Of a DNA stretch of 64,000 nt, positions 1-64,000 are shown piece by piece (the first letter of the stretch is position 1; every line of letters begins with the position of its first letter). A program made the translations under genes and the position numbers. Location: positions 1,697,501 through 1,761,500 of the forward strand of contig NZ_CP046046.1 in the NCBI RefSeq assembly GCF_009676705.1, in the 5' to 3' direction. The notes under the pieces were generated by a model that saw only the letters and a program-made list of their open reading frames with translations, did not search any database and had not been told where the DNA came from. This stretch comes from Spiribacter sp. 2438 (lineage in GTDB: Bacteria > Pseudomonadota > Gammaproteobacteria > Nitrococcales > Nitrococcaceae).

Positions 1-14
1 CTGTCAACGGTTTG

Positions 15-1223
15 TCATAAACTTTTCTGCAATGTGACCCGCGCGAAACGCCGCTTGCCCACCTGCAGCACGTAGGCCCCGCCCGCCGGCAACTTGAGCT
101 CGCGGTCTTCCACCCGCTCGCCGTCCACCCGGACGGCGCCCTGCTTGAGCATCCGCAGAGCCTCGGAGGTGCTGGGCACCAGCCCCAGATCCTTGAGGAG
201 CGGCACCAGCGCCAGCCCGTCCGCCGGCGCGCTTCGCTCGTGCTCGGGCATGTCGCTGGGCAGGGCACCGCGCTGAAAGCGGGCCACGAACTCCTCGTGA
301 GCAGCGCGGGCACTGGCGGCATCATGGAATCGGGTCACCAACTCATCCGCCAGCTCGAACTTGGCATCGCGGGGATTCATTCCCTCCGTAACCCGATGCC
401 GCAAAGACTCGATTTCGTTCAGTGGCCGGAAACTGAGCAGCTCGAAGTACCGCCACATTAAATCATCGGATACCGACATCAGCTTGCCGTACATCTCCCC
501 GGCGGGTTCTCGAATGCCCACCGTGTTCCCCAGGGATTTGGACATTTTCTGTACGCCGTCCAGCCCCTCCAGCACCGGCGTGGTCATCAGCACCTGGGGC
601 GGCTGACCGTATTCCCGCTGCAACTCCCGCCCCACCAGCAGGTTGAATTTCTGGTCGGTGCCGCCCAACTCCACGTCCGCCCGCAGGGCCACCGAGTCAT
701 AGCCCTGCACCAACGGGTAAAGAAACTCATGAATGGCGATGGGCTGATTGCCCTGATAACGCTTGTGAAAGTCGTCCCGCTCGAGCATGCGGGCCACCGT
801 GTGCCGTGATGCCAGCTGAATCATGTCGGTGGCGGTCATCTGACTCATCCAGCTGGAGTTGAACACCACCTCGGTGGCATCCGGATCAAGGATGCGAAAG
901 ATCTGATCCCGATAGGTCTCGGCGTTGTGGGCGACATCGTCGGTGGTCAGCGGTTTTCGGGTGGCGCTTCGCCCGGTGGGGTCGCCAATCATCCCGGTAA
1001 AGTCACCGATCAGAAACAGAATGTGATGCCCCAGCGCCTGGAACTGACGCATTTTATTAATGAGTACGGTGTGCCCAAGGTGCAGGTCCGGCGCAGTGGG
1101 GTCGAAGCCCGCCTTGATACGCAGGGGTCGGCCCGCGGCGAGTCGCTCGCGAAGCTCGTCCTCGCGAATGATTTCATCAACGCCCCGCTGCAGTTGCGCC
1201 AACGCCTCCTCTACACCGCTCAT
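15..1223 (-). CDS. tyrS: tyrosyl-tRNA synthetase
   Basis: Charges tRNA-Tyr with tyrosine in the cytoplasm. The 402-residue protein has the class I signatures HLGH (residues 48-51) and KMSKS (226-230), a Rossmann catalytic half, and a C-terminal S4-type RNA-binding segment ([16 protein letters not shown]). Length and the KMSKS form match the roughly 400-residue TyrRS branch (TyrZ-like) rather than the E. coli KFGKT type. An in-frame extension of 35 residues exists upstream, but the ATG at 1223 has a GAGAGGGG ribosome site 7 bases before it and starts where the family does. It diverges from the endopeptidase gene and is probably monocistronic. Identification is secure. Confidence 0.97.
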
Positions 1224-1289
1224 CCTGATGCCCCTCTCGTACCCATGCCGGAAAGGCAATGAGTCTACCGAATTCCTCGGCGCTGCGCG

Positions 1290-1318
1290 TTGACCCCACA
1301 CCGCCGCCCGGCTATCTT
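1290..1318 (+). promoter_or_regulatory. sigma-70-like promoter of the M23 peptidase gene
   Basis: TTGACC (1290-1295) and TATCTT (1313-1318) are separated by exactly 17 bases. Transcription would start near 1325, only one or two bases before the ATG at 1327, and no Shine-Dalgarno sequence precedes that ATG. The transcript may therefore be leaderless. The boxes are visible; promoter activity is inferred. Confidence 0.55.
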
Positions 1319-1326
1319 GGCGGCCC

Positions 1327-2700
1327 ATGAAAAGACGTCACGGCTTTCTGGGCCAGCATCCGATTCGCAACGGACTTCTGGGCACAGGAGTCCTGCTCAT
1401 GGCCGCCGGCGTTTTCCTCCCCGGCAGCGAGACGCCTTCCCCGACGGAGAACCCGACCACCGGCATCCCCCTGACCATCGACCGGGCGCCCATCCAGTCC
1501 GCCGACGTGGCGCCCGCGGATACCCCGACCGAAGCAATTCAACCCGCGGCCATCACCACCCCGGTGATGGATGAGGCGCCCACTCCCCAGCTGGACTGGC
1601 GCCACCAGACAGTGAAGCGTGGCGACAATCTGGCGGCAGTGTTCCAACGGGCTGGCCTCAGCCCACGGGACGTCCACGACGTGGTCACCAGCAGTGACGA
1701 GGCGGCCGGCCTGACCCGACTTTATCCCGGTGATGAAATTGCGCTGGCCTTCGGCGATGACGATGCCCTGGTGGCGGTGCGCTATGAAAAGAGCGAAACC
1801 GAGACGCTGTGGGTGGAGCGAGATGACGCCAACGGCGATTTCCAGTCGCGCATCGAGGTGCGGGAGCTCGAGAGCCGCATCGCGGTCACGGACGGTCAGA
1901 TCAACGTCTCCCTCTACGGGTCGGGCCTGCAGGCCGGTCTGGACGACCGGCTGATCATGGAGCTGGCGCGGATCTTTGGCTGGGACATTGACTTTGCCCT
2001 GGACATCCGCCGGAACGACCGCTTTACAGTGGTGTATGAGGAACTTTATCGAGATGGCGAAAAGGTGCGTACCGGGCGCATCCTGGCCGCGGAATTCATC
2101 AACCGGGGAGAGCGCTTCCGTGCCCTCCGCTTCGAAGACGGCGACGGTCGCAGTGATTTTTACACCCCCGACGGCCGCAACATGCGGCGCGCCTTCCTGC
2201 GTACTCCGACCGACTTCACCCGGGTCAGCTCCGAGTTCAACCCCAACCGGGTTCACCCCGTGTACGGCACCGCTCGACCCCACGTGGGCACCGATTATGC
2301 CGCACCGCCCGGGACCCCCATCTGGGCCTCCGGTGACGGCCGGATCATCCATCGCGGGCCCAAAGGGGGCTACGGCAACACCGTGGTCCTGCAGCACGGC
2401 GGCAACATCACCACGCTTTATGCTCACATGCGCAACTTCGCCTCCGGCCAGTCCACCGGCGACCGGGTCCAGCAGGGTGACGTGATTGGCTATGTGGGCA
2501 GCACCGGGCTGTCCACCGGCCCCCACCTGCACTACGAGTTCCGGGTCGACGGGGTTCACCGCAACCCGAGGACGGTGGAGCTGCCGGCGGCCGACCCCAT
2601 CGATGAACGCTATCTGGCCGAATTCAGGGCCAACACCGCCGACTGGGTGGCGATGCTGGACGAGGTCAGCGAGACACGGATTGCCCGGGCCGGCGACTAA
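1327..2700 (+). CDS. M23 family murein DD-endopeptidase (MepM/YebA-like)
   Basis: Predicted periplasmic zinc endopeptidase that cuts peptidoglycan cross-links. Of its 457 residues, the first 33 form a signal anchor (hydrophobic [16 protein letters not shown]). A LysM/OapA-like segment lies near residues 92-142, and the LytM/M23 domain covers about 305-415. Metal ligands are visible as H319-x3-D323 and the HxH motif H400/H402, with H367 as a likely catalytic histidine. This is the MepM/YebA architecture (E. coli MepM is about 440 residues). anmK follows and overlaps the end, so cell-wall opening and recycling may be co-expressed. The start lacks a Shine-Dalgarno site but sits just after a good promoter. 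Confidence 0.9.
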
Positions 2701-3805
2701 GCCTGGCGCCGCCGGGCGCCTGTGCGTCGGGTTAATGTCGGGGACCAGCCTGGACGGGGTTGATGCGGTCCTAGCCCGCTTCCCGCCGAATTCCTCCCCG
2801 CAGATTCTCAGTCATCAACACACCCCCTTGCTGCCGAAGCTGATCCAGCGACTGCGGGGCATTAATGGGCAGTCGGCATTGGCCGAGGCGCTATCCCTGG
2901 ATGCGGAGCTCGCCCACCACTACGCCCACGCCGTCAACCGGCTGCTGGCCGATCATTCATGCCCTGCCGAATCCGTCGACGCCATCGGACTGCATGGGCA
3001 GACCGTCTGGCACGCCCCCGACGCGGACCCGCCGGTGACCTGCCAGCTGGGTGATCCGAGCCGCCTGGCGCAGGCCACGGGCATCACCGTGGTCGCGGAT
3101 TTTCGCCAGAGGGACCTGGCCATGGGGGGGCAGGGGGCACCATTGGCCCCCCTGTTTCACGGGGCGCTGTTCAGCCGTTCCGGGCCCCGTGCCGTCCTCA
3201 ATCTGGGCGGCATTGCCAACCTGACGCTGATGGACGCCGGGGGAGCCATCCTCGGCGGCCATGACTGCGGGCCCGCCAACACCCTGATGGATGCCTGGGC
3301 CCAGCGGCACCTGAATCAGCCCCATGACGCGGCGGGTGCGTGGGCGGCATCGGCAGCGCCGGACCCGGGTCTGTTGGAGAAACTGCTGGCAGATCCGTAC
3401 TTCCAGCGGCCGCCGCCCAAGAGCACGGGGCCGGAGCGGTTCAACCTGAATTGGCTGGAATCCCACCGGGTCCACATCCTGGACCGCGGCTCAGTACAGG
3501 CGACCCTGGCCGAACTGACGGTGGAAAGCGTCGCCGGCTCGCTAGAGGCCGCCCCCGTCGCCGTCGATGACCTGGTGCTCTGCGGTGGCGGAACCGCCAA
3601 CCGCCATCTCGTGAAGCGGCTCGAGGAGCGCTTGGAGCCGCTGCCGGTGATCACCAGTGACGCCCTTGGCTATCCGGCAGGGTCCATCGAGGCCCTGGGT
3701 TTTGCCTGGCTCGCGGACGCTGCCCTGGAGGGGCGGAAGTTATCGCTTGAGAACATTACCGGCGCGCGGCGACCCGCGCGCCTGGGCGGTATTTACCCGG
3801 CCTGA
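2681..3805 (+). CDS. anmK: anhydro-N-acetylmuramic acid kinase
   Basis: Phosphorylates 1,6-anhydro-MurNAc to MurNAc-6-P with ring opening, a cytoplasmic step of peptidoglycan recycling. The family N-terminus GLMSGTSLDGVDAV is clear, as are the GGIANLT and CGGGTAN segments of the ASKHA fold. The start is odd: no in-frame ATG lies before the conserved motif. A TTG at 2681 gives 374 residues (family about 370) and overlaps the upstream gene by 20 bases; a CTG at 2720 is the other candidate. The ATG at 2735 lies inside the motif and would damage it. Translation is probably coupled to the upstream peptidase gene. Function is secure, start is not. Confidence 0.9.
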   Translation: MPGPATKPGAAGRLCVGLMSGTSLDGVDAVLARFPPNSSPQILSHQHTPLLPKLIQRLRGINGQSALAEALSLDAELAHHYAHAVNRLLADHSCPAESVDAIGLHGQTVWHAPDADPPVTCQLGDPSRLAQATGITVVADFRQRDLAMGGQGAPLAPLFHGALFSRSGPRAVLNLGGIANLTLMDAGGAILGGHDCGPANTLMDAWAQRHLNQPHDAAGAWAASAAPDPGLLEKLLADPYFQRPPPKSTGPERFNLNWLESHRVHILDRGSVQATLAELTVESVAGSLEAAPVAVDDLVLCGGGTANRHLVKRLEERLEPLPVITSDALGYPAGSIEALGFAWLADAALEGRKLSLENITGARRPARLGGIYPA

Positions 3806-3812
3806 GCGGCGC

Positions 3813-4160
3813 TCAGACGCCGAAGGACGAGCCGCATCCGCAGGTGGTGGAAGCGTTGGGGTTGCGAATCACGAACTGAGCGCCTTCGATCCCCTCGACG
3901 TAGTCGATTTCGGCCCCTTCCAGATAGGCGCCGCTCATGGGATCCACCAACAGGGTGACGCCGCCATTCTCGACCACCGCGTCACCGGGTTCTTCGCTCT
4001 CGTCAAACATGAACCCGTACTGAAAGCCCGAGCAGCCGCCTCCGGTAATGTAAACCCGCAGCTTGAGGTCCTGATTGTCTTCTTCATCCAGCAGCTGGCG
4101 CACTTTGGTGGCCGCGCTGTCGGTGAAAACCAGCAGGTCTTCCTGTTCGACAACCGTCAT
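3813..4160 (-). CDS. erpA: iron-sulfur cluster insertion protein, A-type carrier
   Basis: A-type carrier that receives Fe-S clusters and passes them to client enzymes. The 115-residue protein has the three invariant cysteines, C43 (GGCSGFQY) and C107/C109 (CGCGSSFGV at the C-terminus). The C-terminal SSF ending and the standalone position away from an isc operon favour ErpA over IscA. The ATG at 4160 follows GGAG by 9 bases; an in-frame TTG 15 bases upstream looks less likely. It lies 70 bases downstream of argC on the same strand and ends 7 bases from anmK, which converges on it with no obvious terminator between them. Confidence 0.92.
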
Positions 4161-4230
4161 GATGTCTGTCTCCAAATAGGACTTTTCCGGTACGCATTCT
4201 CAACGCGGCTGGCAAGGGTCGTCAATGCCC

Positions 4231-5262
4231 TCATGGCAATACCGCGGTGTGGATCAGCCCGGCGGTCTCGTCCAGACCCAGCATGAGGTTCATGTTCTGC
4301 ACGGCCTGGCCTGCGGCGCCCTTGACCAGATTGTCCTCCACCGCCAGAACCAGCGCCATGTCGCTGTCGGCAGGACGGTGCACGGCGATGCGAACCAGGT
4401 TGTTGCCGCGGACACTGCGGGTCTCCGGGTGACTGCCCGGCGGCAGGACATCCACGAAGGGCTCATCGGCATAGCGCGCCTCGTAGAGCGACTGAAGATC
4501 CGTGGCGGGATCCTTCAGGGGCGCATAGAGCGTCGCATGAATGCCGCGGATCATGGGCACCAGGTGAGGGACAAAGGTCAGGCCCACCGGCTGACCCGCG
4601 GCCTCTTCCAGGCCCTGACGGATTTCCGGCAGATGTCGATGCCCCCCCGCGCCGTAGGCATGAAAGTTTTCGGTGGCTTCGCACAACAGGGTGTGCTGCT
4701 TCGGCTGGCGTCCGGCCCCACTGGCGCCGGACTTTGCGTCGGCGACCACATGACTCAACTCCACGGCCCGGGTCTCCACCAGGGGCAGCAGACCCAGCTG
4801 AACCGCCGTGGGGTAGCAGCCCGGGTTGGCCACCAGACGGGCACTGCGAATGGCCTCGCGATGCCGCTCCGGCAGTCCATAGACCGCCTCCGCCGCCAGA
4901 TCCGGGCAGGTGTGCTCCATGCCATACCACTGCGACCACAGCGCCAGGTCGCGAATACGGAAATCCGCGCCGAGGTCAATCACCCGAACGCCGCGCTCAA
5001 CCAGCGCCGGGGCCATCTGCATGGCCGTGCCGTTGGGCGTGGCAAAGAAGACCACGTCACAGGCGGCCAGGGACGCATCCCCGGGGTCGCTGAAGCGGAG
5101 GTCCAGCACACCGCGGAGGTTGGGAAATACCGCATCCACCCGCTGGCCCGCCTGACCCCGGGAGGTGATGGTGGTCAGTTTTACCTCGGGGTGCGCGGCC
5201 AGCAGCCGCAGCAACTCAACTCCGGTGTAGCCTGTGCCTCCGACAATGCCGGCGGTTACCAT
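4231..5262 (-). CDS. argC: N-acetyl-gamma-glutamyl-phosphate reductase
   Basis: NADPH-dependent reduction of N-acetylglutamyl phosphate in arginine synthesis. The 343-residue protein begins with the nucleotide-binding [10 protein letters not shown] and contains the active-site cysteine C149 in NPGCYPTA and the catalytic-domain motif [13 protein letters not shown]. The chosen ATG at 5262 has AGGAG 7 bases upstream; a 14-residue longer reading is possible but not supported by family alignment. erpA follows 70 bases downstream, so the two may share a transcript. It is divergent from the thioredoxin-like gene at 5394. Confidence 0.96.
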
Positions 5263-5356
5263 ATTGTTGCTCCTGAATCGCTGATTCGGCGTGGGTTGGC
5301 TCATGATGCCAGATCGGGGCGGCCCACTGGAGATCGCCTCTGCCGTCGCCGGATGC

Positions 5357-5365
5357 TGGTAAAAT
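5357..5365 (+). promoter_or_regulatory. extended -10 promoter element of the thioredoxin-like gene
   Basis: TGGTAAAAT fits an extended -10 (TGnTANAAT). Transcription would start near 5372, leaving a leader of about 22 bases that contains GGGAG before the ATG at 5394. No convincing -35 box is present, as often seen with extended -10 promoters. Confidence 0.4.
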
Positions 5366-5393
5366 CCGGTTATTCAATCGGGAGACCACACCC

Positions 5394-5906
5394 ATGGCAA
5401 AGAACGCATTAACCGGTCTGGTGGCGCTGATGGTACTCGGCGCTCTGACATTTGCCTGGCTGGGACCACGCAGCGGCGACCCGGCGCCGGATGTGGCCCT
5501 GCATCTGCTGGATGGCGAGGCCGTCCCGCTGGCGGACTATCGCGGCGGCCCGGTGCTGATTCAGTTCTGGGCGACGGATTGCCCCACCTGCATCAGTGAA
5601 ATGCCCGAGCTGGTGGAGCTGTACGAAACCCTGGGTCCTCAGGGGCTGACGCTGGTGGGCGTTGCCATGGAATACGACCCGGAGCGCCGGGTCCGCAACC
5701 TCGTCGATCGAAAGGGCCTGCCCTACCCCATCGCCCTGGATGAGGGTGCCCGGGTGGCCAATGCCTTTGACAACATCCGCGTCACCCCGACATCGGTACT
5801 GATCGACGCCGAGGGTCGCATTGTCTGGCAGCGTATCGGCTTGCTGAACTTTGATCGGCTCCACAACGAAATCCGCAACCTGCTGCCCGAGGAGCAGTCT
5901 GCATGA
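5394..5906 (+). CDS. TlpA/ResA-like membrane-anchored thiol-disulfide oxidoreductase
   Basis: 170 residues with an N-terminal hydrophobic anchor (about residues 6-23), then a TlpA-like thioredoxin domain with active-site C63-P-T-C66 in FWATDCPTCISEMPEL and the cis-proline loop VTPTSVLID. It is predicted to reduce or exchange disulfides on the periplasmic face of the inner membrane. Cytochrome c maturation is the best-known role of such proteins, but no ccm genes are present here. Its stop overlaps the hemJ start (ATGA), so the two are translationally coupled. A redox or heme link with HemJ is inference from this arrangement only. Confidence 0.85.
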   Translation: MAKNALTGLVALMVLGALTFAWLGPRSGDPAPDVALHLLDGEAVPLADYRGGPVLIQFWATDCPTCISEMPELVELYETLGPQGLTLVGVAMEYDPERRVRNLVDRKGLPYPIALDEGARVANAFDNIRVTPTSVLIDAEGRIVWQRIGLLNFDRLHNEIRNLLPEEQSA

Positions 5907-6331
5907 CGTATCTCTGGGTCAAGGCATTCCATCTGATCAGCATGGTCACCTGGTTCGCCGCACTGTTCTATCTGCCACGGCTGTTTGTCTACCATGCCAT
6001 GGCCGAAGACGAGGTCGGCCGGGAGCGCTTCAAGGTGATGGAGCGCAAGCTCTATCGGGGCATCATGACGCCCAGCGCCGTGGTGACCATCGGGCTTGGC
6101 GTATGGCTGATCGCCATGCAGCCATTCTGGCTGCAGCAGGGATGGCTGCACGTCAAGCTTTTGCTGGTGGCAGCGCTGGCGGGCTATCACCTTTACTGCG
6201 GGCGATTGCTGAAGGCGTTTGCCGAAGACCGCAACCCGCACGGCCACGTGTGGTACCGCTGGTTCAATGAAGCGCCGGTAATTGTCTTGATCGGGGTGAT
6301 CCTACTGGCCACACTGAAACCGTGGATATGA
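5903..6331 (+). CDS. hemJ: protoporphyrinogen IX oxidase, HemJ type
   Basis: Oxidises protoporphyrinogen IX to protoporphyrin IX at the membrane, the penultimate heme step in bacteria lacking HemY or HemG. The 142-residue protein has four hydrophobic helices and the UPF0093/HemJ hallmarks: a His in the first helix (KAFHLISMVTWFAALFYLPRLFVYH), WLHVKLLLV with a second conserved His, and a C-terminal RWFNEAPVIVLIGVILLATLKPW. The start is inside the preceding stop codon, with GAGGAG 8 bases upstream. An Irr-like regulator gene follows 62 bases downstream. Confidence 0.93.
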   Translation: MTYLWVKAFHLISMVTWFAALFYLPRLFVYHAMAEDEVGRERFKVMERKLYRGIMTPSAVVTIGLGVWLIAMQPFWLQQGWLHVKLLLVAALAGYHLYCGRLLKAFAEDRNPHGHVWYRWFNEAPVIVLIGVILLATLKPWI

Positions 6332-6380
6332 GCGGTACCGCTTATGCCGTTGATTTTTTTCTGGTACATTAAACCGTACC
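6332..6380 (+). promoter_or_regulatory. cluster of GGTACC-type inverted repeats before the Irr-like gene
   Basis: A perfect 10-bp palindrome GCGGTACCGC lies at 6332-6341. A split inverted repeat GGTAC (6363-6367) / GTACC (6376-6380), with an 8-bp gap, lies 13 bases before the first possible start codon. The same pentamer core in both suggests an operator for the adjacent regulator or another factor. It does not resemble the E. coli Fur box. Function is inferred. Confidence 0.35.
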
Positions 6381-6393
6381 GAACAAGTCCAGT

Positions 6394-6843
6394 ATGGTTA
6401 GGTCCATGAACAACGCTCAACAAACCGGCGCCGACGACGCCTATCTCCGTGATCTACTGCAGCAGGCCGGTCTGCGGGCCACCCGGCAGCGGCTGGGGCT
6501 GGCGGAACTGATTTTCGGCCAGGGTGAGCGTCACCTCACCGCCGAGGGTGTCTATGCCGAGGCCCTCGACGCCGGGCTGCGGCTGTCCCAGACCACGGTG
6601 TACAACACCCTGCATCAATTCACCGAAGCGGGCCTGCTGCGCGAAATCCTTGCCGATCCACGCCGCATCTACTTCGACACCAACGTCGCCCCGCATCATC
6701 ACTTTCTTGATGAAGACACCGGCGCCATGGAGGACATACCCGCCGAGACCGTGGCGGTCAGCTCACTCCCCAAGCCCCCGGATGGCAAGTCCATCGAGAG
6801 TGTTGATGTCATCGTTCGGGTTCGGAGTGCCTCGCCGGCCTGA
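6394..6843 (+). CDS. Fur-family regulator, Irr-like
   Basis: 149 residues (145 if the ATG at 6406 is used). An N-terminal winged helix (GLRATRQRL...SQTTVYNTLHQFTEAGLL) is followed by a short dimerisation domain. The segment IYFDTNVAPHHHF closely resembles rhizobial Irr, including the HHH heme/metal motif (residues 97-99 from the second ATG). The CxxC pairs of the Fur/Zur/PerR structural zinc site are absent; there is no cysteine at all. In alphaproteobacteria Irr senses heme and controls iron and heme genes. Its place right after hemJ supports a heme role here, but regulation of hemJ is not demonstrated. Either ATG is possible; AGG lies near the second. Confidence 0.82.
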   Translation: MVRSMNNAQQTGADDAYLRDLLQQAGLRATRQRLGLAELIFGQGERHLTAEGVYAEALDAGLRLSQTTVYNTLHQFTEAGLLREILADPRRIYFDTNVAPHHHFLDEDTGAMEDIPAETVAVSSLPKPPDGKSIESVDVIVRVRSASPA

Positions 6844-6870
6844 CAGAATCAGGCAATCTGGCGCAGGTGC

Positions 6871-9138
6871 TCAGTTGCGGCCTGCGCGGACCAGACCCCC
6901 CAGCCCATGCTCATCCAGCGTGCGATGAATTAGCCCGCGAACCGCTTCCGGCGTTTCGCACACCAGCGCCTCCGCCAGCAGCGCCTGACACTGGGCCAGT
7001 GTCAGCGTGCGAATCACCCACTTGACCCGCATCAGCCGACCGCTACTCATGGACAGGCTGTCCATGCCCATGGCCAGCAACAACGGCGCAATGCCCGGCT
7101 CGCCGGCCATGCTGCCGCACAGCGAGACGGGACAGTTGGCCCGCCGCCCCGCCTGGGCCACCTCGTTCACCGCCCGCAACACCGCCGGGTGCAACTCGTC
7201 GTAAAGCGAGGCCACCCGGCTGTTATTGCGATCCACCGCCAGCAGGTACTGGGCCAGATCGTTGCTGCCGATGGACAGGAAATCCAGCCGACGGGCGAGG
7301 CTCTCCGCCTGATACACCGCCGCCGGCACCTCCACCATGGCGCCCACGCGGGGTCGGGTGGTGATTACGCCCTCTTCCTCGAGTTCCTCCCGAGCCCGCG
7401 CCACCAGGGCGGTGGCCTGCTCCGCCTCCTCAAGACGCGTGACCATGGGGAACATGATCTGCAGATTGTCGAAACCCACCGAGGCCCGCAGCATGGCCCG
7501 TAACTGGGTCAGGAAGATTTCCGGGTGATCCAGGGTCATGCGCACCCCCCGCCAGCCAAGAAAGGGGTTGGCGTCGTTGGTGGGGAAATACGGCAGCGGC
7601 TTGTCGCCCCCCACATCCAGTGTGCGCAGTGTCACCGGTTGCGGCGCAAAGGCCCCCAGGACCTCCTGATACAGGGCCGCCTGTTCTTCTTCCCCCGGAA
7701 AACGGTCCTGGATCATGAACGGAAACTCGGTTCGATGCAGACCCACCCCGTCGCAGCCAATCTCCAGCGCCGGGTTGATTTCGGCGGCCAGGCCCGTGTT
7801 CACGCACAGGCGGATGCTGGCGCCATCGGGGGTTTGAGCGGGCAGGCCGGAGAGATCAGCCAGCTCTGCAGTGAGTGCTTCTTCCTCCTGCTGAAGCCGC
7901 GCGTATTCGGCACGCAGCGGCTCGGCGGGATCCACCTCGACCCGCCCCCGGTAGCCATCCAGAATCAGTGACCGCCCCTGCAGATCATGCACCGGCAGGT
8001 CCGCCACCCCCATCACCGCCGGCACCCCCAGCGCCCGGGCCAGGATGGCAATGTGCGAGTTCGCCGAGCCGCCGGCGCTGAGGACGCCGGCCAGTCGGTC
8101 CGCCGGGATCTCCGCCAGCTGCGAAGCACTGAGCTCCTCACCCACCAGAATCACCCGCTCCGGCAGCTCACCGTGATCCACCTCAATGGCCAGCAGCCGG
8201 GCCAGTACACGGCGGCCCATGTCGCGGACGTCGTCGGCCCGCTCCCGCAGATAGGGATCGTCCATGGCCTCGAACCGGCGCACATGCTCACTGATGGTGC
8301 GGCGCAGGGCGAAGGGCGCCCAGTGCCCCTGATGGATGCGATCAATCACGCCGCGGGTGAAACTCTCGCCTTCCAGCATTCGCTGATAGACGTCGAACAG
8401 CAGTTGCTCGCCCTCGGGCAGCTGATCGCGCATGCGCTCGGAGAGCCCCTGCAGATCGCTGATCACGGCGGCCACCGCCTGGTTGAAGTCGGTGATTTCC
8501 CGGGCCGGGTCCGTGACCGGGCGGTCCGGGACATTGCTGAGGCGGGCCATGGGCGTGACCACCAGCCCTTCGCCCATGGCGACGCCGCTGGAGCCGCCGA
8601 TGCCGTCCAGCCCCAGTACCTGACCCGGCGTGGGGTCAACCGCCGCGGAGAGTTCTCCCCGGACCCGGGCGTAGGCAATGACCCCCGCCAGCTGCGAGGC
8701 CATGGTCACCAGAAAAGCCACCTCGGCGTCATTGAACCGGTCGCCCACCTGGCGCTGTACCACCAGCACCCCCAGCCGGGAACGATAGTGGATGACGGGA
8801 ACACCGAGAAAAGAGTGGAAACGCTCCTCGCCGGTTTCCGGGAAATAGCGAAACCGCGGATGCCGGTCGGCATTGTCCAGGTTAACCGATTCCTCGCGCT
8901 GGGCGACCAGACCCACCAGGCCTTCGTCCAGGGACAGGGTGACCTGACCAACTGCTTCCGGGTTGAGGCCCCGGGTGGCCACCAGTCTCAGCTGGCCGCC
9001 GCCGGCCTCCAGCAGATAGACGGAGCAGACGTCCGCCCCGGTGGCCTCGGCCACCTGATCGACAATGATTTTGAGGGCCTCGTTGAAATCCCCCGCCTCG
9101 TTGACTGCCTCGACAACACGATGAAGGGTGGAGAGCAC
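6871..9138 (-). CDS. ptsP: phosphoenolpyruvate-protein phosphotransferase of the nitrogen PTS (EI-Ntr)
   Basis: First phosphotransferase of the regulatory nitrogen PTS: takes phosphate from PEP and passes it to NPr. The 755-residue protein has an N-terminal GAF sensor domain (about residues 1-160), a PEP-utilising N-terminal and swivelling domain with the phosphorylated His in GGSANSHIAILARALG, and a TIM barrel with DVGGDKPLPYF, FPMVTRLEEAEQ and the catalytic Cys region CPVSLCGSMAGEP. Length matches E. coli PtsP (748). It begins with GTG three bases after the rppH stop, the same rppH-ptsP order as in E. coli and Pseudomonas. No ptsO or ptsN is in this window. Confidence 0.95.
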   Translation of the reverse strand: MLSTLHRVVEAVNEAGDFNEALKIIVDQVAEATGADVCSVYLLEAGGGQLRLVATRGLNPEAVGQVTLSLDEGLVGLVAQREESVNLDNADRHPRFRYFPETGEERFHSFLGVPVIHYRSRLGVLVVQRQVGDRFNDAEVAFLVTMASQLAGVIAYARVRGELSAAVDPTPGQVLGLDGIGGSSGVAMGEGLVVTPMARLSNVPDRPVTDPAREITDFNQAVAAVISDLQGLSERMRDQLPEGEQLLFDVYQRMLEGESFTRGVIDRIHQGHWAPFALRRTISEHVRRFEAMDDPYLRERADDVRDMGRRVLARLLAIEVDHGELPERVILVGEELSASQLAEIPADRLAGVLSAGGSANSHIAILARALGVPAVMGVADLPVHDLQGRSLILDGYRGRVEVDPAEPLRAEYARLQQEEEALTAELADLSGLPAQTPDGASIRLCVNTGLAAEINPALEIGCDGVGLHRTEFPFMIQDRFPGEEEQAALYQEVLGAFAPQPVTLRTLDVGGDKPLPYFPTNDANPFLGWRGVRMTLDHPEIFLTQLRAMLRASVGFDNLQIMFPMVTRLEEAEQATALVARAREELEEEGVITTRPRVGAMVEVPAAVYQAESLARRLDFLSIGSNDLAQYLLAVDRNNSRVASLYDELHPAVLRAVNEVAQAGRRANCPVSLCGSMAGEPGIAPLLLAMGMDSLSMSSGRLMRVKWVIRTLTLAQCQALLAEALVCETPEAVRGLIHRTLDEHGLGGLVRAGRN

Positions 9139-9141
9139 CCG

Positions 9142-9690
9142 TCAGCCCCGTTGCGACCGTGGCTGGATCACCGGTGGCTGCCCCGGCCCGGGGTTGGCCG
9201 GCCGCCGGGGTGGCCCGTCCGGGAATAGCATGGGCGCCAGCTGCTCCAGGGCCCGCTCGTAGACACTGCGCTTGAAAGACACCACCTGCTCCAGGGGATC
9301 CCAGTAGGACACCCAGGCCCAGTCATCAAACTCCGGCTGACCGGTGGCATCCAGGCGCACCGCGGCGTCTTCGGTCTCGAGCCGCAACAGGAACCAGACC
9401 TGTTTCTGGCCAATGCAGGTGGGCTTCTGCCGACGCCGGATCAAATGCCGGGGCAGGCGATAGCGCAGCCAGCCCCGGGTGGAGCCCAGTACCGAGACGT
9501 GATGGGGCGCCAGCCCCACCTCTTCGTGGAGTTCGCGATACAGGGCGGCCTCGGGACTTTCCGAGCGCTGAATGCCTCCCTGGGGAAACTGCCAGGCCTC
9601 CTGGCCGATGCGTCGGCCCCAGAAAACCTGTCCGCCGGCGTTCGCGAGGATAATCCCAACGTTTGGACGAAAACCCTGCGAATCAATCAC
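9142..9690 (-). CDS. rppH: RNA pyrophosphohydrolase
   Basis: Nudix enzyme that removes pyrophosphate from mRNA 5' ends and starts RNase E-dependent decay. It has the family opening [15 protein letters not shown], the WQFPQGGI motif, and a full Nudix box from [17 protein letters not shown] into HEEVGL. The GTG at 9690 gives 182 residues and aligns with the E. coli start (MIDDDGYRPN). An in-frame ATG at 9726 would add 12 residues and cannot be excluded, since neither start has a strong ribosome site. The C-terminus is proline-rich ([14 protein letters not shown]). ptsP follows immediately. Confidence 0.94.
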
Positions 9691-9776
9691 TTGCAATACC
9701 CGGAAGGCAGCCTCATTGCCTGTCATTCTTCCACAGACCACAATCACCCGGCAATCGACTAGCTAACGGAGCCTGC

Positions 9777-10484
9777 ATGCAACTCGCCATATTCGATCTG
9801 GATAACACCCTGCTGGGCGGGGACAGTGACTACCTGTGGGGTCAGTACCTGATCCACCAGGGCGCCGTGGATGCGGCGCACTACGAAGCGGAAAATCGCC
9901 GCTTCATGGAGGCCTACGAAGCGGGTGATCTGGACATCGACACCTTTTTGGAGTTTGCGCTGCGCCCACTGGCAGAAACGCCTTATGAAGTGCTGACCGC
10001 CTGGCGTCGGGCTTTCATCGACTCCCACATCCGGCCGCGGGTGCTGCCAGCCGCCCGGGCGCTGGTGGAACAACACCGCGAGGCGGCTCATGGCCTGATG
10101 ATCATCACCGCCACCAACCGCTTCATCACCGAGCCCATCGCGGAGCTGTTCAACATACCGGTGCTGCTGGCCACCGAGCCGGAAGTGCAGGACGGTGCCT
10201 TCACCGGCCGCCACCGGGGGGTGCCCACGTTTCGCGACGGCAAGATCACCGCGCTGCAGCAGTGGCTGGATGCCGAAGGGCGGATGACGGACGCCATGCA
10301 CTTCTACAGTGATTCACGCAATGATCTGCCCCTACTCGAGCATGTTGACCATCCGGTGGCGGTGGATCCGGACCCGGTGCTGGAGGCTGCCGCGCGAGAC
10401 CGAGGCTGGCCGGTGATCACCCTGCGTGAGGGGGATATACCCCAGCCCCTGGACCCTTCCGCCCGCGGCGGCGACCCCGCATAA
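9777..10484 (+). CDS. HAD-superfamily subfamily IB phosphatase
   Basis: 235 residues with HAD motif I IFDLDNTL (nucleophile D7, acid D9), motif II in LMIITATNRF, a motif III lysine region and motif IV DSRNDLPLLEHV. The helical cap and the ending VDPDPVLEAAARDRGWPVI are typical of the SerB/CicA-like TIGR01490 group. Substrate is unknown; phosphoserine and phospholipid-precursor phosphatases belong to the same subfamily, so no gene symbol is given. The ATG at 9777 is preceded by ACGGAG. It diverges from rppH and is followed 31 bases later by the copper chaperone gene, perhaps on one transcript. Confidence 0.85.
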   Translation: MQLAIFDLDNTLLGGDSDYLWGQYLIHQGAVDAAHYEAENRRFMEAYEAGDLDIDTFLEFALRPLAETPYEVLTAWRRAFIDSHIRPRVLPAARALVEQHREAAHGLMIITATNRFITEPIAELFNIPVLLATEPEVQDGAFTGRHRGVPTFRDGKITALQQWLDAEGRMTDAMHFYSDSRNDLPLLEHVDHPVAVDPDPVLEAAARDRGWPVITLREGDIPQPLDPSARGGDPA

Positions 10485-10515
10485 TTGAAGAGTTTTGTTA
10501 CCGAGGAATCTCGCC

Positions 10516-11049
10516 ATGAATGCCCGGCTGTCCCGCTGGTCCATCGCCGCCATCTGTTTACTGGCCCCCGTGCTTGCCAGTGCCGAAATCACTGTTGAGG
10601 GGGCCTGGTCCCGGGCCACGGCGCCGGGCCTGGAAACCGGAGGCGCCTACTTCCATCTCACCAACACCGGCAGCCGGGGTGACCGCCTGGTGGGGGTCCG
10701 CACTGACCGGTCGCCGCGGGTGGAACTGCACCAGACCATCGAAGAAGGCGGCAATGCCCGCATGATCCACACGCCCGAGGTCCGCATCCCCGCCGGCGGC
10801 GAGCTGATCTTCGAGCCCGGCGGGCGTCACGTCATGCTCATGGGCCTGGAGACACCGCTGCAGGAAGGCGAGCGCTACGAAATCGTGCTGGAGCTGGAGC
10901 GGGGCGGTGACCTGCCCATTGACGTGGAAGTCCGGGCCCCGACGGCCATGGACGCGGGTCACGACCACGGTCATGACCATGATCACAGTCACGGTCACGG
11001 TCACGGTCACGGTCATGATCATGGCGATGGCCATGGCCACGGCCATTAA
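10516..11049 (+). CDS. PCu(A)C-type periplasmic copper chaperone with a histidine-rich tail
   Basis: 177 residues: signal peptide (about 1-23, cleavage near ASA-EI), then a DUF461/PCu(A)C cupredoxin-like domain. The Cu(I) motif is visible as ELHQTIEEGGNARM followed about 23 residues later by RHVMLM, matching H-x-n-M-x(21-24)-H-x-M. Known relatives deliver copper to cytochrome oxidase CuA or CcoN. A 29-residue tail containing 14 histidines, alternating with Gly and Asp, follows the domain and probably binds additional metal. No Sco or oxidase gene is adjacent; copA is 36 kb away. The start was chosen for GAGGAA just upstream and the clean signal peptide. Confidence 0.88.
   Translation: MNARLSRWSIAAICLLAPVLASAEITVEGAWSRATAPGLETGGAYFHLTNTGSRGDRLVGVRTDRSPRVELHQTIEEGGNARMIHTPEVRIPAGGELIFEPGGRHVMLMGLETPLQEGERYEIVLELERGGDLPIDVEVRAPTAMDAGHDHGHDHDHSHGHGHGHGHDHGDGHGHGH
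10960..11046 (+). repeat. His-Gly/His-Asp codon repeat encoding a metal-binding tail
   Basis: A low-complexity run of alternating CAC/CAT and GGT/GAC codons encodes the last 29 residues of the copper chaperone. The perfect GGTCAC hexamer repeats in its centre make it prone to length variation by slippage. Confidence 0.85.
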
Positions 11050-11074
11050 CCGGACGACGCCATGGGCCACTGAT

Positions 11075-11097
11075 CCGGCGGCCGCCGGGGCCGCCGG
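11075..11097. terminator. GC-rich hairpin between convergent genes
   Basis: A 9-bp perfect stem, CCGGCGGCC (11075-11083) and GGCCGCCGG (11089-11097), with a 5-base loop sits between the convergent copper chaperone and hemN genes. There is no U-tract on either strand, so it may be a weak or factor-assisted terminator, or an RNA-stability hairpin. Confidence 0.35.
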
Positions 11098-11099
11098 GC

Positions 11100-12491
11100 T
11101 CAGATGACCCGGGAGAACCGCCGCTGGTTGCGGGCCTCGACCAGATAGGCGTCGAAGGGCATGGCCACGTTTCTAAGGAAGAACTGCCCGCGCTCGGTGA
11201 CCGCCAGCCCCCGGGCGTGGATGTCCAGCAGCCCGTCATCCACCAGAGGCGTCAACTCTTCCAGCGCCTCCGCAAAGTACTGACGGAAAATCACGCCGTG
11301 ACGCTCTTCCACCGTGTCAAAGTCTACCCGGCCCTGACACATCACCGACTGGATCACATCCCGGCGCAGCCGGTCATCCGCTGACAGCTCCACGCCCCGC
11401 CAGATCGGCAGTTCCCCCGCGGACACCGCTTCGGCATGACCCTCGGGATCCCGGCGGTTCTGGCTGTAGGCATCACCGATCTGACCAATGGAAGACGCCC
11501 CCAGACCGATCAGGTCCAGATCCGGACGGGTGGCGTAGCCCTGAAAATTTCGGTGCAACGTGCCGTCATTGGCGGCCTGTGCCAGCTCGTCCCCGGGCAG
11601 CGCGAAGTGATCCATCCCAATGTATTGATAGCCGCCCTCGGCAAGACGCTGCATGGCCTCGATGAGCAGGGTGAGCTTGTTCTCGGCGGAGGGCAGACTG
11701 GCCTCGGCGATCTGCCGCTGGATGCGGAACATCTGGGGCATGTGCGCATAGTTGTACAGCGCGATGCGATCCGGCCGGATGTCCTGCACAGCGTCCAGGG
11801 TTCGATGCAGGCGCTCCGGAGTCTGCAGGGGCAGCCCATACATCAGGTCCAGATTGACCGAATGAAACCCTTGGGCCCGGGCCTCGGCCACCACGTCGGC
11901 GGTGTCCTTCACGCCCTGAATGCGATTAATGGCCTTCTGCACGTCCGAATCGAAGTCCTGAACCCCCAGGCTGAGTCGATTGAAACCCAGCTCCGCCAGC
12001 CGGGCGACCCGTTCCCGGTCGACGGTGCGGGGATCCACCTCGATGGAGAACTCACGCACCGGCGGGTCCGCCAGCGGAAAACGGTCCCGAATCGCGCCGA
12101 TGAGCCGCTCCAGATCCGCATCCGTGAAATAGGTGGGGGTGCCACCGCCCAGGTGCAGCTGTTCCACCGGCCGATCGTCATCGAACAGCGCCGCCTGCAG
12201 GTCCAGCTCCTGGATCAGGCGGTCCAGATAGCGCTCCGCCCGGCGGTAATTGGCGGTGATGACCTTGTTGCAGGCACAGTAGAAACAGACCGTGCGGCAG
12301 AACGGTACGTGCACGTACAGCGACAGGGCCCGGGGCATGGGATCGCCGTTGCCGGCGGCCACCCGCTCCCGGTATCGCCTGCCATCAAAGGCTTCGGTAA
12401 ACTGAGCAGCGGTGGGATAGGACGTATAACGGGGCCCGGTCACGTCGTAACGTCTCAGCAGCTCGCGCTCCAGCGGTAGTCTGTTGGCCAT
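11100..12491 (-). CDS. hemN: oxygen-independent coproporphyrinogen III dehydrogenase
   Basis: Radical SAM enzyme converting coproporphyrinogen III to protoporphyrinogen IX without oxygen. The 463-residue protein (E. coli HemN 457) carries C65-x3-C69-x2-C72 binding the 4Fe-4S cluster, an extra Cys after it (CAC) as in true HemN, HLGGGTPT, and the N-terminal RYTSYPTA motif that separates HemN from HemW. The ATG at 12491 has GGAGAAGG upstream; an earlier ATG at 12506 has none. An FNR-like box lies at the spacing of a class II activated promoter, so low oxygen probably induces it. Confidence 0.96.
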   Translation of the reverse strand: MANRLPLERELLRRYDVTGPRYTSYPTAAQFTEAFDGRRYRERVAAGNGDPMPRALSLYVHVPFCRTVCFYCACNKVITANYRRAERYLDRLIQELDLQAALFDDDRPVEQLHLGGGTPTYFTDADLERLIGAIRDRFPLADPPVREFSIEVDPRTVDRERVARLAELGFNRLSLGVQDFDSDVQKAINRIQGVKDTADVVAEARAQGFHSVNLDLMYGLPLQTPERLHRTLDAVQDIRPDRIALYNYAHMPQMFRIQRQIAEASLPSAENKLTLLIEAMQRLAEGGYQYIGMDHFALPGDELAQAANDGTLHRNFQGYATRPDLDLIGLGASSIGQIGDAYSQNRRDPEGHAEAVSAGELPIWRGVELSADDRLRRDVIQSVMCQGRVDFDTVEERHGVIFRQYFAEALEELTPLVDDGLLDIHARGLAVTERGQFFLRNVAMPFDAYLVEARNQRRFSRVI

Positions 12492-12523
12492 AACAGCCTT
12501 CTCCATGATCGATCGTTGGCCTG

Positions 12524-12565
12524 ACGATAGCGGTCATTGGGAATCGAAGTGTTGACCTGAATCAT
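12524..12565 (-). promoter_or_regulatory. FNR/Anr-like site and -10 box of hemN
   Basis: Read leftward, ATGAT-TCAG-GTCAA (12565-12552) matches 8 of 10 defined positions of the FNR/Anr consensus TTGAT-N4-ATCAA. A -10-like TATCGT sits at 12529-12524. If transcription starts near 12517, the site is centred at about -41.5, the class II FNR position. hemN is a classic FNR/Anr target. The boxes are visible; regulation is inferred. Confidence 0.5.
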
Positions 12566-12594
12566 CTGTTCGGGTCACCCCGGCGGGAGAAGAC

Positions 12595-13089
12595 ATGAAG
12601 CGCGATCCGGCGCGGCAATTCGACAACGGCGACCCCCCCGAGCCCCCGGCCCCCATCACTTGGCGGGGCGCCATCGCCCGCTATGTCTGGCTCAGCCTGG
12701 CGCTGTTTTTCGTGGGTCTGGGCAGCATCGGCGTGGTGGTGCCGCTGATGCCCACCACGGTTTTTCTGCTAATGGCCGCCTACTGTGCCTCGCGCAGCTC
12801 ACCGGCACTGCATGCCTGGCTGTACAGTCACCACCGCTTCGGCCCGCTGTTGCGGGACTGGCGGGATCACCGCGCCATCCGACCCCGGGCCAAAGTCACC
12901 GCCATCATCCTCGTGGCCATCAGCGGGATCATCACCTGGATAACCGTGGAAGCCGTGACCCCGCGCCTGATTGCTCTGGGCGTGCTGCTGTGTGTGGTCG
13001 TGTTTCTGATTACGCGTCCCCACGGCCCCGATAACCGCAGGAGCAAGCCCAATCCGCCGGAATCAGGCCAGCGCGGCGATGATGAATAG
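12595..13089 (+). CDS. DUF454 (YbaN-like) inner membrane protein
   Basis: 164 residues with about three hydrophobic helices (roughly 31-62, 99-118 and 124-138) and the family signature GLGSIGVVVPLMPTTVFLLMAAYCASRSSPALHAWLYSHHRFGPLLRDWRDHRAI. The function of DUF454 proteins is not established. The N-terminus is a proline-rich cytosolic segment and the C-terminus is charged. It is divergent from hemN, sharing the 103-base region that contains the FNR-like box. Its last 27 bases overlap the 3' end of the convergent MAPEG gene. Confidence 0.85.
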   Translation: MKRDPARQFDNGDPPEPPAPITWRGAIARYVWLSLALFFVGLGSIGVVVPLMPTTVFLLMAAYCASRSSPALHAWLYSHHRFGPLLRDWRDHRAIRPRAKVTAIILVAISGIITWITVEAVTPRLIALGVLLCVVVFLITRPHGPDNRRSKPNPPESGQRGDDE

Positions 13090-13440
13090 CCCCACCGTGC
13101 AGGCGAAGGCGGCCATCCAGGCAAGACTCCGCAGGGTCGGGCGATCGACGATATAGAAAAGCCCGTAGGCACCGCGAAAAACCAGAAACAGCACCGCCAG
13201 CACGTCCACGGGGCCCTGGGGCGCGCCCAGCTGATGGGCGATGATCACCGCCGCCGCAAAGGGCGGGAATGCCTCGAAGGTATTGAGCTGGGCCCAGTGG
13301 GCACGCTGCCGCCACCCCTCCAGGCTGGTCAGCCACTCCCGCGGACGGGCGTTGTCAAAGTCGCCCCGAGACTTGGCGAGCCCGGCGAACACGATGGGCA
13401 GAAAAATCGCGGCCAGCACACAGTAATACGCGATGCTCAT
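13063..13440 (-). CDS. MAPEG family membrane protein
   Basis: 125 residues with four predicted helices and the MAPEG pattern, including RGDFDNARPREWL and AQLNTFEAFPPFAAAVIIAHQLGAPQ. The family includes microsomal glutathione transferases; in bacteria most members are uncharacterised. The start ATG overlaps the purD stop (ATGA) and has GGGGAG 5 bases upstream, so it is the last gene of the long leftward run from ppa. Its 3' end overlaps the DUF454 gene tail to tail. Confidence 0.85.
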   Translation of the reverse strand: MSIAYYCVLAAIFLPIVFAGLAKSRGDFDNARPREWLTSLEGWRQRAHWAQLNTFEAFPPFAAAVIIAHQLGAPQGPVDVLAVLFLVFRGAYGLFYIVDRPTLRSLAWMAAFACTVGLFIIAALA

Positions 13441-14735
13441 GGCGACTCCCCTTCCAGCTCGGCGGCAACGGCACGATGGCCGATGTCCGAGCGCACAAAC
13501 CGTCCCGGCCACTCAATGGAGTGAGCCAGGTCATAGGCGGCGGCCTGGGCGGCGGCCGTGTCCCGACCGAGGGCACAGACACAGAGCACCCGGCCACCGG
13601 CGGTGACCACTTCGCCGGCGTCGTTCAGGGCGGTGCCGGCATGAAACACCTGCCGATCCGCTCCCGGTTCACCAGACAGGCCGGAGATGACGTCGCCACG
13701 GCGATAATCCCCGGGATAGCCTTCGGCGGCCAGCACCACACCCAGGCAGGGCCGGGGGTCCCATTCCACATCAGCAGTGGCCAGCTCGCCGTCGAAGGCC
13801 GCCTCCAGCAGATCCACCAGATCCGTGCGCAGGCGCATCAGAATGGGCTGGGTTTCCGGATCACCCAGCCGGACATTGAACTCAAGCACCCGGGGCACAC
13901 CGTCGGCATCGATCATCAGCCCGGCATAGAGAAAGCCGCGAAACCCTCGCCCCTCGGCGCTCAGGCCCGCCACCGTGGGGCGGATGACCGTGTCCATGAT
14001 GCGGTGGTGCAGCGCCTCGGTCACCACCGGCGCGGGAGAATAAGCGCCCATGCCGCCGGTGTTGGGGCCCTGGTCACCGGCGTCCCGGGCCTTGTGGTCC
14101 TGGGAACTGGCCAGGGGCAGCACCGACTCGCCGTCCACCATGGCGATGAAGCTGGCCTCTTCACCCACCAGAAAATCCTCTACCACGATGCGCTCACTGG
14201 CGGCGCCAAAGGCGCCACCCAGCATGGCCTCGGCGGCCTCCAGGGCTTCGTCCAGGGTCTGCGCCACGGTAACGCCCTTGCCCGAGGCCAGGCCGTCGGC
14301 CTTGATCACCAGCGGTGCGCCGCGCTCGCGAATCCAGGCCCGGGCCGGCTCCAGGGCATCAAAGCTGCGATAGGCCGCGGTGGGGATGTCGTGACGCTCG
14401 AGAAACGCTTTGGCGAAGGCCTTGGATGCCTCCAGCTCGGCAGCGGCCTGGCGTGGCCCGAAGCAGCGCAGACCCGCGGCCTCGAAAGCGTCCACAACGC
14501 CCGCCGCCAGCGGTGCTTCCGGGCCCACTACGGTCATGGCAACGCCCAGCCGCTGGGCCAGATCCCGCAACCCGACAACATCGGTCGCGGACACCGCCAC
14601 GTTCTCAACCCCGGGCTCACCAGCGGTGCCGGCGTTACCGGGTGCCACATAGACCCGCTCAACCCGGGGGGAGCGGGCCAGCCGCCAGGCCATGGCGTGT
14701 TCGCGCCCGCCACCCCCGATGACCAGAATCCTCAT
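13437..14735 (-). CDS. purD: phosphoribosylamine-glycine ligase (GAR synthetase)
   Basis: Second step of de novo purine synthesis: joins phosphoribosylamine and glycine using ATP. The 432-residue protein has the N-terminal [17 protein letters not shown]-grasp motifs [11 protein letters not shown] and [24 protein letters not shown], and [12 protein letters not shown] near the metal site. The ATG at 14735 sits 4 bases after AGGAGG; a GTG directly before it is also in frame. purH lies 13 bases upstream, the common fis-purH-purD order of gammaproteobacteria. Confidence 0.96.
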
Positions 14736-14748
14736 CACGCCTCCTCGC

Positions 14749-16326
14749 TCAATGTCGAAAGTGCCGCATGCCGGTGAACACCATGGCGATGCCGTGCTCG
14801 TCGGCGGCGGCGATCACCTCTTCATCACGCATGGAGCCACCGGGCTGGATGATGGCCTGCACGCCGGCCTCGGCCGCCTGATCGACGCCGTCCCGAAACG
14901 GAAAGAACGCGTCAGACGCCAGCACCGCCCCCTGCAGGGACAGTCCGGCGTCCTCGGCCTTGCGGACACCGATACGGGCACTGTCGACGCGACTCATCTG
15001 GCCGGCACCAATGCCGAGGGTGCGGCCGTGACGGCCATAGACAATGGCGTTGGACTTGACGTGGCGGGCCACCCGCCAGACAAAATCCAGGTCCGCCTCC
15101 AGCGCCGCATCCACCGCCGTGCGGGTCACGCAGCGCAGGCCGTCAGGCCCCACCAGCTCCGCGTCCACGTCCTGCACCAGCAGGCCGCCATCCAGCGGCT
15201 GAAGACGCCAGCCCGCCGTGGGCGCTGGGCCATCAGCGATTTCCAGGACCCGCAGATTGGGTTTGCGCCCGGTCACCGCCAGCGCCGCATCCGTGACGAC
15301 GGGCGCCAGGATGACTTCGACGAACTGCTGATCAAGAATCGCCCGGGCGGCGGCCTCATCCAGGGGGTGATTGAAAGCGATAATGCCGCCGAACGCCGAG
15401 GTGGGGTCGGTGGCGAAGGCGGCCTGATAGGCCTCGAGCAGCGAGTCGGCGGTGGCCACACCGCAGGGGTTGGCATGTTTGACGATCACGCAGGCGGGCT
15501 GCTCGAAGGCACCCACGCAGCTCCAGGCGGCGTCGGCATCCGCCAGATTGTTGTAGGAGAGCGCTTTGCCCTGGCGCTGGACATGGCGGGCAAAGCTGCC
15601 AGCCGCTGCATCCGGGGCGCGGTAGAACGCCGCCGCCTGATGCGGATTTTCGCCATAGCGAAGATCGGCCTGCTTGGCCCAGGCCCGATTGAGCTGGCCG
15701 GGAAAGCCGGGCCCGGATTCCGCCTCGCCGCGGGCGGACAGGTAATTGCTGATGGCCGCGTCGTAGCGGGCCACGTGGTTGAATGCCGCCACCGCCAGTT
15801 CGAACCGCAGAGCGTCGTCCAGGCCGCCGTTAGCGGCGATGGCGGCCCGCACGGCGTCGTATTGCTCCGGCTCGGTCACCACGCCCACGCCGGCATGGTT
15901 TTTGGCCGCCGCACGCAACATTGCCGGGCCGCCGATGTCGATGTTCTCGATGGCCTCCGCCAGGGTGCAATCCGGGCGGGCCACGGCGGCCTCGAAGGGG
16001 TAGAGGTTGACCACCAGCAGATCGATGGGCGGGATGTCGTGGTCGGCCATCACCGCATCGTCCTCACCCCGTCGGCCCAGCAGCCCCCCATGAACCCGGG
16101 GGTGCAGGGTTTTGACCCGACCTGCCATGATCTCCGGAAAACCGGTGTAGTCACCGACCTCGATAACGGGAACGCCGGCTTCACTGAGCAGCCGGGCGGT
16201 TCCACCGGTGGAGAGTATTTCCACGCCGGCCCCGGCGAGCGACTGAGCGAAGGCGGCGACGCCGGTTTTATCAGAAACACTGATCAGGGCCCGGCGCACG
16301 GGCTGGGAACTGGCCGAAGCCGTCAT
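14749..16326 (-). CDS. purH: bifunctional AICAR transformylase / IMP cyclohydrolase
   Basis: Catalyses the last two steps of IMP synthesis. The N-terminal MGS-like cyclohydrolase domain ([33 protein letters not shown]) is followed by the AICARFT domain with the catalytic KHANPCGVA and NLADADAAW. The 525 residues match the family (E. coli 529). The ATG at 16326 follows GGAG by 8 bases; a GTG three codons earlier is possible. fis lies 18 bases upstream on the same strand. Confidence 0.96.
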
Positions 16327-16344
16327 CACAGGCACTCCGTTGAG

Positions 16345-16608
16345 TTAGCGGTCGAGGTGGTACTGGCGAAGCTTCTTGCGCAGGGTCCCGCGGTTGATGC
16401 CGAGGGCTTCTGCCGCCCGGGTCTGGTTGCCGTTGTAGTGGTCCATCACGATTTCGAACAGTGGCGCTTCCGCCGCCTCGATCACCATCTGGTGAAGCCC
16501 GTGGCAGGGGTGGCCATCCAGGGTCTCGAGGTACGACGTCAGCTCATCGCGGACGCAAGCGCCAATCGGCCCCTCGCGTGCGCCGTCCCGGCTGGGTTGG
16601 TCCGTCAT
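16345..16608 (-). CDS. fis: nucleoid-associated DNA-bending protein Fis
   Basis: 87-residue homodimeric DNA-bending regulator. The C-terminal helix-turn-helix NQTRAAEALGINRGTLRKKLRQYHL is nearly identical to known Fis proteins. The N-terminal part includes LTSYLETLDGH, where the beta-hairpin and dimer interface begin. It is slightly shorter than E. coli Fis (98). dusB, its usual partner in enterics, is absent; instead prmA lies 53 bases upstream and purH 18 bases downstream, as in several non-enteric gammaproteobacteria. Confidence 0.95.
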   Translation of the reverse strand: MTDQPSRDGAREGPIGACVRDELTSYLETLDGHPCHGLHQMVIEAAEAPLFEIVMDHYNGNQTRAAEALGINRGTLRKKLRQYHLDR

Positions 16609-16661
16609 GGCATCGTCCCTCTGAAAGCAAGCCCGAAATCATAACCATTGGACGCCCGCCA

Positions 16662-17543
16662 TTAAAGCGCGGAGCGCCGGCCATCCAGCCGGGTCCAGTC
16701 GCCATGGGTCGTCTCGGGGAGAAAATCCACATCCGCCCGGTAGGCGGCACGCACGGTTTCGGCCTGGTGGTTCAACAGACCCGCGAGCATGATCCAGCCA
16801 CCGGGTTTGAGCGCCGCCCGCAGGGATGGCGCCAACTCCACCAGAATGCCTGCCAGAATATTGGCGATCACCCCATCGGCGCGGGGCAGTGGGTCGTTCA
16901 CACCCATGACCTCGAGTCGGTCGGTCACCCCGTTGCGGCGAGCGTTTTCGGCGGTGGCCAGCAGGGCTTGCGGATCATTGTCCACCGCGACCGCCCGTGA
17001 GGCCCCCAGCCGCAGCGCCGCGATGGCCAGCACGCCGGACCCGCAGCCATAGTCGATGACCGTCTGGCCGACGGGCGGCCTGGCCGCCAGGGCCTGCAGA
17101 CACAGCGCCGTGGTGGGATGGGTGCCGGTTCCGAAGGCGAGACCGGGATCCAGTCGCAGCTTGACCGTGGCCGCTGCCGGCGGCTCCCTATCGCCGGGAA
17201 CCACCCACAGACCGTGGCCGAAATCCATGGGACCGAAATCCGCCATCCAGGCCCGTTCCCAGGCCTGGTCCGCCAGTTCGATCTGTTGCCAGCCGGCTGG
17301 TGGCTCGCCCAGCGCCTCGGCAACCGCTGCCTGGACCGCGGTCAGGTCAGTGCCGGTCTCGAACAGCCCCTGTACTTGCACTCGGTCCCAGAGCCGGGTC
17401 TCACCGGGCCCCGGTTCCAGCACCGCCTCGGCCTCCGGGGGTTCCCCCAGCGTGACCGACAGGGCACCGGCCGCCTCAAGGGCCGCTTCCGCCAGGCCCG
17501 CCCGGGCGGCCGGGAGCTCAAAGGCCACCTGCCGCCAGGCCAT
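16662..17543 (-). CDS. prmA: ribosomal protein L11 lysine methyltransferase
   Basis: SAM-dependent trimethylation of ribosomal protein L11. The 293-residue protein has the N-terminal recognition domain (MAWRQVAFELPAARAGLAE), the linker GLAFGTGTHPTTALCLQAL, the SAM motif DYGCGSGVLAIAALRLGA and the catalytic NILAGILVEL, a variant of the NPPF-type motif. The start lies 2 bases after the ATR stop, which indicates coupling. Upstream in-frame codons belong to a shadow reading over the ATR gene. Confidence 0.95.
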   Translation of the reverse strand: MAWRQVAFELPAARAGLAEAALEAAGALSVTLGEPPEAEAVLEPGPGETRLWDRVQVQGLFETGTDLTAVQAAVAEALGEPPAGWQQIELADQAWERAWMADFGPMDFGHGLWVVPGDREPPAAATVKLRLDPGLAFGTGTHPTTALCLQALAARPPVGQTVIDYGCGSGVLAIAALRLGASRAVAVDNDPQALLATAENARRNGVTDRLEVMGVNDPLPRADGVIANILAGILVELAPSLRAALKPGGWIMLAGLLNHQAETVRAAYRADVDFLPETTHGDWTRLDGRRSAL

Positions 17544-17545
17544 GC

Positions 17546-18109
17546 TCAGCGGTTTTCGCCGGGGAGCCAGAGCACGTCGCCCCCGGCCTCGCGATTGGCG
17601 TCGCGGGCCAGCACGAACAGATAGTCCGACAGGCGATTGAGGTAGCGCAGGACTTCCTCGTTGATGGGGGTCATGCTGGCCAGAGCGGCGGTGTCCCGCT
17701 CGGCCCGGCGGGCCACGGTGCGGGCATGGTGCAAATGCGCCGCCGCCGGGCTGCCGGCGGGCAGGACGAACGAGCGCAGGGTCTCGAGGCCGGCGTTGAC
17801 CCGATCGATTTCCTGTTCCAGCCAGGTGGTCTGGGCGGCGACCACCCGCAGCGGTTCGTAGGGGGGATCCTCCTGCTCCGGCGTGCACAGATCCGCGCCG
17901 ACATCGAACAGATCGTTCTGGATCCGGGCCAGCGCCTGGTCCAGCGGCCCGGCGGCGTGCAGGCGGCAGATCCCCAATAGGGCATTGAGCTCGTCCACGG
18001 TGCCATAGGCAGTGACCCGGGCATCGGTCTTGGCCACCCGGCTGCCATCGCCCAGCATGGTCTGGCCGGCATCGCCGGTGCGGGTGTAGATGCGCGTCAG
18101 CTTGACCAC
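17546..18109 (-). CDS. PduO-type corrinoid adenosyltransferase
   Basis: Transfers the adenosyl group of ATP to cob(I)alamin to make coenzyme B12. The 187-residue protein opens with KLTRIYTRTGDAGQTMLGDG, the PduO-family ATP site, and has VDELNALLG, QNDLFDVGADL and a C-terminal RLSDYLFVLARDAN. The GTG at 18109 is 4 bases after the ppa stop; no better start aligns with the family. No cobalamin riboswitch or B12-dependent enzyme was seen nearby. It sits between ppa and prmA in the leftward run. Confidence 0.92.
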   Translation of the reverse strand: MVKLTRIYTRTGDAGQTMLGDGSRVAKTDARVTAYGTVDELNALLGICRLHAAGPLDQALARIQNDLFDVGADLCTPEQEDPPYEPLRVVAAQTTWLEQEIDRVNAGLETLRSFVLPAGSPAAAHLHHARTVARRAERDTAALASMTPINEEVLRYLNRLSDYLFVLARDANREAGGDVLWLPGENR

Positions 18110-18113
18110 GGGA

Positions 18114-18641
18114 TCAGCCTGAAACCCGGGCGACGGCGTCGTCAATCTCCGCCACCGCGGCGTCGTAGCCCTTCCAGCCATTGACCTTCACCCATTTGCC
18201 GGGCTCCAGGTCCTTGTAGCGCTCAAAGAAGTGGCTGATCTGGTCCAGCAGCAGCGACGGCAGATCCCCCGGCGCCTGCACGTGGTCATAGATCGGGGTG
18301 AGCTTGCTCACCGGAACGCACAGCAGCTTCGCGTCCTCACCGCCTTCGTCAGTCATTTCCAGCACCCCCACCGGGCGAGCGCGAATCACCGAGCCGATCA
18401 CCAGTGGGAATGGGGTGATCACCAGTGCATCGAGAGGGTCGCCGTCACCGCACAGGGTCTCGGGAATGTAGCCGTAGTTGGCCGGGTAGCGCATGGACGT
18501 TCCCATGAACCGGTCCACTTCGATAGCGCCGGTGTCCTTGTCCACCTCGTACTTGACCGGGTCGGCCTGGGCCGGAATTTCGATGATGACGTTGAGATCG
18601 TCGGGCAGGCTCTTCCCTGCGGTGATGCCCTGGTAGGCCAT
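18114..18641 (-). CDS. ppa: inorganic pyrophosphatase, family I
   Basis: Hydrolyses pyrophosphate with Mg2+. The 175-residue soluble protein has the family core [28 protein letters not shown] with the metal-binding aspartates, [13 protein letters not shown], and [26 protein letters not shown] precedes the ATG. It lies 65 bases downstream of pfp on the same strand. The two genes are opposite uses of pyrophosphate: Ppa wastes it as heat, while the adjacent kinase can conserve its energy. Confidence 0.96.
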
Positions 18642-18706
18642 GCTGAACTCTCCTTGGTTGAAGCCAGTGACTGTGCGGCGGAGTATACCCGTGCCCCGCC
18701 AACGGG

Positions 18707-19966
18707 TCAGTCCCGGAACGGCGGCAGCCGCCTGGCCACCCGCTGCCCCCGGAGTCGGGCATACACCGGCAGGCCGTCCCGGTACGGCGGATAATCCTCG
18801 CCCTCGATCAACGGCCGCAGGTAGCGGAGGCAGGACTCGGTGACGAAGAATCCGCTGTCGTCGATGTAATCAGCGGGCATGCGGGCCTCGACATTGGCCA
18901 CTTCCGCCAGCGGCACCTCGCCGATGTGCCAGCGATAGGGCTGGTCCGATTCACGCACAATGGTGGGCATGATGGCGTTGCGGCCCGCCAGCGCATATTC
19001 CACCGCGGCCCGGCCCAGGGCATAGGCCTGTTCCACATCGGTGGCCGAAGCGATGTGCCGGGCTGCCCGCTGCAGGTAGTCCGCGATGGCGTAGTGGTAT
19101 TTGTAGCCCAGCGCATCCTTGACCATAGCCGCCACCGTCGGCGCCACACCGCCCAGCTGAACGTGCCCGAAGGCGTCGCGGGTGCCCTGATCGGACAGGA
19201 ACTGGCCATCCGCGGTGCGGACTCCTTCGGAAACCACCACCACGCAGTAGCCAATTCGCTCAACGCAATCCTGAACCCGGGCGAGAAAACGCTGCTCGTC
19301 CAGGGGCACTTCCGGCAGCAGAATCACGTGGGGTGGATCATCCGGTGCCTCCCGGGCCAGCGCGGAGGCGGCGGCGATCCAGCCGGCGTGGCGCCCCATG
19401 GTCTCGAGGATGAACACCCGGGTGGAGGTCCGGGCCATGGAGGCCACATCGAGGCCCGCCTCGCGGGTCGCGACGGCGATGTACTTGGCCACTGATCCGA
19501 AGCCCGGACAGGTGTCGGTCACTGGCAGGTCATTGTCCACGGTTTTGGGAATGCCGATGCAGGTGATCGGGTGGCCCATGGATTCGCCCAGCTGGGCGAC
19601 CTTGTGCGCCGTGTCCTGGGAGTCGCCGCCACCGTTGTAGAAGAAATAACCGATGTCGTGGGCCTGGAACACCTGGATCAGACGCTCGTACTCGGCGCGA
19701 TTTTCTTCGAGCCCCCGGAGCTTGTACCGGGCCGAGCCGAAGGCGCCCGCCGGCGTATGCCGCAGGGCGCTGATGGTGTCGGCGCTCTCGGCGGCGGTGT
19801 CGATCAAATCCTCATGCAACGCCCCCAGGATGCCATGGGCTCCCGCATAGACCGTGCCGATGGCCTCGGGATGGGCCCGGGCGGTTTCGATGACGCCGCA
19901 GGCGCTGGCGTTGATCACGGCGGTCACCCCGCCGGACTGGGCATAAAAGGCGTTCTTCCCGGTCAT
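18707..19966 (-). CDS. pfp: 6-phosphofructokinase, probably pyrophosphate-dependent
   Basis: Reversible phosphorylation of fructose 6-phosphate. Of 419 residues, two positions distinguish donors. The ATP-type GGDG is GGDS here (residues 113-116, in [10 protein letters not shown]), and PGTIDND is P140-K-T-V-D-N-D146. The lysine at the second position is the marker of PPi-using enzymes. Other core motifs are [15 protein letters not shown] and [10 protein letters not shown]. The ATG has GAGGGGAG upstream. A 6-bp hairpin without a U-run follows the stop, then ppa. The PPi preference is inferred from these residues and needs an assay. Confidence 0.88.
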
Positions 19967-20155
19967 CCTTGCTCCCCTCTGCCGGAATCCGCCGAAAGTC
20001 TATCAATTGCCGGGGGATTCGGCCTCCAGCAATATCCAGCACCGTCTGCCCGGGCTGCAGACAGAGCTTCCGCCGCCCCGGTCGCGACGTTCCTTGGCGG
20101 AACAGGTAGCATGAATGACAGCCCATGGGGGCAGTGAAGTTCAAGGGAAGTCTTT

Positions 20156-20656
20156 GTGAACCGCTTTTTGCAGCAAATCGTTTCCATCGCCCTTCTCCGG
20201 GCGGGCCCGCAGGATCTGCCGGCCTCGTCGACCCTGATGGGGGCCGCCATTGTCGCCACCGCGGTCATCAACGCCGTGGTCATGCAGCAGTACGCCACCG
20301 ACGCCGAGCCGCTGCTGCACATCATGCTGCTGCTGGGTTTCAGCCTCGCCTATCTGGCGCTGGTCCTGCAGCTCACCGGCCACATGCCGCGCTTCATCCA
20401 GTCGGCCACCGCGCTGTTCGGCACCGATGCTTTCATTTCCATGGCGGCGGTGCCGGTGCTGGTGCTGGTTGGGCCGCCCACCGACGTCACCACCGGCGGC
20501 GCCTTCGCCTATCTGGCCCTGCTCATCTGGAACGTGGCGGTGGTCAATCACATCCTGCGGGAGGCCATGTCGGTGAGCACCGCCATCAGTCTGGCCACCA
20601 GCCTCGGCTACATCCTCGGCGCCAGCGCGTTCGTGCAGCTCGTTACCGGCGGATGA
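20156..20656 (+). CDS. hypothetical multi-helix inner membrane protein
   Basis: 166 residues with about four to five hydrophobic helices and short loops (MGAAIVATAVINAVVM, LLHIMLLLGFSLAYLALVLQL, FISMAAVPVLVLV, FAYLALLIWNVAVVNHIL, ISLATSLGYILGASAFV). I recognise no family motif with certainty. The GTG start has AAGGGAAG 5 bases upstream. Its stop overlaps the mpl start (ATGA), so the two are translationally coupled; a role linked to cell-wall recycling or the envelope is a guess from that alone. It diverges from pfp across a 189-base gap in which I saw no clear regulatory motif. Confidence 0.75.
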   Translation: MNRFLQQIVSIALLRAGPQDLPASSTLMGAAIVATAVINAVVMQQYATDAEPLLHIMLLLGFSLAYLALVLQLTGHMPRFIQSATALFGTDAFISMAAVPVLVLVGPPTDVTTGGAFAYLALLIWNVAVVNHILREAMSVSTAISLATSLGYILGASAFVQLVTGG

Positions 20657-22017
20657 GCCACATTCACATCCTCGGCATCGGCGGCACGTTCATGGCCGGT
20701 CTGGCGGTGTTGGCCCGCGGCGCCGGCCATCACGTCACCGGGCAGGACCAGGCGCTTTACCCGCCCATGAGCGATGTGCTGGCGGCGGCGGACATCCCGG
20801 TGCAACAGGGCTCGAAGCCCAACGCGGATCTGCTGCGGGCGGACCGGGTGATCATTGGCAACGCCCTGTCGCGGGGACACCCCGCCGTGGAGGCGGTGCT
20901 GGATCGCGGCATCCCCTACACCTCGGGCCCGGCCTGGCTGGCGGAAAACGTCCTGCGGGATCGGTGGGTGATTGCGGTGGCCGGCACCCACGGCAAGACC
21001 ACCACCGCCAGCCTGGTGGCCTGGCTGCTGGAGGACGCGGGCCTGGATCCGGGGTTTCTCATCGGCGGCCTACCCACGAACTTCGGCACCTCCGCACGCC
21101 CGGGCAGCCACCCGTTTTTCGTGATCGAGGCAGACGAGTACGACACGGCGTTTTTCGACAAACGCTCCAAGTTCGTCCATTTCGGCCCGCGAACCGCCGT
21201 AATGACGGGCCTGGAGTTCGATCATGGCGACATTTTCCCCGATCTTGCGGCCATCGAGCAGCAATTCCACTATTTTGTTCGAACCGTACCGGGCAATGGC
21301 AGCTTCATCGTCAACCGGGATGACCCGGCGCTGGCGCGGGTACTGGAACGCGGTTGCTGGAGCGATTGCACGGGCTTTGGCCGCGAGGACCATGCGGAAT
21401 GGCAGCTGCAGGCCACGCCGGGAACCGGCGCTCCGGCCGGCTGGGCGCTCAATGGAAACCCACTGCCGTCGTCGCTACCGGGTGAGCACAATGCCCGCAA
21501 TGCCGCGGCGGCGGTGTTGGCGGCGCGGCATGCCGGCGTGCCGCTGGCACAGGCACTGGACTCCCTGCGGCGGTTCGGCGGCGTGCGGCGACGGCTGGAG
21601 CAGCGGGGCGAGGTTCGCGACATCCGGGTCCTGGATGACTTTGCCCACCACCCCACCGCCATCGCGGCCAGCCTGGCCGCCGTGCGTGACGCTTACCCGG
21701 CGGGGCGGGTTCTGGCGGTGCTGGAGCCCCGTTCCAACACCATGCGGGCCGGACTCCACGGCGGCCAGCTGGCAGAATCCCTGCAGGCCGCCGACCAGGT
21801 ATTCATGCTGGCCGCGCCGGACCTGCCATGGCAGCCCAAAGAAGCGCTTGCCAGCCTGGCAGCGCGGCTGACCCTGGCTGACCGCGTTGATGAACTGGCC
21901 GAAGCGGTTGTGAAATTCAGCCGGGCAGGCGATACCCTGCTGGTGATGAGCAATGGCGATTTCGGTGATATTCACCAAATCATTCTGACCCGTCTGGAAC
22001 AGGGACTCCCGGCATGA
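20653..22017 (+). CDS. mpl: UDP-N-acetylmuramate:L-Ala-gamma-D-Glu-meso-DAP ligase
   Basis: Recycles the murein tripeptide by joining it to UDP-MurNAc. The 454-residue Mur ligase has an N-terminal HILGIGGTFMAGLA Rossmann motif, the P-loop GTHGKTT (111-117), HNARNAAAAVLAARHAG, and DDFAHHPTAIAASLAA. The N-terminus (SHIHILGIGGTFM) is the Mpl form rather than MurC. It begins inside the stop of the upstream membrane-protein gene and ends overlapping ubiX (ATGA). Together with AnmK and the M23 peptidase at 1-4 kb it shows active peptidoglycan recycling. Confidence 0.95.
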   Translation: MSHIHILGIGGTFMAGLAVLARGAGHHVTGQDQALYPPMSDVLAAADIPVQQGSKPNADLLRADRVIIGNALSRGHPAVEAVLDRGIPYTSGPAWLAENVLRDRWVIAVAGTHGKTTTASLVAWLLEDAGLDPGFLIGGLPTNFGTSARPGSHPFFVIEADEYDTAFFDKRSKFVHFGPRTAVMTGLEFDHGDIFPDLAAIEQQFHYFVRTVPGNGSFIVNRDDPALARVLERGCWSDCTGFGREDHAEWQLQATPGTGAPAGWALNGNPLPSSLPGEHNARNAAAAVLAARHAGVPLAQALDSLRRFGGVRRRLEQRGEVRDIRVLDDFAHHPTAIAASLAAVRDAYPAGRVLAVLEPRSNTMRAGLHGGQLAESLQAADQVFMLAAPDLPWQPKEALASLAARLTLADRVDELAEAVVKFSRAGDTLLVMSNGDFGDIHQIILTRLEQGLPA

Positions 22018-22637
22018 CCCACGCCCCCATTACTCTGGCCATTACCGGCGCCTCCGGTGGCCTATACGGCCTGCGGTTGCTCGAATGCCTGATCAAGGCG
22101 CAACGCCCCGTGTACCTGCTGATCTCGGAGGCCGGGCGGCTGGTCCTGAGCATGGAACATGACGTCACCCTGCCGGCGCGACCGGCGGACATGGCCCGGG
22201 CCCTGACCGATCGCTTCAATGCCGGGCCGGAGCAGTTGCGAGTCTTCGGCTCCAAGGCCTGGACCGCGCCGGTGGCCTCCGGTTCGGGGGCACCGCGCCA
22301 GATGGTGGTCTGCCCCTGCACCACCGGCACCCTGGGCCGCATCGCCGCCGGCACCAGCGAAGCGCTGATCGAACGAGCCGCCGATGTGGTACTCAAGGAG
22401 CGCGGGCAGCTGATCCTGGTGCCCCGGGAAACGCCGCTGTCGGAGATTCATCTGGAGAACATGCTGCGCCTGACCCGCATGGGTGCCGTCATGCTGCCGG
22501 CCAACCCGGGCTTTTATCATCGCCCCACCGACCTGGCCGGCGTGGTGGACTTTGTTATTGCCCGGGTGCTGGACCGCCTGGGTATTGACCAGGCCATGAT
22601 CCCGCCCTGGGGAGAGCCCACCGACACCGCCGATTAA
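22014..22637 (+). CDS. ubiX: flavin prenyltransferase
   Basis: Makes prenylated FMN for the UbiD decarboxylase. The 207-residue protein has the FMN-binding start ITLAITGASGGLYGLRLLE, the CPCTTGTLGRIAAGTSEALIERAADVVLKE region, and LVPRETPLSEIHLENMLRLTRMGAVMLPANPGFYHRP, all hallmark UbiX sequences. It overlaps mpl by 4 bases and converges on the DedA-PAP2 fusion gene with a 4-base tail overlap. No ubiD lies within the window. Confidence 0.95.
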   Translation: MTHAPITLAITGASGGLYGLRLLECLIKAQRPVYLLISEAGRLVLSMEHDVTLPARPADMARALTDRFNAGPEQLRVFGSKAWTAPVASGSGAPRQMVVCPCTTGTLGRIAAGTSEALIERAADVVLKERGQLILVPRETPLSEIHLENMLRLTRMGAVMLPANPGFYHRPTDLAGVVDFVIARVLDRLGIDQAMIPPWGEPTDTAD

Positions 22638-24607
22638 GGCGGTGAACCCACCAATTCCGGTTCACCGAATCGGGGCACCTCGGCCTCGCGGCGGGCATAA
22701 CCGGCCCGCTGCGCGGCGGCCTCCAGCCGGTCATCCAGCGCCTCGCCGGTGAGCGGATTGCGCTCCAGGCGCGGCAGCAGCACTCCGGCCCTGACGCGGA
22801 CGTGCTCAATCTGAATCAGCCAGATGGGCCCGGCCGGGGATTCAGCGCCACGCCAGGCGCGCAGCACCAGACGAGCGCCCTCCTCCGGCACCGGGCGGAT
22901 CAGCACCTGCTCCGGAAGCCGCCCGGCATGCCAACGGGGCAGAGCGGGCAATCGTTCCACCGCCGGATCCGGCCCCAGCCAGGCCAGTCCATGACGACTG
23001 GTCCAGCCGGGTGGCGCATACCAGTGCTCATCGAACCCGGCGGGGCCGGCCTCACCCCCCAGCCAGTGAGCCGCCAGTGGCTCTTCCTTACCGGCAAGTC
23101 CGAGGCGACGGACGGCGGGTGGCGCCTCAGGGTGATGCCAGTCCTCGAGGGCCAGCACCGGAATCGTCGACCGATCCGGATAGGCGCGCAGGGGATCCGG
23201 CCAGCTCAACACCTCGGTCAGCGCCGCACTGATCATGACCACCAGCGCCGACGCCAGGACCGCCCGTACCTGCCGGGGCCAAACCCGTGGCGGTGGGCCG
23301 GTCAAACCCGGTAACACACCAAAGACGACACCGAGGCCGGCGCCGCCGATCACATCCAGCGGCCAGTGCACACCCAGCACCACCCGGCTCAGGGCTACTG
23401 CCACCACCCCCGCCGCGGCAACGCTCATGACCGCCGTTCGTATCCGCCAGCCCCGGGCGGGCAGGAGGGTCATCCAGGCGGTCACCAACGCGGCGATGCC
23501 GGCGCTATGGGCGCTGGGAAAAGCCGGGCCGAAAGCCGCGGTGTCAGTCAGCCCACCGGGTCGTGGCGTATCCAGTGCGCCCTTGAGGGCAAAGCTGATT
23601 GCCATGGGCAGCGCCACGGCCAGCAGTGCCAGCGCGGCCCGCCGCGGCTCTCCCGCCGCCCACAACACCGCCCCGAGGGCGATGGCTCCGAGGCTCACCG
23701 GCAGCCAGCCACCCAGCTGAGTGATACGCCAGGCCACCTGCTGCAGCAAGGCATCCCGCTGGGCATCGCCGAGGGCCAGCAGGCCCTTTTCCCATCCATG
23801 GGGCGAGGGTGCCGTGACCGCCAGGGTGACCGTGAGCCCCACGGCAATGAGCGCGCTCCACCAGAGCCAACCCTCCCGGTGGCGCAGGGCACGCAGGGGC
23901 TCATGCAGGGGCCGCAGGCCGAGCCAGTTCCAGCCCGGCGGCGGGTGCCGCCCCAACCACCGCGCCAGGCGGTTTCCGGCGAGGCGCAGTGGCCGGTCGA
24001 CCCGCGGCAACAACCAGCGCAGCGCGACCACGGCTGCGAGCAGCAACAGCACCCAGGCCACCAGCCGGCCCATGACCTCCAGGGCCAGAACCACCGATGC
24101 CCCCACCAGAATGCCCGGCAGGATATAGGCCGGCGCCCATAGCAGTGCCGAGAACACATTGGCCGCCAGGAATCGGCCCGGCGGCATCCCCAGCATGCCC
24201 ACCACCGCCGGGATCACCGGCCTCACCGGGCCCACGAAGCGGCCGATAATCACGCTTTTGCCACCATGGCGCTGGAACAGCTGCTGCGCCCGGACAATGG
24301 CGCCGGGGTAGCGGCGAATCAGGGGTAGCGTAGGGAATTGGTGACGGAACCGGCGGCCCAGCCAGTAGCTCAGGCTATCGCCGAGGATGGCGCCGGCAAT
24401 GCCCCAGGCCAGAATCGGCGCGATGGCGAGATTGCCGCCCCCCACCACCGCACCGGCCATGAACAGCAGCGCCGCACCGGGCACCGCCAGGCCCACCAGG
24501 GCCAGGGATTCCAGAAAGGCAATGAGGCCGACCACCGCCCCCGCCCAGGCGGGATTCTCCGCCAGCCAGTCAAGGATGGGGCCGAGACCGCCCTCCGCGC
24601 CGGTCAC
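22634..24607 (-). CDS. DedA - PAP2 phosphatase - LssY_C fusion membrane protein
   Basis: 657 residues in three parts. Residues 1-200 form a DedA domain with the [20 protein letters not shown] motif (122-141). Residues about 250-440 form a PAP2 phosphatase with KGALDTPRP (342-350), PSAHS (364-368) and [12 protein letters not shown] (407-418), so all three catalytic motifs are intact. The last 200 residues resemble the LssY C-terminal domain. DedA proteins such as UptA move undecaprenyl phosphate across the membrane, and PAP2 enzymes make it from the pyrophosphate; the fusion suggests lipid-carrier recycling, which is inference. The GTG start overlaps the hemL stop (GTGA). Confidence 0.88.
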
Positions 24608-25887
24608 AGACGGGAGAAGACCTGCTCGGCGGCATCCAGGGTGTGCTGAAGGGCGGCTTCGTCGTGAGCGGTGGACACAAAGCCGGCCTCAAAGGCGGAC
24701 GGCGCGAAATAGACACCCGCCTCGAGCATGCCGTGGAAGAACTGCACAAACCGCTCGGCATCGCACTGGGCCACCGTCTCGAAGCGATCCACCACCGGCG
24801 CGTCGGTGAAGAACAGACCGAACATGGTGCCGGCCTGATGGGTTGCCAGCGGAATCCCGGCGGCCTGGGCACGGGCGCGGAAACCCTCCACCAGGCGCCG
24901 GGTCCAGGCCTCGGCCCCGGCATGCACATCCGGCCGGGAGAGGTTGCGCAGCGTCGCCAGGCCACTGGCCATGGCCAGGGGATTCCCCGACAGGGTGCCG
25001 GCCTGATAGACCGGCCCGGTGGGCGCCAGATGCTCCATCACGTCGGCGCGGCCGCCGAGGGCGCCCACCGGCAGGCCGCCGCCGATGACCTTGCCCAGGC
25101 AGGTGAGGTCGGGATAGACCCCGTAAAGGGCCTGAGCCCCTCCCAGAGCGGCCCGGAAACCGCTCATGACCTCATCGAACACCAGCATCGCGCCACTGTC
25201 ATCGCAAAGCCGACGCAGGCCCTGCAGAAATTCCGGATTGGCGGGGACACAGTTCATGTTGCCGGACACTGGCTCAACCAGCACCGCGGCAATCGAGTCG
25301 CCGTAGTCCTGGAACAGGGCCTGCACCGCCTCCAGATCATTGTAGGGTGCCGTCAGCGTCATCTCGGTGACCGCAGCCGGCACGCCGGGGGAGCCGGGAA
25401 TCCCCAGGGTGAGTACCCCGGAGCCCGCCTCCACCAGCAATGCATCCACGTGGCCGTGGTAATTGCCGCGGAATTTGAGGATCCGGTCACGCCCGGTAAA
25501 GCCCCGGGCCAGCCGCACCGCACTCAGACACGCCTCGGTGCCAGAGTTGACCATGCGGATGCGCTCGATGGCGGGCATCAGCCCTTTCACCAATGTCGCC
25601 AACTCGGTTTCCAGCACCGTGGGAGCGCCGAAACTGGTGCCCTGGGCGGCGGTGTCAGCGATCGCCTTAACGACTTCAGGGTGGGCATGGCCGATGGCCA
25701 GCGGCCCATAGGACAGCACATAGTCAACGTAGTGCTTGCCGTCTTCGTCCTCGAGCCAGGCCCCTTCGCCACGGCGCATGAACACCGGGCTGCCACCCAC
25801 CGAGCGGAAGGCCCGCACGGCAGAGTTCACGCCACCCACCAGATGCTCCCGGGCTTCGGCGAAAAGGGTGTCCGATCGAGTTGTCAT
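24604..25887 (-). CDS. hemL: glutamate-1-semialdehyde 2,1-aminomutase
   Basis: PLP enzyme that makes 5-aminolevulinate in the C5 heme pathway. The 427-residue protein has [33 protein letters not shown], the [15 protein letters not shown] segment before the PLP lysine, and [16 protein letters not shown] containing that lysine. The ATG at 25887 has AGGAGG upstream and overlaps the thiE stop. This rubredoxin-thiE-hemL order recurs in gammaproteobacteria. Glutamyl-tRNA reductase (hemA) is not in the window. Confidence 0.97.
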
Positions 25888-26540
25888 GTTGCCTCCTGGG
25901 GTCGGCCCATTGCCATTCGGGACACCAGCGACGCCGCGGCGCCTTCCACATCCGGTGCCCCGAACACCGCATCCACCACCGCTGCCGCATCGGCGCCCGC
26001 CCGCATGACCGCCGCAATATTGTCCGCATTGATTCCGCCGATGGCCACCAGCGGGCCATCGAAAAAGGTTCTGGCCTCCGCAAAGAGCGCTAGCGGCGCC
26101 CGCACCGCGTCGGGCTTGGTGGCAGAGGGGTAGACACTGCCAAAGGCCAGGTAATTCGCCCCGGCCTCCGCCGCCGCCCGGGCCCGCTCCAGATCGGCGT
26201 AGCACGAGGCTCCGACGATGGCCGAGGCCCCGAGCTGCTCCCGCGCAGCGGCAATGGCGGCGTCGTCGCGCCCGACGTGGACGCCATCAGCCCCGACCGC
26301 CCGGGCCAGCGCTGGGTCATCGTTGACGATGAAGCAGGCGCCGGCGGCCCGGCAGCGATCCCCCAGGGCACTGGCTTCGGCCTGCCGTCGTGCGGCATCC
26401 GTGGATTTGTCGCGGTATTGTACAACCCGGGCGCCGCCCCGCAGGGCCGCTTCCACCTTTGCTGCCAGGGCCTCGGGGCTGTCGCCGGCACCATCGGTGA
26501 TCACGTAAAGACCCCGAATCGCCGCGCCCGCCTCCGCCAT
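25884..26540 (-). CDS. thiE: thiamine phosphate synthase
   Basis: Couples HMP-PP and thiazole phosphate to thiamine monophosphate. The 218-residue TIM barrel has LYVITDG at the start, VQYRDKSTD for the pyrophosphate site, [38 protein letters not shown], the [17 protein letters not shown] loop and [12 protein letters not shown]. It starts one base after the rubredoxin stop and overlaps hemL by 4 bases. No TPP riboswitch was visible upstream of the operon. Confidence 0.95.
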
Positions 26541-26541
26541 G

Positions 26542-26712
26542 CTAAATCTCGATCATTTCGAAGTCGGACTTGCCAGCACCACACTCCGGGCAGACAAAGT
26601 CATCGGGAATGTCCTCCCAGCGAGTGCCCGGCTCGATGCCGTCCTCGGGCAGGCCATCTTCTTCTTCGTAAATCCAGCCGCAAACCACACACATCCAGGA
26701 GCGGTACTCCAT
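26542..26712 (-). CDS. rubredoxin
   Basis: 56-residue single-iron electron carrier. Cysteine pairs C8-V-V-C11-G-W and C41-P-E-C44-G-A bind the iron, and the intervening acidic loop ([25 protein letters not shown]) is typical of rubredoxins. The ATG at 26712 was chosen over one 27 bases earlier because GGAGG lies 9 bases before it and the length then equals the family norm. It is the first gene of the rubredoxin-thiE-hemL-DedA/PAP2 run. Its electron partner is not evident. Confidence 0.94.
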
Positions 26713-26787
26713 GGCCTCATGCCTCCGTTTACTGTTCATGAACCGCGTACGGTAATGGCTGCGCCGCGCACTGGGAAGTCGGCGGGA

Positions 26788-27558
26788 TCAATCCGCCCGG
26801 ACGAATGTCACGCCGGTGGACAGTTGACCGTCCGGGTGAAGGTCAATCCAGCGATAGCCCGGCGCCGACGGATCCACCGTGAAGGTCAGGGCGCCCCCGC
26901 GGAACTGCGCCGCGGTGGCCGGCGTGGCCAGAAACGGGCAGCCGTTGATGTGAAGCCCGACCTCATGGTGCACATGCCCGAACACCACCCCGCGGATTTT
27001 CGGGTTGGCGGCAATCCGCTCCAGCAGCGGCTCGGGATTCTTGAGGCCAATGGCATCCAGCCACAGGGTGCCCACCGCCACCGGCTGATGGTGCAGCATG
27101 ATCAGGACATGGGCGTCGAGATCGTCCGTCAGGCAGGCATCCAGAGCCCGCAACTCGGCGTCATCCAGCCAGCCGTGCACCTGGTCCGGAACGTGGCTGT
27201 CGAGGGTGATCACCCGCCAGTGATCCAGCCGCAGGCTGCGGGATGCGGTCACGAGGCCGCTGGCAAAAGCGGTGTCCATGGCATCGCGCTGGTCGTGGTT
27301 GCCGGGCACCACCCGCCCCGGCAGCCCCAGGGAATCCAGCGCGGCCTTGAGACGTTGGTAGGCAACCGCGCTGCCGTCGTGGCTCAGATCACCGCTGTGC
27401 AGCAACGCCGCCGCCCCGGACTGATCGGCCAGCGCGGCCAGCACCGCCCGGAAGCGCCGATGGACGTTGACGTCCGCCAGCAGCGCGTCGGGATCCGCGA
27501 ACAGATGAGTATCTGTCAGATGCAGCAAGCGCTGGGGCGCACCCCCCGGCTCCGACAC
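26788..27558 (-). CDS. cpdA: 3',5'-cyclic AMP phosphodiesterase (CpdA-like metallophosphoesterase)
   Basis: Class III phosphodiesterase that lowers cAMP. The 256-residue protein shows the complete metallophosphatase set: LTDTHL, LLHSGDLSHDG, VPGNHDQRD, LHHQPV and FGHVHHE, in the family's usual order, with the CpdA-like N-terminus RLLHLTDTHLFADPDALLADVNVHRRF. The GTG at 27558 is 2 bases after the deacetylase stop, with AGGGGGG upstream. It is the last gene of the YfaZ-deacetylase-cpdA run. Other substrates for this fold are possible, hence slightly lower confidence in the exact function. Confidence 0.88.
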   Translation of the reverse strand: MSEPGGAPQRLLHLTDTHLFADPDALLADVNVHRRFRAVLAALADQSGAAALLHSGDLSHDGSAVAYQRLKAALDSLGLPGRVVPGNHDQRDAMDTAFASGLVTASRSLRLDHWRVITLDSHVPDQVHGWLDDAELRALDACLTDDLDAHVLIMLHHQPVAVGTLWLDAIGLKNPEPLLERIAANPKIRGVVFGHVHHEVGLHINGCPFLATPATAAQFRGGALTFTVDPSAPGYRWIDLHPDGQLSTGVTFVRAD

Positions 27559-27560
27559 GC

Positions 27561-28673
27561 TCAGGTGCCCCCCTGGCCGACCACCCACTGCTGGCTGAAC
27601 CAGTAAAACCCCCCATCGCCATCGGGCATGGTGCAGGTGTAGCGGCTGCGACCCTCCGGCAGCGCCGCCTCACCCTGCACGGCGAACCGCACGCCGGGCT
27701 CCAGCCAGTCCACTTCGAGGACTTCACCCCGGTAGAAACACCCCATGGCGTGGGTGGCCAGCTGCTCGCCCTCAATGGTGAGGACCAGCCGGGGCGGCTC
27801 GGCATCGAGCCGAATCGGGTTGAGCGGTGACTGCGCGACCACCGGCAGAGCCCGGGTCGCCAGTCGCAGCGAGAATGACGCCGGGTCGCCATAGCGCTCG
27901 TTAATGGCGAAGCGGGGCAGTGCCAGCCGATTGGAGTGACGACCAATGGCGCCGGACTGCTGGCCGAAGGCCACATAGCCCAGCGCGTCCACCAGTGCCA
28001 TCAGGTCGGTGTCGTACTCGCCATAGGGGTAGGCGAGCAGCGGTGGATCCGAGTACACCGCATCACCCAGCATCGCCTCGAGACGAGCCTGGGCGCCCTG
28101 CAGATCCTCCGTGATGCGCTGGGACCAGGCGGCCTGATCCTCACCCTCGCGCCGCTCGAACAGCGGATCGTGGCTGGTGGAATGATTGGCGAATCGCACG
28201 CCGTCATCGGCCATGGCCTGCATGCGCTCCCAGGTCATGTAACCCTGGAAGCCTTCATCGTGGGGTTCCGTGTTCACGAACACGGTGTACGGCCAACCCC
28301 GCTCCTGCAGCAGCGGATGGGCAATTTCACCGACGCTCCGGTAGCCATCATCGAAGGTGATGGCCACCGCCCGGGCCGGGAGGGGCGCCTGCTCTTCCAC
28401 CGCCGCGATGACCTCGCCCAGCGGGACCACGGTGTAGTCGTTGTCGGCGATGTACTCCAGGTGCGCCCGGAACTGGTCTTCCGTCACCCGGGTGCTGACG
28501 TGGCCGTCGTCGCCCACGTGGTGATACATCAGCATCACCGCGTCACTGGCCGGCGGATCCGGCGGACGGGTGTCCGCCACCGTGCCAACGGCAACCGTCA
28601 GACCGGCCGCCACCAGCGCCGCCCGCGCCGCCACTCGGGCCCCGGAGCTAGAAGTCGAGGCGAATGCCACCAT
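27561..28673 (-). CDS. secreted polysaccharide deacetylase (NodB fold) with a C-terminal Cys-pair domain
   Basis: 370 residues: N-terminal signal or anchor (about residues 12-35), then a CE4/NodB domain with VMLMYHHVG, the catalytic ITFDDGYRS, ANHSTSHDPLF (metal His pair) and LLAYPYGEYD. Residues beyond about 270 form an extra beta-rich domain with two cysteines (MGCFYRGE and RYTCTMPD) and the ending GGFYWFSQQW, which I do not recognise. Such enzymes N-deacetylate cell-wall or exopolysaccharide sugars; the substrate is unknown. The ATG at 28673 overlaps the YfaZ gene by 26 bases and has upstream GAGG/GGGG. Confidence 0.85.
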   Translation of the reverse strand: MVAFASTSSSGARVAARAALVAAGLTVAVGTVADTRPPDPPASDAVMLMYHHVGDDGHVSTRVTEDQFRAHLEYIADNDYTVVPLGEVIAAVEEQAPLPARAVAITFDDGYRSVGEIAHPLLQERGWPYTVFVNTEPHDEGFQGYMTWERMQAMADDGVRFANHSTSHDPLFERREGEDQAAWSQRITEDLQGAQARLEAMLGDAVYSDPPLLAYPYGEYDTDLMALVDALGYVAFGQQSGAIGRHSNRLALPRFAINERYGDPASFSLRLATRALPVVAQSPLNPIRLDAEPPRLVLTIEGEQLATHAMGCFYRGEVLEVDWLEPGVRFAVQGEAALPEGRSRYTCTMPDGDGGFYWFSQQWVVGQGGT

Positions 28674-29211
28674 AAACCCCGTCCTCGAAGGTGCGGTCGC
28701 TGGCGCCATCAAAACTCAGCTCGACATGGCGGTAGCCCAGGTAGATCCGGGCGTCTTCCAGCACTTTGAACTCACCCTGCACGGCATAGCTCTGGTAACC
28801 ATCGATGTCACTGGTGGACGTCACCGAGGGCGCAAAATACAGCGAGGCCCCGACGGCGGCACGGTTGTACTGGGGCAGCGTCCAGTTGAGCTTGCCGCCG
28901 ATGGCCAGCGAGAAGCCCGTGGCATCGCGGACATCGTCATCGGCGTAGACCAGTTTGCCCCCCAGGCCCAGCAACAGGGCGTCGCGACCGGGCTCCGGCT
29001 GGTCGACCAGGTGCATCTGGGCTTCGAGCAGATGGCCGTCATCGTCGTGGTAGAGCAGCCCGGCGCCCGCTTCCAGGCCCTCCGGCGGCAGCTCGCGAAT
29101 GTAGGTGACGCCGAAGGCATCGCTGCTCAGGTTGAGGTCGAGGGTGTCAGCGGCGGCCGGCAGCGCCAGCGCCATGACCGCCAGCCCGGCCAGCGTGGTT
29201 CGAAATTGCAT
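28648..29211 (-). CDS. YfaZ-like outer membrane beta-barrel protein
   Basis: 187 residues: signal peptide (1-21, ending PAAA-DTL), then alternating amphipathic strands with LDLNLSSDAFGVTYIRELPP, GGKLVYADDDVRDATGFSLAIGG, and the C-terminal GVYGGIRLDF ending in an aromatic residue as outer-membrane barrels do. It resembles the YfaZ family, whose function is unknown. It heads the YfaZ-deacetylase-cpdA run and diverges from the FAD oxidase gene across 86 bases. Confidence 0.78.
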   Translation of the reverse strand: MQFRTTLAGLAVMALALPAAADTLDLNLSSDAFGVTYIRELPPEGLEAGAGLLYHDDDGHLLEAQMHLVDQPEPGRDALLLGLGGKLVYADDDVRDATGFSLAIGGKLNWTLPQYNRAAVGASLYFAPSVTSTSDIDGYQSYAVQGEFKVLEDARIYLGYRHVELSFDGASDRTFEDGVYGGIRLDF

Positions 29212-29297
29212 GATGATCCCCCAAACGGTTGTCCATTCCAGCGCTGATCATACACCGGGGCACGGCGCCGGTTGAAAGATATGCGACCATTCGGGGT

Positions 29298-30713
29298 ATG
29301 AGCGTATTCGACTCGCTAATCCACCGCCTCGGCGCTGATGAGGTGATCGCGCCCGGCCCGGCGATGCAGCCGTATCTGCGGGAGCAGCGGGGCCTTTTTG
29401 CGGACCGGTCGGTGGTGGCGGTATTGCGCCCCGTGGACACCGCCGGCGCGGCTCGGGCGGTGGCGGCCTGCGCCGAACTGGGGCTGACCGTGGTCCCCCA
29501 GGGCGGCAACACCGGCCTGTGTGGCGGCGCTGCCGGGCGGGGGGAAGCGGACACGGTGGTGCTGTCTCTGGAGCGGCTCAACCGGATCCGGGACATTCAG
29601 GCGGATGACTTCAGCATCACCGTGGAGGCGGGCTGCACCCTGGCTGCCGTACAGGCGGCAGCCGCCTCGGTGGACCGGTTGTTTCCCCTGAGCTATGCCG
29701 CCGAGGCGGAGTGCCAGATCGGCGGCAACCTCGCCACCAACGCCGGTGGCATGAATGTGCTCCGCTACGGCAATGCCCGGGACCTGACGCTGGGGCTGGA
29801 GGTGGTGTTGGCCGATGGTCGGGTGTGGGACGGCCTGCGCAGCCTGCGAAAAGACAATAGCGGTTATGACCTGCGGGATCTGTTTATCGGCGCCGAAGGC
29901 ACCCTGGGCCTGATTACCGCCGCCACCCTGAAGCTGTTCCCGCCGGTTCGGGAGCGGGCGACGGCCATCGTCGGGCTGGCCACGGCCGAGGCCGCCGTGG
30001 CGCTTTTCGGACACCTGCGCACCGAGAGCGGCGACACGGTCACCAGCTGCGAGCTGATGGGACGGCGCCCCCTGGAATACACCCTCCGCTACGCGACCGA
30101 CTGCCATGATCCGCTACCGGCGCCCCACCCCTGGTATCTGCTGGTAGAGCTCACCAGCAGCGCAGCCGATGCCCAGCTGCCCCGTCGCCTGGAAGCGGCG
30201 CTGGCGGCCAGCCACGGCGCCGGAAGCGATTATCGCATTGCCCGGGGGCCGGATGAGGCGGCGGACTTCTGGCGGCTGCGCAACAGCATACCCGGGGCAC
30301 AAAAAGGCGCCGGCGCCAGCATCAAGAACGACATTTCGGTGCCCACGGTGGCCATGCCCGCCTTTCTGACGGAGGCCAGCACCGCGGTGGAGGCCGCCTG
30401 CCCCGGGGTGCGGGTCTGCGCCTTCGGGCATCTGGGGGACGGCAACGTCCACTTCAATCTCACCCGCCCGGAGGCCATGAATGACGAGGACTTCCTGCCG
30501 CAGTGGGGCGCTCTCACCCGGGTGGTCAATGACCGGGTGGCAGCCTACCGCGGCTCATTCGCCGCGGAACACGGGGTGGGGCAGCTCAAACCGGATGAGG
30601 TGGGGCGGCTCAAGGATCCGGTGGAGCAGGATTTGATGCGGGCCCTCAAGCAGGCGCTGGATCCGGACAATCGCCTTAACCCCGGCAAACTGGTGCCGCC
30701 TGGCGGCGGCTAG
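29298..30713 (+). CDS. FAD-linked 2-hydroxyacid dehydrogenase/oxidase
   Basis: 471 residues: VAO-type FAD domain with VPQGGNTGLCGGA and GGNLATNAGGMNVLRYGNARDLTLGLEVVLADG, then the FAD-oxidase C domain with FGHLGDGNVHFNLT and AAEHGVGQLK. The layout matches D-2-hydroxyglutarate/D-lactate dehydrogenases and GlcD-like proteins; the exact substrate cannot be read from sequence. The ATG at 29298 follows CGGGGT. It converges with the small membrane-protein gene with a 4-base tail overlap. No Fe-S or electron-transfer partner lies beside it. Confidence 0.87.
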   Translation: MSVFDSLIHRLGADEVIAPGPAMQPYLREQRGLFADRSVVAVLRPVDTAGAARAVAACAELGLTVVPQGGNTGLCGGAAGRGEADTVVLSLERLNRIRDIQADDFSITVEAGCTLAAVQAAAASVDRLFPLSYAAEAECQIGGNLATNAGGMNVLRYGNARDLTLGLEVVLADGRVWDGLRSLRKDNSGYDLRDLFIGAEGTLGLITAATLKLFPPVRERATAIVGLATAEAAVALFGHLRTESGDTVTSCELMGRRPLEYTLRYATDCHDPLPAPHPWYLLVELTSSAADAQLPRRLEAALAASHGAGSDYRIARGPDEAADFWRLRNSIPGAQKGAGASIKNDISVPTVAMPAFLTEASTAVEAACPGVRVCAFGHLGDGNVHFNLTRPEAMNDEDFLPQWGALTRVVNDRVAAYRGSFAAEHGVGQLKPDEVGRLKDPVEQDLMRALKQALDPDNRLNPGKLVPPGGG

Positions 30714-30943
30714 TCCACCCCGCGGCGGCGCAGCAGGTAGGCGGTGTAGAAACTTGCCACCGCCGGCGCAAAGGTGATCAGAATCGCGATCCAGACCCAG
30801 GCATTGCCGGGATCCAGCAATGCCATTACCCCGCGGGTGCCGGCGGTCATGTAAAGAGCGCCGGTCCCGATGACGACCACGTTGATCGCCACCGCCAGAA
30901 AGATCCAGCCCAGCTTGCGCTGAGCGGCCACCATGCTGGTCAC
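30710..30943 (-). CDS. small two-helix membrane protein, unknown function
   Basis: 77 residues with two transmembrane helices (about 12-32 and 48-69) and a basic C-terminus (LLRRRGVD). No family recognised. The GTG start overlaps the stop of the MetF-like gene (GTGA); an ATG three codons later is also possible. The overlap indicates coupled translation with the MetF-like protein, so a shared role is plausible but undefined. Confidence 0.65.
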   Translation of the reverse strand: MTSMVAAQRKLGWIFLAVAINVVVIGTGALYMTAGTRGVMALLDPGNAWVWIAILITFAPAVASFYTAYLLRRRGVD

Positions 30944-31842
30944 GCCCTCGCCTCCCCGGGCGCGTCGGCCCGTTCCGCCAAATCCCCCAGCAACCCCACC
31001 GTTACTGCCGGGGGGATCGCTCCGATAGGGGCCAGATTAACACCCAGGGCGGGCCGCTGCCGCTCCTGGCGGTGCTGATGCGCGGTGATCCGATCCCAGG
31101 TGTTGCGTATCTGCTGAAGGGAACGGGCGGGCACCTCGGCCTCGTTCTCGGTGAGCCAGGCTTCAAGGGCATCCGGCACATTCACACCCAGCCAGAGCAG
31201 AAAGCGCAGGTTGCGCGCCCGCCGTATCGGGCAAAAAGCCAGCAACAACTCCGCCGGCGCCGCGTTCTGTTCATGCAGCTCATCCAGCAGCGCGGTGAAG
31301 TCATCCGCCTCGTAGAGAATCTGGGTGGTAAAGAAATCCGCGCCGGCGGCTACCTTGTCACCCATGCGGGCGGCTTCGTCCGTTCGCGAGGGAATGCAGA
31401 TGTTGCCGATCCGAAGCCCCGGAATCGCGGCCTCGTCCCGCACCCGCTGGTTGGCCTCGGTGACCGATGGCCCGGGATAACGAACGCCAGCCCGGCCGCC
31501 GCCCACCAGCACGAACTGCCGGATGCCGTACTCCTCCCAGGTCTGCCGGCACCAGTCCAGCAGACGCGCGGCGGGCTCATGCACCACCACGTGGTTGATC
31601 ATGCATTCGATGCCCAGCCGCTCCCGGATCATCCAGGCGAGATCCCGGGGCGCCACCCGGGGGGCGAATGGCTGCCGGCGCTCGCCCTTGCTGCTGCGGG
31701 CCGGCTCCTCGTGGATTTCGGGGACATTGACCCCGTCCAGCGGCCACTCGGCATGCACCCGAGCCACCTTGTCCATCACCGCCTCGATCGCTTCATCACC
31801 GCGATGGAGCTCCGGGGGCACAGCCTCGAGAATGGTTTTCAC
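30940..31842 (-). CDS. methylenetetrahydrofolate reductase-like flavoprotein
   Basis: 300 residues with the general pattern of the MetF TIM barrel: an opening AVPPEL, INHVVVHEPAARLLDWC, VLVGGGRAGVRYPGPSVTEAN, IGNICIPSRTDEAARMGDKVAAGADFFTTQILYEADDFTALL, which resembles the folate/FAD region. It lacks the usual EFFPPK N-terminus of E. coli MetF, so it is a divergent member, perhaps like the mycobacterial non-canonical enzymes. It may act on another C1-folate reaction. The GTG at 31842 follows AGGA by 8 bases. It is coupled to the downstream small membrane protein. Confidence 0.6.
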   Translation of the reverse strand: MKTILEAVPPELHRGDEAIEAVMDKVARVHAEWPLDGVNVPEIHEEPARSSKGERRQPFAPRVAPRDLAWMIRERLGIECMINHVVVHEPAARLLDWCRQTWEEYGIRQFVLVGGGRAGVRYPGPSVTEANQRVRDEAAIPGLRIGNICIPSRTDEAARMGDKVAAGADFFTTQILYEADDFTALLDELHEQNAAPAELLLAFCPIRRARNLRFLLWLGVNVPDALEAWLTENEAEVPARSLQQIRNTWDRITAHQHRQERQRPALGVNLAPIGAIPPAVTVGLLGDLAERADAPGEARA

Positions 31843-31973
31843 AATGGTTTCCTGTTTCAGTCAAAGCGACAAACGATCCACCAGTTTCTGATCCCCCCGT
31901 GAAAGCGTCAAGTCACCCCCAATCCCGGGGCCGGAGGATGTTAATCTCCGATTTCCAACAAGGAGGCCCTGTC

Positions 31974-32555
31974 ATGAAACGCTTTATCGCTGCCGCTCTG
32001 ATGCTGGGAGCGCTGGTGGTGCTCGCCGGCTGCGCCCAGTCCACCCAGGAGCTGCGCCTGTCCCCCGCCGCCCCGTCCACCGGACCCTTGATCGGCAACG
32101 GCCAGAGCCTCGCTTTCGAGGTAGTGGATGGCCGGGACAACACCGACCTGGGTCGCCAGGAAAATATTGATGGCGAAACCATCCGCATCCAGTCGGACAA
32201 GGACATCGCCTACGCCGTCCAGTTGGCGGCGGCGGAAGCCCTGCGCGGCTACGACTTTCAGCCCACCCTCTGGGACGGCGGCCGTGAACCCCGGCTGCGG
32301 ATTCGCATCGAGGAGCTGGACCACCAGGTGACCGCCGGCGTGCCATTCCAGCTGGAGACCCGTATCGGCCTCGAAGCCACGGCCTGGCGGGGAGGCGAGC
32401 GTTATCGCACCCGAGCACGAACCACGCTGACTGACCAGCGGGCGCTGCCGCCCCGGGAGGGCACCAACACCGAGGTGATTGACGAAGCCATCACCCGGGC
32501 ACTGGGGGAATTGCTGAACCGGGAGCTGGCCAACTTCCTCGCCGGGCGGAACTAG
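31974..32555 (+). CDS. YajG-family lipoprotein
   Basis: 193 residues: lipoprotein signal with lipobox LAGC (Cys21), then a domain with LRLSPAAPSTGPLIGNGQSLAFEVVDGRDNTDLG, IQSDKDIAYAVQLAAAEALRGYDFQP and LRIRIEELDHQ, typical of the YajG/DUF799-like envelope lipoproteins. AGGAGG precedes the ATG. Function unknown; in E. coli yajG neighbours ampG, not otsB. Here otsB starts 5 bases downstream, so it probably heads the trehalose operon. Confidence 0.83.
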   Translation: MKRFIAAALMLGALVVLAGCAQSTQELRLSPAAPSTGPLIGNGQSLAFEVVDGRDNTDLGRQENIDGETIRIQSDKDIAYAVQLAAAEALRGYDFQPTLWDGGREPRLRIRIEELDHQVTAGVPFQLETRIGLEATAWRGGERYRTRARTTLTDQRALPPREGTNTEVIDEAITRALGELLNRELANFLAGRN

Positions 32556-32560
32556 CGTTC

Positions 32561-33334
32561 ATGGCACTATCCGAGCTGCCGACACCGCGATCGGACTGGG
32601 CGCTTTTTCTGGATTTCGACGGCACCCTGGTGGAGATCGCCGAGCACCCGGATGCCGTGCGGGTGCCGGATTATCTGCCCGAGCTCCTGACACAGCTGGT
32701 GCAGCGCCTCAATGGCGCGGTGGCCATCGTGTCCGGTCGCGACCTGGCCGGTCTTGACCGGTTGCTGAACGGCGCCCTGCCCGCCATGGCCGGCGTACAC
32801 GGTCTGGAGCGCCGCGATGACCGGGGTCGCATCTATCGGCCGGTGGACTGCACCGCCGGCTTTGCCGATGCCCGTGCCGCGCTGCAGCGGTTCGTCGACA
32901 CCCACCCCGGCACCCTGTTGGAGGACAAGGGCAACGCCCTGACCCTGCACTTCCGCGGCGCGCCCGGTCTGGCGGCGGAGGCCGAATCGCTGCTGCAGAC
33001 CCAGTGCCAGGCCCTGGGCGAGGACTTCCACCTGCAGCGGGGCAAGCAGGTCCTGGAGCTCAAGCCCGCCGCTCACCACAAGGGCACCGTGGTGGAGACA
33101 TTCATGACAGAGCCACCCTTCGCCGGCCGGCGGCCGGTCTTTCTGGGGGATGACGTCACCGATGAGGACGCCTTCTCAGCGGTCAACCGTCTGGGCGGTT
33201 ACAGCATTCGCGTCGGCCACGGCGATCACTCCACCGTGGCGCACCATCAGGTTGACTCCGTGGAAGCGGCCCTGGACTGGCTCGGCCAGATCGCCCGGGC
33301 GCTGGCGCCGGTGGCAGGGGCTCGAGGGTGCTAG
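32561..33334 (+). CDS. otsB: trehalose-6-phosphate phosphatase
   Basis: Removes phosphate from trehalose-6-phosphate, the second step of OtsA/OtsB trehalose synthesis. The 257-residue HAD enzyme has nucleophile motif FLDFDGTLVEIAEHP, VSGRDLAGLDRLL, the cap segment GVHGLERRDDRGR, and FLGDDVTDEDAFSAVNRLGGYSIRVG. Trehalose is a compatible solute, consistent with the betaine genes at 38-42 kb. It lies between the YajG lipoprotein and the GH15 gene with short gaps. Confidence 0.95.
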   Translation: MALSELPTPRSDWALFLDFDGTLVEIAEHPDAVRVPDYLPELLTQLVQRLNGAVAIVSGRDLAGLDRLLNGALPAMAGVHGLERRDDRGRIYRPVDCTAGFADARAALQRFVDTHPGTLLEDKGNALTLHFRGAPGLAAEAESLLQTQCQALGEDFHLQRGKQVLELKPAAHHKGTVVETFMTEPPFAGRRPVFLGDDVTDEDAFSAVNRLGGYSIRVGHGDHSTVAHHQVDSVEAALDWLGQIARALAPVAGARGC

Positions 33335-33343
33335 ACTCTGGGC

Positions 33344-35131
33344 ATGGACGCCGACACTGCCAACCTTGAACTGGGGGTCATCGGTAACTGCCAGATTGCC
33401 GGACTGATCGACGCCCAAGGTTCTCTGATCTGGGCCTGCATCCCGCGTTTCGATGCCGAGCCCGCCTTTTCGCGATTGGTGGATACCCGCGATCACGGCC
33501 ACTTCAGCATCAAACTGCAGGATCAGTGCGACGCCACCCAGAGTTACCGGCACAACACCGCGGTGCTCTGCACCGAACTGACTGACCGCTCCGGCGGCGT
33601 ACTGCGCATCACCGACTTCTGTCCCCGCTTCCGCCAGTACGGGCGGTACTACCGCCCGGTGATGATCATCCGTCGGGTCGAAGTGGTTCGCGGCAATCCG
33701 GTGATCCGCACCCGACTGCGGCCTTCAATGGGCTGGGATGGGGGCCGGCCCGCCACCACCCGCGGCAGCAACCATGTTCGCTTCATGCGCCGGGACCAAG
33801 TGCTTCGGGTGACCACCGATGCGCCGCTGACCCACGTACTCGACGAAACTCCCTTCATGGTGGATGGCACCCTGACCTTCGTGCTGGGCCCCGATGAGAG
33901 CGTCAAGGAATCCGTGGATGCCATGGGCCGACGCTTCCTGGAACTCACCGAGACTTACTGGCGGGAATGGACGCGCTCCCTGGCCATCCCTTTCGAATGG
34001 CAGCGGGAAGTGATTCGGGCGGCCATTACCCTCAAGCTCTCCGCCTACGAAGACACCGGCGCGGTCATCGCCGCCTTCACCACTTCGATTCCGGAAGCCG
34101 CCGGCACCCAGCGCAACTGGGACTATCGCTACTGCTGGCTGCGGGATGCGTTTTTCACCGTGCACGCCCTCAATCGGCTGGGTGCCACCCGCACCATGGA
34201 AGGCTTCCTGCGCTACATCATCAATCTGGTGGCGGCGGGCGGCGAGCCATCCCTGCAACCCCTTTACGGCATCGGCGGCGAGCGTCGCATCGACGAAGAA
34301 ACCGCCGATGCGCTGGCCGGCTATCGGGGCATGGGGCCGGTGCGGGTCGGCAATGCCGCCTACCACCAGCAACAACATGATGTGTACGGCACCGTGGTGC
34401 TGGCCGCCACCCAGGCCTTTTTTGACGAACGACTGGAGCGCCCCGGCGACCGCAGCCTCTACCATCGGCTCTGTGCCCTGGGCGAGCAGGCCGCCCGGCT
34501 CTATGACCAACCGGACGCCGGCATCTGGGAGTACCGCGGCCGCGCCCGGGTTCACACCTATTCCGCGATGATGTGCTGGGCGGCCTGTGACCGGCTGCGG
34601 CGGATCGCCGATCGACTGGGACTGGATGCCGAGGCACGACGCTGGAAAAAACAGGCGGCCACCATGCACCAGCGCATTACCGCCGAAGCCTGGAACGAAG
34701 AGCGCAGCGCCTTCACCGAGACCTTCGGCGGCGACACCATGGATGCCAGCCTGCTGCTGATGCATGAGCTCGGATTCCTGACCGCCGATGATCCCCGTTT
34801 CGTCAGCACCGTCGAGGCCATTGAGCAGGACCTCCGGCGGGGCGATCATCTGTTCCGATACGCCGCCGAGGATGATTTCGGCTATCCGGAAAACGCCTTC
34901 AACATCTGCACCTTCTGGTTCGTGGACGCGCTGCACGCCATTGGCCGCGGCGACGAAGCCCGACAGATCTTCTGCAAGATGCTGGAACACCGCACCCGAC
35001 TGGGGCTGCTCTCCGAAGACCTGGATCCCCACACCGGCGAGCTCTGGGGCAACTTCCCGCAGACCTACAGCATGGTGGGGCTGATCAATGCCGCCATGCA
35101 CCTGAGCCGACCCTGGGAGGAAGCCCTGTGA
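33344..35131 (+). CDS. glycoside hydrolase family 15 protein (glucoamylase/trehalase-like)
   Basis: 595 residues without a signal peptide, hence cytoplasmic. The N-terminal beta-sandwich (LGVIGNCQIAGLIDAQGSLIWACIPRFDAEPAFSRLVD) precedes an alpha/alpha barrel with NWDYRYCWLRDAFFTVHALNRLG, which holds the general acid region, and LLSEDLDPHTGELWGNFPQTYSMVGLINAAM near the base. GH15 contains glucoamylases and trehalases. The otsB-GH15-otsA order is common in proteobacteria, and hydrolysis of trehalose or a related glucan is the likely job. The ending overlaps the otsA start (GTGA). Confidence 0.9.
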   Translation: MDADTANLELGVIGNCQIAGLIDAQGSLIWACIPRFDAEPAFSRLVDTRDHGHFSIKLQDQCDATQSYRHNTAVLCTELTDRSGGVLRITDFCPRFRQYGRYYRPVMIIRRVEVVRGNPVIRTRLRPSMGWDGGRPATTRGSNHVRFMRRDQVLRVTTDAPLTHVLDETPFMVDGTLTFVLGPDESVKESVDAMGRRFLELTETYWREWTRSLAIPFEWQREVIRAAITLKLSAYEDTGAVIAAFTTSIPEAAGTQRNWDYRYCWLRDAFFTVHALNRLGATRTMEGFLRYIINLVAAGGEPSLQPLYGIGGERRIDEETADALAGYRGMGPVRVGNAAYHQQQHDVYGTVVLAATQAFFDERLERPGDRSLYHRLCALGEQAARLYDQPDAGIWEYRGRARVHTYSAMMCWAACDRLRRIADRLGLDAEARRWKKQAATMHQRITAEAWNEERSAFTETFGGDTMDASLLLMHELGFLTADDPRFVSTVEAIEQDLRRGDHLFRYAAEDDFGYPENAFNICTFWFVDALHAIGRGDEARQIFCKMLEHRTRLGLLSEDLDPHTGELWGNFPQTYSMVGLINAAMHLSRPWEEAL

Positions 35132-36504
35132 GCCGGCTGGTGGTGGCGTCCAACCGGGTACCCAACCCGCGGGGCTCGCAGCCCCAGGCCGGCGGCCTGG
35201 CGGTGGCCCTGTCCGGCGCGCTGCGGCGCAATGGCGGCCTGTGGTTCGGCTGGAACGGACAGCTCAGTCAGACCGCGGTGAGCCGGCCACGCATGGATCA
35301 GGCGGAGGGCATCGATTACGCCACCCTGCCGTTGTCCAAGGACGACTACGACGACTTCTACCTGGGTTATTCCAATGCGGTGATCTGGCCGGTGTTCCAT
35401 TTCAACCTGGGCGCCATGAGCTACGAACGCCGCTACAGCGAGGCCTATGCCCGGGTGAACGACCTGTTCGCCGATGCGCTGGCCCCGCTGGTGGAGCCCG
35501 ACGATGTCATTTGGGTACACGACTATCACCTGATGCCCATGGCCCGTGAGCTACGGGAGCGGGGGGTCCGCCAGCGAATCGGATTTTTTCTGCACATTCC
35601 CTTTCCCGACTACGACGTGCTGCGGGCCATGCCGGGTCATCGCCGGCTGCTGGAAGATCTGTGCCGCTATGACCTGTTGGGTTTTCAGACCGAGAACGAC
35701 CGCCACGCCTTTGAGGAGTCCGCCAGCCGGGCTGTCGGCGCCCTGGTGGAAACCTCGGGGGTGGTGCGTCACCGCAACCGCCGCCTGCGCACCGGCGTCT
35801 ACCCCGTCGGCGTGGACGTGGACGAACTGGCGGATCTCTCCCGCCGGACGCTGACCGCACCGCGGGTGCGGCGGCTCCTGGACGGCCTCGGGGAGCGGGA
35901 TCTGGTGGTGGGGGTCGACCGGCTGGACTATTCCAAAGGCCTGGAGCAGCGCCTGCGCGCCGTGGAAGCGCTGCTTCAGGACTATCCCCACCGACGGGGC
36001 CACACGGTGATGATGCAGATTGCCAGCCCCTCGCGCAGTTCCATCAGCGAGTACGCCGACCTGCGTCAGCGCCTGGAGGGGCTCGCCGGCCACATCAACG
36101 GCAGCTACGGAGATCTGGACTGGGCGCCCATCCATTACCTCAATCGCACCTTCGCCCGTGGCTCGCTGATGGGCCTGTACCGGGCCGCCCGGGTGGGGCT
36201 GGTGACCCCGTTGCGGGATGGCATGAACCTGGTGGCCAAGGAATTCGTGACCAGTCAGGACCCGGACAATCCGGGGGTGCTGGTGCTGTCGGAACTGGCC
36301 GGTGCGGCGGCGGAGCTGGAAGACGCCATTCTGGTGAACCCCTACGATGTGGATGCCATCGCCGCCGCCATCAATGCCGCTCTGGCCATGCCGCTGCCCG
36401 AGCGCCGGCGCCGTCACCAGCGGATGATGAATCGACTGCGCGAGAACGCCATCGACGTCTGGGAAAAGCGCTTCCTGGACGACCTCCACTGGCACATCGC
36501 CTGA
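35128..36504 (+). CDS. otsA: alpha,alpha-trehalose-phosphate synthase (UDP/GDP-glucose)
   Basis: GT20 glycosyltransferase joining a nucleotide glucose to glucose-6-phosphate. The 458-residue protein has LVVASNRVP, WFGWNG, VIWVHDYHLMPMARELR, GFFLHIPFPDYDVLR, VGVDRLDYSKGLEQRLRA, and the nucleotide-binding TPLRDGMNLVAKEFV. The GTG start is inside the GH15 stop codon. dinB begins 16 bases after the stop, perhaps by read-through. With otsB this completes trehalose synthesis. Confidence 0.95.
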   Translation: MSRLVVASNRVPNPRGSQPQAGGLAVALSGALRRNGGLWFGWNGQLSQTAVSRPRMDQAEGIDYATLPLSKDDYDDFYLGYSNAVIWPVFHFNLGAMSYERRYSEAYARVNDLFADALAPLVEPDDVIWVHDYHLMPMARELRERGVRQRIGFFLHIPFPDYDVLRAMPGHRRLLEDLCRYDLLGFQTENDRHAFEESASRAVGALVETSGVVRHRNRRLRTGVYPVGVDVDELADLSRRTLTAPRVRRLLDGLGERDLVVGVDRLDYSKGLEQRLRAVEALLQDYPHRRGHTVMMQIASPSRSSISEYADLRQRLEGLAGHINGSYGDLDWAPIHYLNRTFARGSLMGLYRAARVGLVTPLRDGMNLVAKEFVTSQDPDNPGVLVLSELAGAAAELEDAILVNPYDVDAIAAAINAALAMPLPERRRRHQRMMNRLRENAIDVWEKRFLDDLHWHIA

Positions 36505-36520
36505 CCGGCGGGCCGTCACC

Positions 36521-37576
36521 ATGCCGCGCGTGATCATGCACGTGGACATGGACGCCTTCTTCGCCGCCGTTGAACTCCAGAAACGACCGGACCTGGCGGG
36601 TCAGCCACTGGTGGTGGGGGGACGGGGTGATCCGTCGCAGCGGGGCGTGGTCTCCACCGCCACCTACGAGGCCCGGGTATTCGGGATTCATTCCGGGATG
36701 CCGTTGCGCACCGCCGCCCGGCTGTGCCCGGAGGCGGTGTTTCTGCCGGTGGATTTTGCCGCTTATCGGGCGGCTTCCGAGCGCATCCATGCCCGGCTGC
36801 GCGCCGTGAGTGAGCGCATGCAGTCGGTGGGGCTGGACGAGGCCTATCTGGACATCAGCCATCGCCCCGAGGACGCCATGGCCATCGGCGCTGAGCTAAA
36901 GCGCGTCATTCACGCCGAGACCGGGCTGGTGGCGTCGGTGGGAGTGGGGCCCAACCGGCTGCTGGCAAAAATCGCCTCGGACCTGGAGAAACCCGATGGC
37001 CTGACCCGGTTAACCACCGAAGATGTACCCCACCGGGTCTGGCCCCTGCCAGTGCGTACCCTCCATGGCGTGGGGCCGCGCACCGCCGAGCGCCTGGCAA
37101 CGCTGGGCATCGACACCATCGGTGATCTGGCGGCAATGACGCTGGCTCGTCTGGAGACCGTGTTCAGCCCGCGTCACGCCCGATCACTGCATCGGGCGGC
37201 CCACGGCGAGGATGAGCGGCCCGTGGAAACCGAGCGGGTGCGCAAATCCATCGGCCGGGAGCGCACCTTTCAGCAGGACTGCCGCAGCAGTGGCCGCCTG
37301 GATTTCGAGGCCCGCCGCATGCTGGATGACGTCCACGGCCGGCTGGCCAGCCGCTATCTGAAGGCGCGAACGGTAACGGTCAAGCTCCGCTATCGCGACT
37401 TCACCACCCACACCCGGTCACTGAGCCTCTCCCAGCCCACCGATGCGATCGAGCCGCTGGCCGAGGCGGTGCAGCAGTGCCTGTTCGCCCACCAGTTGCA
37501 CCGTGCCGTGCGGCTCCTCGGCGTGCAGCTCTCCGGCCTGACTAGCGACCCAGATCAGCCTGAACCGCCTCAATAG
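36521..37576 (+). CDS. dinB: DNA polymerase IV
   Basis: Y-family translesion polymerase. The 351-residue protein starts MPRVIMHVDMDAFFAAVE with the first catalytic Asp pair, has SVGLDEAYLDIS with the acidic DE pair, the HhH region LHGVGPRTAERLATLGIDTIGDLAAM, and a little-finger domain ending LLGVQLSGL. No LexA-like CTGT-N8-ACAG box was seen upstream; it may be transcribed with otsA. The last 35 bases overlap the 3' end of the convergent binding-protein gene. Confidence 0.94.
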   Translation: MPRVIMHVDMDAFFAAVELQKRPDLAGQPLVVGGRGDPSQRGVVSTATYEARVFGIHSGMPLRTAARLCPEAVFLPVDFAAYRAASERIHARLRAVSERMQSVGLDEAYLDISHRPEDAMAIGAELKRVIHAETGLVASVGVGPNRLLAKIASDLEKPDGLTRLTTEDVPHRVWPLPVRTLHGVGPRTAERLATLGIDTIGDLAAMTLARLETVFSPRHARSLHRAAHGEDERPVETERVRKSIGRERTFQQDCRSSGRLDFEARRMLDDVHGRLASRYLKARTVTVKLRYRDFTTHTRSLSLSQPTDAIEPLAEAVQQCLFAHQLHRAVRLLGVQLSGLTSDPDQPEPPQ

Positions 37577-38489
37577 CGGGCGTGGTGCCATCCGCCGTGG
37601 TCACGCCGTCCAGCCAGCGCTCAAGCAGTGCCGGCTCCTCGGCAATCAGGGCCTGGGCGGCTTCCAGCGGCTCCATGCCGTCGTTGATGACATGCCCACC
37701 GGCCAGACTCTGTTCCTCGACGCTGAAGGCGTACTGATCCAGCAGCCGGCCCACGTTGGGGCATCGATCCGTGTATCCGGCGGTGGCCACGGTATACACC
37801 GTCGCACCCCCTTGATCCGGCCCGAAGTACTCATCACCGCCGGTGAGATAACGCATGTCGATGTTGATGTTCATCGGGTGTGGCGCCCAGCCGAGGAACA
37901 CGACCCACTCTTCCCGGGGAACGGAGCGCTGCACCTGGGTGAGCATGCCCGCCTCGGAGGACTCCATGAGTTCCCAGTCGCCCAGCCCGAAGGCATTGTC
38001 GTCGATCATGGCCTCGATCAGGGCGTTGCCATCATTGCCGGCCTCAATGCCGTAAATGCGACCTTCGAAGGCATCGGCATGATCCTGCAGGTCGGCAAAA
38101 TCCTGAACGCCGGCCTCGTGGACGTAGGCGGGCACCGCCAGGGTGTACTTGGCCCCCTCGAGATTGGCGGCCACCTGATCCAGCTCACCCCGCTCGAAAT
38201 ACGGCGCCACCATGCTCTGCTGGGTGGGCAACCATAGACCCAGAAAGATGTCCCGCTGGCCGTCGGCCACCGACTGGAAGGCAATGGGAACCGATGCGGT
38301 GGTGAGCTCGGTCTCATAGCCCAGCGTATCCAGGAGGTAGCCCATCATTTCCGACTTGATGGTCACCCCGGTCCAGTTGACGTTCGCCAGCCCCACCGAC
38401 TGGCACTGATCGCTGTCCTGCGCCACGGCGGTGCCGGCCAGCGAGAGCGCGGCGACACAGGCCGCGGTGGTGATGATGCGTTGATGCAT
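37542..38489 (-). CDS. glycine betaine/choline ABC transporter substrate-binding protein
   Basis: 315 residues: signal peptide (1-23, ending TAVA-QD) and an OpuAC-type binding domain (VNWTGVTIKSEMMGYLLDTLGYETELTTASVPIAFQSVADGQRDIFLGLWLP), with WAPHPMNINIDMRYL and aromatic residues that in ChoX/OpuAC form the quaternary-ammonium cage. No permease or ATPase gene adjoins it, so it is an orphan in this window. It diverges from betI with the BetI operator between them, so choline or betaine uptake before oxidation is the likely role. The start has no strong ribosome site; the signal peptide supports it. Confidence 0.9.
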   Translation of the reverse strand: MHQRIITTAACVAALSLAGTAVAQDSDQCQSVGLANVNWTGVTIKSEMMGYLLDTLGYETELTTASVPIAFQSVADGQRDIFLGLWLPTQQSMVAPYFERGELDQVAANLEGAKYTLAVPAYVHEAGVQDFADLQDHADAFEGRIYGIEAGNDGNALIEAMIDDNAFGLGDWELMESSEAGMLTQVQRSVPREEWVVFLGWAPHPMNINIDMRYLTGGDEYFGPDQGGATVYTVATAGYTDRCPNVGRLLDQYAFSVEEQSLAGGHVINDGMEPLEAAQALIAEEPALLERWLDGVTTADGTTPAIEAVQADLGR

Positions 38490-38542
38490 GGGTTGTCCAT
38501 TGGTTGCTGTCGGTTGATCGACGCTTTTAGGCAACCATGTTT

Positions 38543-38562
38543 TTGATTGAGTGGTCAATAAA
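38543..38562. promoter_or_regulatory. putative BetI operator between betI and the binding-protein gene
   Basis: TTGATTGAGTGGTCAATAAA contains a perfect inverted repeat ATTGA-N4-TCAAT (38546-38559) and strongly resembles the operator bound by E. coli BetI in the bet promoter. The left part TTGATT can also serve as a -35 box for betI (with TCTCTA at 38566-38571, 17-bp spacer). It lies 37 bases before the betI ATG and 54 bases before the divergent ATG, so it could repress both in the absence of choline. Inference from similarity. Confidence 0.6.
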
Positions 38563-38598
38563 GAATCTCTAGACTGGAATCAACACGAGGAGTCCGCC

Positions 38599-39207
38599 AT
38601 GCCGAAGCAGGGGATGGAAACCATCCGCCGACAACAGCTCATCCGAGCCACCCTGGCCGTCATCCACGAACAGGGCATGCAGGCCACGACCCTGGCCCGG
38701 GTGGGCAGACAGGCGGGTATCTCACCGGGCCTGGTGGCCCATTATTTCGGTGACAAGGGTCAGTTGCTGGTGGCCACCTATCTGCATCTGGTGCGCTCGC
38801 TGGAGCGGGCATACCGGGGGGCCCGCCAGGGCACCGCCGAGGGGCTGCCGCGGGTGCGCGCCATTATCGACGCCAACTTCGCCGCCAGTCAGTCCGATGC
38901 GGTAACCGTCAGCGGCTGGCTGTCTTTCTGGGCTCTCGTCAACCACGACCCGCAACTGGCTCGGGTGCAACGGGTGGTCACCCGCCGCCTCTACAGCAAC
39001 CTGACCCATGCCCTGTCGCCCCTGCTGACCCGGGCCGACGCCCAGCACGTGGCCAGCGGACTGGGCGTGATGATTGATGGCCTCTGGCTGCGGGCCAGCC
39101 TGCAAACCGGTGGACTCGACATTCATGGCGCCCGGGCCATGGCCCATGACTACCTGGATTCCCAACTGCAGATGCTCACCGGAGACCATCATGCCGACAG
39201 CGCCTGA
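38599..39207 (+). CDS. betI: choline-responsive TetR-family repressor
   Basis: 202-residue regulator of the bet operon; choline releases it from DNA. The N-terminal helix-turn-helix is TLARVGRQAGISPGLVAHYFGDKGQLLVATYLHLVR, nearly identical in layout to known BetI, with the ligand domain ending GLGVMIDGLWLRASLQTGGLD. The ATG at 38599 has ACGAGGAG upstream. betB starts 17 bases before its end, so betI, betB and betA are translated from one message. A putative operator lies directly upstream. Confidence 0.96.
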   Translation: MPKQGMETIRRQQLIRATLAVIHEQGMQATTLARVGRQAGISPGLVAHYFGDKGQLLVATYLHLVRSLERAYRGARQGTAEGLPRVRAIIDANFAASQSDAVTVSGWLSFWALVNHDPQLARVQRVVTRRLYSNLTHALSPLLTRADAQHVASGLGVMIDGLWLRASLQTGGLDIHGARAMAHDYLDSQLQMLTGDHHADSA

Positions 39208-40654
39208 CCGCCTGCTGTGGATCGACAACGCCGCCGTGGACAGCGTCCGGAGCGCACGCTTCGAGACCCGCAATCCGGCCACCGACGAGGTGCTGGCCCG
39301 GGTGGCGGAGGCCGACGCGGAGGACGTCCATCGCGCCGTTGAAAGCGCCCGGGCCGCGGCGCCGGCCTGGGCGGGACTGACCGGCGTCCAGCGGGGACGG
39401 ATTCTGGCCCGCGGCGCGACGGCGGTTCGTGATCATCGGGACGAACTGGCGATGCTGGAGTGCCTGGACGGCGGCAAACCCATTGCCGAGACACCGGAGG
39501 CCGACGTGGACTCCGCCGCCGACTGCCTGGAGTATTTCGCCGGCCAGGCCGGTTCTCTGCAGGGCGATTATCAGTCCGTGGACGGCGGATTTTTCTACAC
39601 CCGGCCCGAACCGCTGGGCGTCTGTGCCGGCATCGGCGCCTGGAACTACCCGTTGCAGATCGCTGCGTGGAAGGCGGCACCGGCCCTGGCCGCTGGCAAT
39701 ACGTTGGTCTTCAAACCCGCTGAACTGACCCCGCTGTCCGCGCTCCGGCTGGCGGAGATCCTGGCGGACGCGGGGCTGCCTCCGGGGGTGTTCAACGTGG
39801 TCCAGGGGGCGGCGGATACCGGCCGGGCCCTGACCCGTCACCCCGGGGTGGCCAAAGTCTCCCTCACTGGCGAGGTGGGCACCGGCCGCGCGGTGATGGC
39901 GGATGCCGCGGAGAGCCTCAAGGCGGTGACTATGGAGCTGGGGGGCAAATCCCCGCTGATCGTCTTTGATGATGCCGATCTGGACAATGCCGTCTCGGGG
40001 GCGCTGCTGGGCAATTTCTACACCCAGGGGGAAATCTGCACCAACGGCACTCGGGTGTACGTGCACGAAGGGATCCTGGAGCCGTTTCTAGAGCGGCTGC
40101 TGGCCCGCACCCGGCGTCTGACCGTGGGCGACCCCCGGGATCCCGACACCGATGTGGGGGCCCTCATCTCCCCAGCCCATCGGGATCAGGTCCTGGCCTT
40201 CATCCGCCAGGGTGAACAGGAGGGGGCGCAGCGCCTCATCGGCGGAGAAGCGGTCACCGTACCAGGCTGCGAGGCGGGGGCTTTTGTCTCGCCGGCGGTT
40301 TTCCGGGTGGATGATCCCGACTGCGTGCTGGCCCGTCAGGAAATTTTCGGGCCGGTGATGAGTGTGCTGAGCTTCCGGGAAGAATCCCGGGTGATCGAGG
40401 CGGCCAATGACAGCCCCTATGGCCTCGCGGCCGGGGTATTCACCCGGGACCTGCAGCGCGGGCACCGGGTGGCGGCGGCGCTGGCGGCCGGCGTCGTCTG
40501 GGTGAACCACTACAACCTCACCCCCATCGAAATGCCCTTTGGCGGCATCCGCCAGTCGGGCCTGGGACGGGAGAACAGCCGCCATGCCCTCAGCCACTAC
40601 ACCCAGTTGAAAAGCGTTTTCGTCGCTGCCGGCGACGTCGACGCCCCCTACTGA
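39191..40654 (+). CDS. betB: betaine aldehyde dehydrogenase
   Basis: NAD(P)-dependent oxidation of betaine aldehyde to glycine betaine. The 487-residue ALDH has the catalytic glutamate E249 in [14 protein letters not shown] and the catalytic cysteine C283 in [12 protein letters not shown]. The betaine-specific stretches [28 protein letters not shown] and [24 protein letters not shown] are also present. GGAG precedes the ATG, which lies inside the betI end. betA follows 11 bases later. Confidence 0.96.
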
Positions 40655-40665
40655 ACAGGTTTGAT

Positions 40666-42327
40666 ATGTCCGATCAGCGCTTTGACTACATCATTATTGG
40701 CGCCGGCTCCGCCGGTGCGGTTCTGGCCAGCCGGCTGACTGAGGATCCGGACTGCCGGGTGCTGCTGCTGGAAGCCGGTCCCATGGACTACAGCCTGTGG
40801 ATCCACATGCCCTCGGCGTTCGACAAGCCCATGGGCAGCCGTCGCTACAACTGGGGCTATGCCACCGAGCCGGAGCCGTTCATGGATAACCGCCGCATGG
40901 ACTGCCCGCGGGGCCACGTCCTGGGCGGATCCTCCTCCATCAACGGCATGGCCTATGTCCGTGGCAATGCCCTCGACTACGAGGGCTGGGCCGAGGATTT
41001 TGGCCTGGAAAGCTGGCGGTATGCCGGCGTGCTGCCCTATTTCCGCCGGGCGGAAGACTTTGACCAGGGCGCCAATGACTATCATGGCGCCGGCGGCCCG
41101 CTGCACGTCACCACCGGTGCCATGCGCAACCCACTCTATGGGGCCTTCGTCGCCGCGGGTACCGCCGCCGGCTATCCGGCCACCGACGACATGAACGGCC
41201 ATCAGCAGGAAGGCTTCGGCCCGATGTTCATGACCACCCGGGATGGCGTTCGCTGCTCCACCGCTAACGCCTACCTCCGTCCGGTGCTGAAACGGCCCAA
41301 CCTGGTTCTCAAGACCCGGGCCCTGACCGAAACCATTCGCTTCGACGGGGAAACCGCCACCGGGGTCCGGTATCGCCATGGCGGACAGGCACTCACCGCC
41401 CACGCCGACGGAGAAGTGCTGCTCTGTGCCGGTGCCATCAACTCGCCGCAGATCCTCAAGCGCTCCGGAGTCGGGCCCGGTGACGAGCTGCATCAGCATG
41501 GCATCGACGTGGTCCATGAGCTCCCCGGGGTGGGAGAAAACCTCCAGGATCATCTGGAGGTCTACGTGCAGTACGCCTGCCGGGAGCCCATTACCCTGTT
41601 CAGTGCGCTCAAGCCCTGGAACCAGGCCCGTATCGGCCTGCAGTGGCTGACCACCCGCCGCGGCCTGGGCGCCAGCAACCACTTTGAATCCGGCGGGTTC
41701 ATCCGCACCGAGGCGGGGGTGCCCTATCCGGATGTGCAGTATCACTTCATGCCCATCGCGGTCACCTACGACGGCAGCGTCTCGGCGGATTGCCATGGCT
41801 TTCAGGCCCATGTCGGCCCCATGCGCCCGGAGAGCCGCGGCCGCGTCCGGTTGCGAAGCGCCGAGCCGGAGGCGCCGCCGTCCATCGTCTTCAACTACAT
41901 GGGCACCGAGCGGGATCGCTGGGAGATGCGTCAGGCGGTCCGCCTGACCCGGGAGATCCTGGAGCAGAGCCCCATGGATCGATTCCGTGGCGATCCGCTT
42001 TCGCCAGGCCCCGACATCACCAGCGATGAGGCCATTGATGCCTGGGTGCGCGTCCACGGTGAGAGTGCCTATCACCCGGCCGGCACCTGTTGCATGGGCA
42101 CGGCGGATGACCCCGCCGCCGTGGTAGACGGCGACGGTCGGGTCCATGGGCTGCAGGGCCTGCGGGTGGTGGATGCCTCCATCATGCCGCGCATCACGAC
42201 GGGCAACCTCAATGCGCCCACCATCATGATGGCGGAAAAACTCGCCGACGCGATCCGCGGCCGTGACACCGAGTGGGACCCGAAACCCTGGTATCAGTCA
42301 CCGGACTGGCAGCACCGCCAGCGCTGA
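40666..42327 (+). CDS. betA: choline dehydrogenase
   Basis: Membrane-associated FAD enzyme that oxidises choline to betaine aldehyde. The 553-residue GMC oxidoreductase has FAD motif [60 protein letters not shown], and the C-terminal [10 protein letters not shown] with the catalytic His and [26 protein letters not shown]. Length matches E. coli BetA (556). It completes betIBA. The next gene begins 74 bases later behind a strong inverted repeat. Confidence 0.96.
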
Positions 42328-42358
42328 GGGGGTTCACATCAAGGCGTGGGTATGCGAT

Positions 42359-42379
42359 GAATGTTGCATAGCAACATTC
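42359..42379. promoter_or_regulatory. 21-bp palindrome upstream of the acetyltransferase gene
   Basis: GAATGTTGC (42359-42367) and GCAACATTC (42371-42379) are perfect inverted arms around the triplet ATA. The site is 22 bases before the start of the Pat-like gene and 31 bases after betA. The 3-base centre and lack of a U-run argue against a terminator; it looks like a dimeric regulator's operator. The binding factor is unknown. Confidence 0.5.
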
Positions 42380-42401
42380 GCCATCGGCCCAGGAGTCTTC
42401 C

Positions 42402-45116
42402 ATGACGGTTCGCAACCTCGACGCCCTTTTCAAGCCGCGCTCCATTGCGCTGATCGGCGCCAGCCGCCGCCAGGGGTCCATGGGGTCGGTGGTGGCCAAA
42501 AAGCTCTTCAATGCCGGCTTCGACGGGCCGATCATGCCGGTCAACCCCAAACACCAGGCCATCGAAGGGGTGCTCTGCTACCCGGACATCGAATCCCTGC
42601 CGGTGACCCCGGATCTGGCGGTGGTCTGCACGCCGCCTCATACGGTCCCGGAAATCGTCGCCGAGCTGTCCCGCCAGGGAACCCGGGGCGTGGTGGTGAT
42701 CACCGCCGGTTTCGGCGAAGGCGATGACGAAGAAGGGATGGCCCTTCGGGAGCAGCTGCTGGATGCCGCCCGACCGCACCTGACCCGCATTATCGGGCCC
42801 AACTGCCTGGGGCTGATCGTGCCGGGAGCGGGCCTCAATGCCAGCTTTTCGCACCTCGCCCCGCCGAAGGGCCAGATTGCCTTCGTGACCCAGTCCGGCG
42901 CCATCGTGACGTCGGTGCTGGACTGGGCGGAAAACCGCGGCATCGGCTTTTCGCACATGATTTCCCTGGGGGACATGGCCGACGTGGACTTTGGTGACAC
43001 GCTGGACTACCTGGCCAACGATCCCAACACCCGGGCGATACTGCTTTACGTGGAGGCGATCACCGACGCCCGCAAGTTCATGTCCGCGGCCCGGGCGGCG
43101 GCCCGCATGAAACCGGTGATTGTGGTGAAGTCCGGCCGTCACGCCGCCAGCGCCCAGGCCGCCGCCTCCCACACTGGTGCCCTGGCGGGCTCCGACGCGG
43201 TTTACGACACCGCCTTCCGTCGCGCCGGCATGCTGCGGGTGGAGACCCTGGGTGAACTGTTCGCCGCCGTGGAAACCCTGGCCACGGTGGAGCCGCCGCG
43301 GGGTGATCGGCTGTCCATCCTCAGCAATGGCGGCGGCATCGGGGTGCTGGCCACCGACGCGCTGATCAGCGCCGGCGGCGAACTGGCCACCCTCCCCGAC
43401 GAAACCGTGGCGGCGCTGAACGAGGTTCTGCCCCCCACCTGGTCCAAGGGCAATCCCGTGGACATCATCGGCGATGCCCCCGGCAAACGTTACGAGGACT
43501 CGCTGAAGATTCTGGCGGACAACCCGGAGGCGGACGCCATTCTGGTGCTCAACTGCCCCACCGCGGTGGCGGACAGCATGGACGCTGCCGAGGCCGTGAT
43601 CGCCGAGCATCAGCGCCGGCGACGCGGCCGCAAGCATCAGCCGCTGTTCACCTGCTGGGTGGGCGAGCACACGGCGATGGCGGCGCGCCGGCGCTTCGCC
43701 GAGGCCGGTATCCCCAGCTACAACACGCCGGAAGGGGCGGTGCGGGCGTTCATGCACATGGTGGCCTACCGCAAGAACCAGGAGCAGCTCATCGAGACTC
43801 CGCCGTCAGTGCCGGAGGTCTTTACGCCGGACGTGGACACCGCCCGGTCCCTGATCGACACCGCCGCCGCCGAGGGCCGGGAGATTCTCAGTGAGCCCGA
43901 GGCCAAACAGCTGCTGGCGGCCTACGGGGTCGACATCGTTCCCACCGAGGTGGCCGACGATCCCGACAGCGCCGCCGAGGCCGCCGAGCGACTGGGTCTG
44001 CCCGCGGCCCTCAAAATCGTCTCCCGGGACCTCACTCACAAAAGCGATGTTGGCGGCGTGGCCCTGGACCTGGAGGACGCCGATTCGGTGCGGCAGGCCG
44101 CCGAGGCCATGCAGCGACGCCTGGCGGAGACTTACCCCGATGCCCAGCTGGAAGGCTTCAGCGTCCAGCCCATGGTCAAGCGCGCCGGTGCCTGGGAACT
44201 GATCGCCGGCTTCACCGAGGACCAGCAGTTCGGGCCGGTGGTGCTGTTCGGCCAGGGGGGCACCGCGGTGGAAGTCATCAAGGACCAGGCCCTGGGCCTG
44301 CCGCCCCTCAACCTGAAACTGGCCCGGGACATGGTGACCCGGACCCGCATTTACAATCAGTTGGTGGGCTATCGGGACCGGCAACCCGCCGATCTGGATG
44401 CCATTGATCTGACACTGACCCGGATCGCCCAGATCGCGGCGGATCTGCCCCAGGTGAAGGAGCTGGACATCAACCCGCTGCTGGCCTCGGCTGAAGGGGT
44501 GGTGGCGCTGGACGCCCGGGTGCGGATCGCGGAAAACGGCGAGGACGGCGTGCGTCTTGCCATTCGACCCTACCCCCGGCATCTGGAGAAATCCGTCACC
44601 GACGAGGCCGGGCGGCATTATCTGCTGCGGCCCATCCTGCCGGAGGACGAGCCGGCCCTGCACCGGGCCTTCGCCCATTTGACCCCCGAGCAGATTCGAC
44701 TGCGGTTCTTTGCCCCCATGAAGCAACTCAGTCACATGGCGGCGGCGCGATTCACGCAGATCGACTACCACCGGGAGATGGCGCTGATCATCACCGACCC
44801 GGATGAGGTGCCCGGCGAGGCGGAGCTCTATGGGGCCGTGCACATCCACGCCGACCCGGATAACGAGAAGGCGGAGTACTCCATCATTGTCCGGGATGAC
44901 CTGACTCGCCACGGGCTCGGCCGGCTGCTAATGGAGCATGTCATCGACTACGCCCGCTCCCGGGGCATTGGGGTCATCGAAGGCGACGTGTTGCGGGATA
45001 ATCAGGCCATGCTGGTGCTGTGTCGGCAGCTGGGCTTTGAAGAGCATGTCGACCCGGACGACCGGGACATCATCAAGGTCAGCCTGCCATTGACCCTGGA
45101 TGATGGAGGCGGCTGA
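42402..45116 (+). CDS. Pat/YfiQ-type protein acetyltransferase (ADP-forming acyl-CoA synthetase-like with GNAT domain)
   Basis: 904 residues. An N-terminal CoA-binding domain (ALFKPRSIALIGASRRQGSMGSVV) is followed by succinyl-CoA-ligase-like domains with GPNCLGLIVPG and AAASHTGALAGSDAVY, whose His is the phosphorylated one in true ADP-forming acetyl-CoA synthetases. An ATP-grasp domain (SEPEAKQLLAAYGVDIVP, LKIVSRDLTHKSDVGGV) comes next. The last 170 residues are a GNAT acetyltransferase (LRPILPEDEPALHRAF, RHGLGRLLMEHVIDYARSRGI). The order matches E. coli YfiQ/Pat, which acetylates lysines. AGGAG precedes the ATG. The palindrome upstream may regulate it. Confidence 0.9.
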   Translation: MTVRNLDALFKPRSIALIGASRRQGSMGSVVAKKLFNAGFDGPIMPVNPKHQAIEGVLCYPDIESLPVTPDLAVVCTPPHTVPEIVAELSRQGTRGVVVITAGFGEGDDEEGMALREQLLDAARPHLTRIIGPNCLGLIVPGAGLNASFSHLAPPKGQIAFVTQSGAIVTSVLDWAENRGIGFSHMISLGDMADVDFGDTLDYLANDPNTRAILLYVEAITDARKFMSAARAAARMKPVIVVKSGRHAASAQAAASHTGALAGSDAVYDTAFRRAGMLRVETLGELFAAVETLATVEPPRGDRLSILSNGGGIGVLATDALISAGGELATLPDETVAALNEVLPPTWSKGNPVDIIGDAPGKRYEDSLKILADNPEADAILVLNCPTAVADSMDAAEAVIAEHQRRRRGRKHQPLFTCWVGEHTAMAARRRFAEAGIPSYNTPEGAVRAFMHMVAYRKNQEQLIETPPSVPEVFTPDVDTARSLIDTAAAEGREILSEPEAKQLLAAYGVDIVPTEVADDPDSAAEAAERLGLPAALKIVSRDLTHKSDVGGVALDLEDADSVRQAAEAMQRRLAETYPDAQLEGFSVQPMVKRAGAWELIAGFTEDQQFGPVVLFGQGGTAVEVIKDQALGLPPLNLKLARDMVTRTRIYNQLVGYRDRQPADLDAIDLTLTRIAQIAADLPQVKELDINPLLASAEGVVALDARVRIAENGEDGVRLAIRPYPRHLEKSVTDEAGRHYLLRPILPEDEPALHRAFAHLTPEQIRLRFFAPMKQLSHMAAARFTQIDYHREMALIITDPDEVPGEAELYGAVHIHADPDNEKAEYSIIVRDDLTRHGLGRLLMEHVIDYARSRGIGVIEGDVLRDNQAMLVLCRQLGFEEHVDPDDRDIIKVSLPLTLDDGGG

Positions 45117-45132
45117 CCGCCGCCGCCATCGA

Positions 45133-45426
45133 TCAACGGTATTTCATGATCTCCATGAGTTCGTCCACCATCTGATCCGCGTCACCCCGCGCCTGAGCGC
45201 TGGTGACGTGGTGATGGAGGTGGCTGCGAAGCACCGAGTCCCCCACCTTGGCCAGGGCACCATCCACGGCCTTTAGCTGGCGCAACACGTCAACGCAGTA
45301 CACGTCATCCCGCTCCAGCATTCGGACAATGCCCTCGACGTGGCCCCGGACCGAGGCCAGTCGACGCCGGGCGGACTCGCGGACCTCCGGATCAAGCGCG
45401 AGCTGGCACTGGGTCATGTCGTCCAT
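45133..45426 (-). CDS. CsoR/RcnR-family metal-sensing repressor with C-H-H site
   Basis: 97-residue all-helical DUF156 protein. The predicted metal ligands are C44 (VYCVDVLRQ), H69 and H73 (RSHLHHHV), spaced +25 and +29. CsoR uses C-H-C for Cu(I); RcnR uses C-H-H for Ni/Co, so this site resembles RcnR. Yet it is fused by overlap to a copper-type ATPase gene: its ATG (AGGAG 7 bases upstream) lies inside the last 35 bases of copA. Copper, nickel or another metal cannot be settled from sequence. It probably represses the promoter upstream of copA. Confidence 0.88.
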
Positions 45427-47920
45427 CGGTACGCTCCTGTCTTTGATGGCGCGGCTGGAAGCCTCGGAGCCGCAGTGAGTTGCTGAGCACGAACAGGCTG
45501 GAGAGGCTCATGGCGGCGGAAGCGGCCATGGGGTTGAGGAGCCAGCCCGTGAGGGGGAACAGGGCACCCGCTGCCACCGGGATCAGCAGGGTGTTGTAGC
45601 CGTAGGCCCAGAAGAAGTTGCCCTTGATGGTGCGATGGGCGCGGCGAGCCAACTCAACCGCATCCAGTATGCCGTTGAGATCCGGGCGCATGAGCACCGC
45701 ATCGCCGGCCTCGATGGCCACGTCCGTGCCGGTGCCGATGGCGATCCCCACATCGGCGCGGGCCAGCGCCGGCGCGTCGTTAATGCCGTCACCAACAAAG
45801 GCCACTCGCCGGCCCTCATTCTGCAGGCGCTCGACCTCCCGGGCCTTGCCATCCGGCCGGACTCCGGCCATCACCTCATCAATGCCCAGCTGACGGGCCA
45901 GGGCGTTGGCAGTGGCCGCCTGGTCACCGGTGACCATGGCCACCTGCAGACCCAGGGTTTTTAGGGTGGCGACCACCGAGGCGCTTTCCTCGCGAGCGGG
46001 GTCCGCAATGCCGAGCACCCCCACCAGCTGACCGTCCACGGCGGCATACAGGGTGGTGCGTGCATCATCGGCCAAGCGCTGAACCGTGTCCGCCACGCTG
46101 TCGACGTTGACACCGAGCCATTCCATGTAATGCGCCGCGCCAATGTGCACGTAACGTCCCTCCACCTGAGCTTCGACGCCGAAACCGGTGACCGACTGAA
46201 ACTCACTGGCGGCGGGAATGCTCAAGCCGCGGGATTTGGCCGCCTCAACAATGGCAGCAGCCAGCGGGTGCTCGCTGTGCTGCTCCACGGCGGCCACCAG
46301 CCGCAGGGTTTCGTCCTCGGCACCGGCGGCCACTTCCAGCTCGGTGAGCTGGGGGCGACCCAGGGTCAGGGTGCCGGTTTTGTCCAGCACCACCGTATCC
46401 GCCTTGGCCAGGGCCTCGAGGGCCGCGCCGCGGCGCATGAGCATGCCGTTGGACGCCCCCTTGCCAATGGCCACCATGACCGCGGTGGGAGCCGCCAGGC
46501 CCATGGCACAGGGACAGGCAATCAGGAGCACGCTGACCGAGGCCACGAAGGCATAGGAGAGCACCGGCTCCGGCCCGATGGCCAGCCAGGTCACCGCGGT
46601 CAGCAGCGCCACGGCGATGGCCACCGGCACGAACACGCCGGCGATGCGGTCCGCCAGTGCCTGAATCGGCGGTTTCTCGGCCTGGGCGCGTTCTACCATG
46701 CCGATGATCTGTGCCAGCACGGTGTCGCCGCCCACGCGGGTTGCCCGGAACACCAGTGAGCCCTGGCCATTGACGGTGCCGGTCACCAGCTCATCGCCGG
46801 CGGCCTTGGACACCGGCACCGGTTCGCCGGTGACCATGGACTCATCCACCCGGGAGTGGCCCTCGACCAGTTCACCGTCCACCGGGATCCGCTCCCCCGG
46901 ACGAACCAGCACGTGGTCATCCACCCGGACGTCATCGATGTCCACTTCCACCGGCTCGCCGTCGCGCATGACCCGGGCCGTGCGGGACTGCAGTTCCAGC
47001 AACGCCCGGATCGCCTGGGAGGTCCGGCCCCGGGCAATCTGCTCGAGATAACGGCCCACCAGCACCAGCGTAATGATGACGCCGGCGGCCTCGAAGTAGC
47101 TGCTGGCGGTGCCTTCGGGGAATATCCCCGGCACCAGCAGGGCGAGCAGTGAATAGAAATAGGCCGCACCGGTGCCGATCATCACCAGGCTGCTCATGGC
47201 CGGCGCCAGGTGGCGCATTTCCTTGATACCGCGCTCAAAGAAACCACGGCCCGCCCAGAACATCACCGGCGTGACCAGCAGGAATTCCAGGGCGACCCAG
47301 GCCCGCTCAGGCATCCACTGGGTAAAGAACTCGTGGCCACCCGGGACGTGACGGCCCATGGCAATGATAACCAGGGGCAGGGTAAATGACGCCGCGATAA
47401 TCATCTGCCGACGCAGTGCACCCTCCTCACGGGCCTGCACGGCGGACAGATCCGCGCCGGCGTCCGCCCCGTGGCCTTCGCCGTCGCTGGCGCCCTGCTC
47501 AACGCCGTATCCGGCAGCTTCTACGGCGGCCACCAGATCGGGGCGGGAAACGGCGCCGCTGAGCACGCTGACCCGGGCGCGGCTCAGGCCCAGATCGACG
47601 CTGGCCTCAAGCACGCCGGGGACCCCGGCCAAGGCCTGTTCCACGCGGCGGACGCAACCGCCACAGGTTACGCCGGTCAGGTTCAGGGTGATGGAGTCCC
47701 GGGCCGGCGGATAACCCGCCTGGTCCAGCGCGTTGGCCGCCTCCGCCAGCACCGCGGTGGTGTCGGCGGAGTCGGACAGGGTCAGATGGGCACGGCCGGT
47801 GGCGAGGTTGACCGAGGCCGACTCAACCCCGGAGACGCCGGTAAGAGCCGTTTCGGCGTGGTGGACGCAACTGCCGCAGGTCAAGCTGGTGACCATCAAT
47901 TCGGTTTGCTTCGCTGACAT
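45392..47920 (-). CDS. copA: P1B-type copper-exporting ATPase
   Basis: 842-residue inner-membrane pump. Two N-terminal HMA domains carry TCGSC (C15/C18) and TCGGC. The TM metal site is CPC in [17 protein letters not shown], the phosphorylation loop DKTGTLTLG, and there are [20 protein letters not shown] and SEHPLA motifs. C-terminal [22 protein letters not shown] fits PIB-1 (Cu+) ATPases. The MSAKQ start at 47920 is preceded by a weak GGATAGGA. The gene overlaps the downstream repressor, and a promoter with an operator-like C6G6 palindrome sits 30-60 bases upstream. Confidence 0.95.
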
Positions 47921-47951
47921 GAATCCTATCCGCCATTGCCAATGTGCAGCC

Positions 47952-47982
47952 AGCATACCCCTCCCCCCGGGGGGTCGGTCAA
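47952..47982 (-). promoter_or_regulatory. copA promoter with C6G6 operator in a 19-bp spacer
   Basis: Reading leftward, TTGACC (47982-47977) and TATGCT (47957-47952) are separated by 19 bases. The spacer contains the palindrome CCCCCCGGGGGG (47963-47974), the C/G-tract type that CsoR/RcnR repressors recognise. Together with the overlapping repressor gene this suggests autoregulation by metal. Activity is inferred. Confidence 0.55.
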
Positions 47983-47992
47983 ATGCACACAC

Positions 47993-48019
47993 AAAAAAAG
48001 GGGCCCGAAGGCCCCTTTT
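47993..48019 (-). terminator. rho-independent terminator after glpV
   Basis: A perfect stem (AAAAGGGGCC with GGCCCCTTTT in transcript orientation) closes a UUCG loop and is followed by seven U in the leftward transcript. It lies 25 bases beyond the glpV stop and ends the glycerol operon. It could also slow transcription from the other direction, since the stem is symmetric. Confidence 0.85.
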
Positions 48020-48043
48020 ACGCTGGACTGATGGTCTCAGTGT

Positions 48044-49786
48044 TTAGTCGCGCTCACCGGCGGCCATCCACTCTTCCATCATCTGGTCGTAGTCCATGGT
48101 CTCACCCTGCGGCATCTCATTGTCGAGACGCGGCTTGGGTGCGCCCGGCTGACTCAGCCAGTACTCCGGATCCCGTGCCTCGTTCATCACCGGTGCGTAG
48201 GTGTCAAACACCTCGGCCCGGGCCAGACGATCCATGGTGCGGTCCAGTGCCTGCGCCAGGTTGTCGAGGCCTTCCTGCGGCGTCACCTCACGGCTCATGA
48301 CCGGAGCCAGGTTCTGCCACCAGAGCGGAGCCATACGCGGATAGTCAGGAATGTTGGTTCCTGTCGGCGTCCAGAAGCTCTCGTTCGGGCTGCGGTAGAA
48401 CTCCACCAGACCACCCAGCTGCGGAGCCCGCTCGGTCATCTGGTCGGAGAAGATGTCGGACCGACGAATCGGCGTCAGGCCCGCCATCAGCTTCTCCAGC
48501 GAGGTGGTCTTGGCCACGGTGAACTGACCGAACAGCCAGGCCGCGGTGCGACGATCCTCAGGCGTAGAGTCAAAGAAGGTCCAGGAGCCCACGTCCTGAT
48601 AACCCACCTTCATGCCCTCTTCCCAGTACGGGCCCACCGGTGACGGTGCCATCCGCCACAGCGGGTTGCCCTCGTCATCGGTCACGGCCACCTCGGGGTC
48701 GACCATGGCCTCAGTAAAGGCGGTGTACCAGAAAATCTGCTGAGCGATGTTGCCCTCGGCAGGCACAGGACCGGCCTCGCCAAAGGTCATGCCAGCGGCC
48801 TCCGGCGGTGCGTAGGCGTGCAACCAGTCAACGGCCTTGGTCATGGCGAACACCGACGCCGGCGCATTGGTGCCACCACCGCGGGTTACACTACAACCCA
48901 CCGGGTTGGCGTCCTCGTCCACCCGGCAGCCCCAGTCGTCCACGGGGTTACCGAACGGCACGCCGGTGCTGCCCATGCCGGCCATGGACAGCCAGGAGTC
49001 ATGGAAGCGCCATCCCAGGGAGAAGTGGCGGCGACCATAGTCCATGTGACCATAGATACGCTCACCATCGATCTCACCAACGTGCTCGGTGAAGAACTCG
49101 GCGATCTCCTCATAAGCGGTCCAGTTCAGGGGAACACCCAGCTCATAGCCGTAGATGTCCTCGAACTGCGCCTGGAGATCCGGATCGGTGAACCAGTCAT
49201 AACGGAACCAGTAAAGGTTCGCGAACTGCTGGGCCGGCAGCTGGAAAATGCTGCCATCCGGGCCGGTGGTGTACTGAATGCCGATGAAGTCATCCAGGTC
49301 CAGGGTCGGCAGGGTGAAGTCCGCCCACTCGTTCTCCATGGCTTCGGAGAGGTTGATGGTGGTGCCGTAGCGGATATGGGTGCCGATGGCATCGGAGTCG
49401 TTGATGTAGCCGTCGTAGATGTTACGACCAGTCTGCATCTGGGTCTGCATGGTATCAACCAGGTCACCCTCACCGATGATGTTGTGAGTCACCTCAATAC
49501 CCGTGAGCTCGGTGAAGGCCGGAGCCAGCACGTCCCGTTCAAAAATGTGAACCGCTAGCGTCTCGGCAACGGTGCTGATTTCAAGCCCACGGAGTGGTTC
49601 GGCCGCTTCGGCAAACCATTCCAGCTCTGCAATCTGCTCCTCCCTTGAAAGCGTCGAGTTGACGAACACCTCGTCAACCAGCCGCTCAATAACAGCATCG
49701 CGGTCGTGATTGTCGGCAAACGCCATGCCCGGCCCTGCGGCCAGGGCGCCGGCGAGCGCCGCCAGGATCAGACTATTTTTCTTCAT
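48044..49786 (-). CDS. glpV: glycerol ABC transporter substrate-binding protein
   Basis: Periplasmic binding component of the GlpSTPQV glycerol importer. 580 residues: signal peptide 1-24 (MAFA-DN) and a large MalE/extracellular solute-binding family 1-like domain (AETLAVHIFERDVLAPAFTELTGIEVTHNIIGEGDLVDTMQTQMQTGRN). Length and order agree with rhizobial GlpV. GAGG precedes the ATG. A 5-bp hairpin (49817-49831) lies in the 64-base gap upstream, and a strong terminator follows the stop, so the gene may be expressed at a different level from the permeases. Confidence 0.9.
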   Translation of the reverse strand: MKKNSLILAALAGALAAGPGMAFADNHDRDAVIERLVDEVFVNSTLSREEQIAELEWFAEAAEPLRGLEISTVAETLAVHIFERDVLAPAFTELTGIEVTHNIIGEGDLVDTMQTQMQTGRNIYDGYINDSDAIGTHIRYGTTINLSEAMENEWADFTLPTLDLDDFIGIQYTTGPDGSIFQLPAQQFANLYWFRYDWFTDPDLQAQFEDIYGYELGVPLNWTAYEEIAEFFTEHVGEIDGERIYGHMDYGRRHFSLGWRFHDSWLSMAGMGSTGVPFGNPVDDWGCRVDEDANPVGCSVTRGGGTNAPASVFAMTKAVDWLHAYAPPEAAGMTFGEAGPVPAEGNIAQQIFWYTAFTEAMVDPEVAVTDDEGNPLWRMAPSPVGPYWEEGMKVGYQDVGSWTFFDSTPEDRRTAAWLFGQFTVAKTTSLEKLMAGLTPIRRSDIFSDQMTERAPQLGGLVEFYRSPNESFWTPTGTNIPDYPRMAPLWWQNLAPVMSREVTPQEGLDNLAQALDRTMDRLARAEVFDTYAPVMNEARDPEYWLSQPGAPKPRLDNEMPQGETMDYDQMMEEWMAAGERD

Positions 49787-49850
49787 GACTACCTCGTAGC
49801 TTTCTTCTGTTGGATATCCCCTGATCGGGGACTCTCTTCCTCACTCCGGG

Positions 49851-50126
49851 TTAACCCCAGCGCAGCAGAATCGCCATCCAGACGAGCTGCAGCCCCAGCG
49901 CTACCCAAAGACTGATGTCGGTAAATCCGACAAAAAACACGTGAATATAGGCCGATGTCAGCAGGCCGATGAAAAACCGGTCACCCCGCGTGGTGGCAAT
50001 GGGCAGAAAGCCCTTGCGCTCCTGCGTGGGAGACACCAGTTCCCAGACCGTCATCGCCGCCAGCGCCGAGGCGATGGCGATGAAAAACACCGCGGTAATG
50101 GGAGTCCAGACCATCCAGTCGAGCAT
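49851..50126 (-). CDS. DUF2160 small membrane protein of the glycerol transporter cluster
   Basis: 91 residues with about three hydrophobic helices (4-27, 50-68, 72-90), matching the DUF2160 proteins that sit between glpQ and glpV in rhizobial glycerol operons. Its exact role is unknown; membership of the transporter complex or assembly are both possible. It lies 15 bases after glpQ and 64 bases before glpV on the same strand. Confidence 0.85.
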   Translation of the reverse strand: MLDWMVWTPITAVFFIAIASALAAMTVWELVSPTQERKGFLPIATTRGDRFFIGLLTSAYIHVFFVGFTDISLWVALGLQLVWMAILLRWG

Positions 50127-50141
50127 GTGCCGGTCCCCCCC

Positions 50142-50968
<827 letters not shown>

Positions 50969-50972
<4 letters not shown>

Positions 50973-51859
50973 TTGCCACCTCCCACATCAGCCAGGCGTT
51001 CTTTCTGCATATTCATGATGGTGACGTAAAACACGTAGCTCACCGCGAGAACGATCAGGAAGTAAATGATGGAAAACGCCGCCGACGGACCGAGGTCCTG
51101 CTGGGCCACGGCCATGGTGGTCAGCGTCTGACTCAGGAACGTGGTGGAGCTGCCGGGCCCGCCACCGGTGAGCACGAAGGGCTCGGCGTAAATCATGAAC
51201 GAGTGCATGAACCGCAGCAGCACGCCGATGACCAGCACATTGGTGAGTTTGGGCAGCTCGATGTAGCGGAAGATCGCCCAGCGGGAGGCCCGGTCGATGC
51301 GGGCGGCCTGGTAATAGGCCTCGGGGATCGCCCGCAGGCCGCTGTAACACAGAAGCGCGATCAGTGGCGTCCAGTGCCAGACATCCATAAGGATGATAGT
51401 GACCCAGGCGTCCAGCGAGCTGCGGGTAATGTTGTAGCTGACGCCCAGGACGTTATTGAGGGTGTACCCGGCCAGCCCGATATCCCCACGAGTGAAGATC
51501 TGCCAGATACTGCCGACCACGTTCCAGGGGATGAGCAGCGGCATGGCAATGAGGATCAGCACGGCGGATGCCTGCCAGCCCTTTTTGGGCATGAGCAGCG
51601 CGATTCCGATACCCAGCGGCACCTGAATCGCCAGAATGGTGAACGAGAAGAAGAACTGGCGTCCCAGGGCCGCTTGCAGCTGGGGGTTCTGGAGGGTTTC
51701 CCGAAACCAGTCACCGCCAACAAAAAACGCCGACCGCCCCAGGATGTCCTGAATCGAGTAGTTGACCACGGTCATCAGCGGGATGATGGCGGTAAAGGCC
51801 ACCAGCACCAGCACCGGCAGCACCATGAACCACGCTTTTTGATATTCGGTTTTATCCAC
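50969..51859 (-). CDS. glpP: glycerol ABC transporter permease
   Basis: 296-residue MalF/UgpA-type permease with six helices and the coupling loop EAYYQAARIDRASRWAIFRYIELP. It is the GlpP position partner of the downstream GlpQ. It lies 11 bases after the glpT stop and overlaps glpQ by 4 bases. The C-terminus faces the cytosol (MNMQKERLADVGGGK). Confidence 0.9.
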
Positions 51860-51870
51860 GTCGTCTCCCC

Positions 51871-52941
51871 CTAGCCGACGAGCCGGTCGTCGGCGTACAG
51901 CAGCGCGTTCTCGGTGGGGAACACCACCTGCAACCCGTCGCTGCCGATTTTTTCTGATTCATCCAGGCGCACATGCACCCGGTGATTGCCCAGGTAGCCC
52001 GTCACCAGCTGGTAGTCACCCAGATCTTCCACCGAATGGACCTGGACCCGGTGTCCGCTCTCACCCTCGCCGGCGGCGCGGATCAGGCCGGGCCGGATGC
52101 CGAGCTGCAGCGAGCCGCCGTGCTGACGGGCCGCCTCCGCCATGGCGGGGTCCACCGTGATGTGCTCGCCATCGACAATGGCGCGGGAGCCATCCACTGT
52201 GCACTCCATGAAATTCATGCCCGGGCTGCCGATGAAGTAACCGACGAACGTGTGAGCCGGCCGCTCGAAGAGCTCCTGGGGCGTGCCCAACTGCAGCACC
52301 TGCCCGGCCAGCATGACGGCCACCTTGTCGGCAAAGGTCAGTGCCTCGGTCTGATCGTGGGTGACGTAAACCAGGGTCAGGGCCAGCTGCTCATGAATCT
52401 CCCGCAGCTTGCGGCGCAGCTGCCACTTCAGATGGGGATCAATCACGGTGAGCGGCTCGTCGAACAGCACCGCGGAAACATCCTCGCGCACCAGGCCGCG
52501 GCCCAGGGAAATTTTCTGCTTGGCATCCGCCGTAAGGTTCTTGGCCCGGCGATTGAGCGCTCCTTCCAGGCCCAGCATGGTGGCGATGTGCTGCACCCGC
52601 TGGCTGACGTAGGCCTCGTCCATGCGGCGGTTGCGCAGCGGGAACGCCAGATTGTCGAACACGCTCATGGTGTCGTAGATCACCGGAAACTGGAAAACCT
52701 GACCGATGTTGCGGTCTTCCGTGCGCGTGTGGGTCACGTCGGTCTCATCGAACATGACCTGCCCCTCGGAGGGGGCCACCAGCCCGGAGATGATGTTCAG
52801 CAGTGTGGTCTTACCGCAGCCGGACGGCCCCAGCAGGGCGTAGGCGCCACCGTCTTCCCAGACATGCTGCATCGGCTGCAGGGCGTAGTCGCCGCCGGGG
52901 GCGTACTGATGGCCGAGGTTTCTGAGTTCTATTCTTGCCAT
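51871..52941 (-). CDS. glpT: glycerol ABC transporter ATPase with degenerate signature
   Basis: 356 residues. The nucleotide-binding domain has Walker A GPSGCGKT (38-45), Walker B VLFDE (158-162) and a normal switch histidine H195 (YVTHDQTEAL). The LSGGQ signature is replaced by LTADAKQK (136-143). A C-terminal TOBE-like regulatory domain follows (GIRPGLIRAAGEGESGHRVQV). It is named by position in GlpSTPQV. Its partner GlpS has a normal signature but lacks the switch histidine, so the two errors fall in the same composite ATP site. glpS lies 5 bases upstream. Confidence 0.9.
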   Translation of the reverse strand: MARIELRNLGHQYAPGGDYALQPMQHVWEDGGAYALLGPSGCGKTTLLNIISGLVAPSEGQVMFDETDVTHTRTEDRNIGQVFQFPVIYDTMSVFDNLAFPLRNRRMDEAYVSQRVQHIATMLGLEGALNRRAKNLTADAKQKISLGRGLVREDVSAVLFDEPLTVIDPHLKWQLRRKLREIHEQLALTLVYVTHDQTEALTFADKVAVMLAGQVLQLGTPQELFERPAHTFVGYFIGSPGMNFMECTVDGSRAIVDGEHITVDPAMAEAARQHGGSLQLGIRPGLIRAAGEGESGHRVQVHSVEDLGDYQLVTGYLGNHRVHVRLDESEKIGSDGLQVVFPTENALLYADDRLVG

Positions 52942-52946
52942 GTCGT

Positions 52947-54032
52947 TTATCCGCGCTCCGTTGCCGGGGAGGCCACCAGGCGCTCTTCTTGATCAAAGGC
53001 GTAAAGGCGGGACGGGTCGAAGTGCACATTAAAGGCTTCGCCGGGATGGACCATGTGCACGCCCCGCTCCAGCACCACCCAGTCATGGCCGCCCACTTCC
53101 AGATGAATATAGGTCACCGAGCCCGCAATCTCCGCCACCTCCACGGTGCCCGCCAGGTCAATGCCGTGCTCCCCGACGCTGCTCGCAAACAGGTGGTGGG
53201 GCCGCACGCCCAGGGTGTAACTGCCCGGCGCCAGGTCGGACATGTGGGCCGGCAGCGGCTCATCCAGCAGGCCACCGACCACCATGCGCCCGTCGCGGAC
53301 GTCGGCTTCGATCAGGTTCATGGGCGGATCGGAGAACACCTGGGAGACCGTCACCGTGGCGGGGTTGCGATAGGTCTCGGCGGTCAGGCCATGCTGAACC
53401 AGCCGACCCTCGTGGAGCACCGCGGTTTTGCCCCCCAGCACCAGCGCCTCTTCAGGCTCGGTGGTGGCGTAAACAATGACCGTGTCCCGGTCCTTGAACA
53501 GTTCCCGCAGTTCCGCCCGCAGTCCCTCGCGGAGCTTGTAGTCGAGGTTCACCAGTGGCTCGTCCAGCAGGATCAGCTTGGCGTCGCGCACCAGAGCGCG
53601 GGCCATGGCGCACCGCTGCTGCTGGCCACCGGACATTTCCAGGGGCATGCGATCCAGCAGGTGGTCAATGCCCAGGCGCTCGGCCTCGGCCCGTACCCGC
53701 CGATCGATCTCGGCCTTGGAGAGTTTCGCCAGCCGCAGGGGCGAGGCGATGTTGTCGTAGCAGCTCATCGCCGGGTAGTTGATGAACTGCTGGTACACCA
53801 TGCCCAGCGAGCGCTTCTGGACCGGCGTGGCGGTTACGTCCACGTTGTCCTCGAGCACCCGCCCCTTGCTGGGGGGCTCGAGCCCGGCCATGACCCGCAT
53901 GAGCGTGGTCTTGCCCGCCCGGGTCAGACCCATAAGCACGTTGAATTCCCCGCGCTCGAAGGTCAGGTTGATATCTTCAAGATGGACCTCACCCCCAACG
54001 GTGCGGCTCACCCCCTCCAAAACCAGGCTCAT
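52947..54032 (-). CDS. glpS: glycerol ABC transporter ATPase lacking the switch histidine
   Basis: 361 residues. Walker A is GLTRAGKT (35-42), the signature is MSGGQQQR (133-140), Walker B is LILLDE (153-158), but the switch position is T191 (YATTEPEEAL) instead of His. A C-terminal MalK-like domain (LGVRPHHLFA) follows. It is the partner of GlpT, whose signature is degenerate, so one composite site looks intact and the other lacks both elements. The ATG at 54032 overlaps the last base of the glpD stop. Confidence 0.9.
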   Translation of the reverse strand: MSLVLEGVSRTVGGEVHLEDINLTFERGEFNVLMGLTRAGKTTLMRVMAGLEPPSKGRVLEDNVDVTATPVQKRSLGMVYQQFINYPAMSCYDNIASPLRLAKLSKAEIDRRVRAEAERLGIDHLLDRMPLEMSGGQQQRCAMARALVRDAKLILLDEPLVNLDYKLREGLRAELRELFKDRDTVIVYATTEPEEALVLGGKTAVLHEGRLVQHGLTAETYRNPATVTVSQVFSDPPMNLIEADVRDGRMVVGGLLDEPLPAHMSDLAPGSYTLGVRPHHLFASSVGEHGIDLAGTVEVAEIAGSVTYIHLEVGGHDWVVLERGVHMVHPGEAFNVHFDPSRLYAFDQEERLVASPATERG

Positions 54033-55561
54033 TACGCAGTTGCCCTCTTCTTATTTTCGCCGCCGAACCAGGTGCCGACCCGCTGGCGCTGGTTCTCGTC
54101 CAGCATCAGGCCCACTTTGGTGCGACGCCAGATGGCGTCTTCGGCGGTCATTGCCCATTCATACTGTGCCAGATAACGGAGCTCCGCCTCATACAGGTCA
54201 GCTCCGAAATGCTCCCCCAGGTCATCCAGCGACGCCGCCGATCCCAGCATGCGTTCGGTCTCGGTGCCGTAGTTGCGGGCCAGGCGCCAGGCCATGTCCT
54301 CGGGCAACCAGGGCCGGGACTGGCGCAGGGCGTCCAGATAGGCCTCGAAGTCGCCATTGGGAATATCGCCCCCGGGCAGCGGCTGATCACCAGTCCAGTC
54401 AGTGATTTCCGCACCCAGCAGCGGCGCGATCCGGTCCACGGCCTGGCGGGCCAGCGTGCGGTAAGTGGTGATCTTGCCGCCGAACACCGACAACAGCGGC
54501 GCGGCGCTGTCATCCAGGTCCAGACTATAGTCGCGACTCACCGCCGAGACATTGTCCTCTTCGGACTCGTCGTACAGCGCGCGGACGCCGGAATAGGTCC
54601 AGACCACGTCGGCGGGGGTGATTTCGCGCTTGAAATAACGGTTCACCGCGTCGCAGAGGTACTGAATCTCTTCGTCACTGGCCGTCGCTTCGGCCGGGTT
54701 GCCTTCATAGGCCACGTCGGTGGTGCCAATCAGGGTGAAATGCTGTTCGTAGGGAATGGCGAAGATGACGCGGCCGTCGTTGTTCTGAAACAGGTAGGAA
54801 TCTTCATGTTCGAACATGGACGGCACGACGATATGACTGCCCTTGACCAGGTGGACATCCTTGTCGTCATTCCGCTGCATGGCGTCGCTGAGCAGCCGGG
54901 CCACCCAGGGGCCGGCGGCATTCACCACGGAGCGGGCCTGGATGGTCTGCTTCTGGTCCGTGGTGGTGTCGGTGAGCTCCACCTGCCAGCTGTCGCCATT
55001 GCGCTGGGCGCCGGTGCAGCGGGTGCGGGGCAGGACACGGCCGCCGCGGGCCTCAACGTCCATGCAGTTCAGCACCACCAGGCGGGAGTCCTGGACCCAG
55101 CAGTCCGAGTACATGAACCCCTTGCGAAGACTGTCGTCCAGGGGCTGTCCCGCATAGTGCTGCTGCAGGTTGATCCCCTTGGAGCCCGGCAGTTTCTTGC
55201 GGCCGCCGAGGTGGTCATACAGAAAGAGGCCCATGCGGATCATCCATGCCGGCCGCAGTTCTTTGACGTGGGGCATGACAAAGCGCAGCGGCCAGATGAT
55301 GTGCGGGGCGATGCCCATGAGCACTTCCCGCTCTTTCAGGGCTTTCTGAACCAGCCGGAACTCGTAGTACTCGAGATAGCGAAGGCCGCCGTGGACCAGC
55401 TTGGTGCTGGCGGATGAAGTGTAATTCGCCAGATCACCCTGCTCGACCAGCAGGACCTTCAAGCCGCGACCGGCCGCATCGCGGGCAATACCTGCGCCGT
55501 TAATGCCGCCACCAACAACGATCACATCGTAGCTGTCTGAATGCTCAGCCGTGGAAGACAC
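54032..55561 (-). CDS. glpD: glycerol-3-phosphate dehydrogenase, aerobic FAD type
   Basis: Oxidises glycerol-3-phosphate to DHAP at the membrane and reduces quinone. The 509-residue FAD enzyme has DVIVVGGGINGAGIARDAAGRGLKVLLVEQGDLANYTSSASTKLVHGGLRYLE, RARSVVNAAGPWV and GVRALYDESEEDNVSAVSRDYSLDLDD. The GTG start at 55561 has GGAGGAGAGG 6 bases upstream. It heads the glpD-S-T-P-Q-DUF2160-V run and has its own promoter and putative GlpR operator upstream. The end overlaps glpS by one base. Confidence 0.96.
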   Translation of the reverse strand: MSSTAEHSDSYDVIVVGGGINGAGIARDAAGRGLKVLLVEQGDLANYTSSASTKLVHGGLRYLEYYEFRLVQKALKEREVLMGIAPHIIWPLRFVMPHVKELRPAWMIRMGLFLYDHLGGRKKLPGSKGINLQQHYAGQPLDDSLRKGFMYSDCWVQDSRLVVLNCMDVEARGGRVLPRTRCTGAQRNGDSWQVELTDTTTDQKQTIQARSVVNAAGPWVARLLSDAMQRNDDKDVHLVKGSHIVVPSMFEHEDSYLFQNNDGRVIFAIPYEQHFTLIGTTDVAYEGNPAEATASDEEIQYLCDAVNRYFKREITPADVVWTYSGVRALYDESEEDNVSAVSRDYSLDLDDSAAPLLSVFGGKITTYRTLARQAVDRIAPLLGAEITDWTGDQPLPGGDIPNGDFEAYLDALRQSRPWLPEDMAWRLARNYGTETERMLGSAASLDDLGEHFGADLYEAELRYLAQYEWAMTAEDAIWRRTKVGLMLDENQRQRVGTWFGGENKKRATA

Positions 55562-55625
55562 GAATGCCTCTCCTCCGTTGCCTGTGAGTCGCGACTATGT
55601 TGCCGCTTATTCATGTTCGGAATCA

Positions 55626-55671
55626 AACATACCACCGGAAACTGACCCGTCAACCCGAAAATTAACGAAAA
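55626..55671 (-). promoter_or_regulatory. glpD promoter with GlpR-type direct-repeat operator
   Basis: Reading leftward, TTTTCGTTAATTTTCG (55671-55656) is a direct repeat of TTTTCG at 10-bp period. It is directly followed by a -35 box TTGACG (55653-55648), a 16-bp spacer and a -10 box TATGTT (55631-55626). The repeat differs by one base from the one upstream of glpK. Repression of glpD and its transporter genes by GlpR is inferred. Confidence 0.6.
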
Positions 55672-56460
55672 TCACTCCGTGGTGACGATTAGTTCCACGC
55701 CCTGATCGGCCATCAGCTGCTGCAGCTGCGGGGATGGCGGTGCATCGGTGTACACCTGGCTGATCTGGTTGAGATGGGCCACCCGTACCAGGGCCCGCCG
55801 ACCGAACTTGCTCTGATCGGCGCCCAGCAATACCGACCGGGCATTGCCCAGCAGACCCTGCAGCACCCGAACCTCGCGATAGTCGAAATCCAGCAGGGTG
55901 CCGTCGGCATCAATCCCGGAGATCCCCATCACGGCGTAGTCCACCTTGAACTGGTTCATGAAGTCGATGGTGGCCTCGCCGGTGATGCCCCGGTCGCGAT
56001 GACGGACCACGCCGCCGGCGACAATCACTTCGTTCTCGGCGCTGTCCGCCAGCAGCATGGCGACGTTGAGATTGTTGGTGATCACCCGCAGCCCGCGATG
56101 ATCCCGCAGCGCCGCGGCCACGGCCTCGGCGGTGGTGCCCAGGGTGATGTACAGCGACGCCTCGTCGGGTATGCGCTGGGCGATGGCCGCGCCGATTCGC
56201 TGCTTGGCTTCGGGATTGAGCACCTGACGGGTCTGGTAGGCGACGTTCTCGACGCTGGAAGGCAACCCGGCCCCGCCGTGGTAGCGCCGCAGCAGCCCGG
56301 CGCCGGACAGATCGTTAATGTCCCGGCGAATGGTCTGGGCGGTGACGTCGAACTGCTCCGCCAGTCCCTCCACCGAGGCGAACCCGCGCTCGCGGATCAG
56401 GTTCATGATGGCCTGCTGGCGCCCGTTCAGCATTAGCCCCTCATCATCACTGGTGACCAC
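55672..56460 (-). CDS. glpR: DeoR-family glycerol regulon repressor
   Basis: 262 residues (253 if the ATG at 56433 is used). The N-terminal DeoR helix-turn-helix is MLNGRQQAIMNLIRERGFASVEGLAEQFDVTAQTIRRDINDLSGAGLLRRYHGGAGLPS, followed by the sugar-phosphate-sensing domain (YITLGTTAEAVAAALRDH, VIVAGGVVRHRDRGITGEATIDFMNQFKVDYAVMGISGIDADGTLLDFDYREVRV). It is positioned between glpK (divergent) and glpD with matching operators on both sides. Sensing glycerol-3-phosphate is typical for GlpR. Both starts have usable ribosome sites. Confidence 0.94.
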   Translation of the reverse strand: MVTSDDEGLMLNGRQQAIMNLIRERGFASVEGLAEQFDVTAQTIRRDINDLSGAGLLRRYHGGAGLPSSVENVAYQTRQVLNPEAKQRIGAAIAQRIPDEASLYITLGTTAEAVAAALRDHRGLRVITNNLNVAMLLADSAENEVIVAGGVVRHRDRGITGEATIDFMNQFKVDYAVMGISGIDADGTLLDFDYREVRVLQGLLGNARSVLLGADQSKFGRRALVRVAHLNQISQVYTDAPPSPQLQQLMADQGVELIVTTE

Positions 56461-56474
56461 CCCACTCCTCCCGG

Positions 56475-56512
56475 TTTTCGTTATTTTTCGCCTTTGAACG
56501 CCAAACTTGACT
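56475..56512 (+). promoter_or_regulatory. glpK upstream GlpR-type operator and -35 box
   Basis: TTTTCGTTATTTTTCG (56475-56490) is a direct repeat with 10-bp period, one base different from the glpD site. TTGACT at 56507-56512 is a good -35 box for glpK; the -10 (near TCATAC at 56531) is weak. GlpR probably represses glpK and itself from here. Inference from the shared motif. Confidence 0.55.
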
Positions 56513-56584
56513 TTTCATGGCGGAATTCGATCATACCGCGACAGACGAAGCGCGCAACAAATGCACGAGGAGGAGGGCAGCGGC

Positions 56585-58072
56585 ATGGCTGAACGCGACG
56601 GCATCCTGGCGATCGATCAGGGCACAACCAGCTCACGAGCCATCGTTTTCGACACCGATGGCCGCATAATGGCCACTTCACAGCAGGAGTTCCCCCAGCA
56701 CTATCCCCACAGCGGCTGGGTCGAGCACGACCCGCAGGACCTGTTGAACTCCACCGTCAGTACCTGCACCCGGGCATTGAAGGCGGCGAAGGCCGCGGGG
56801 GTGCATGCCCGCACCATCGGCATCACCAACCAGCGCGAGACCACCATCGTCTGGGACCGCCGCACCGGCGAGCCCATCCACAACGCCATTGTCTGGCAGG
56901 ACCGGCGCACCGCCGAGCGCTGCGCCGCCCTCAAGGCCGCCGGCCACGAACCGCTGGTGGCGGAACGCACCGGCCTATTGCTGGACCCCTACTTTTCGGC
57001 CACCAAGATCGCCTGGCTACTGGATAACGTGCCCGGCGCCCGGGCCCGCGCGGAAAAGGGCGAACTGGCGTTCGGCACCGTTGACACCTGGCTGCTCTGG
57101 AAACTCACCGGCGGCCGCAGCCACGCCACCGATGCCACCAACGCCAGCCGCACGCTGCTGTTCGACATCCACCGCCAGACCTGGGATGACGAGCTGCTGG
57201 CCCTGTTCGACATCCCTCGCGCCATCCTGCCGGAGGTGCGGGACAGTGCCGCCGACTTCGGCGTCACGGACGCCGAGGTGCTGGGCACCGAGCTGCCGGT
57301 GGAGGGCATCGCCGGCGACCAGCACGCCGCCGTGGTGGGTCAGGGATGTTTTGAGCCGGGCATGATCAAAAGCACCTACGGCACCGGCTGTTTTGCGCTG
57401 ATCAACACCGGCGAGGAGGCGGTGCCTTCCCGTAACCGCCTGCTCACCACCACCGCCTATCGCATCAACGGCAAGCCCACCTACGCCCTGGAGGGCGCGA
57501 TTTTCATCGCCGGCGCCGCCATTCAATGGCTGCGGGACGAACTGGGCATCATCGCCCACGCCTCCCAGAGCGAGGGGCTGGCCAACGACGCCGAAGCTGA
57601 AGGCCTGTACCTGGTGCCCGCCTTCACCGGCCTGGGTGCTCCCTGGTGGGACCCCAATGCCCGGGGCGCCATTTATGGACTGAATCGCAACACCGGCGTG
57701 GCGGAGTTTGTTCACGCCGCCCTGGACTCGGTCTGCCTGCAGACCGGCGACCTGCTGGAGGCCATGGCAGGCGATTCCAGCACGCCACAGAATACCCTGC
57801 GGGTGGACGGCGGCATGGTGGCCAACAGTTGGCTGTTGCAGCGGCTGGCGGACCTCACCGGCCTGGCGGTGGAACGCCCGGAAGTCATTGAGACCACGGC
57901 GCTGGGGGCGGCGTATCTGGCCGGACTGCAGCACGGCTTCTACAACTCGCTGGACGATCTCAACTCCCAGTGGGCACTGGATGCGCGCTTCGAGCCCGCC
58001 ATCAGTCGCAGTGCCCGGGAGCATATCGTCGAGGGCTGGCACGACGCGGTCCGGCGCACGCTGACCACCTGA
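56585..58072 (+). CDS. glpK: glycerol kinase
   Basis: Phosphorylates glycerol to glycerol-3-phosphate. The 495-residue FGGY kinase starts with [17 protein letters not shown]. It has [42 protein letters not shown] with the glycerol-binding residues, [25 protein letters not shown] and [21 protein letters not shown]. The ATG at 56585 follows a GAGGAGGAGG run. It diverges from glpR with a putative operator between, and feeds GlpD with substrate brought in by GlpSTPQV; no glpF is present. Confidence 0.97.
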
Positions 58073-58137
58073 TCACCCCGGCACATGGCCAGCCCGGCGA
58101 CGGTCGGGCTACCATGACGTTTTGTCTGGAGGCGAGC

Positions 58138-58581
58138 ATGCAGTATCTCCACACCATGGTGCGCATCAGCGACATCGACGAGTCGCTGCGGTTCTACTGC
58201 GGGCTGCTGGGCATGGAAGAGATCAGCCGCCGTGACCACGAGGCGGGGCGCTTCACGCTGATTTTTCTGGCAGCGCCGGCGGACGTGGACCGGGCCCGCT
58301 CCGATGACCGGGCCCCGATGCTGGAACTGACCTGGAACTGGGACCCGGAAACCTTCAGCGGCGGACGCAACTTCGGCCACCTGGCCTATCGGGTCAATGA
58401 CATTTACGGCCTGTGCCAACGGCTGATGGACAATGGGGTCACCATCAACCGGCCACCCCGGGACGGCCGCATGGCCTTCGTCAAGTCGCCGGATGGCATC
58501 TCCATTGAACTGCTGCAGAGCGGCGACCCACTGCCCGAGCAGGAACCCTGGGTGTCCATGCCCAACACCGGGAGCTGGTAG
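58138..58581 (+). CDS. gloA: lactoylglutathione lyase (glyoxalase I)
   Basis: Converts the methylglyoxal-glutathione hemithioacetal to S-lactoylglutathione. The 147-residue protein has the metal ligands H5, E63 (MLELTWNW), H81 (NFGHLAYRV) and E124 (GISIELLQ) in the order of GloA (E. coli 135). Methylglyoxal is a by-product of glycerol and DHAP metabolism, which fits its place right after glpK. The ATG at 58138 follows CTGGAGG. tspO starts 2 bases after its stop. Confidence 0.94.
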   Translation: MQYLHTMVRISDIDESLRFYCGLLGMEEISRRDHEAGRFTLIFLAAPADVDRARSDDRAPMLELTWNWDPETFSGGRNFGHLAYRVNDIYGLCQRLMDNGVTINRPPRDGRMAFVKSPDGISIELLQSGDPLPEQEPWVSMPNTGSW

Positions 58582-58583
58582 TC

Positions 58584-59090
58584 ATGGCCGCAACGCTGCC
58601 CATGGATGATCGGCGCCGGGACCTGCTGGGTCTCGGCGGCTGGACCCTGCTGGTGGTGGTCACCGCCATGGGCGGCATCCTCAGCCCCCCGGGGGACTGG
58701 TACGCCGCGCTTCAAAAACCCCCGCTCACGCCACCGAATGCGGTGTTCCCGGTGGCGTGGACGCTGCTGTACGCCACCATGATCGCCGCGGCCTGGATGG
58801 TATGGCGGCGGGTGGGGCTGCTGGCCGGCATGGCCGCGCTGCTGCCGTTCATTGCCCAGCTGGGGGCCAACGGGCTCTGGAGCATCGTGTTTTTCCAGTG
58901 GCACCGCCCGGATCTGGCGCTGGTCAACCTGGTGGTGCTGTGGCTGCTGGTGGCGCTGACCATTGTTCGATTCCGGCGCGTTCATCCGCCGGCGGGCTGG
59001 CTGCTGCTGCCCTACCTGGCATGGCTGACTTTCGCCGGCTATCTGAACATCGGCATTATCGTGCTCAACGGGCCGGCACCGCCGGCCTGA
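58584..59090 (+). CDS. TspO/MBR family membrane protein
   Basis: 168 residues with five predicted helices and the family signature WYAALQKPPLTPPNAVFPVAWTLLYATM plus QLGANGLWSIVFFQWHRPDLALVNLVVLW and a final FAGYLNIGIIVLN. TspO proteins bind porphyrins and act in stress and tetrapyrrole responses. It lies 2 bases after gloA. The convergent LysR gene ends 7 bases away. Confidence 0.93.
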   Translation: MAATLPMDDRRRDLLGLGGWTLLVVVTAMGGILSPPGDWYAALQKPPLTPPNAVFPVAWTLLYATMIAAAWMVWRRVGLLAGMAALLPFIAQLGANGLWSIVFFQWHRPDLALVNLVVLWLLVALTIVRFRRVHPPAGWLLLPYLAWLTFAGYLNIGIIVLNGPAPPA

Positions 59091-59097
59091 ACCCCGA

Positions 59098-60060
59098 CTA
59101 GCCCTCGCGGCGGATCCGCTCGGCCCACTCGGCCTCGGTAAATTCCAGACCCTCCCGCTCCCACGGGGGGACCGGGGTAAACACTTCCACCAGAAAGTCC
59201 ACGAATGCCCGCACCTTTCGGGAGAGATGGCGACGGTGTGGGTAGATCAGGAAATATGCCGAGCTCTCGTGGGGATACTGGGGCAGCACCGGCACCAGAT
59301 CCCCCCGGCGAATGGCCGGCATCACCAGCCAGGTGGACAGCCGCGCCAGGCCCAGGCCCGCCAGCGCTCCCTCGTACAGGGCGTCGGCGGTATTGGCGCG
59401 GAAGTTGCCTTTGACATGCATCACCCGGTGGCCCTGCTCACCATCTTCAAAGGCCCAGTCGTTGAACTGCGACACTTCGTAGAGCGTCAGGCAGTTGTGA
59501 TTGAGCAGATCCTCGGGACTGGTGGGTTTGCCATGGCGATCCACGTAATCCGGTGATGCACAGATGATGCGGCGATTGACGCACAGCCGCCGGGCGATCA
59601 TCGATGGGTCCTCCATCTGCTCGCGCCACTGAATGGCCACATCGATGCCTTCCTCGATGAGGTCCACATGCCGGTCGGTGAGCTCCACCTCGACGTTGAG
59701 GTCCGGATAGCGCTCCAGAAACTCCGCCATTCGCGGCAGCACCTCCACCCGCCCAAAGGCCGAGGTGGCCGCCACCCGCAACGTGCCCCGGGGGTTTTCA
59801 TTGAGGGCGGTGACCGCTTCTTCAGCTTCCTCGATTTCCTGAACGATGCGGGCCGAACGCTCGTAGTAGGCCTGCCCCACCTCGGTGAGGCTGACCCGGC
59901 GGGTGGTGCGATTGAAAAGTCGCACGCCCAGGCGGTCTTCCAGGCGCCGAATCTGTTTGCTCACCGCCGAGGGGGTCAGGTCGAGATCCCGCGCCGCCGC
60001 GGAAAAGCTGCCCTTGTCCACGGCCCGCACGAACATGTGCATTTCTGCTGCACGATCCAT
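59098..60060 (-). CDS. LysR-family transcriptional regulator
   Basis: 320 residues: N-terminal winged helix FVRAVDKGSFSAAARDLDLTPSAVSKQIRRLEDRLGVRLFNRTTRRVSLTEVGQAYYERS and a periplasmic-binding-like effector domain (NPRGTLRVAATSAFGRVEVLPRMAEFLERYPDLNVEVELTDRHVDLIEEGIDVAIQW). It resembles the CrgA/DmlR-like subgroup often seen near transport genes. It lies 45 bases after azlD on the same strand, so it may regulate the azlC/azlD/RND block upstream. Effector unknown. Confidence 0.92.
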   Translation of the reverse strand: MDRAAEMHMFVRAVDKGSFSAAARDLDLTPSAVSKQIRRLEDRLGVRLFNRTTRRVSLTEVGQAYYERSARIVQEIEEAEEAVTALNENPRGTLRVAATSAFGRVEVLPRMAEFLERYPDLNVEVELTDRHVDLIEEGIDVAIQWREQMEDPSMIARRLCVNRRIICASPDYVDRHGKPTSPEDLLNHNCLTLYEVSQFNDWAFEDGEQGHRVMHVKGNFRANTADALYEGALAGLGLARLSTWLVMPAIRRGDLVPVLPQYPHESSAYFLIYPHRRHLSRKVRAFVDFLVEVFTPVPPWEREGLEFTEAEWAERIRREG

Positions 60061-60105
60061 GGCAATTGATCCTGTCGGGCAAAAGTCGGTGTATTGACGC
60101 GTCCA

Positions 60106-60420
60106 TTATGTCACAGCCCGCAGGGTCCACAGGACCACCATGCCCGCCGCCAGCGTCGACAGGGTGCCATGAGTCCGCCAGGCCACCAGCGCAGCCACCG
60201 CCCCCGCCGCCAGCCGTGGGCCGTCCAGGGTGCCGTCCTCGGCGAAACGGATCAGGCCGGGCATCACCAGGGCCGCGAACACCGCCGGCGGCACATAGTT
60301 CAACCCGCGGCGTACCAGGTCAGGCAGCCGCAGCCGGCCGCCGAACACCAGAAAAGCACCCCGCCACAGAAAGGTGCCGATGCCAATGACGACGATCACC
60401 CCCCAGAGCGGATCAATCAC
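60106..60420 (-). CDS. AzlD-type branched-chain amino acid transport subunit
   Basis: 104 residues with about three hydrophobic helices and the AzlD pattern WGVIVVIGIGTFLWRGAFLVFGG, RRGLNYVPPAVFAALVMPGLIRF. The GTG at 60420 lies 8 bases inside the azlC end and gives the typical length; a longer upstream reading would overlap azlC further. AzlC/AzlD (YgaZ/YgaH in enterics) form an exporter of branched-chain amino acids or related compounds. The pair sits between an RND pump and a LysR regulator. Confidence 0.88.
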   Translation of the reverse strand: MIDPLWGVIVVIGIGTFLWRGAFLVFGGRLRLPDLVRRGLNYVPPAVFAALVMPGLIRFAEDGTLDGPRLAAGAVAALVAWRTHGTLSTLAAGMVVLWTLRAVT

Positions 60421-61102
60421 GGCGCAGCACCCCCTCGGCGATGACGCCGGCGGCAATACCGGCCAGGGCGCCCAGCGTCAGGCCCAGACCCGCCGGCAAC
60501 CCCTGGCCCAGCACCGCGCCGCCACCCCCCACCACCGCGGCGATCAGCGATGGCCGGGAATTGACCGCCGGCACCAGCAGGGCGAGGAAGATCAAGGGCA
60601 CGATGAATCCCAGCTCCCAGCTGGGCGGCAGCGCCGTACCGGCCCAGTAACCGAACCCCGTGGACAGCTGCCAGAAGACCCACAGAGGCAGGGCCGCGCC
60701 CAGGTAGAACCAGTGATTGGCGGGCAGCGGCTCATCGCTCATCACCCGGGTGACAGTGAGCGCATACGCCTGATCGGTGAGCAGATAGGCCATGGGCGCC
60801 CGCCAGCGCACCGGCAGGTGGCGGAAATACGGGGCCAGATGGGCGCTGTACATGACCATGCGCAGGTTGATCAGCAACGCGGTGGCCACCACCAGCGTGC
60901 TGGCGGCGCCGGCGTCGATGAGCTGCAGGGCCGCCAGCTGAGACGCACCGGCAAACACAATCACCGACAACGCCATGGTCAGATCCAGCCCCAGTCCGGC
61001 ATCGAGCCCGGCCACGCCCGCGGTCACCCCGAAGGGCATTACCGCCGCCACCATGGGCGCCACCGCCCGCATGCCGGCAAAAACCGCCGCTCGCCGATTC
61101 AC
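60413..61102 (-). CDS. AzlC-type branched-chain amino acid export permease
   Basis: 229 residues with about seven hydrophobic helices and the family segments MVAAVMPFGVTAGVAGLDAGLGLDLTMALSVIVFAGASQLAALQLIDAGAA and LLINLRMVMYSAHLAPYFRHLP. The GTG at 61102 overlaps the RND stop (GTGA), so it is translated right after the pump. The small partner AzlD follows with an 8-base overlap. Leucine/valine export, as for YgaZH, is the family expectation; the true substrate is unknown. Confidence 0.88.
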   Translation of the reverse strand: MNRRAAVFAGMRAVAPMVAAVMPFGVTAGVAGLDAGLGLDLTMALSVIVFAGASQLAALQLIDAGAASTLVVATALLINLRMVMYSAHLAPYFRHLPVRWRAPMAYLLTDQAYALTVTRVMSDEPLPANHWFYLGAALPLWVFWQLSTGFGYWAGTALPPSWELGFIVPLIFLALLVPAVNSRPSLIAAVVGGGGAVLGQGLPAGLGLTLGALAGIAAGVIAEGVLRRD

Positions 61103-64000
61103 GAGCCAGGCGATCCGCGGCGCCAGCGCCTCTGCCAGTGATGGGCCAGCATCAGCAGACACGGCGTCAGCACCAGGGTGAGCACCGTCGCAAAGGTAAG
61201 GCCGCCGGCAATGGTGGAAGACAGCTGGGCCCACCACTGGGTGGACGGGGCGTTGTATTCGATGGTGCGGCCGAGAATGTCCACGTTCAGCTGCAGCACC
61301 ATAGGCATCAGCCCCAGCACCGTGGTGAACGAGGCCAGCAGCACCGGCCGCATACGCTGCGCCGCGGTTCGCAGGATGGCCTCGGTCACCGACAGCCCCT
61401 CCCGTCGCAATACGTTGTAGGTGTCAATCAACACAATGTTGTTGTTCACCACGACGCCAGCCAGGGCAATCATGCCAACGCCGCTCATCACCACTCCCAG
61501 GGGCCGCTGGGTGATCATCAACCCCAACAGCACCCCGGCAGTGGACAGCGCCACGGCACTCAACACCAGCGCCGCCTGATAAAAGCTGTTGAACTGAGTG
61601 ACCAGGATCACCGCCATCAACCCCAGGGCCACCACAAAGGCCTGAACAAGAAAGGTCTGCGCTTCCCGCTGATCCTCGTCTTCGCCGCGGAAGCGCACCA
61701 TGACTCCTTCCGGCGGCGGATCCTGCTCAAGGGCACTGCGCAGGGCCTGCACCCGCTCGCTCACCAGCCGGCCGGACTCCACGTCCGCGCTCAACGTCAG
61801 CACCCGCTGCCCGTCCACCCGATCCAGAGTGCCGATGCGGGGCACCGGCACGAAGTCGACGAAGTTGCTCACCGGCACCTGACCAAAGCGCGTGGGCACC
61901 CGCAGCTGGCCGAGGCTGTCCAGGCTGCGCTGCTCCAGGGGAAACCGCACCCGAATGTCCACTTCGTCATCGGCATCATCCGGGCGGTAGTCGGCAATCA
62001 GGACCCCGGTGGTGACCAGCTGGACGGCGTTGCCCAGCAGGCTGATGTCCGCGTCATGCCGGACGGCTTTTTCCCGATCCACCTGCAGCGACCAGTCGAT
62101 GCCGGGCAGCGCCCGATTGTCTTCTATGTCGGCGAATCCGCCCAGTGACTCCATGCGCTCACGCACCGCCTCGACGCTGGCGGGCAATTGGTCCGGCGGA
62201 CCGCTGAGCTGCAGCTCGATGGGCTTGGGCTGGGCCGGCCCCTGCTGCTGCTGGGTGATCTGGGTGCGAATGCCCGGTACATCCGCCACCGCGGCCCGGA
62301 TGTCCTCAATAATGGCCACCGCCGGGCGCCGATGGCGCCAGTCGACGAACTCCAGCTGCACCACCCCCACGGCGTCGCGGGCGAGCCCCTGACCGCCCAC
62401 CCGGGTGGGATCCGCCACGGTGCGGGCGTAGACGAAGGCGACTTCATCAAAGTCGGCTAGCCGCGATTCCACCGAGCGCATGAGGGCGTCTTTTTCGTGA
62501 ACCGACAGATCCCCCCGGGCCTGGACCTGCACCCGGGCGTATTCCGGCTCCACCGAGGGGAAAAACTCCACCCCGGCCCCTAGCCGGCCATAGGCCGCAT
62601 AGGTGGCCACCACCACCAGCAGAATGCCCAGCGACACCGTGCCCGGCCGCTTCAGCGCCCGCCCCAGCCAGCGCACATAAAAACCGCTAAAGCCGTCCAG
62701 CTGATTGAGGTCACCGGACTCGGCAATGCGGATACGCGCCTGATGGCTGCCCTGCTCGCCCCCCTGGCGACCGAACACACCCCCCAGCACCGGGATGAAG
62801 ATCAGGGCCATGGCCAGGGACGCGGTGAGGGTGAAAATCACCGTAATGGGCAGGAATTTCATGAACTGCCCGACCATCCCGCCCCAGAACAGCAGCGGCA
62901 CGAACACCGACAGCGTGGTCAGCGTCGCCGCGGTAATGGGCCAGGCCATGCGCTTGGCGCCATAACGGTAGGCGTCCGGCGCCGACCAGCCCTCGGTCAT
63001 GCGCCGTTCCGCCAGCTCCACCACCACAATGGCGGCGTCCACCAGCATGCCCACCACCAGAATCAGGCTGAACAGCACCACAATGTTCATGGTGTAGCCC
63101 AGGGCATACACCGCCAGGATACCGGTCAGAAAGGCGCCGGGGATGGCCAGCCCCACCAGCATGGCGGGCCGCCAGCCCATCACCGCCACCACCACCAGCA
63201 TGACCAGCACCACGGCGGTCAGGACGTTGTTCTGCAGGTCCCGGAGCATGGTGCGAATGTCCTGGGAGCGATCCTGCAGGTAGGTGGCCTCGAGGGCGGC
63301 GGGCCACTCGGCGCGGCTCTGCTCCACCAGGGCGCGGATCTGGTCATTCACCTCGATGATGTTGGCCCCCACCCGCTTGGAGACTTCCAGGGTGATGGCC
63401 GGCTCGCCGTTAATGCGGACGAACTCGGTGGGGTCCTTGAAGGTGCGTCGCACCTGGGCCACGTCGGCAAAGGTGACCACCCGGTCATCCACCACCTTCA
63501 CCGGCAGGCCGAGCACATCGTCCATGTCCTCAATGACCCCCGGCACCCGCACCGCCAGCCGGCCGGCGCCGGTGTCCAGAGCCCCGGCGGCGATCAGGCG
63601 GTTGTTGCGGTCCACCAGGCTGAACAACTCCTCATACGAGACGTTGTAGGTCTGCATGACCCGGTCATCCACCGCCACTTCCAGCAGCTCTTCCCGGTCA
63701 CCGCCGATCTCGGCTTCGAGCACGCCGGGCAGCGCTTCGATGCGGTCCTGCAGGGCGCGGGCGGTTTCCAGCAGCGAGCGCTCCGGCAGGGGCCCGGACA
63801 GGGCCACGGTCAGCACCGGAAACAGCGCCACGTTGATTTCGTTCACCCGGGGTTCTTCGGCCCCCTGGGGCAGGTCCGCCTTGGCAATGTCTACGCCTTC
63901 ACGAACGTCGGCCAGGGCCTGATCGGCATCAAAGCCGGCATCGAATTCCAGGGTAATCGAGGCAAACCCCTCGGCGGCGGTGCCCTTGATCTGGTCGACG
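61099..64000 (-). CDS. RND efflux pump permease (5' end beyond window)
   Basis: Partial gene; the visible 966 residues are the C-terminal bulk of an inner-membrane RND transporter. The reading frame remains open to the right edge, beginning VDQIKGTAAEGFASITLEFDAGFD. Hydrophobic blocks and periplasmic domains alternate as in AcrB. The TM4 motif reads VVGMLVDAAIVVVELAERRMTEG, keeping the first Asp of the AcrB D407/D408 pair but changing the second to Ala. No membrane-fusion partner is inside the window. AzlC follows with coupled translation. Substrate unknown. Confidence 0.92.
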   Translation of the reverse strand, partial: VDQIKGTAAEGFASITLEFDAGFDADQALADVREGVDIAKADLPQGAEEPRVNEINVALFPVLTVALSGPLPERSLLETARALQDRIEALPGVLEAEIGGDREELLEVAVDDRVMQTYNVSYEELFSLVDRNNRLIAAGALDTGAGRLAVRVPGVIEDMDDVLGLPVKVVDDRVVTFADVAQVRRTFKDPTEFVRINGEPAITLEVSKRVGANIIEVNDQIRALVEQSRAEWPAALEATYLQDRSQDIRTMLRDLQNNVLTAVVLVMLVVVAVMGWRPAMLVGLAIPGAFLTGILAVYALGYTMNIVVLFSLILVVGMLVDAAIVVVELAERRMTEGWSAPDAYRYGAKRMAWPITAATLTTLSVFVPLLFWGGMVGQFMKFLPITVIFTLTASLAMALIFIPVLGGVFGRQGGEQGSHQARIRIAESGDLNQLDGFSGFYVRWLGRALKRPGTVSLGILLVVVATYAAYGRLGAGVEFFPSVEPEYARVQVQARGDLSVHEKDALMRSVESRLADFDEVAFVYARTVADPTRVGGQGLARDAVGVVQLEFVDWRHRRPAVAIIEDIRAAVADVPGIRTQITQQQQGPAQPKPIELQLSGPPDQLPASVEAVRERMESLGGFADIEDNRALPGIDWSLQVDREKAVRHDADISLLGNAVQLVTTGVLIADYRPDDADDEVDIRVRFPLEQRSLDSLGQLRVPTRFGQVPVSNFVDFVPVPRIGTLDRVDGQRVLTLSADVESGRLVSERVQALRSALEQDPPPEGVMVRFRGEDEDQREAQTFLVQAFVVALGLMAVILVTQFNSFYQAALVLSAVALSTAGVLLGLMITQRPLGVVMSGVGMIALAGVVVNNNIVLIDTYNVLRREGLSVTEAILRTAAQRMRPVLLASFTTVLGLMPMVLQLNVDILGRTIEYNAPSTQWWAQLSSTIAGGLTFATVLTLVLTPCLLMLAHHWQRRWRRGSPGS

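Follow-up and report, generated by a model that had tools for sequence, protein, structure and literature searches.

The glycerol gene cluster and its DeoR-family regulator

The window, by which we mean the whole 64-kb stretch of DNA that was analysed, carries a cluster of glycerol genes in which glpR adjoins both glpK and glpD (Table 1). The glpK gene is divergent from glpR, and glpD, followed by six transporter genes, continues in the glpR direction. The family scan of glpK was begun one codon past the ATG chosen as its start. The make-up of the six transporter genes looks like that of a GlpSTPQUV-type glycerol ABC importer. Relatives of the importer binding protein were encountered on 398 plasmid records, with Rhizobium as the most frequent name. 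Regarding the surroundings of the cluster, two open reading frames after glpK (58140-58581 and 58584-59090) were judged by eye to be glyoxalase I-like and a TspO-like membrane protein, respectively, and an adjoining frame of 866 residues (45392-47992) reads like a copper-type P-type ATPase.

The product of glpR matched the Pfam families HTH_DeoR (70.4 bits, cut-off 21) and DeoRC (160.4 bits, cut-off 31.8). The best of the 15 NCBIfam families matched was the GlpR equivalog PRK10906.1, whose score of 290.1 bits is below the cut-off of 331; we therefore call the protein GlpR-like, without counting it as a member of the NCBI equivalog. In comparison with the E. coli K-12 GlpR region, a stretch of 198 residues matched at 48% and 44 helix-turn-helix residues matched at 43%, with QTIRRD in common. 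The search of the PDB returned one match, 7l6l, which covers the sensor part only and is named deoxyribose operon repressor.

Table 1. Genes, promoters and predicted regulatory sites of the glycerol cluster, with positions in the window.
Feature	Position	Strand	Basis or description
glpR, DeoR-family repressor, GTG start	55672-56460	-	HTH_DeoR and DeoRC domains
glpK, glycerol kinase	56585-58072	+	ATG at 56585 chosen (conserved in alignment); listed frame opens at 56507
glpD, glycerol-3-phosphate dehydrogenase	54032-55561	-	family search
Six transporter genes downstream of glpD	48044-54032	-	2 ATPases, 2 permeases, DUF2160 small membrane protein, binding protein
glpK-side 16-mer TTTTCGTTATTTTTCG	56475-56490	+	two TTTTCG half-sites 10 bp apart
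glpD-side 16-mer TTTTCGTTAATTTTCG	55656-55671	-	two TTTTCG half-sites 10 bp apart, between glpR stop codon and glpD -35 box
glpD promoter TTGACG-N16-TATGTT	55626-55653	-	promoter pattern search
Main glpD operator (predicted), inverted repeat TATGTTTGATTCCGAACATG	55612-55631	-	over -10 box and expected transcription start
glpK promoter TTGACT-N16-GATCAT	56507-56534	+	promoter pattern search
glpK/glpR inverted-repeat GlpR-type operator (predicted) ATTTTTCGCCTTTGAACGCC	56483-56502		4 bp upstream of glpK -35 box

Two direct repeats of TTTTCG flank glpR

The initial annotation had placed a direct repeat of TTTTCG, with one helical turn between the copies, on each side of glpR, and a pattern search found both 16-mers at these coordinates and on these strands, with a step of 10 bp, one in the glpK/glpR and the other in the glpR/glpD promoter region. 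When up to three mismatches were allowed, these were the only two sites in the window, and two or more matches were obtained in none of 100 dinucleotide-preserving shuffles of the window (mean 0.04). Across the genome of 1,900,931 bases they are the sole matches with 0-2 mismatches; eight others have three mismatches each, and a backwards control pattern gave two matches at up to three mismatches. The hexamer TTTTCG itself is present 31 times in the window when both strands are counted. Within spacings of 6-15 bp, same-strand pairs of this hexamer are found in the window with a 10-bp step only and at these two places only, and the pairing is therefore not a chance clustering of a common hexamer. 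Near-identical stretches of 10 bases, TTTTCGTTAT and TTTTCGTTAA, occur at both promoters, each exactly 10 bp from the next half-site.

On the glpD side, the stop codon of glpR (55672-55674) directly abuts the 16-mer. The glpD promoter described by the initial annotation was recovered by the promoter pattern search, but the overlap that it had drawn between this promoter and the 16-mer was not, as 2 bp separate the end of the repeat from the downstream -35 box. It should be noted that these sites were not named in the titles and abstract openings of the papers listed in searches on DeoR-family and direct-repeat operators, on GlpR sites and on the importer.

Inverted repeats are conserved at the glpD and glpK promoters

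A GlpR protein search of 59 genomes yielded a match in 25 of them. Both promoter regions were aligned for 12 genomes of the genus, giving 13 rows per side, in which G010 is represented by two copies and G009 by one contig per side; G003 and G007, in neither of which GlpR was matched, are outside this alignment. A symmetric matrix was built from 24 sites of same-genus relatives, the window being left out, and scored on the window and on 10 single-base shuffles of it.

The top match in the window, at 26.1 bits, is the inverted repeat over the glpD -10 box, the best matches of the shuffled windows lying between 6.7 and 11.9 bits. This site was overlooked by the initial annotation, which described the direct repeat instead, and is the strongest predicted operator of the locus. 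It has the form of an E. coli-type operator, an inverted repeat of about 20 bp with TGTTCG/CGAACA arms, and is conserved at the glp promoters of relatives. Of the 14 genomes of the genus, 11 contain its core, ATGTTYGANNNCGAACAT, without mismatch, one of them twice, and the 12 perfect sites all lie directly downstream of glpR. G011 has the core with a single mismatch, and G003 and G007 have 2-mismatch matches only. The strongest common element of the aligned glpD promoters is TATGTTTGAANNCGAACAT over the -10 box, with one or two letters differing in some rows, and all 13 rows have both arms of the inverted repeat, at positions +22 and +33 relative to the -35 box.

In the genome to which the window belongs, the inverted-repeat pattern has a single place without mismatch. 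With up to three mismatches, 20 forward and 16 reverse matches were counted, compared to 5 and 3 for the control, and this excess of weak matches (2-3 mismatches) could be due to further sites or to coding bias. An inverted-repeat-like match of 11.7 bits also lies inside the glpD coding sequence (54799-54818), and was rejected as an operator since its score is not above the best shuffled score of 11.9 bits. In the window, as in G002, G009 and G010, a sequence of this kind is separated from the operator of the promoter by 812-813 bp. This segment encodes MFEHED, and conservation of the protein sequence may account for its recurrence.

Shuffling of the region gave on average 0.3 promoters of the kind found here at glpD and glpK. 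The predicted operator next to glpK, ATTTTTCGCCTTTGAACGCC, is formed by the second TTTTCG copy (56485-56490), which is its left arm, and by the downstream TTGAACG; according to a reading by eye it also lies upstream of the glpR ribosome-binding site. With 9.3 bits it ranks fifth in the window and falls within the range of the best shuffled-window scores, so that the case for this site, weak by score alone, rests on position and conservation. Its left arm is found at -24 from the -35 box in 11 of the 13 rows and its right arm at -13 in 12 of them, both arms being shifted by 3 bp in G011 and the left arm falling under the threshold in G006. An arm of the TATGATCGA type overlaps the glpK -10 box in 13/13 rows, which conservation of the promoter itself could explain.

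The extra half-sites vary within the genus

Under the proposal of the initial annotation, related genomes should also have the repeat in front of their glp genes. Such conservation was seen in part for the promoter-proximal half-sites, and not for the 16-mer as a unit. At up to two mismatches the 16-mer had 8 matches in 5 of the 13 other genomes of the genus, each with two mismatches, fewer than the backwards control pattern (24 matches in 8 of the 13). None of the 16-mer matches adjoins glpR, and the direct repeat was accordingly ruled out as a conserved unit.

The half-site threshold that was used admits about 7 matches per kb, both strands, in random sequence of 60% GC; single weak half-sites therefore mean little, and the weight lies with repeated positions. 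On the glpD side, 8 of the 13 rows have a half-site that precedes the -35 box by 9-10 bp; three rows (the window, G005 and G009) have a second one, another 10 bp upstream, and G011 has a half-site at -18 without partner. On the glpK side, the first TTTTCG copy (56475-56480), at -34 from the -35 box, is found in the window only (1/13 rows). It scores 6.7 bits, and because a kilobase of random sequence at 60% GC yields about three scores of at least 6, this half-site, taken alone, could be a chance occurrence.

The extra TTTTCG copies might be functionless, as leftovers of short local duplications or as products of chance beside working inverted-repeat operators. This is what would be expected from the 8-12 extra bases of the window relative to the 12 other alignment rows on the glpK side, from the lack of a half-site at the extra glpK position in every other row and from the fact that half-sites scoring that high are not rare. 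It fits less well with the near-identity of the 10 bases at both promoters, placed exactly 10 bp from the next half-site in a pair that is unique in the genome, and with the half-site that G005 and G009 have at the same place upstream of glpD. Overall, we regard this account of the extra copies as possible, though not a likely one.

Two further features of the alignment are recorded here. A direct pair of half-sites, 10 bp apart, lies between the -35 and -10 boxes of glpK in three of the 13 rows (L003, L004 and L011), the window being without it. In G010, two glpR copies (L003 and L026) are each accompanied by glpK-type and glpD-type promoter regions, and could reflect either a true duplication or a mixed assembly.

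Half-site arrangements around glpR in wider relatives

After removal of near-duplicates and short pieces, 150 of 174 glpR-flanking regions were kept, and pairs of half-sites were counted in them and in shuffles that kept composition in 40-base blocks, and not dinucleotides. Facing pairs of relaxed half-sites at 10 bp are the commonest arrangement, with 39 pairs where 0.11 were expected, and facing pairs at 20 bp amount to 10 (0.07 expected). Direct pairs at 10 bp were counted 9 times with relaxed half-sites (0.20 expected), 6 times with strict ones (0.08 expected) and 12 times with the most permissive half-site definition, for which 1.6 were expected and the shuffles reached 6 at most. Relaxed direct pairs are similarly common at 21 bp (10, expected 0.30), 6 bp (9, expected 0.43) and 16 bp (8, expected 0.29); direct pairs are therefore enriched near glpR, but the 10-bp step is not singled out among the others.

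The loci outside the aligned genus rows number 89 and include the genus member L039 as well as two pairs from the same record. Among them, direct repeats of half-sites at 10 bp were found upstream of glpR in L079 and downstream of it in L053, L057, L061, L083, L015 and L020; L057, L061 and L083 are alike and may count as one case. Around glpR elsewhere, direct repeats of half-sites are thus a minority arrangement.

These counts bear on the idea that GlpR reads half-sites on the same face of the DNA in either orientation, the operators being strings with a 10-bp step whose units are gained or lost singly, and that such a string has moved within the genus. In some relatives the additional half-sites occupy the spacer of the glpK promoter, between its -35 and -10 boxes, whereas in this species they precede both promoters. 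Against a strict one-face rule, direct pairs at 6 and 16 bp are as common as those at 10 bp, and we put this idea forward tentatively, as one that is more likely wrong than right.

The proposal of the initial annotation, that the direct repeat TTTTCG-N4-TTTTCG is the main operator and is read head-to-tail by GlpR, can draw on the restriction of such pairs in the window to the two glp promoters, on their uniqueness in the genome up to two mismatches, on the enrichment of 10-bp direct pairs around the glpR genes of relatives and on E. coli glpF, upstream of which TTCTCG and TGCTCG lie 10 bp apart. However, the partner copy at 10 bp is absent at glpK from all 12 other rows and at glpD from 10 of the 12 (it is present in two), whereas the inverted repeat is conserved at both promoters in the 13-row alignment and is about four times commoner elsewhere (39 compared to 9). 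In addition, the numbers of direct pairs at 6, 16 and 21 bp (9, 8 and 10) are close to the number at 10 bp (9), and the promoter-proximal copy at glpK doubles as an arm of the inverted repeat. We consequently find it quite improbable that the direct repeat is the main operator. That the sites serve another regulator, unconnected with GlpR, is scarcely credible, as the half-site matches the inverted repeat upstream of E. coli glpD and the perfect matches across the genus adjoin glpR only.

A predicted GlpR operator system with inverted repeats

Half-sites, spacing, conservation and gene neighbourhood can all be read from the sequence, and they lead us to conclude that the sites are very probably part of an E. 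coli-like system of GlpR operators with inverted repeats; this conclusion does not extend to the role of the extra half-sites. The position of the glpK operator, upstream of the -35 box, is a less usual one for a repressor and speaks against it to some degree. The regulator is likely to be the DeoR-family GlpR encoded between both sites. Control of kinase, dehydrogenase and transporter by a single repressor, as put forward by the initial annotation, is the best reading of GlpR-type half-sites in the glpK/glpR and glpR/glpD promoter regions with GlpR adjoining.

Binding, repression and induction, which we infer from relatives, could then proceed as follows. GlpR would bind inverted repeats of the half-site TATGTTCGA in both promoter regions. 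At glpD, the -10 box and the expected start both lie under the operator, which makes occlusion of RNA polymerase likely; glpD and the downstream glycerol importer genes would thereby be silenced. On the other side, the bound repressor would sit within the glpR upstream region, with 4 bp between its operator and the glpK -35 box, and would probably repress both glpK and glpR, autoregulation of glpR being probable since the inverted repeat lies upstream of its ribosome-binding site. Through the 16-mers, head-to-tail half-sites are added at a distance of exactly one helical turn, on a shared face of the DNA, which would probably strengthen binding. GlpR would be released by glycerol-3-phosphate, by analogy with E. 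coli and P. aeruginosa. It is pure conjecture that binding might be cooperative along the phased half-sites, or that the DNA might loop between both promoters.

Taken together, the locus would be an ordinary case of GlpR operators, to which phased half-sites have been added specifically in this lineage. For a bacterium with a genome of 1.9 Mb, from a genus in which one genome (L039) bears the label Ectothiorhodospiraceae, the analysis predicts a GlpR regulon made up of glpK, glpR, glpD and the glycerol ABC importer, and it names exact candidate operators. The comparison across relatives provides a small case of operator half-site turnover, and illustrates that a striking direct repeat can belong to an overlooked inverted repeat.

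Comparison with known GlpR systems

E. coli K-12 has the same inverted repeat, TATGTTCGATAACGAACATT, at a distance of 33-52 bp ahead of its glpD start codon; it scores 28.2 bits with the matrix and is a GlpR operator. It is the counterpart of the site that covers the glpD -10 box in the window. Unlike in the window, glpD of E. coli is not followed by a glycerol ABC importer. The window further carries two half-sites in direct orientation upstream of the -35 box. Elsewhere in E. coli, the matrix gave 15.1 bits for the inverted repeat of the glpT-glpA intergenic region and only 6.0 bits at the glpF promoter, and a 9-kb stretch with glpD also contained matches of 17.1 and 16.0 bits at two further places, where we know of no operator. 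Because of the low glpF score and of these two matches, E. coli is not a clean control for the matrix.

Upstream of E. coli glpF, AGTTCG, TTCTCG and TGCTCG follow each other in 10-bp steps with an opposed CGATAA after them (the first and last read by eye), a layout equal to the TTTTCG-TTTTCG-TGAACG of the window. Three reports describe four GlpR sites, O1-O4, at the glpFK promoter (PMC2753651, PMC4117983, PMC5493358), and we infer that the string of half-sites coincides with them. E. coli glpFK and the window are alike in having several GlpR or GlpR-type sites at one promoter. The half-site array of the window differs from that of glpFK in adjoining glpR and in lying upstream of the -35 box. 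The glpD gene is counted among the classical GlpR operons of E. coli, which have 4-8 sites each (PMC7567609).

Regarding other bacteria, the Pseudomonas GlpR (P. aeruginosa and P. putida) is described as binding the glpFK and glpD promoters and responding to glycerol-3-phosphate (PMC9765544), and release of GlpR from DNA by this compound is known for both E. coli and P. aeruginosa (PMC4117983, PMC7567609, PMC9765544). Pseudomonas has the glpF facilitator where the window has an ABC importer. The window resembles the glycerol cluster of Rhizobium leguminosarum VF39 (glpR, glpD, glpSTPQUV and glpK), which has GlpR beside glpD, glpK and a six-gene glycerol ABC importer of the same make-up as that of the window, and which has a relative in Cupriavidus metallidurans CH34 (PMC7912956). 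The window is distinguished from the VF39 and CH34 clusters by a glpK divergent from glpR and by a glpD that heads the transporter genes.
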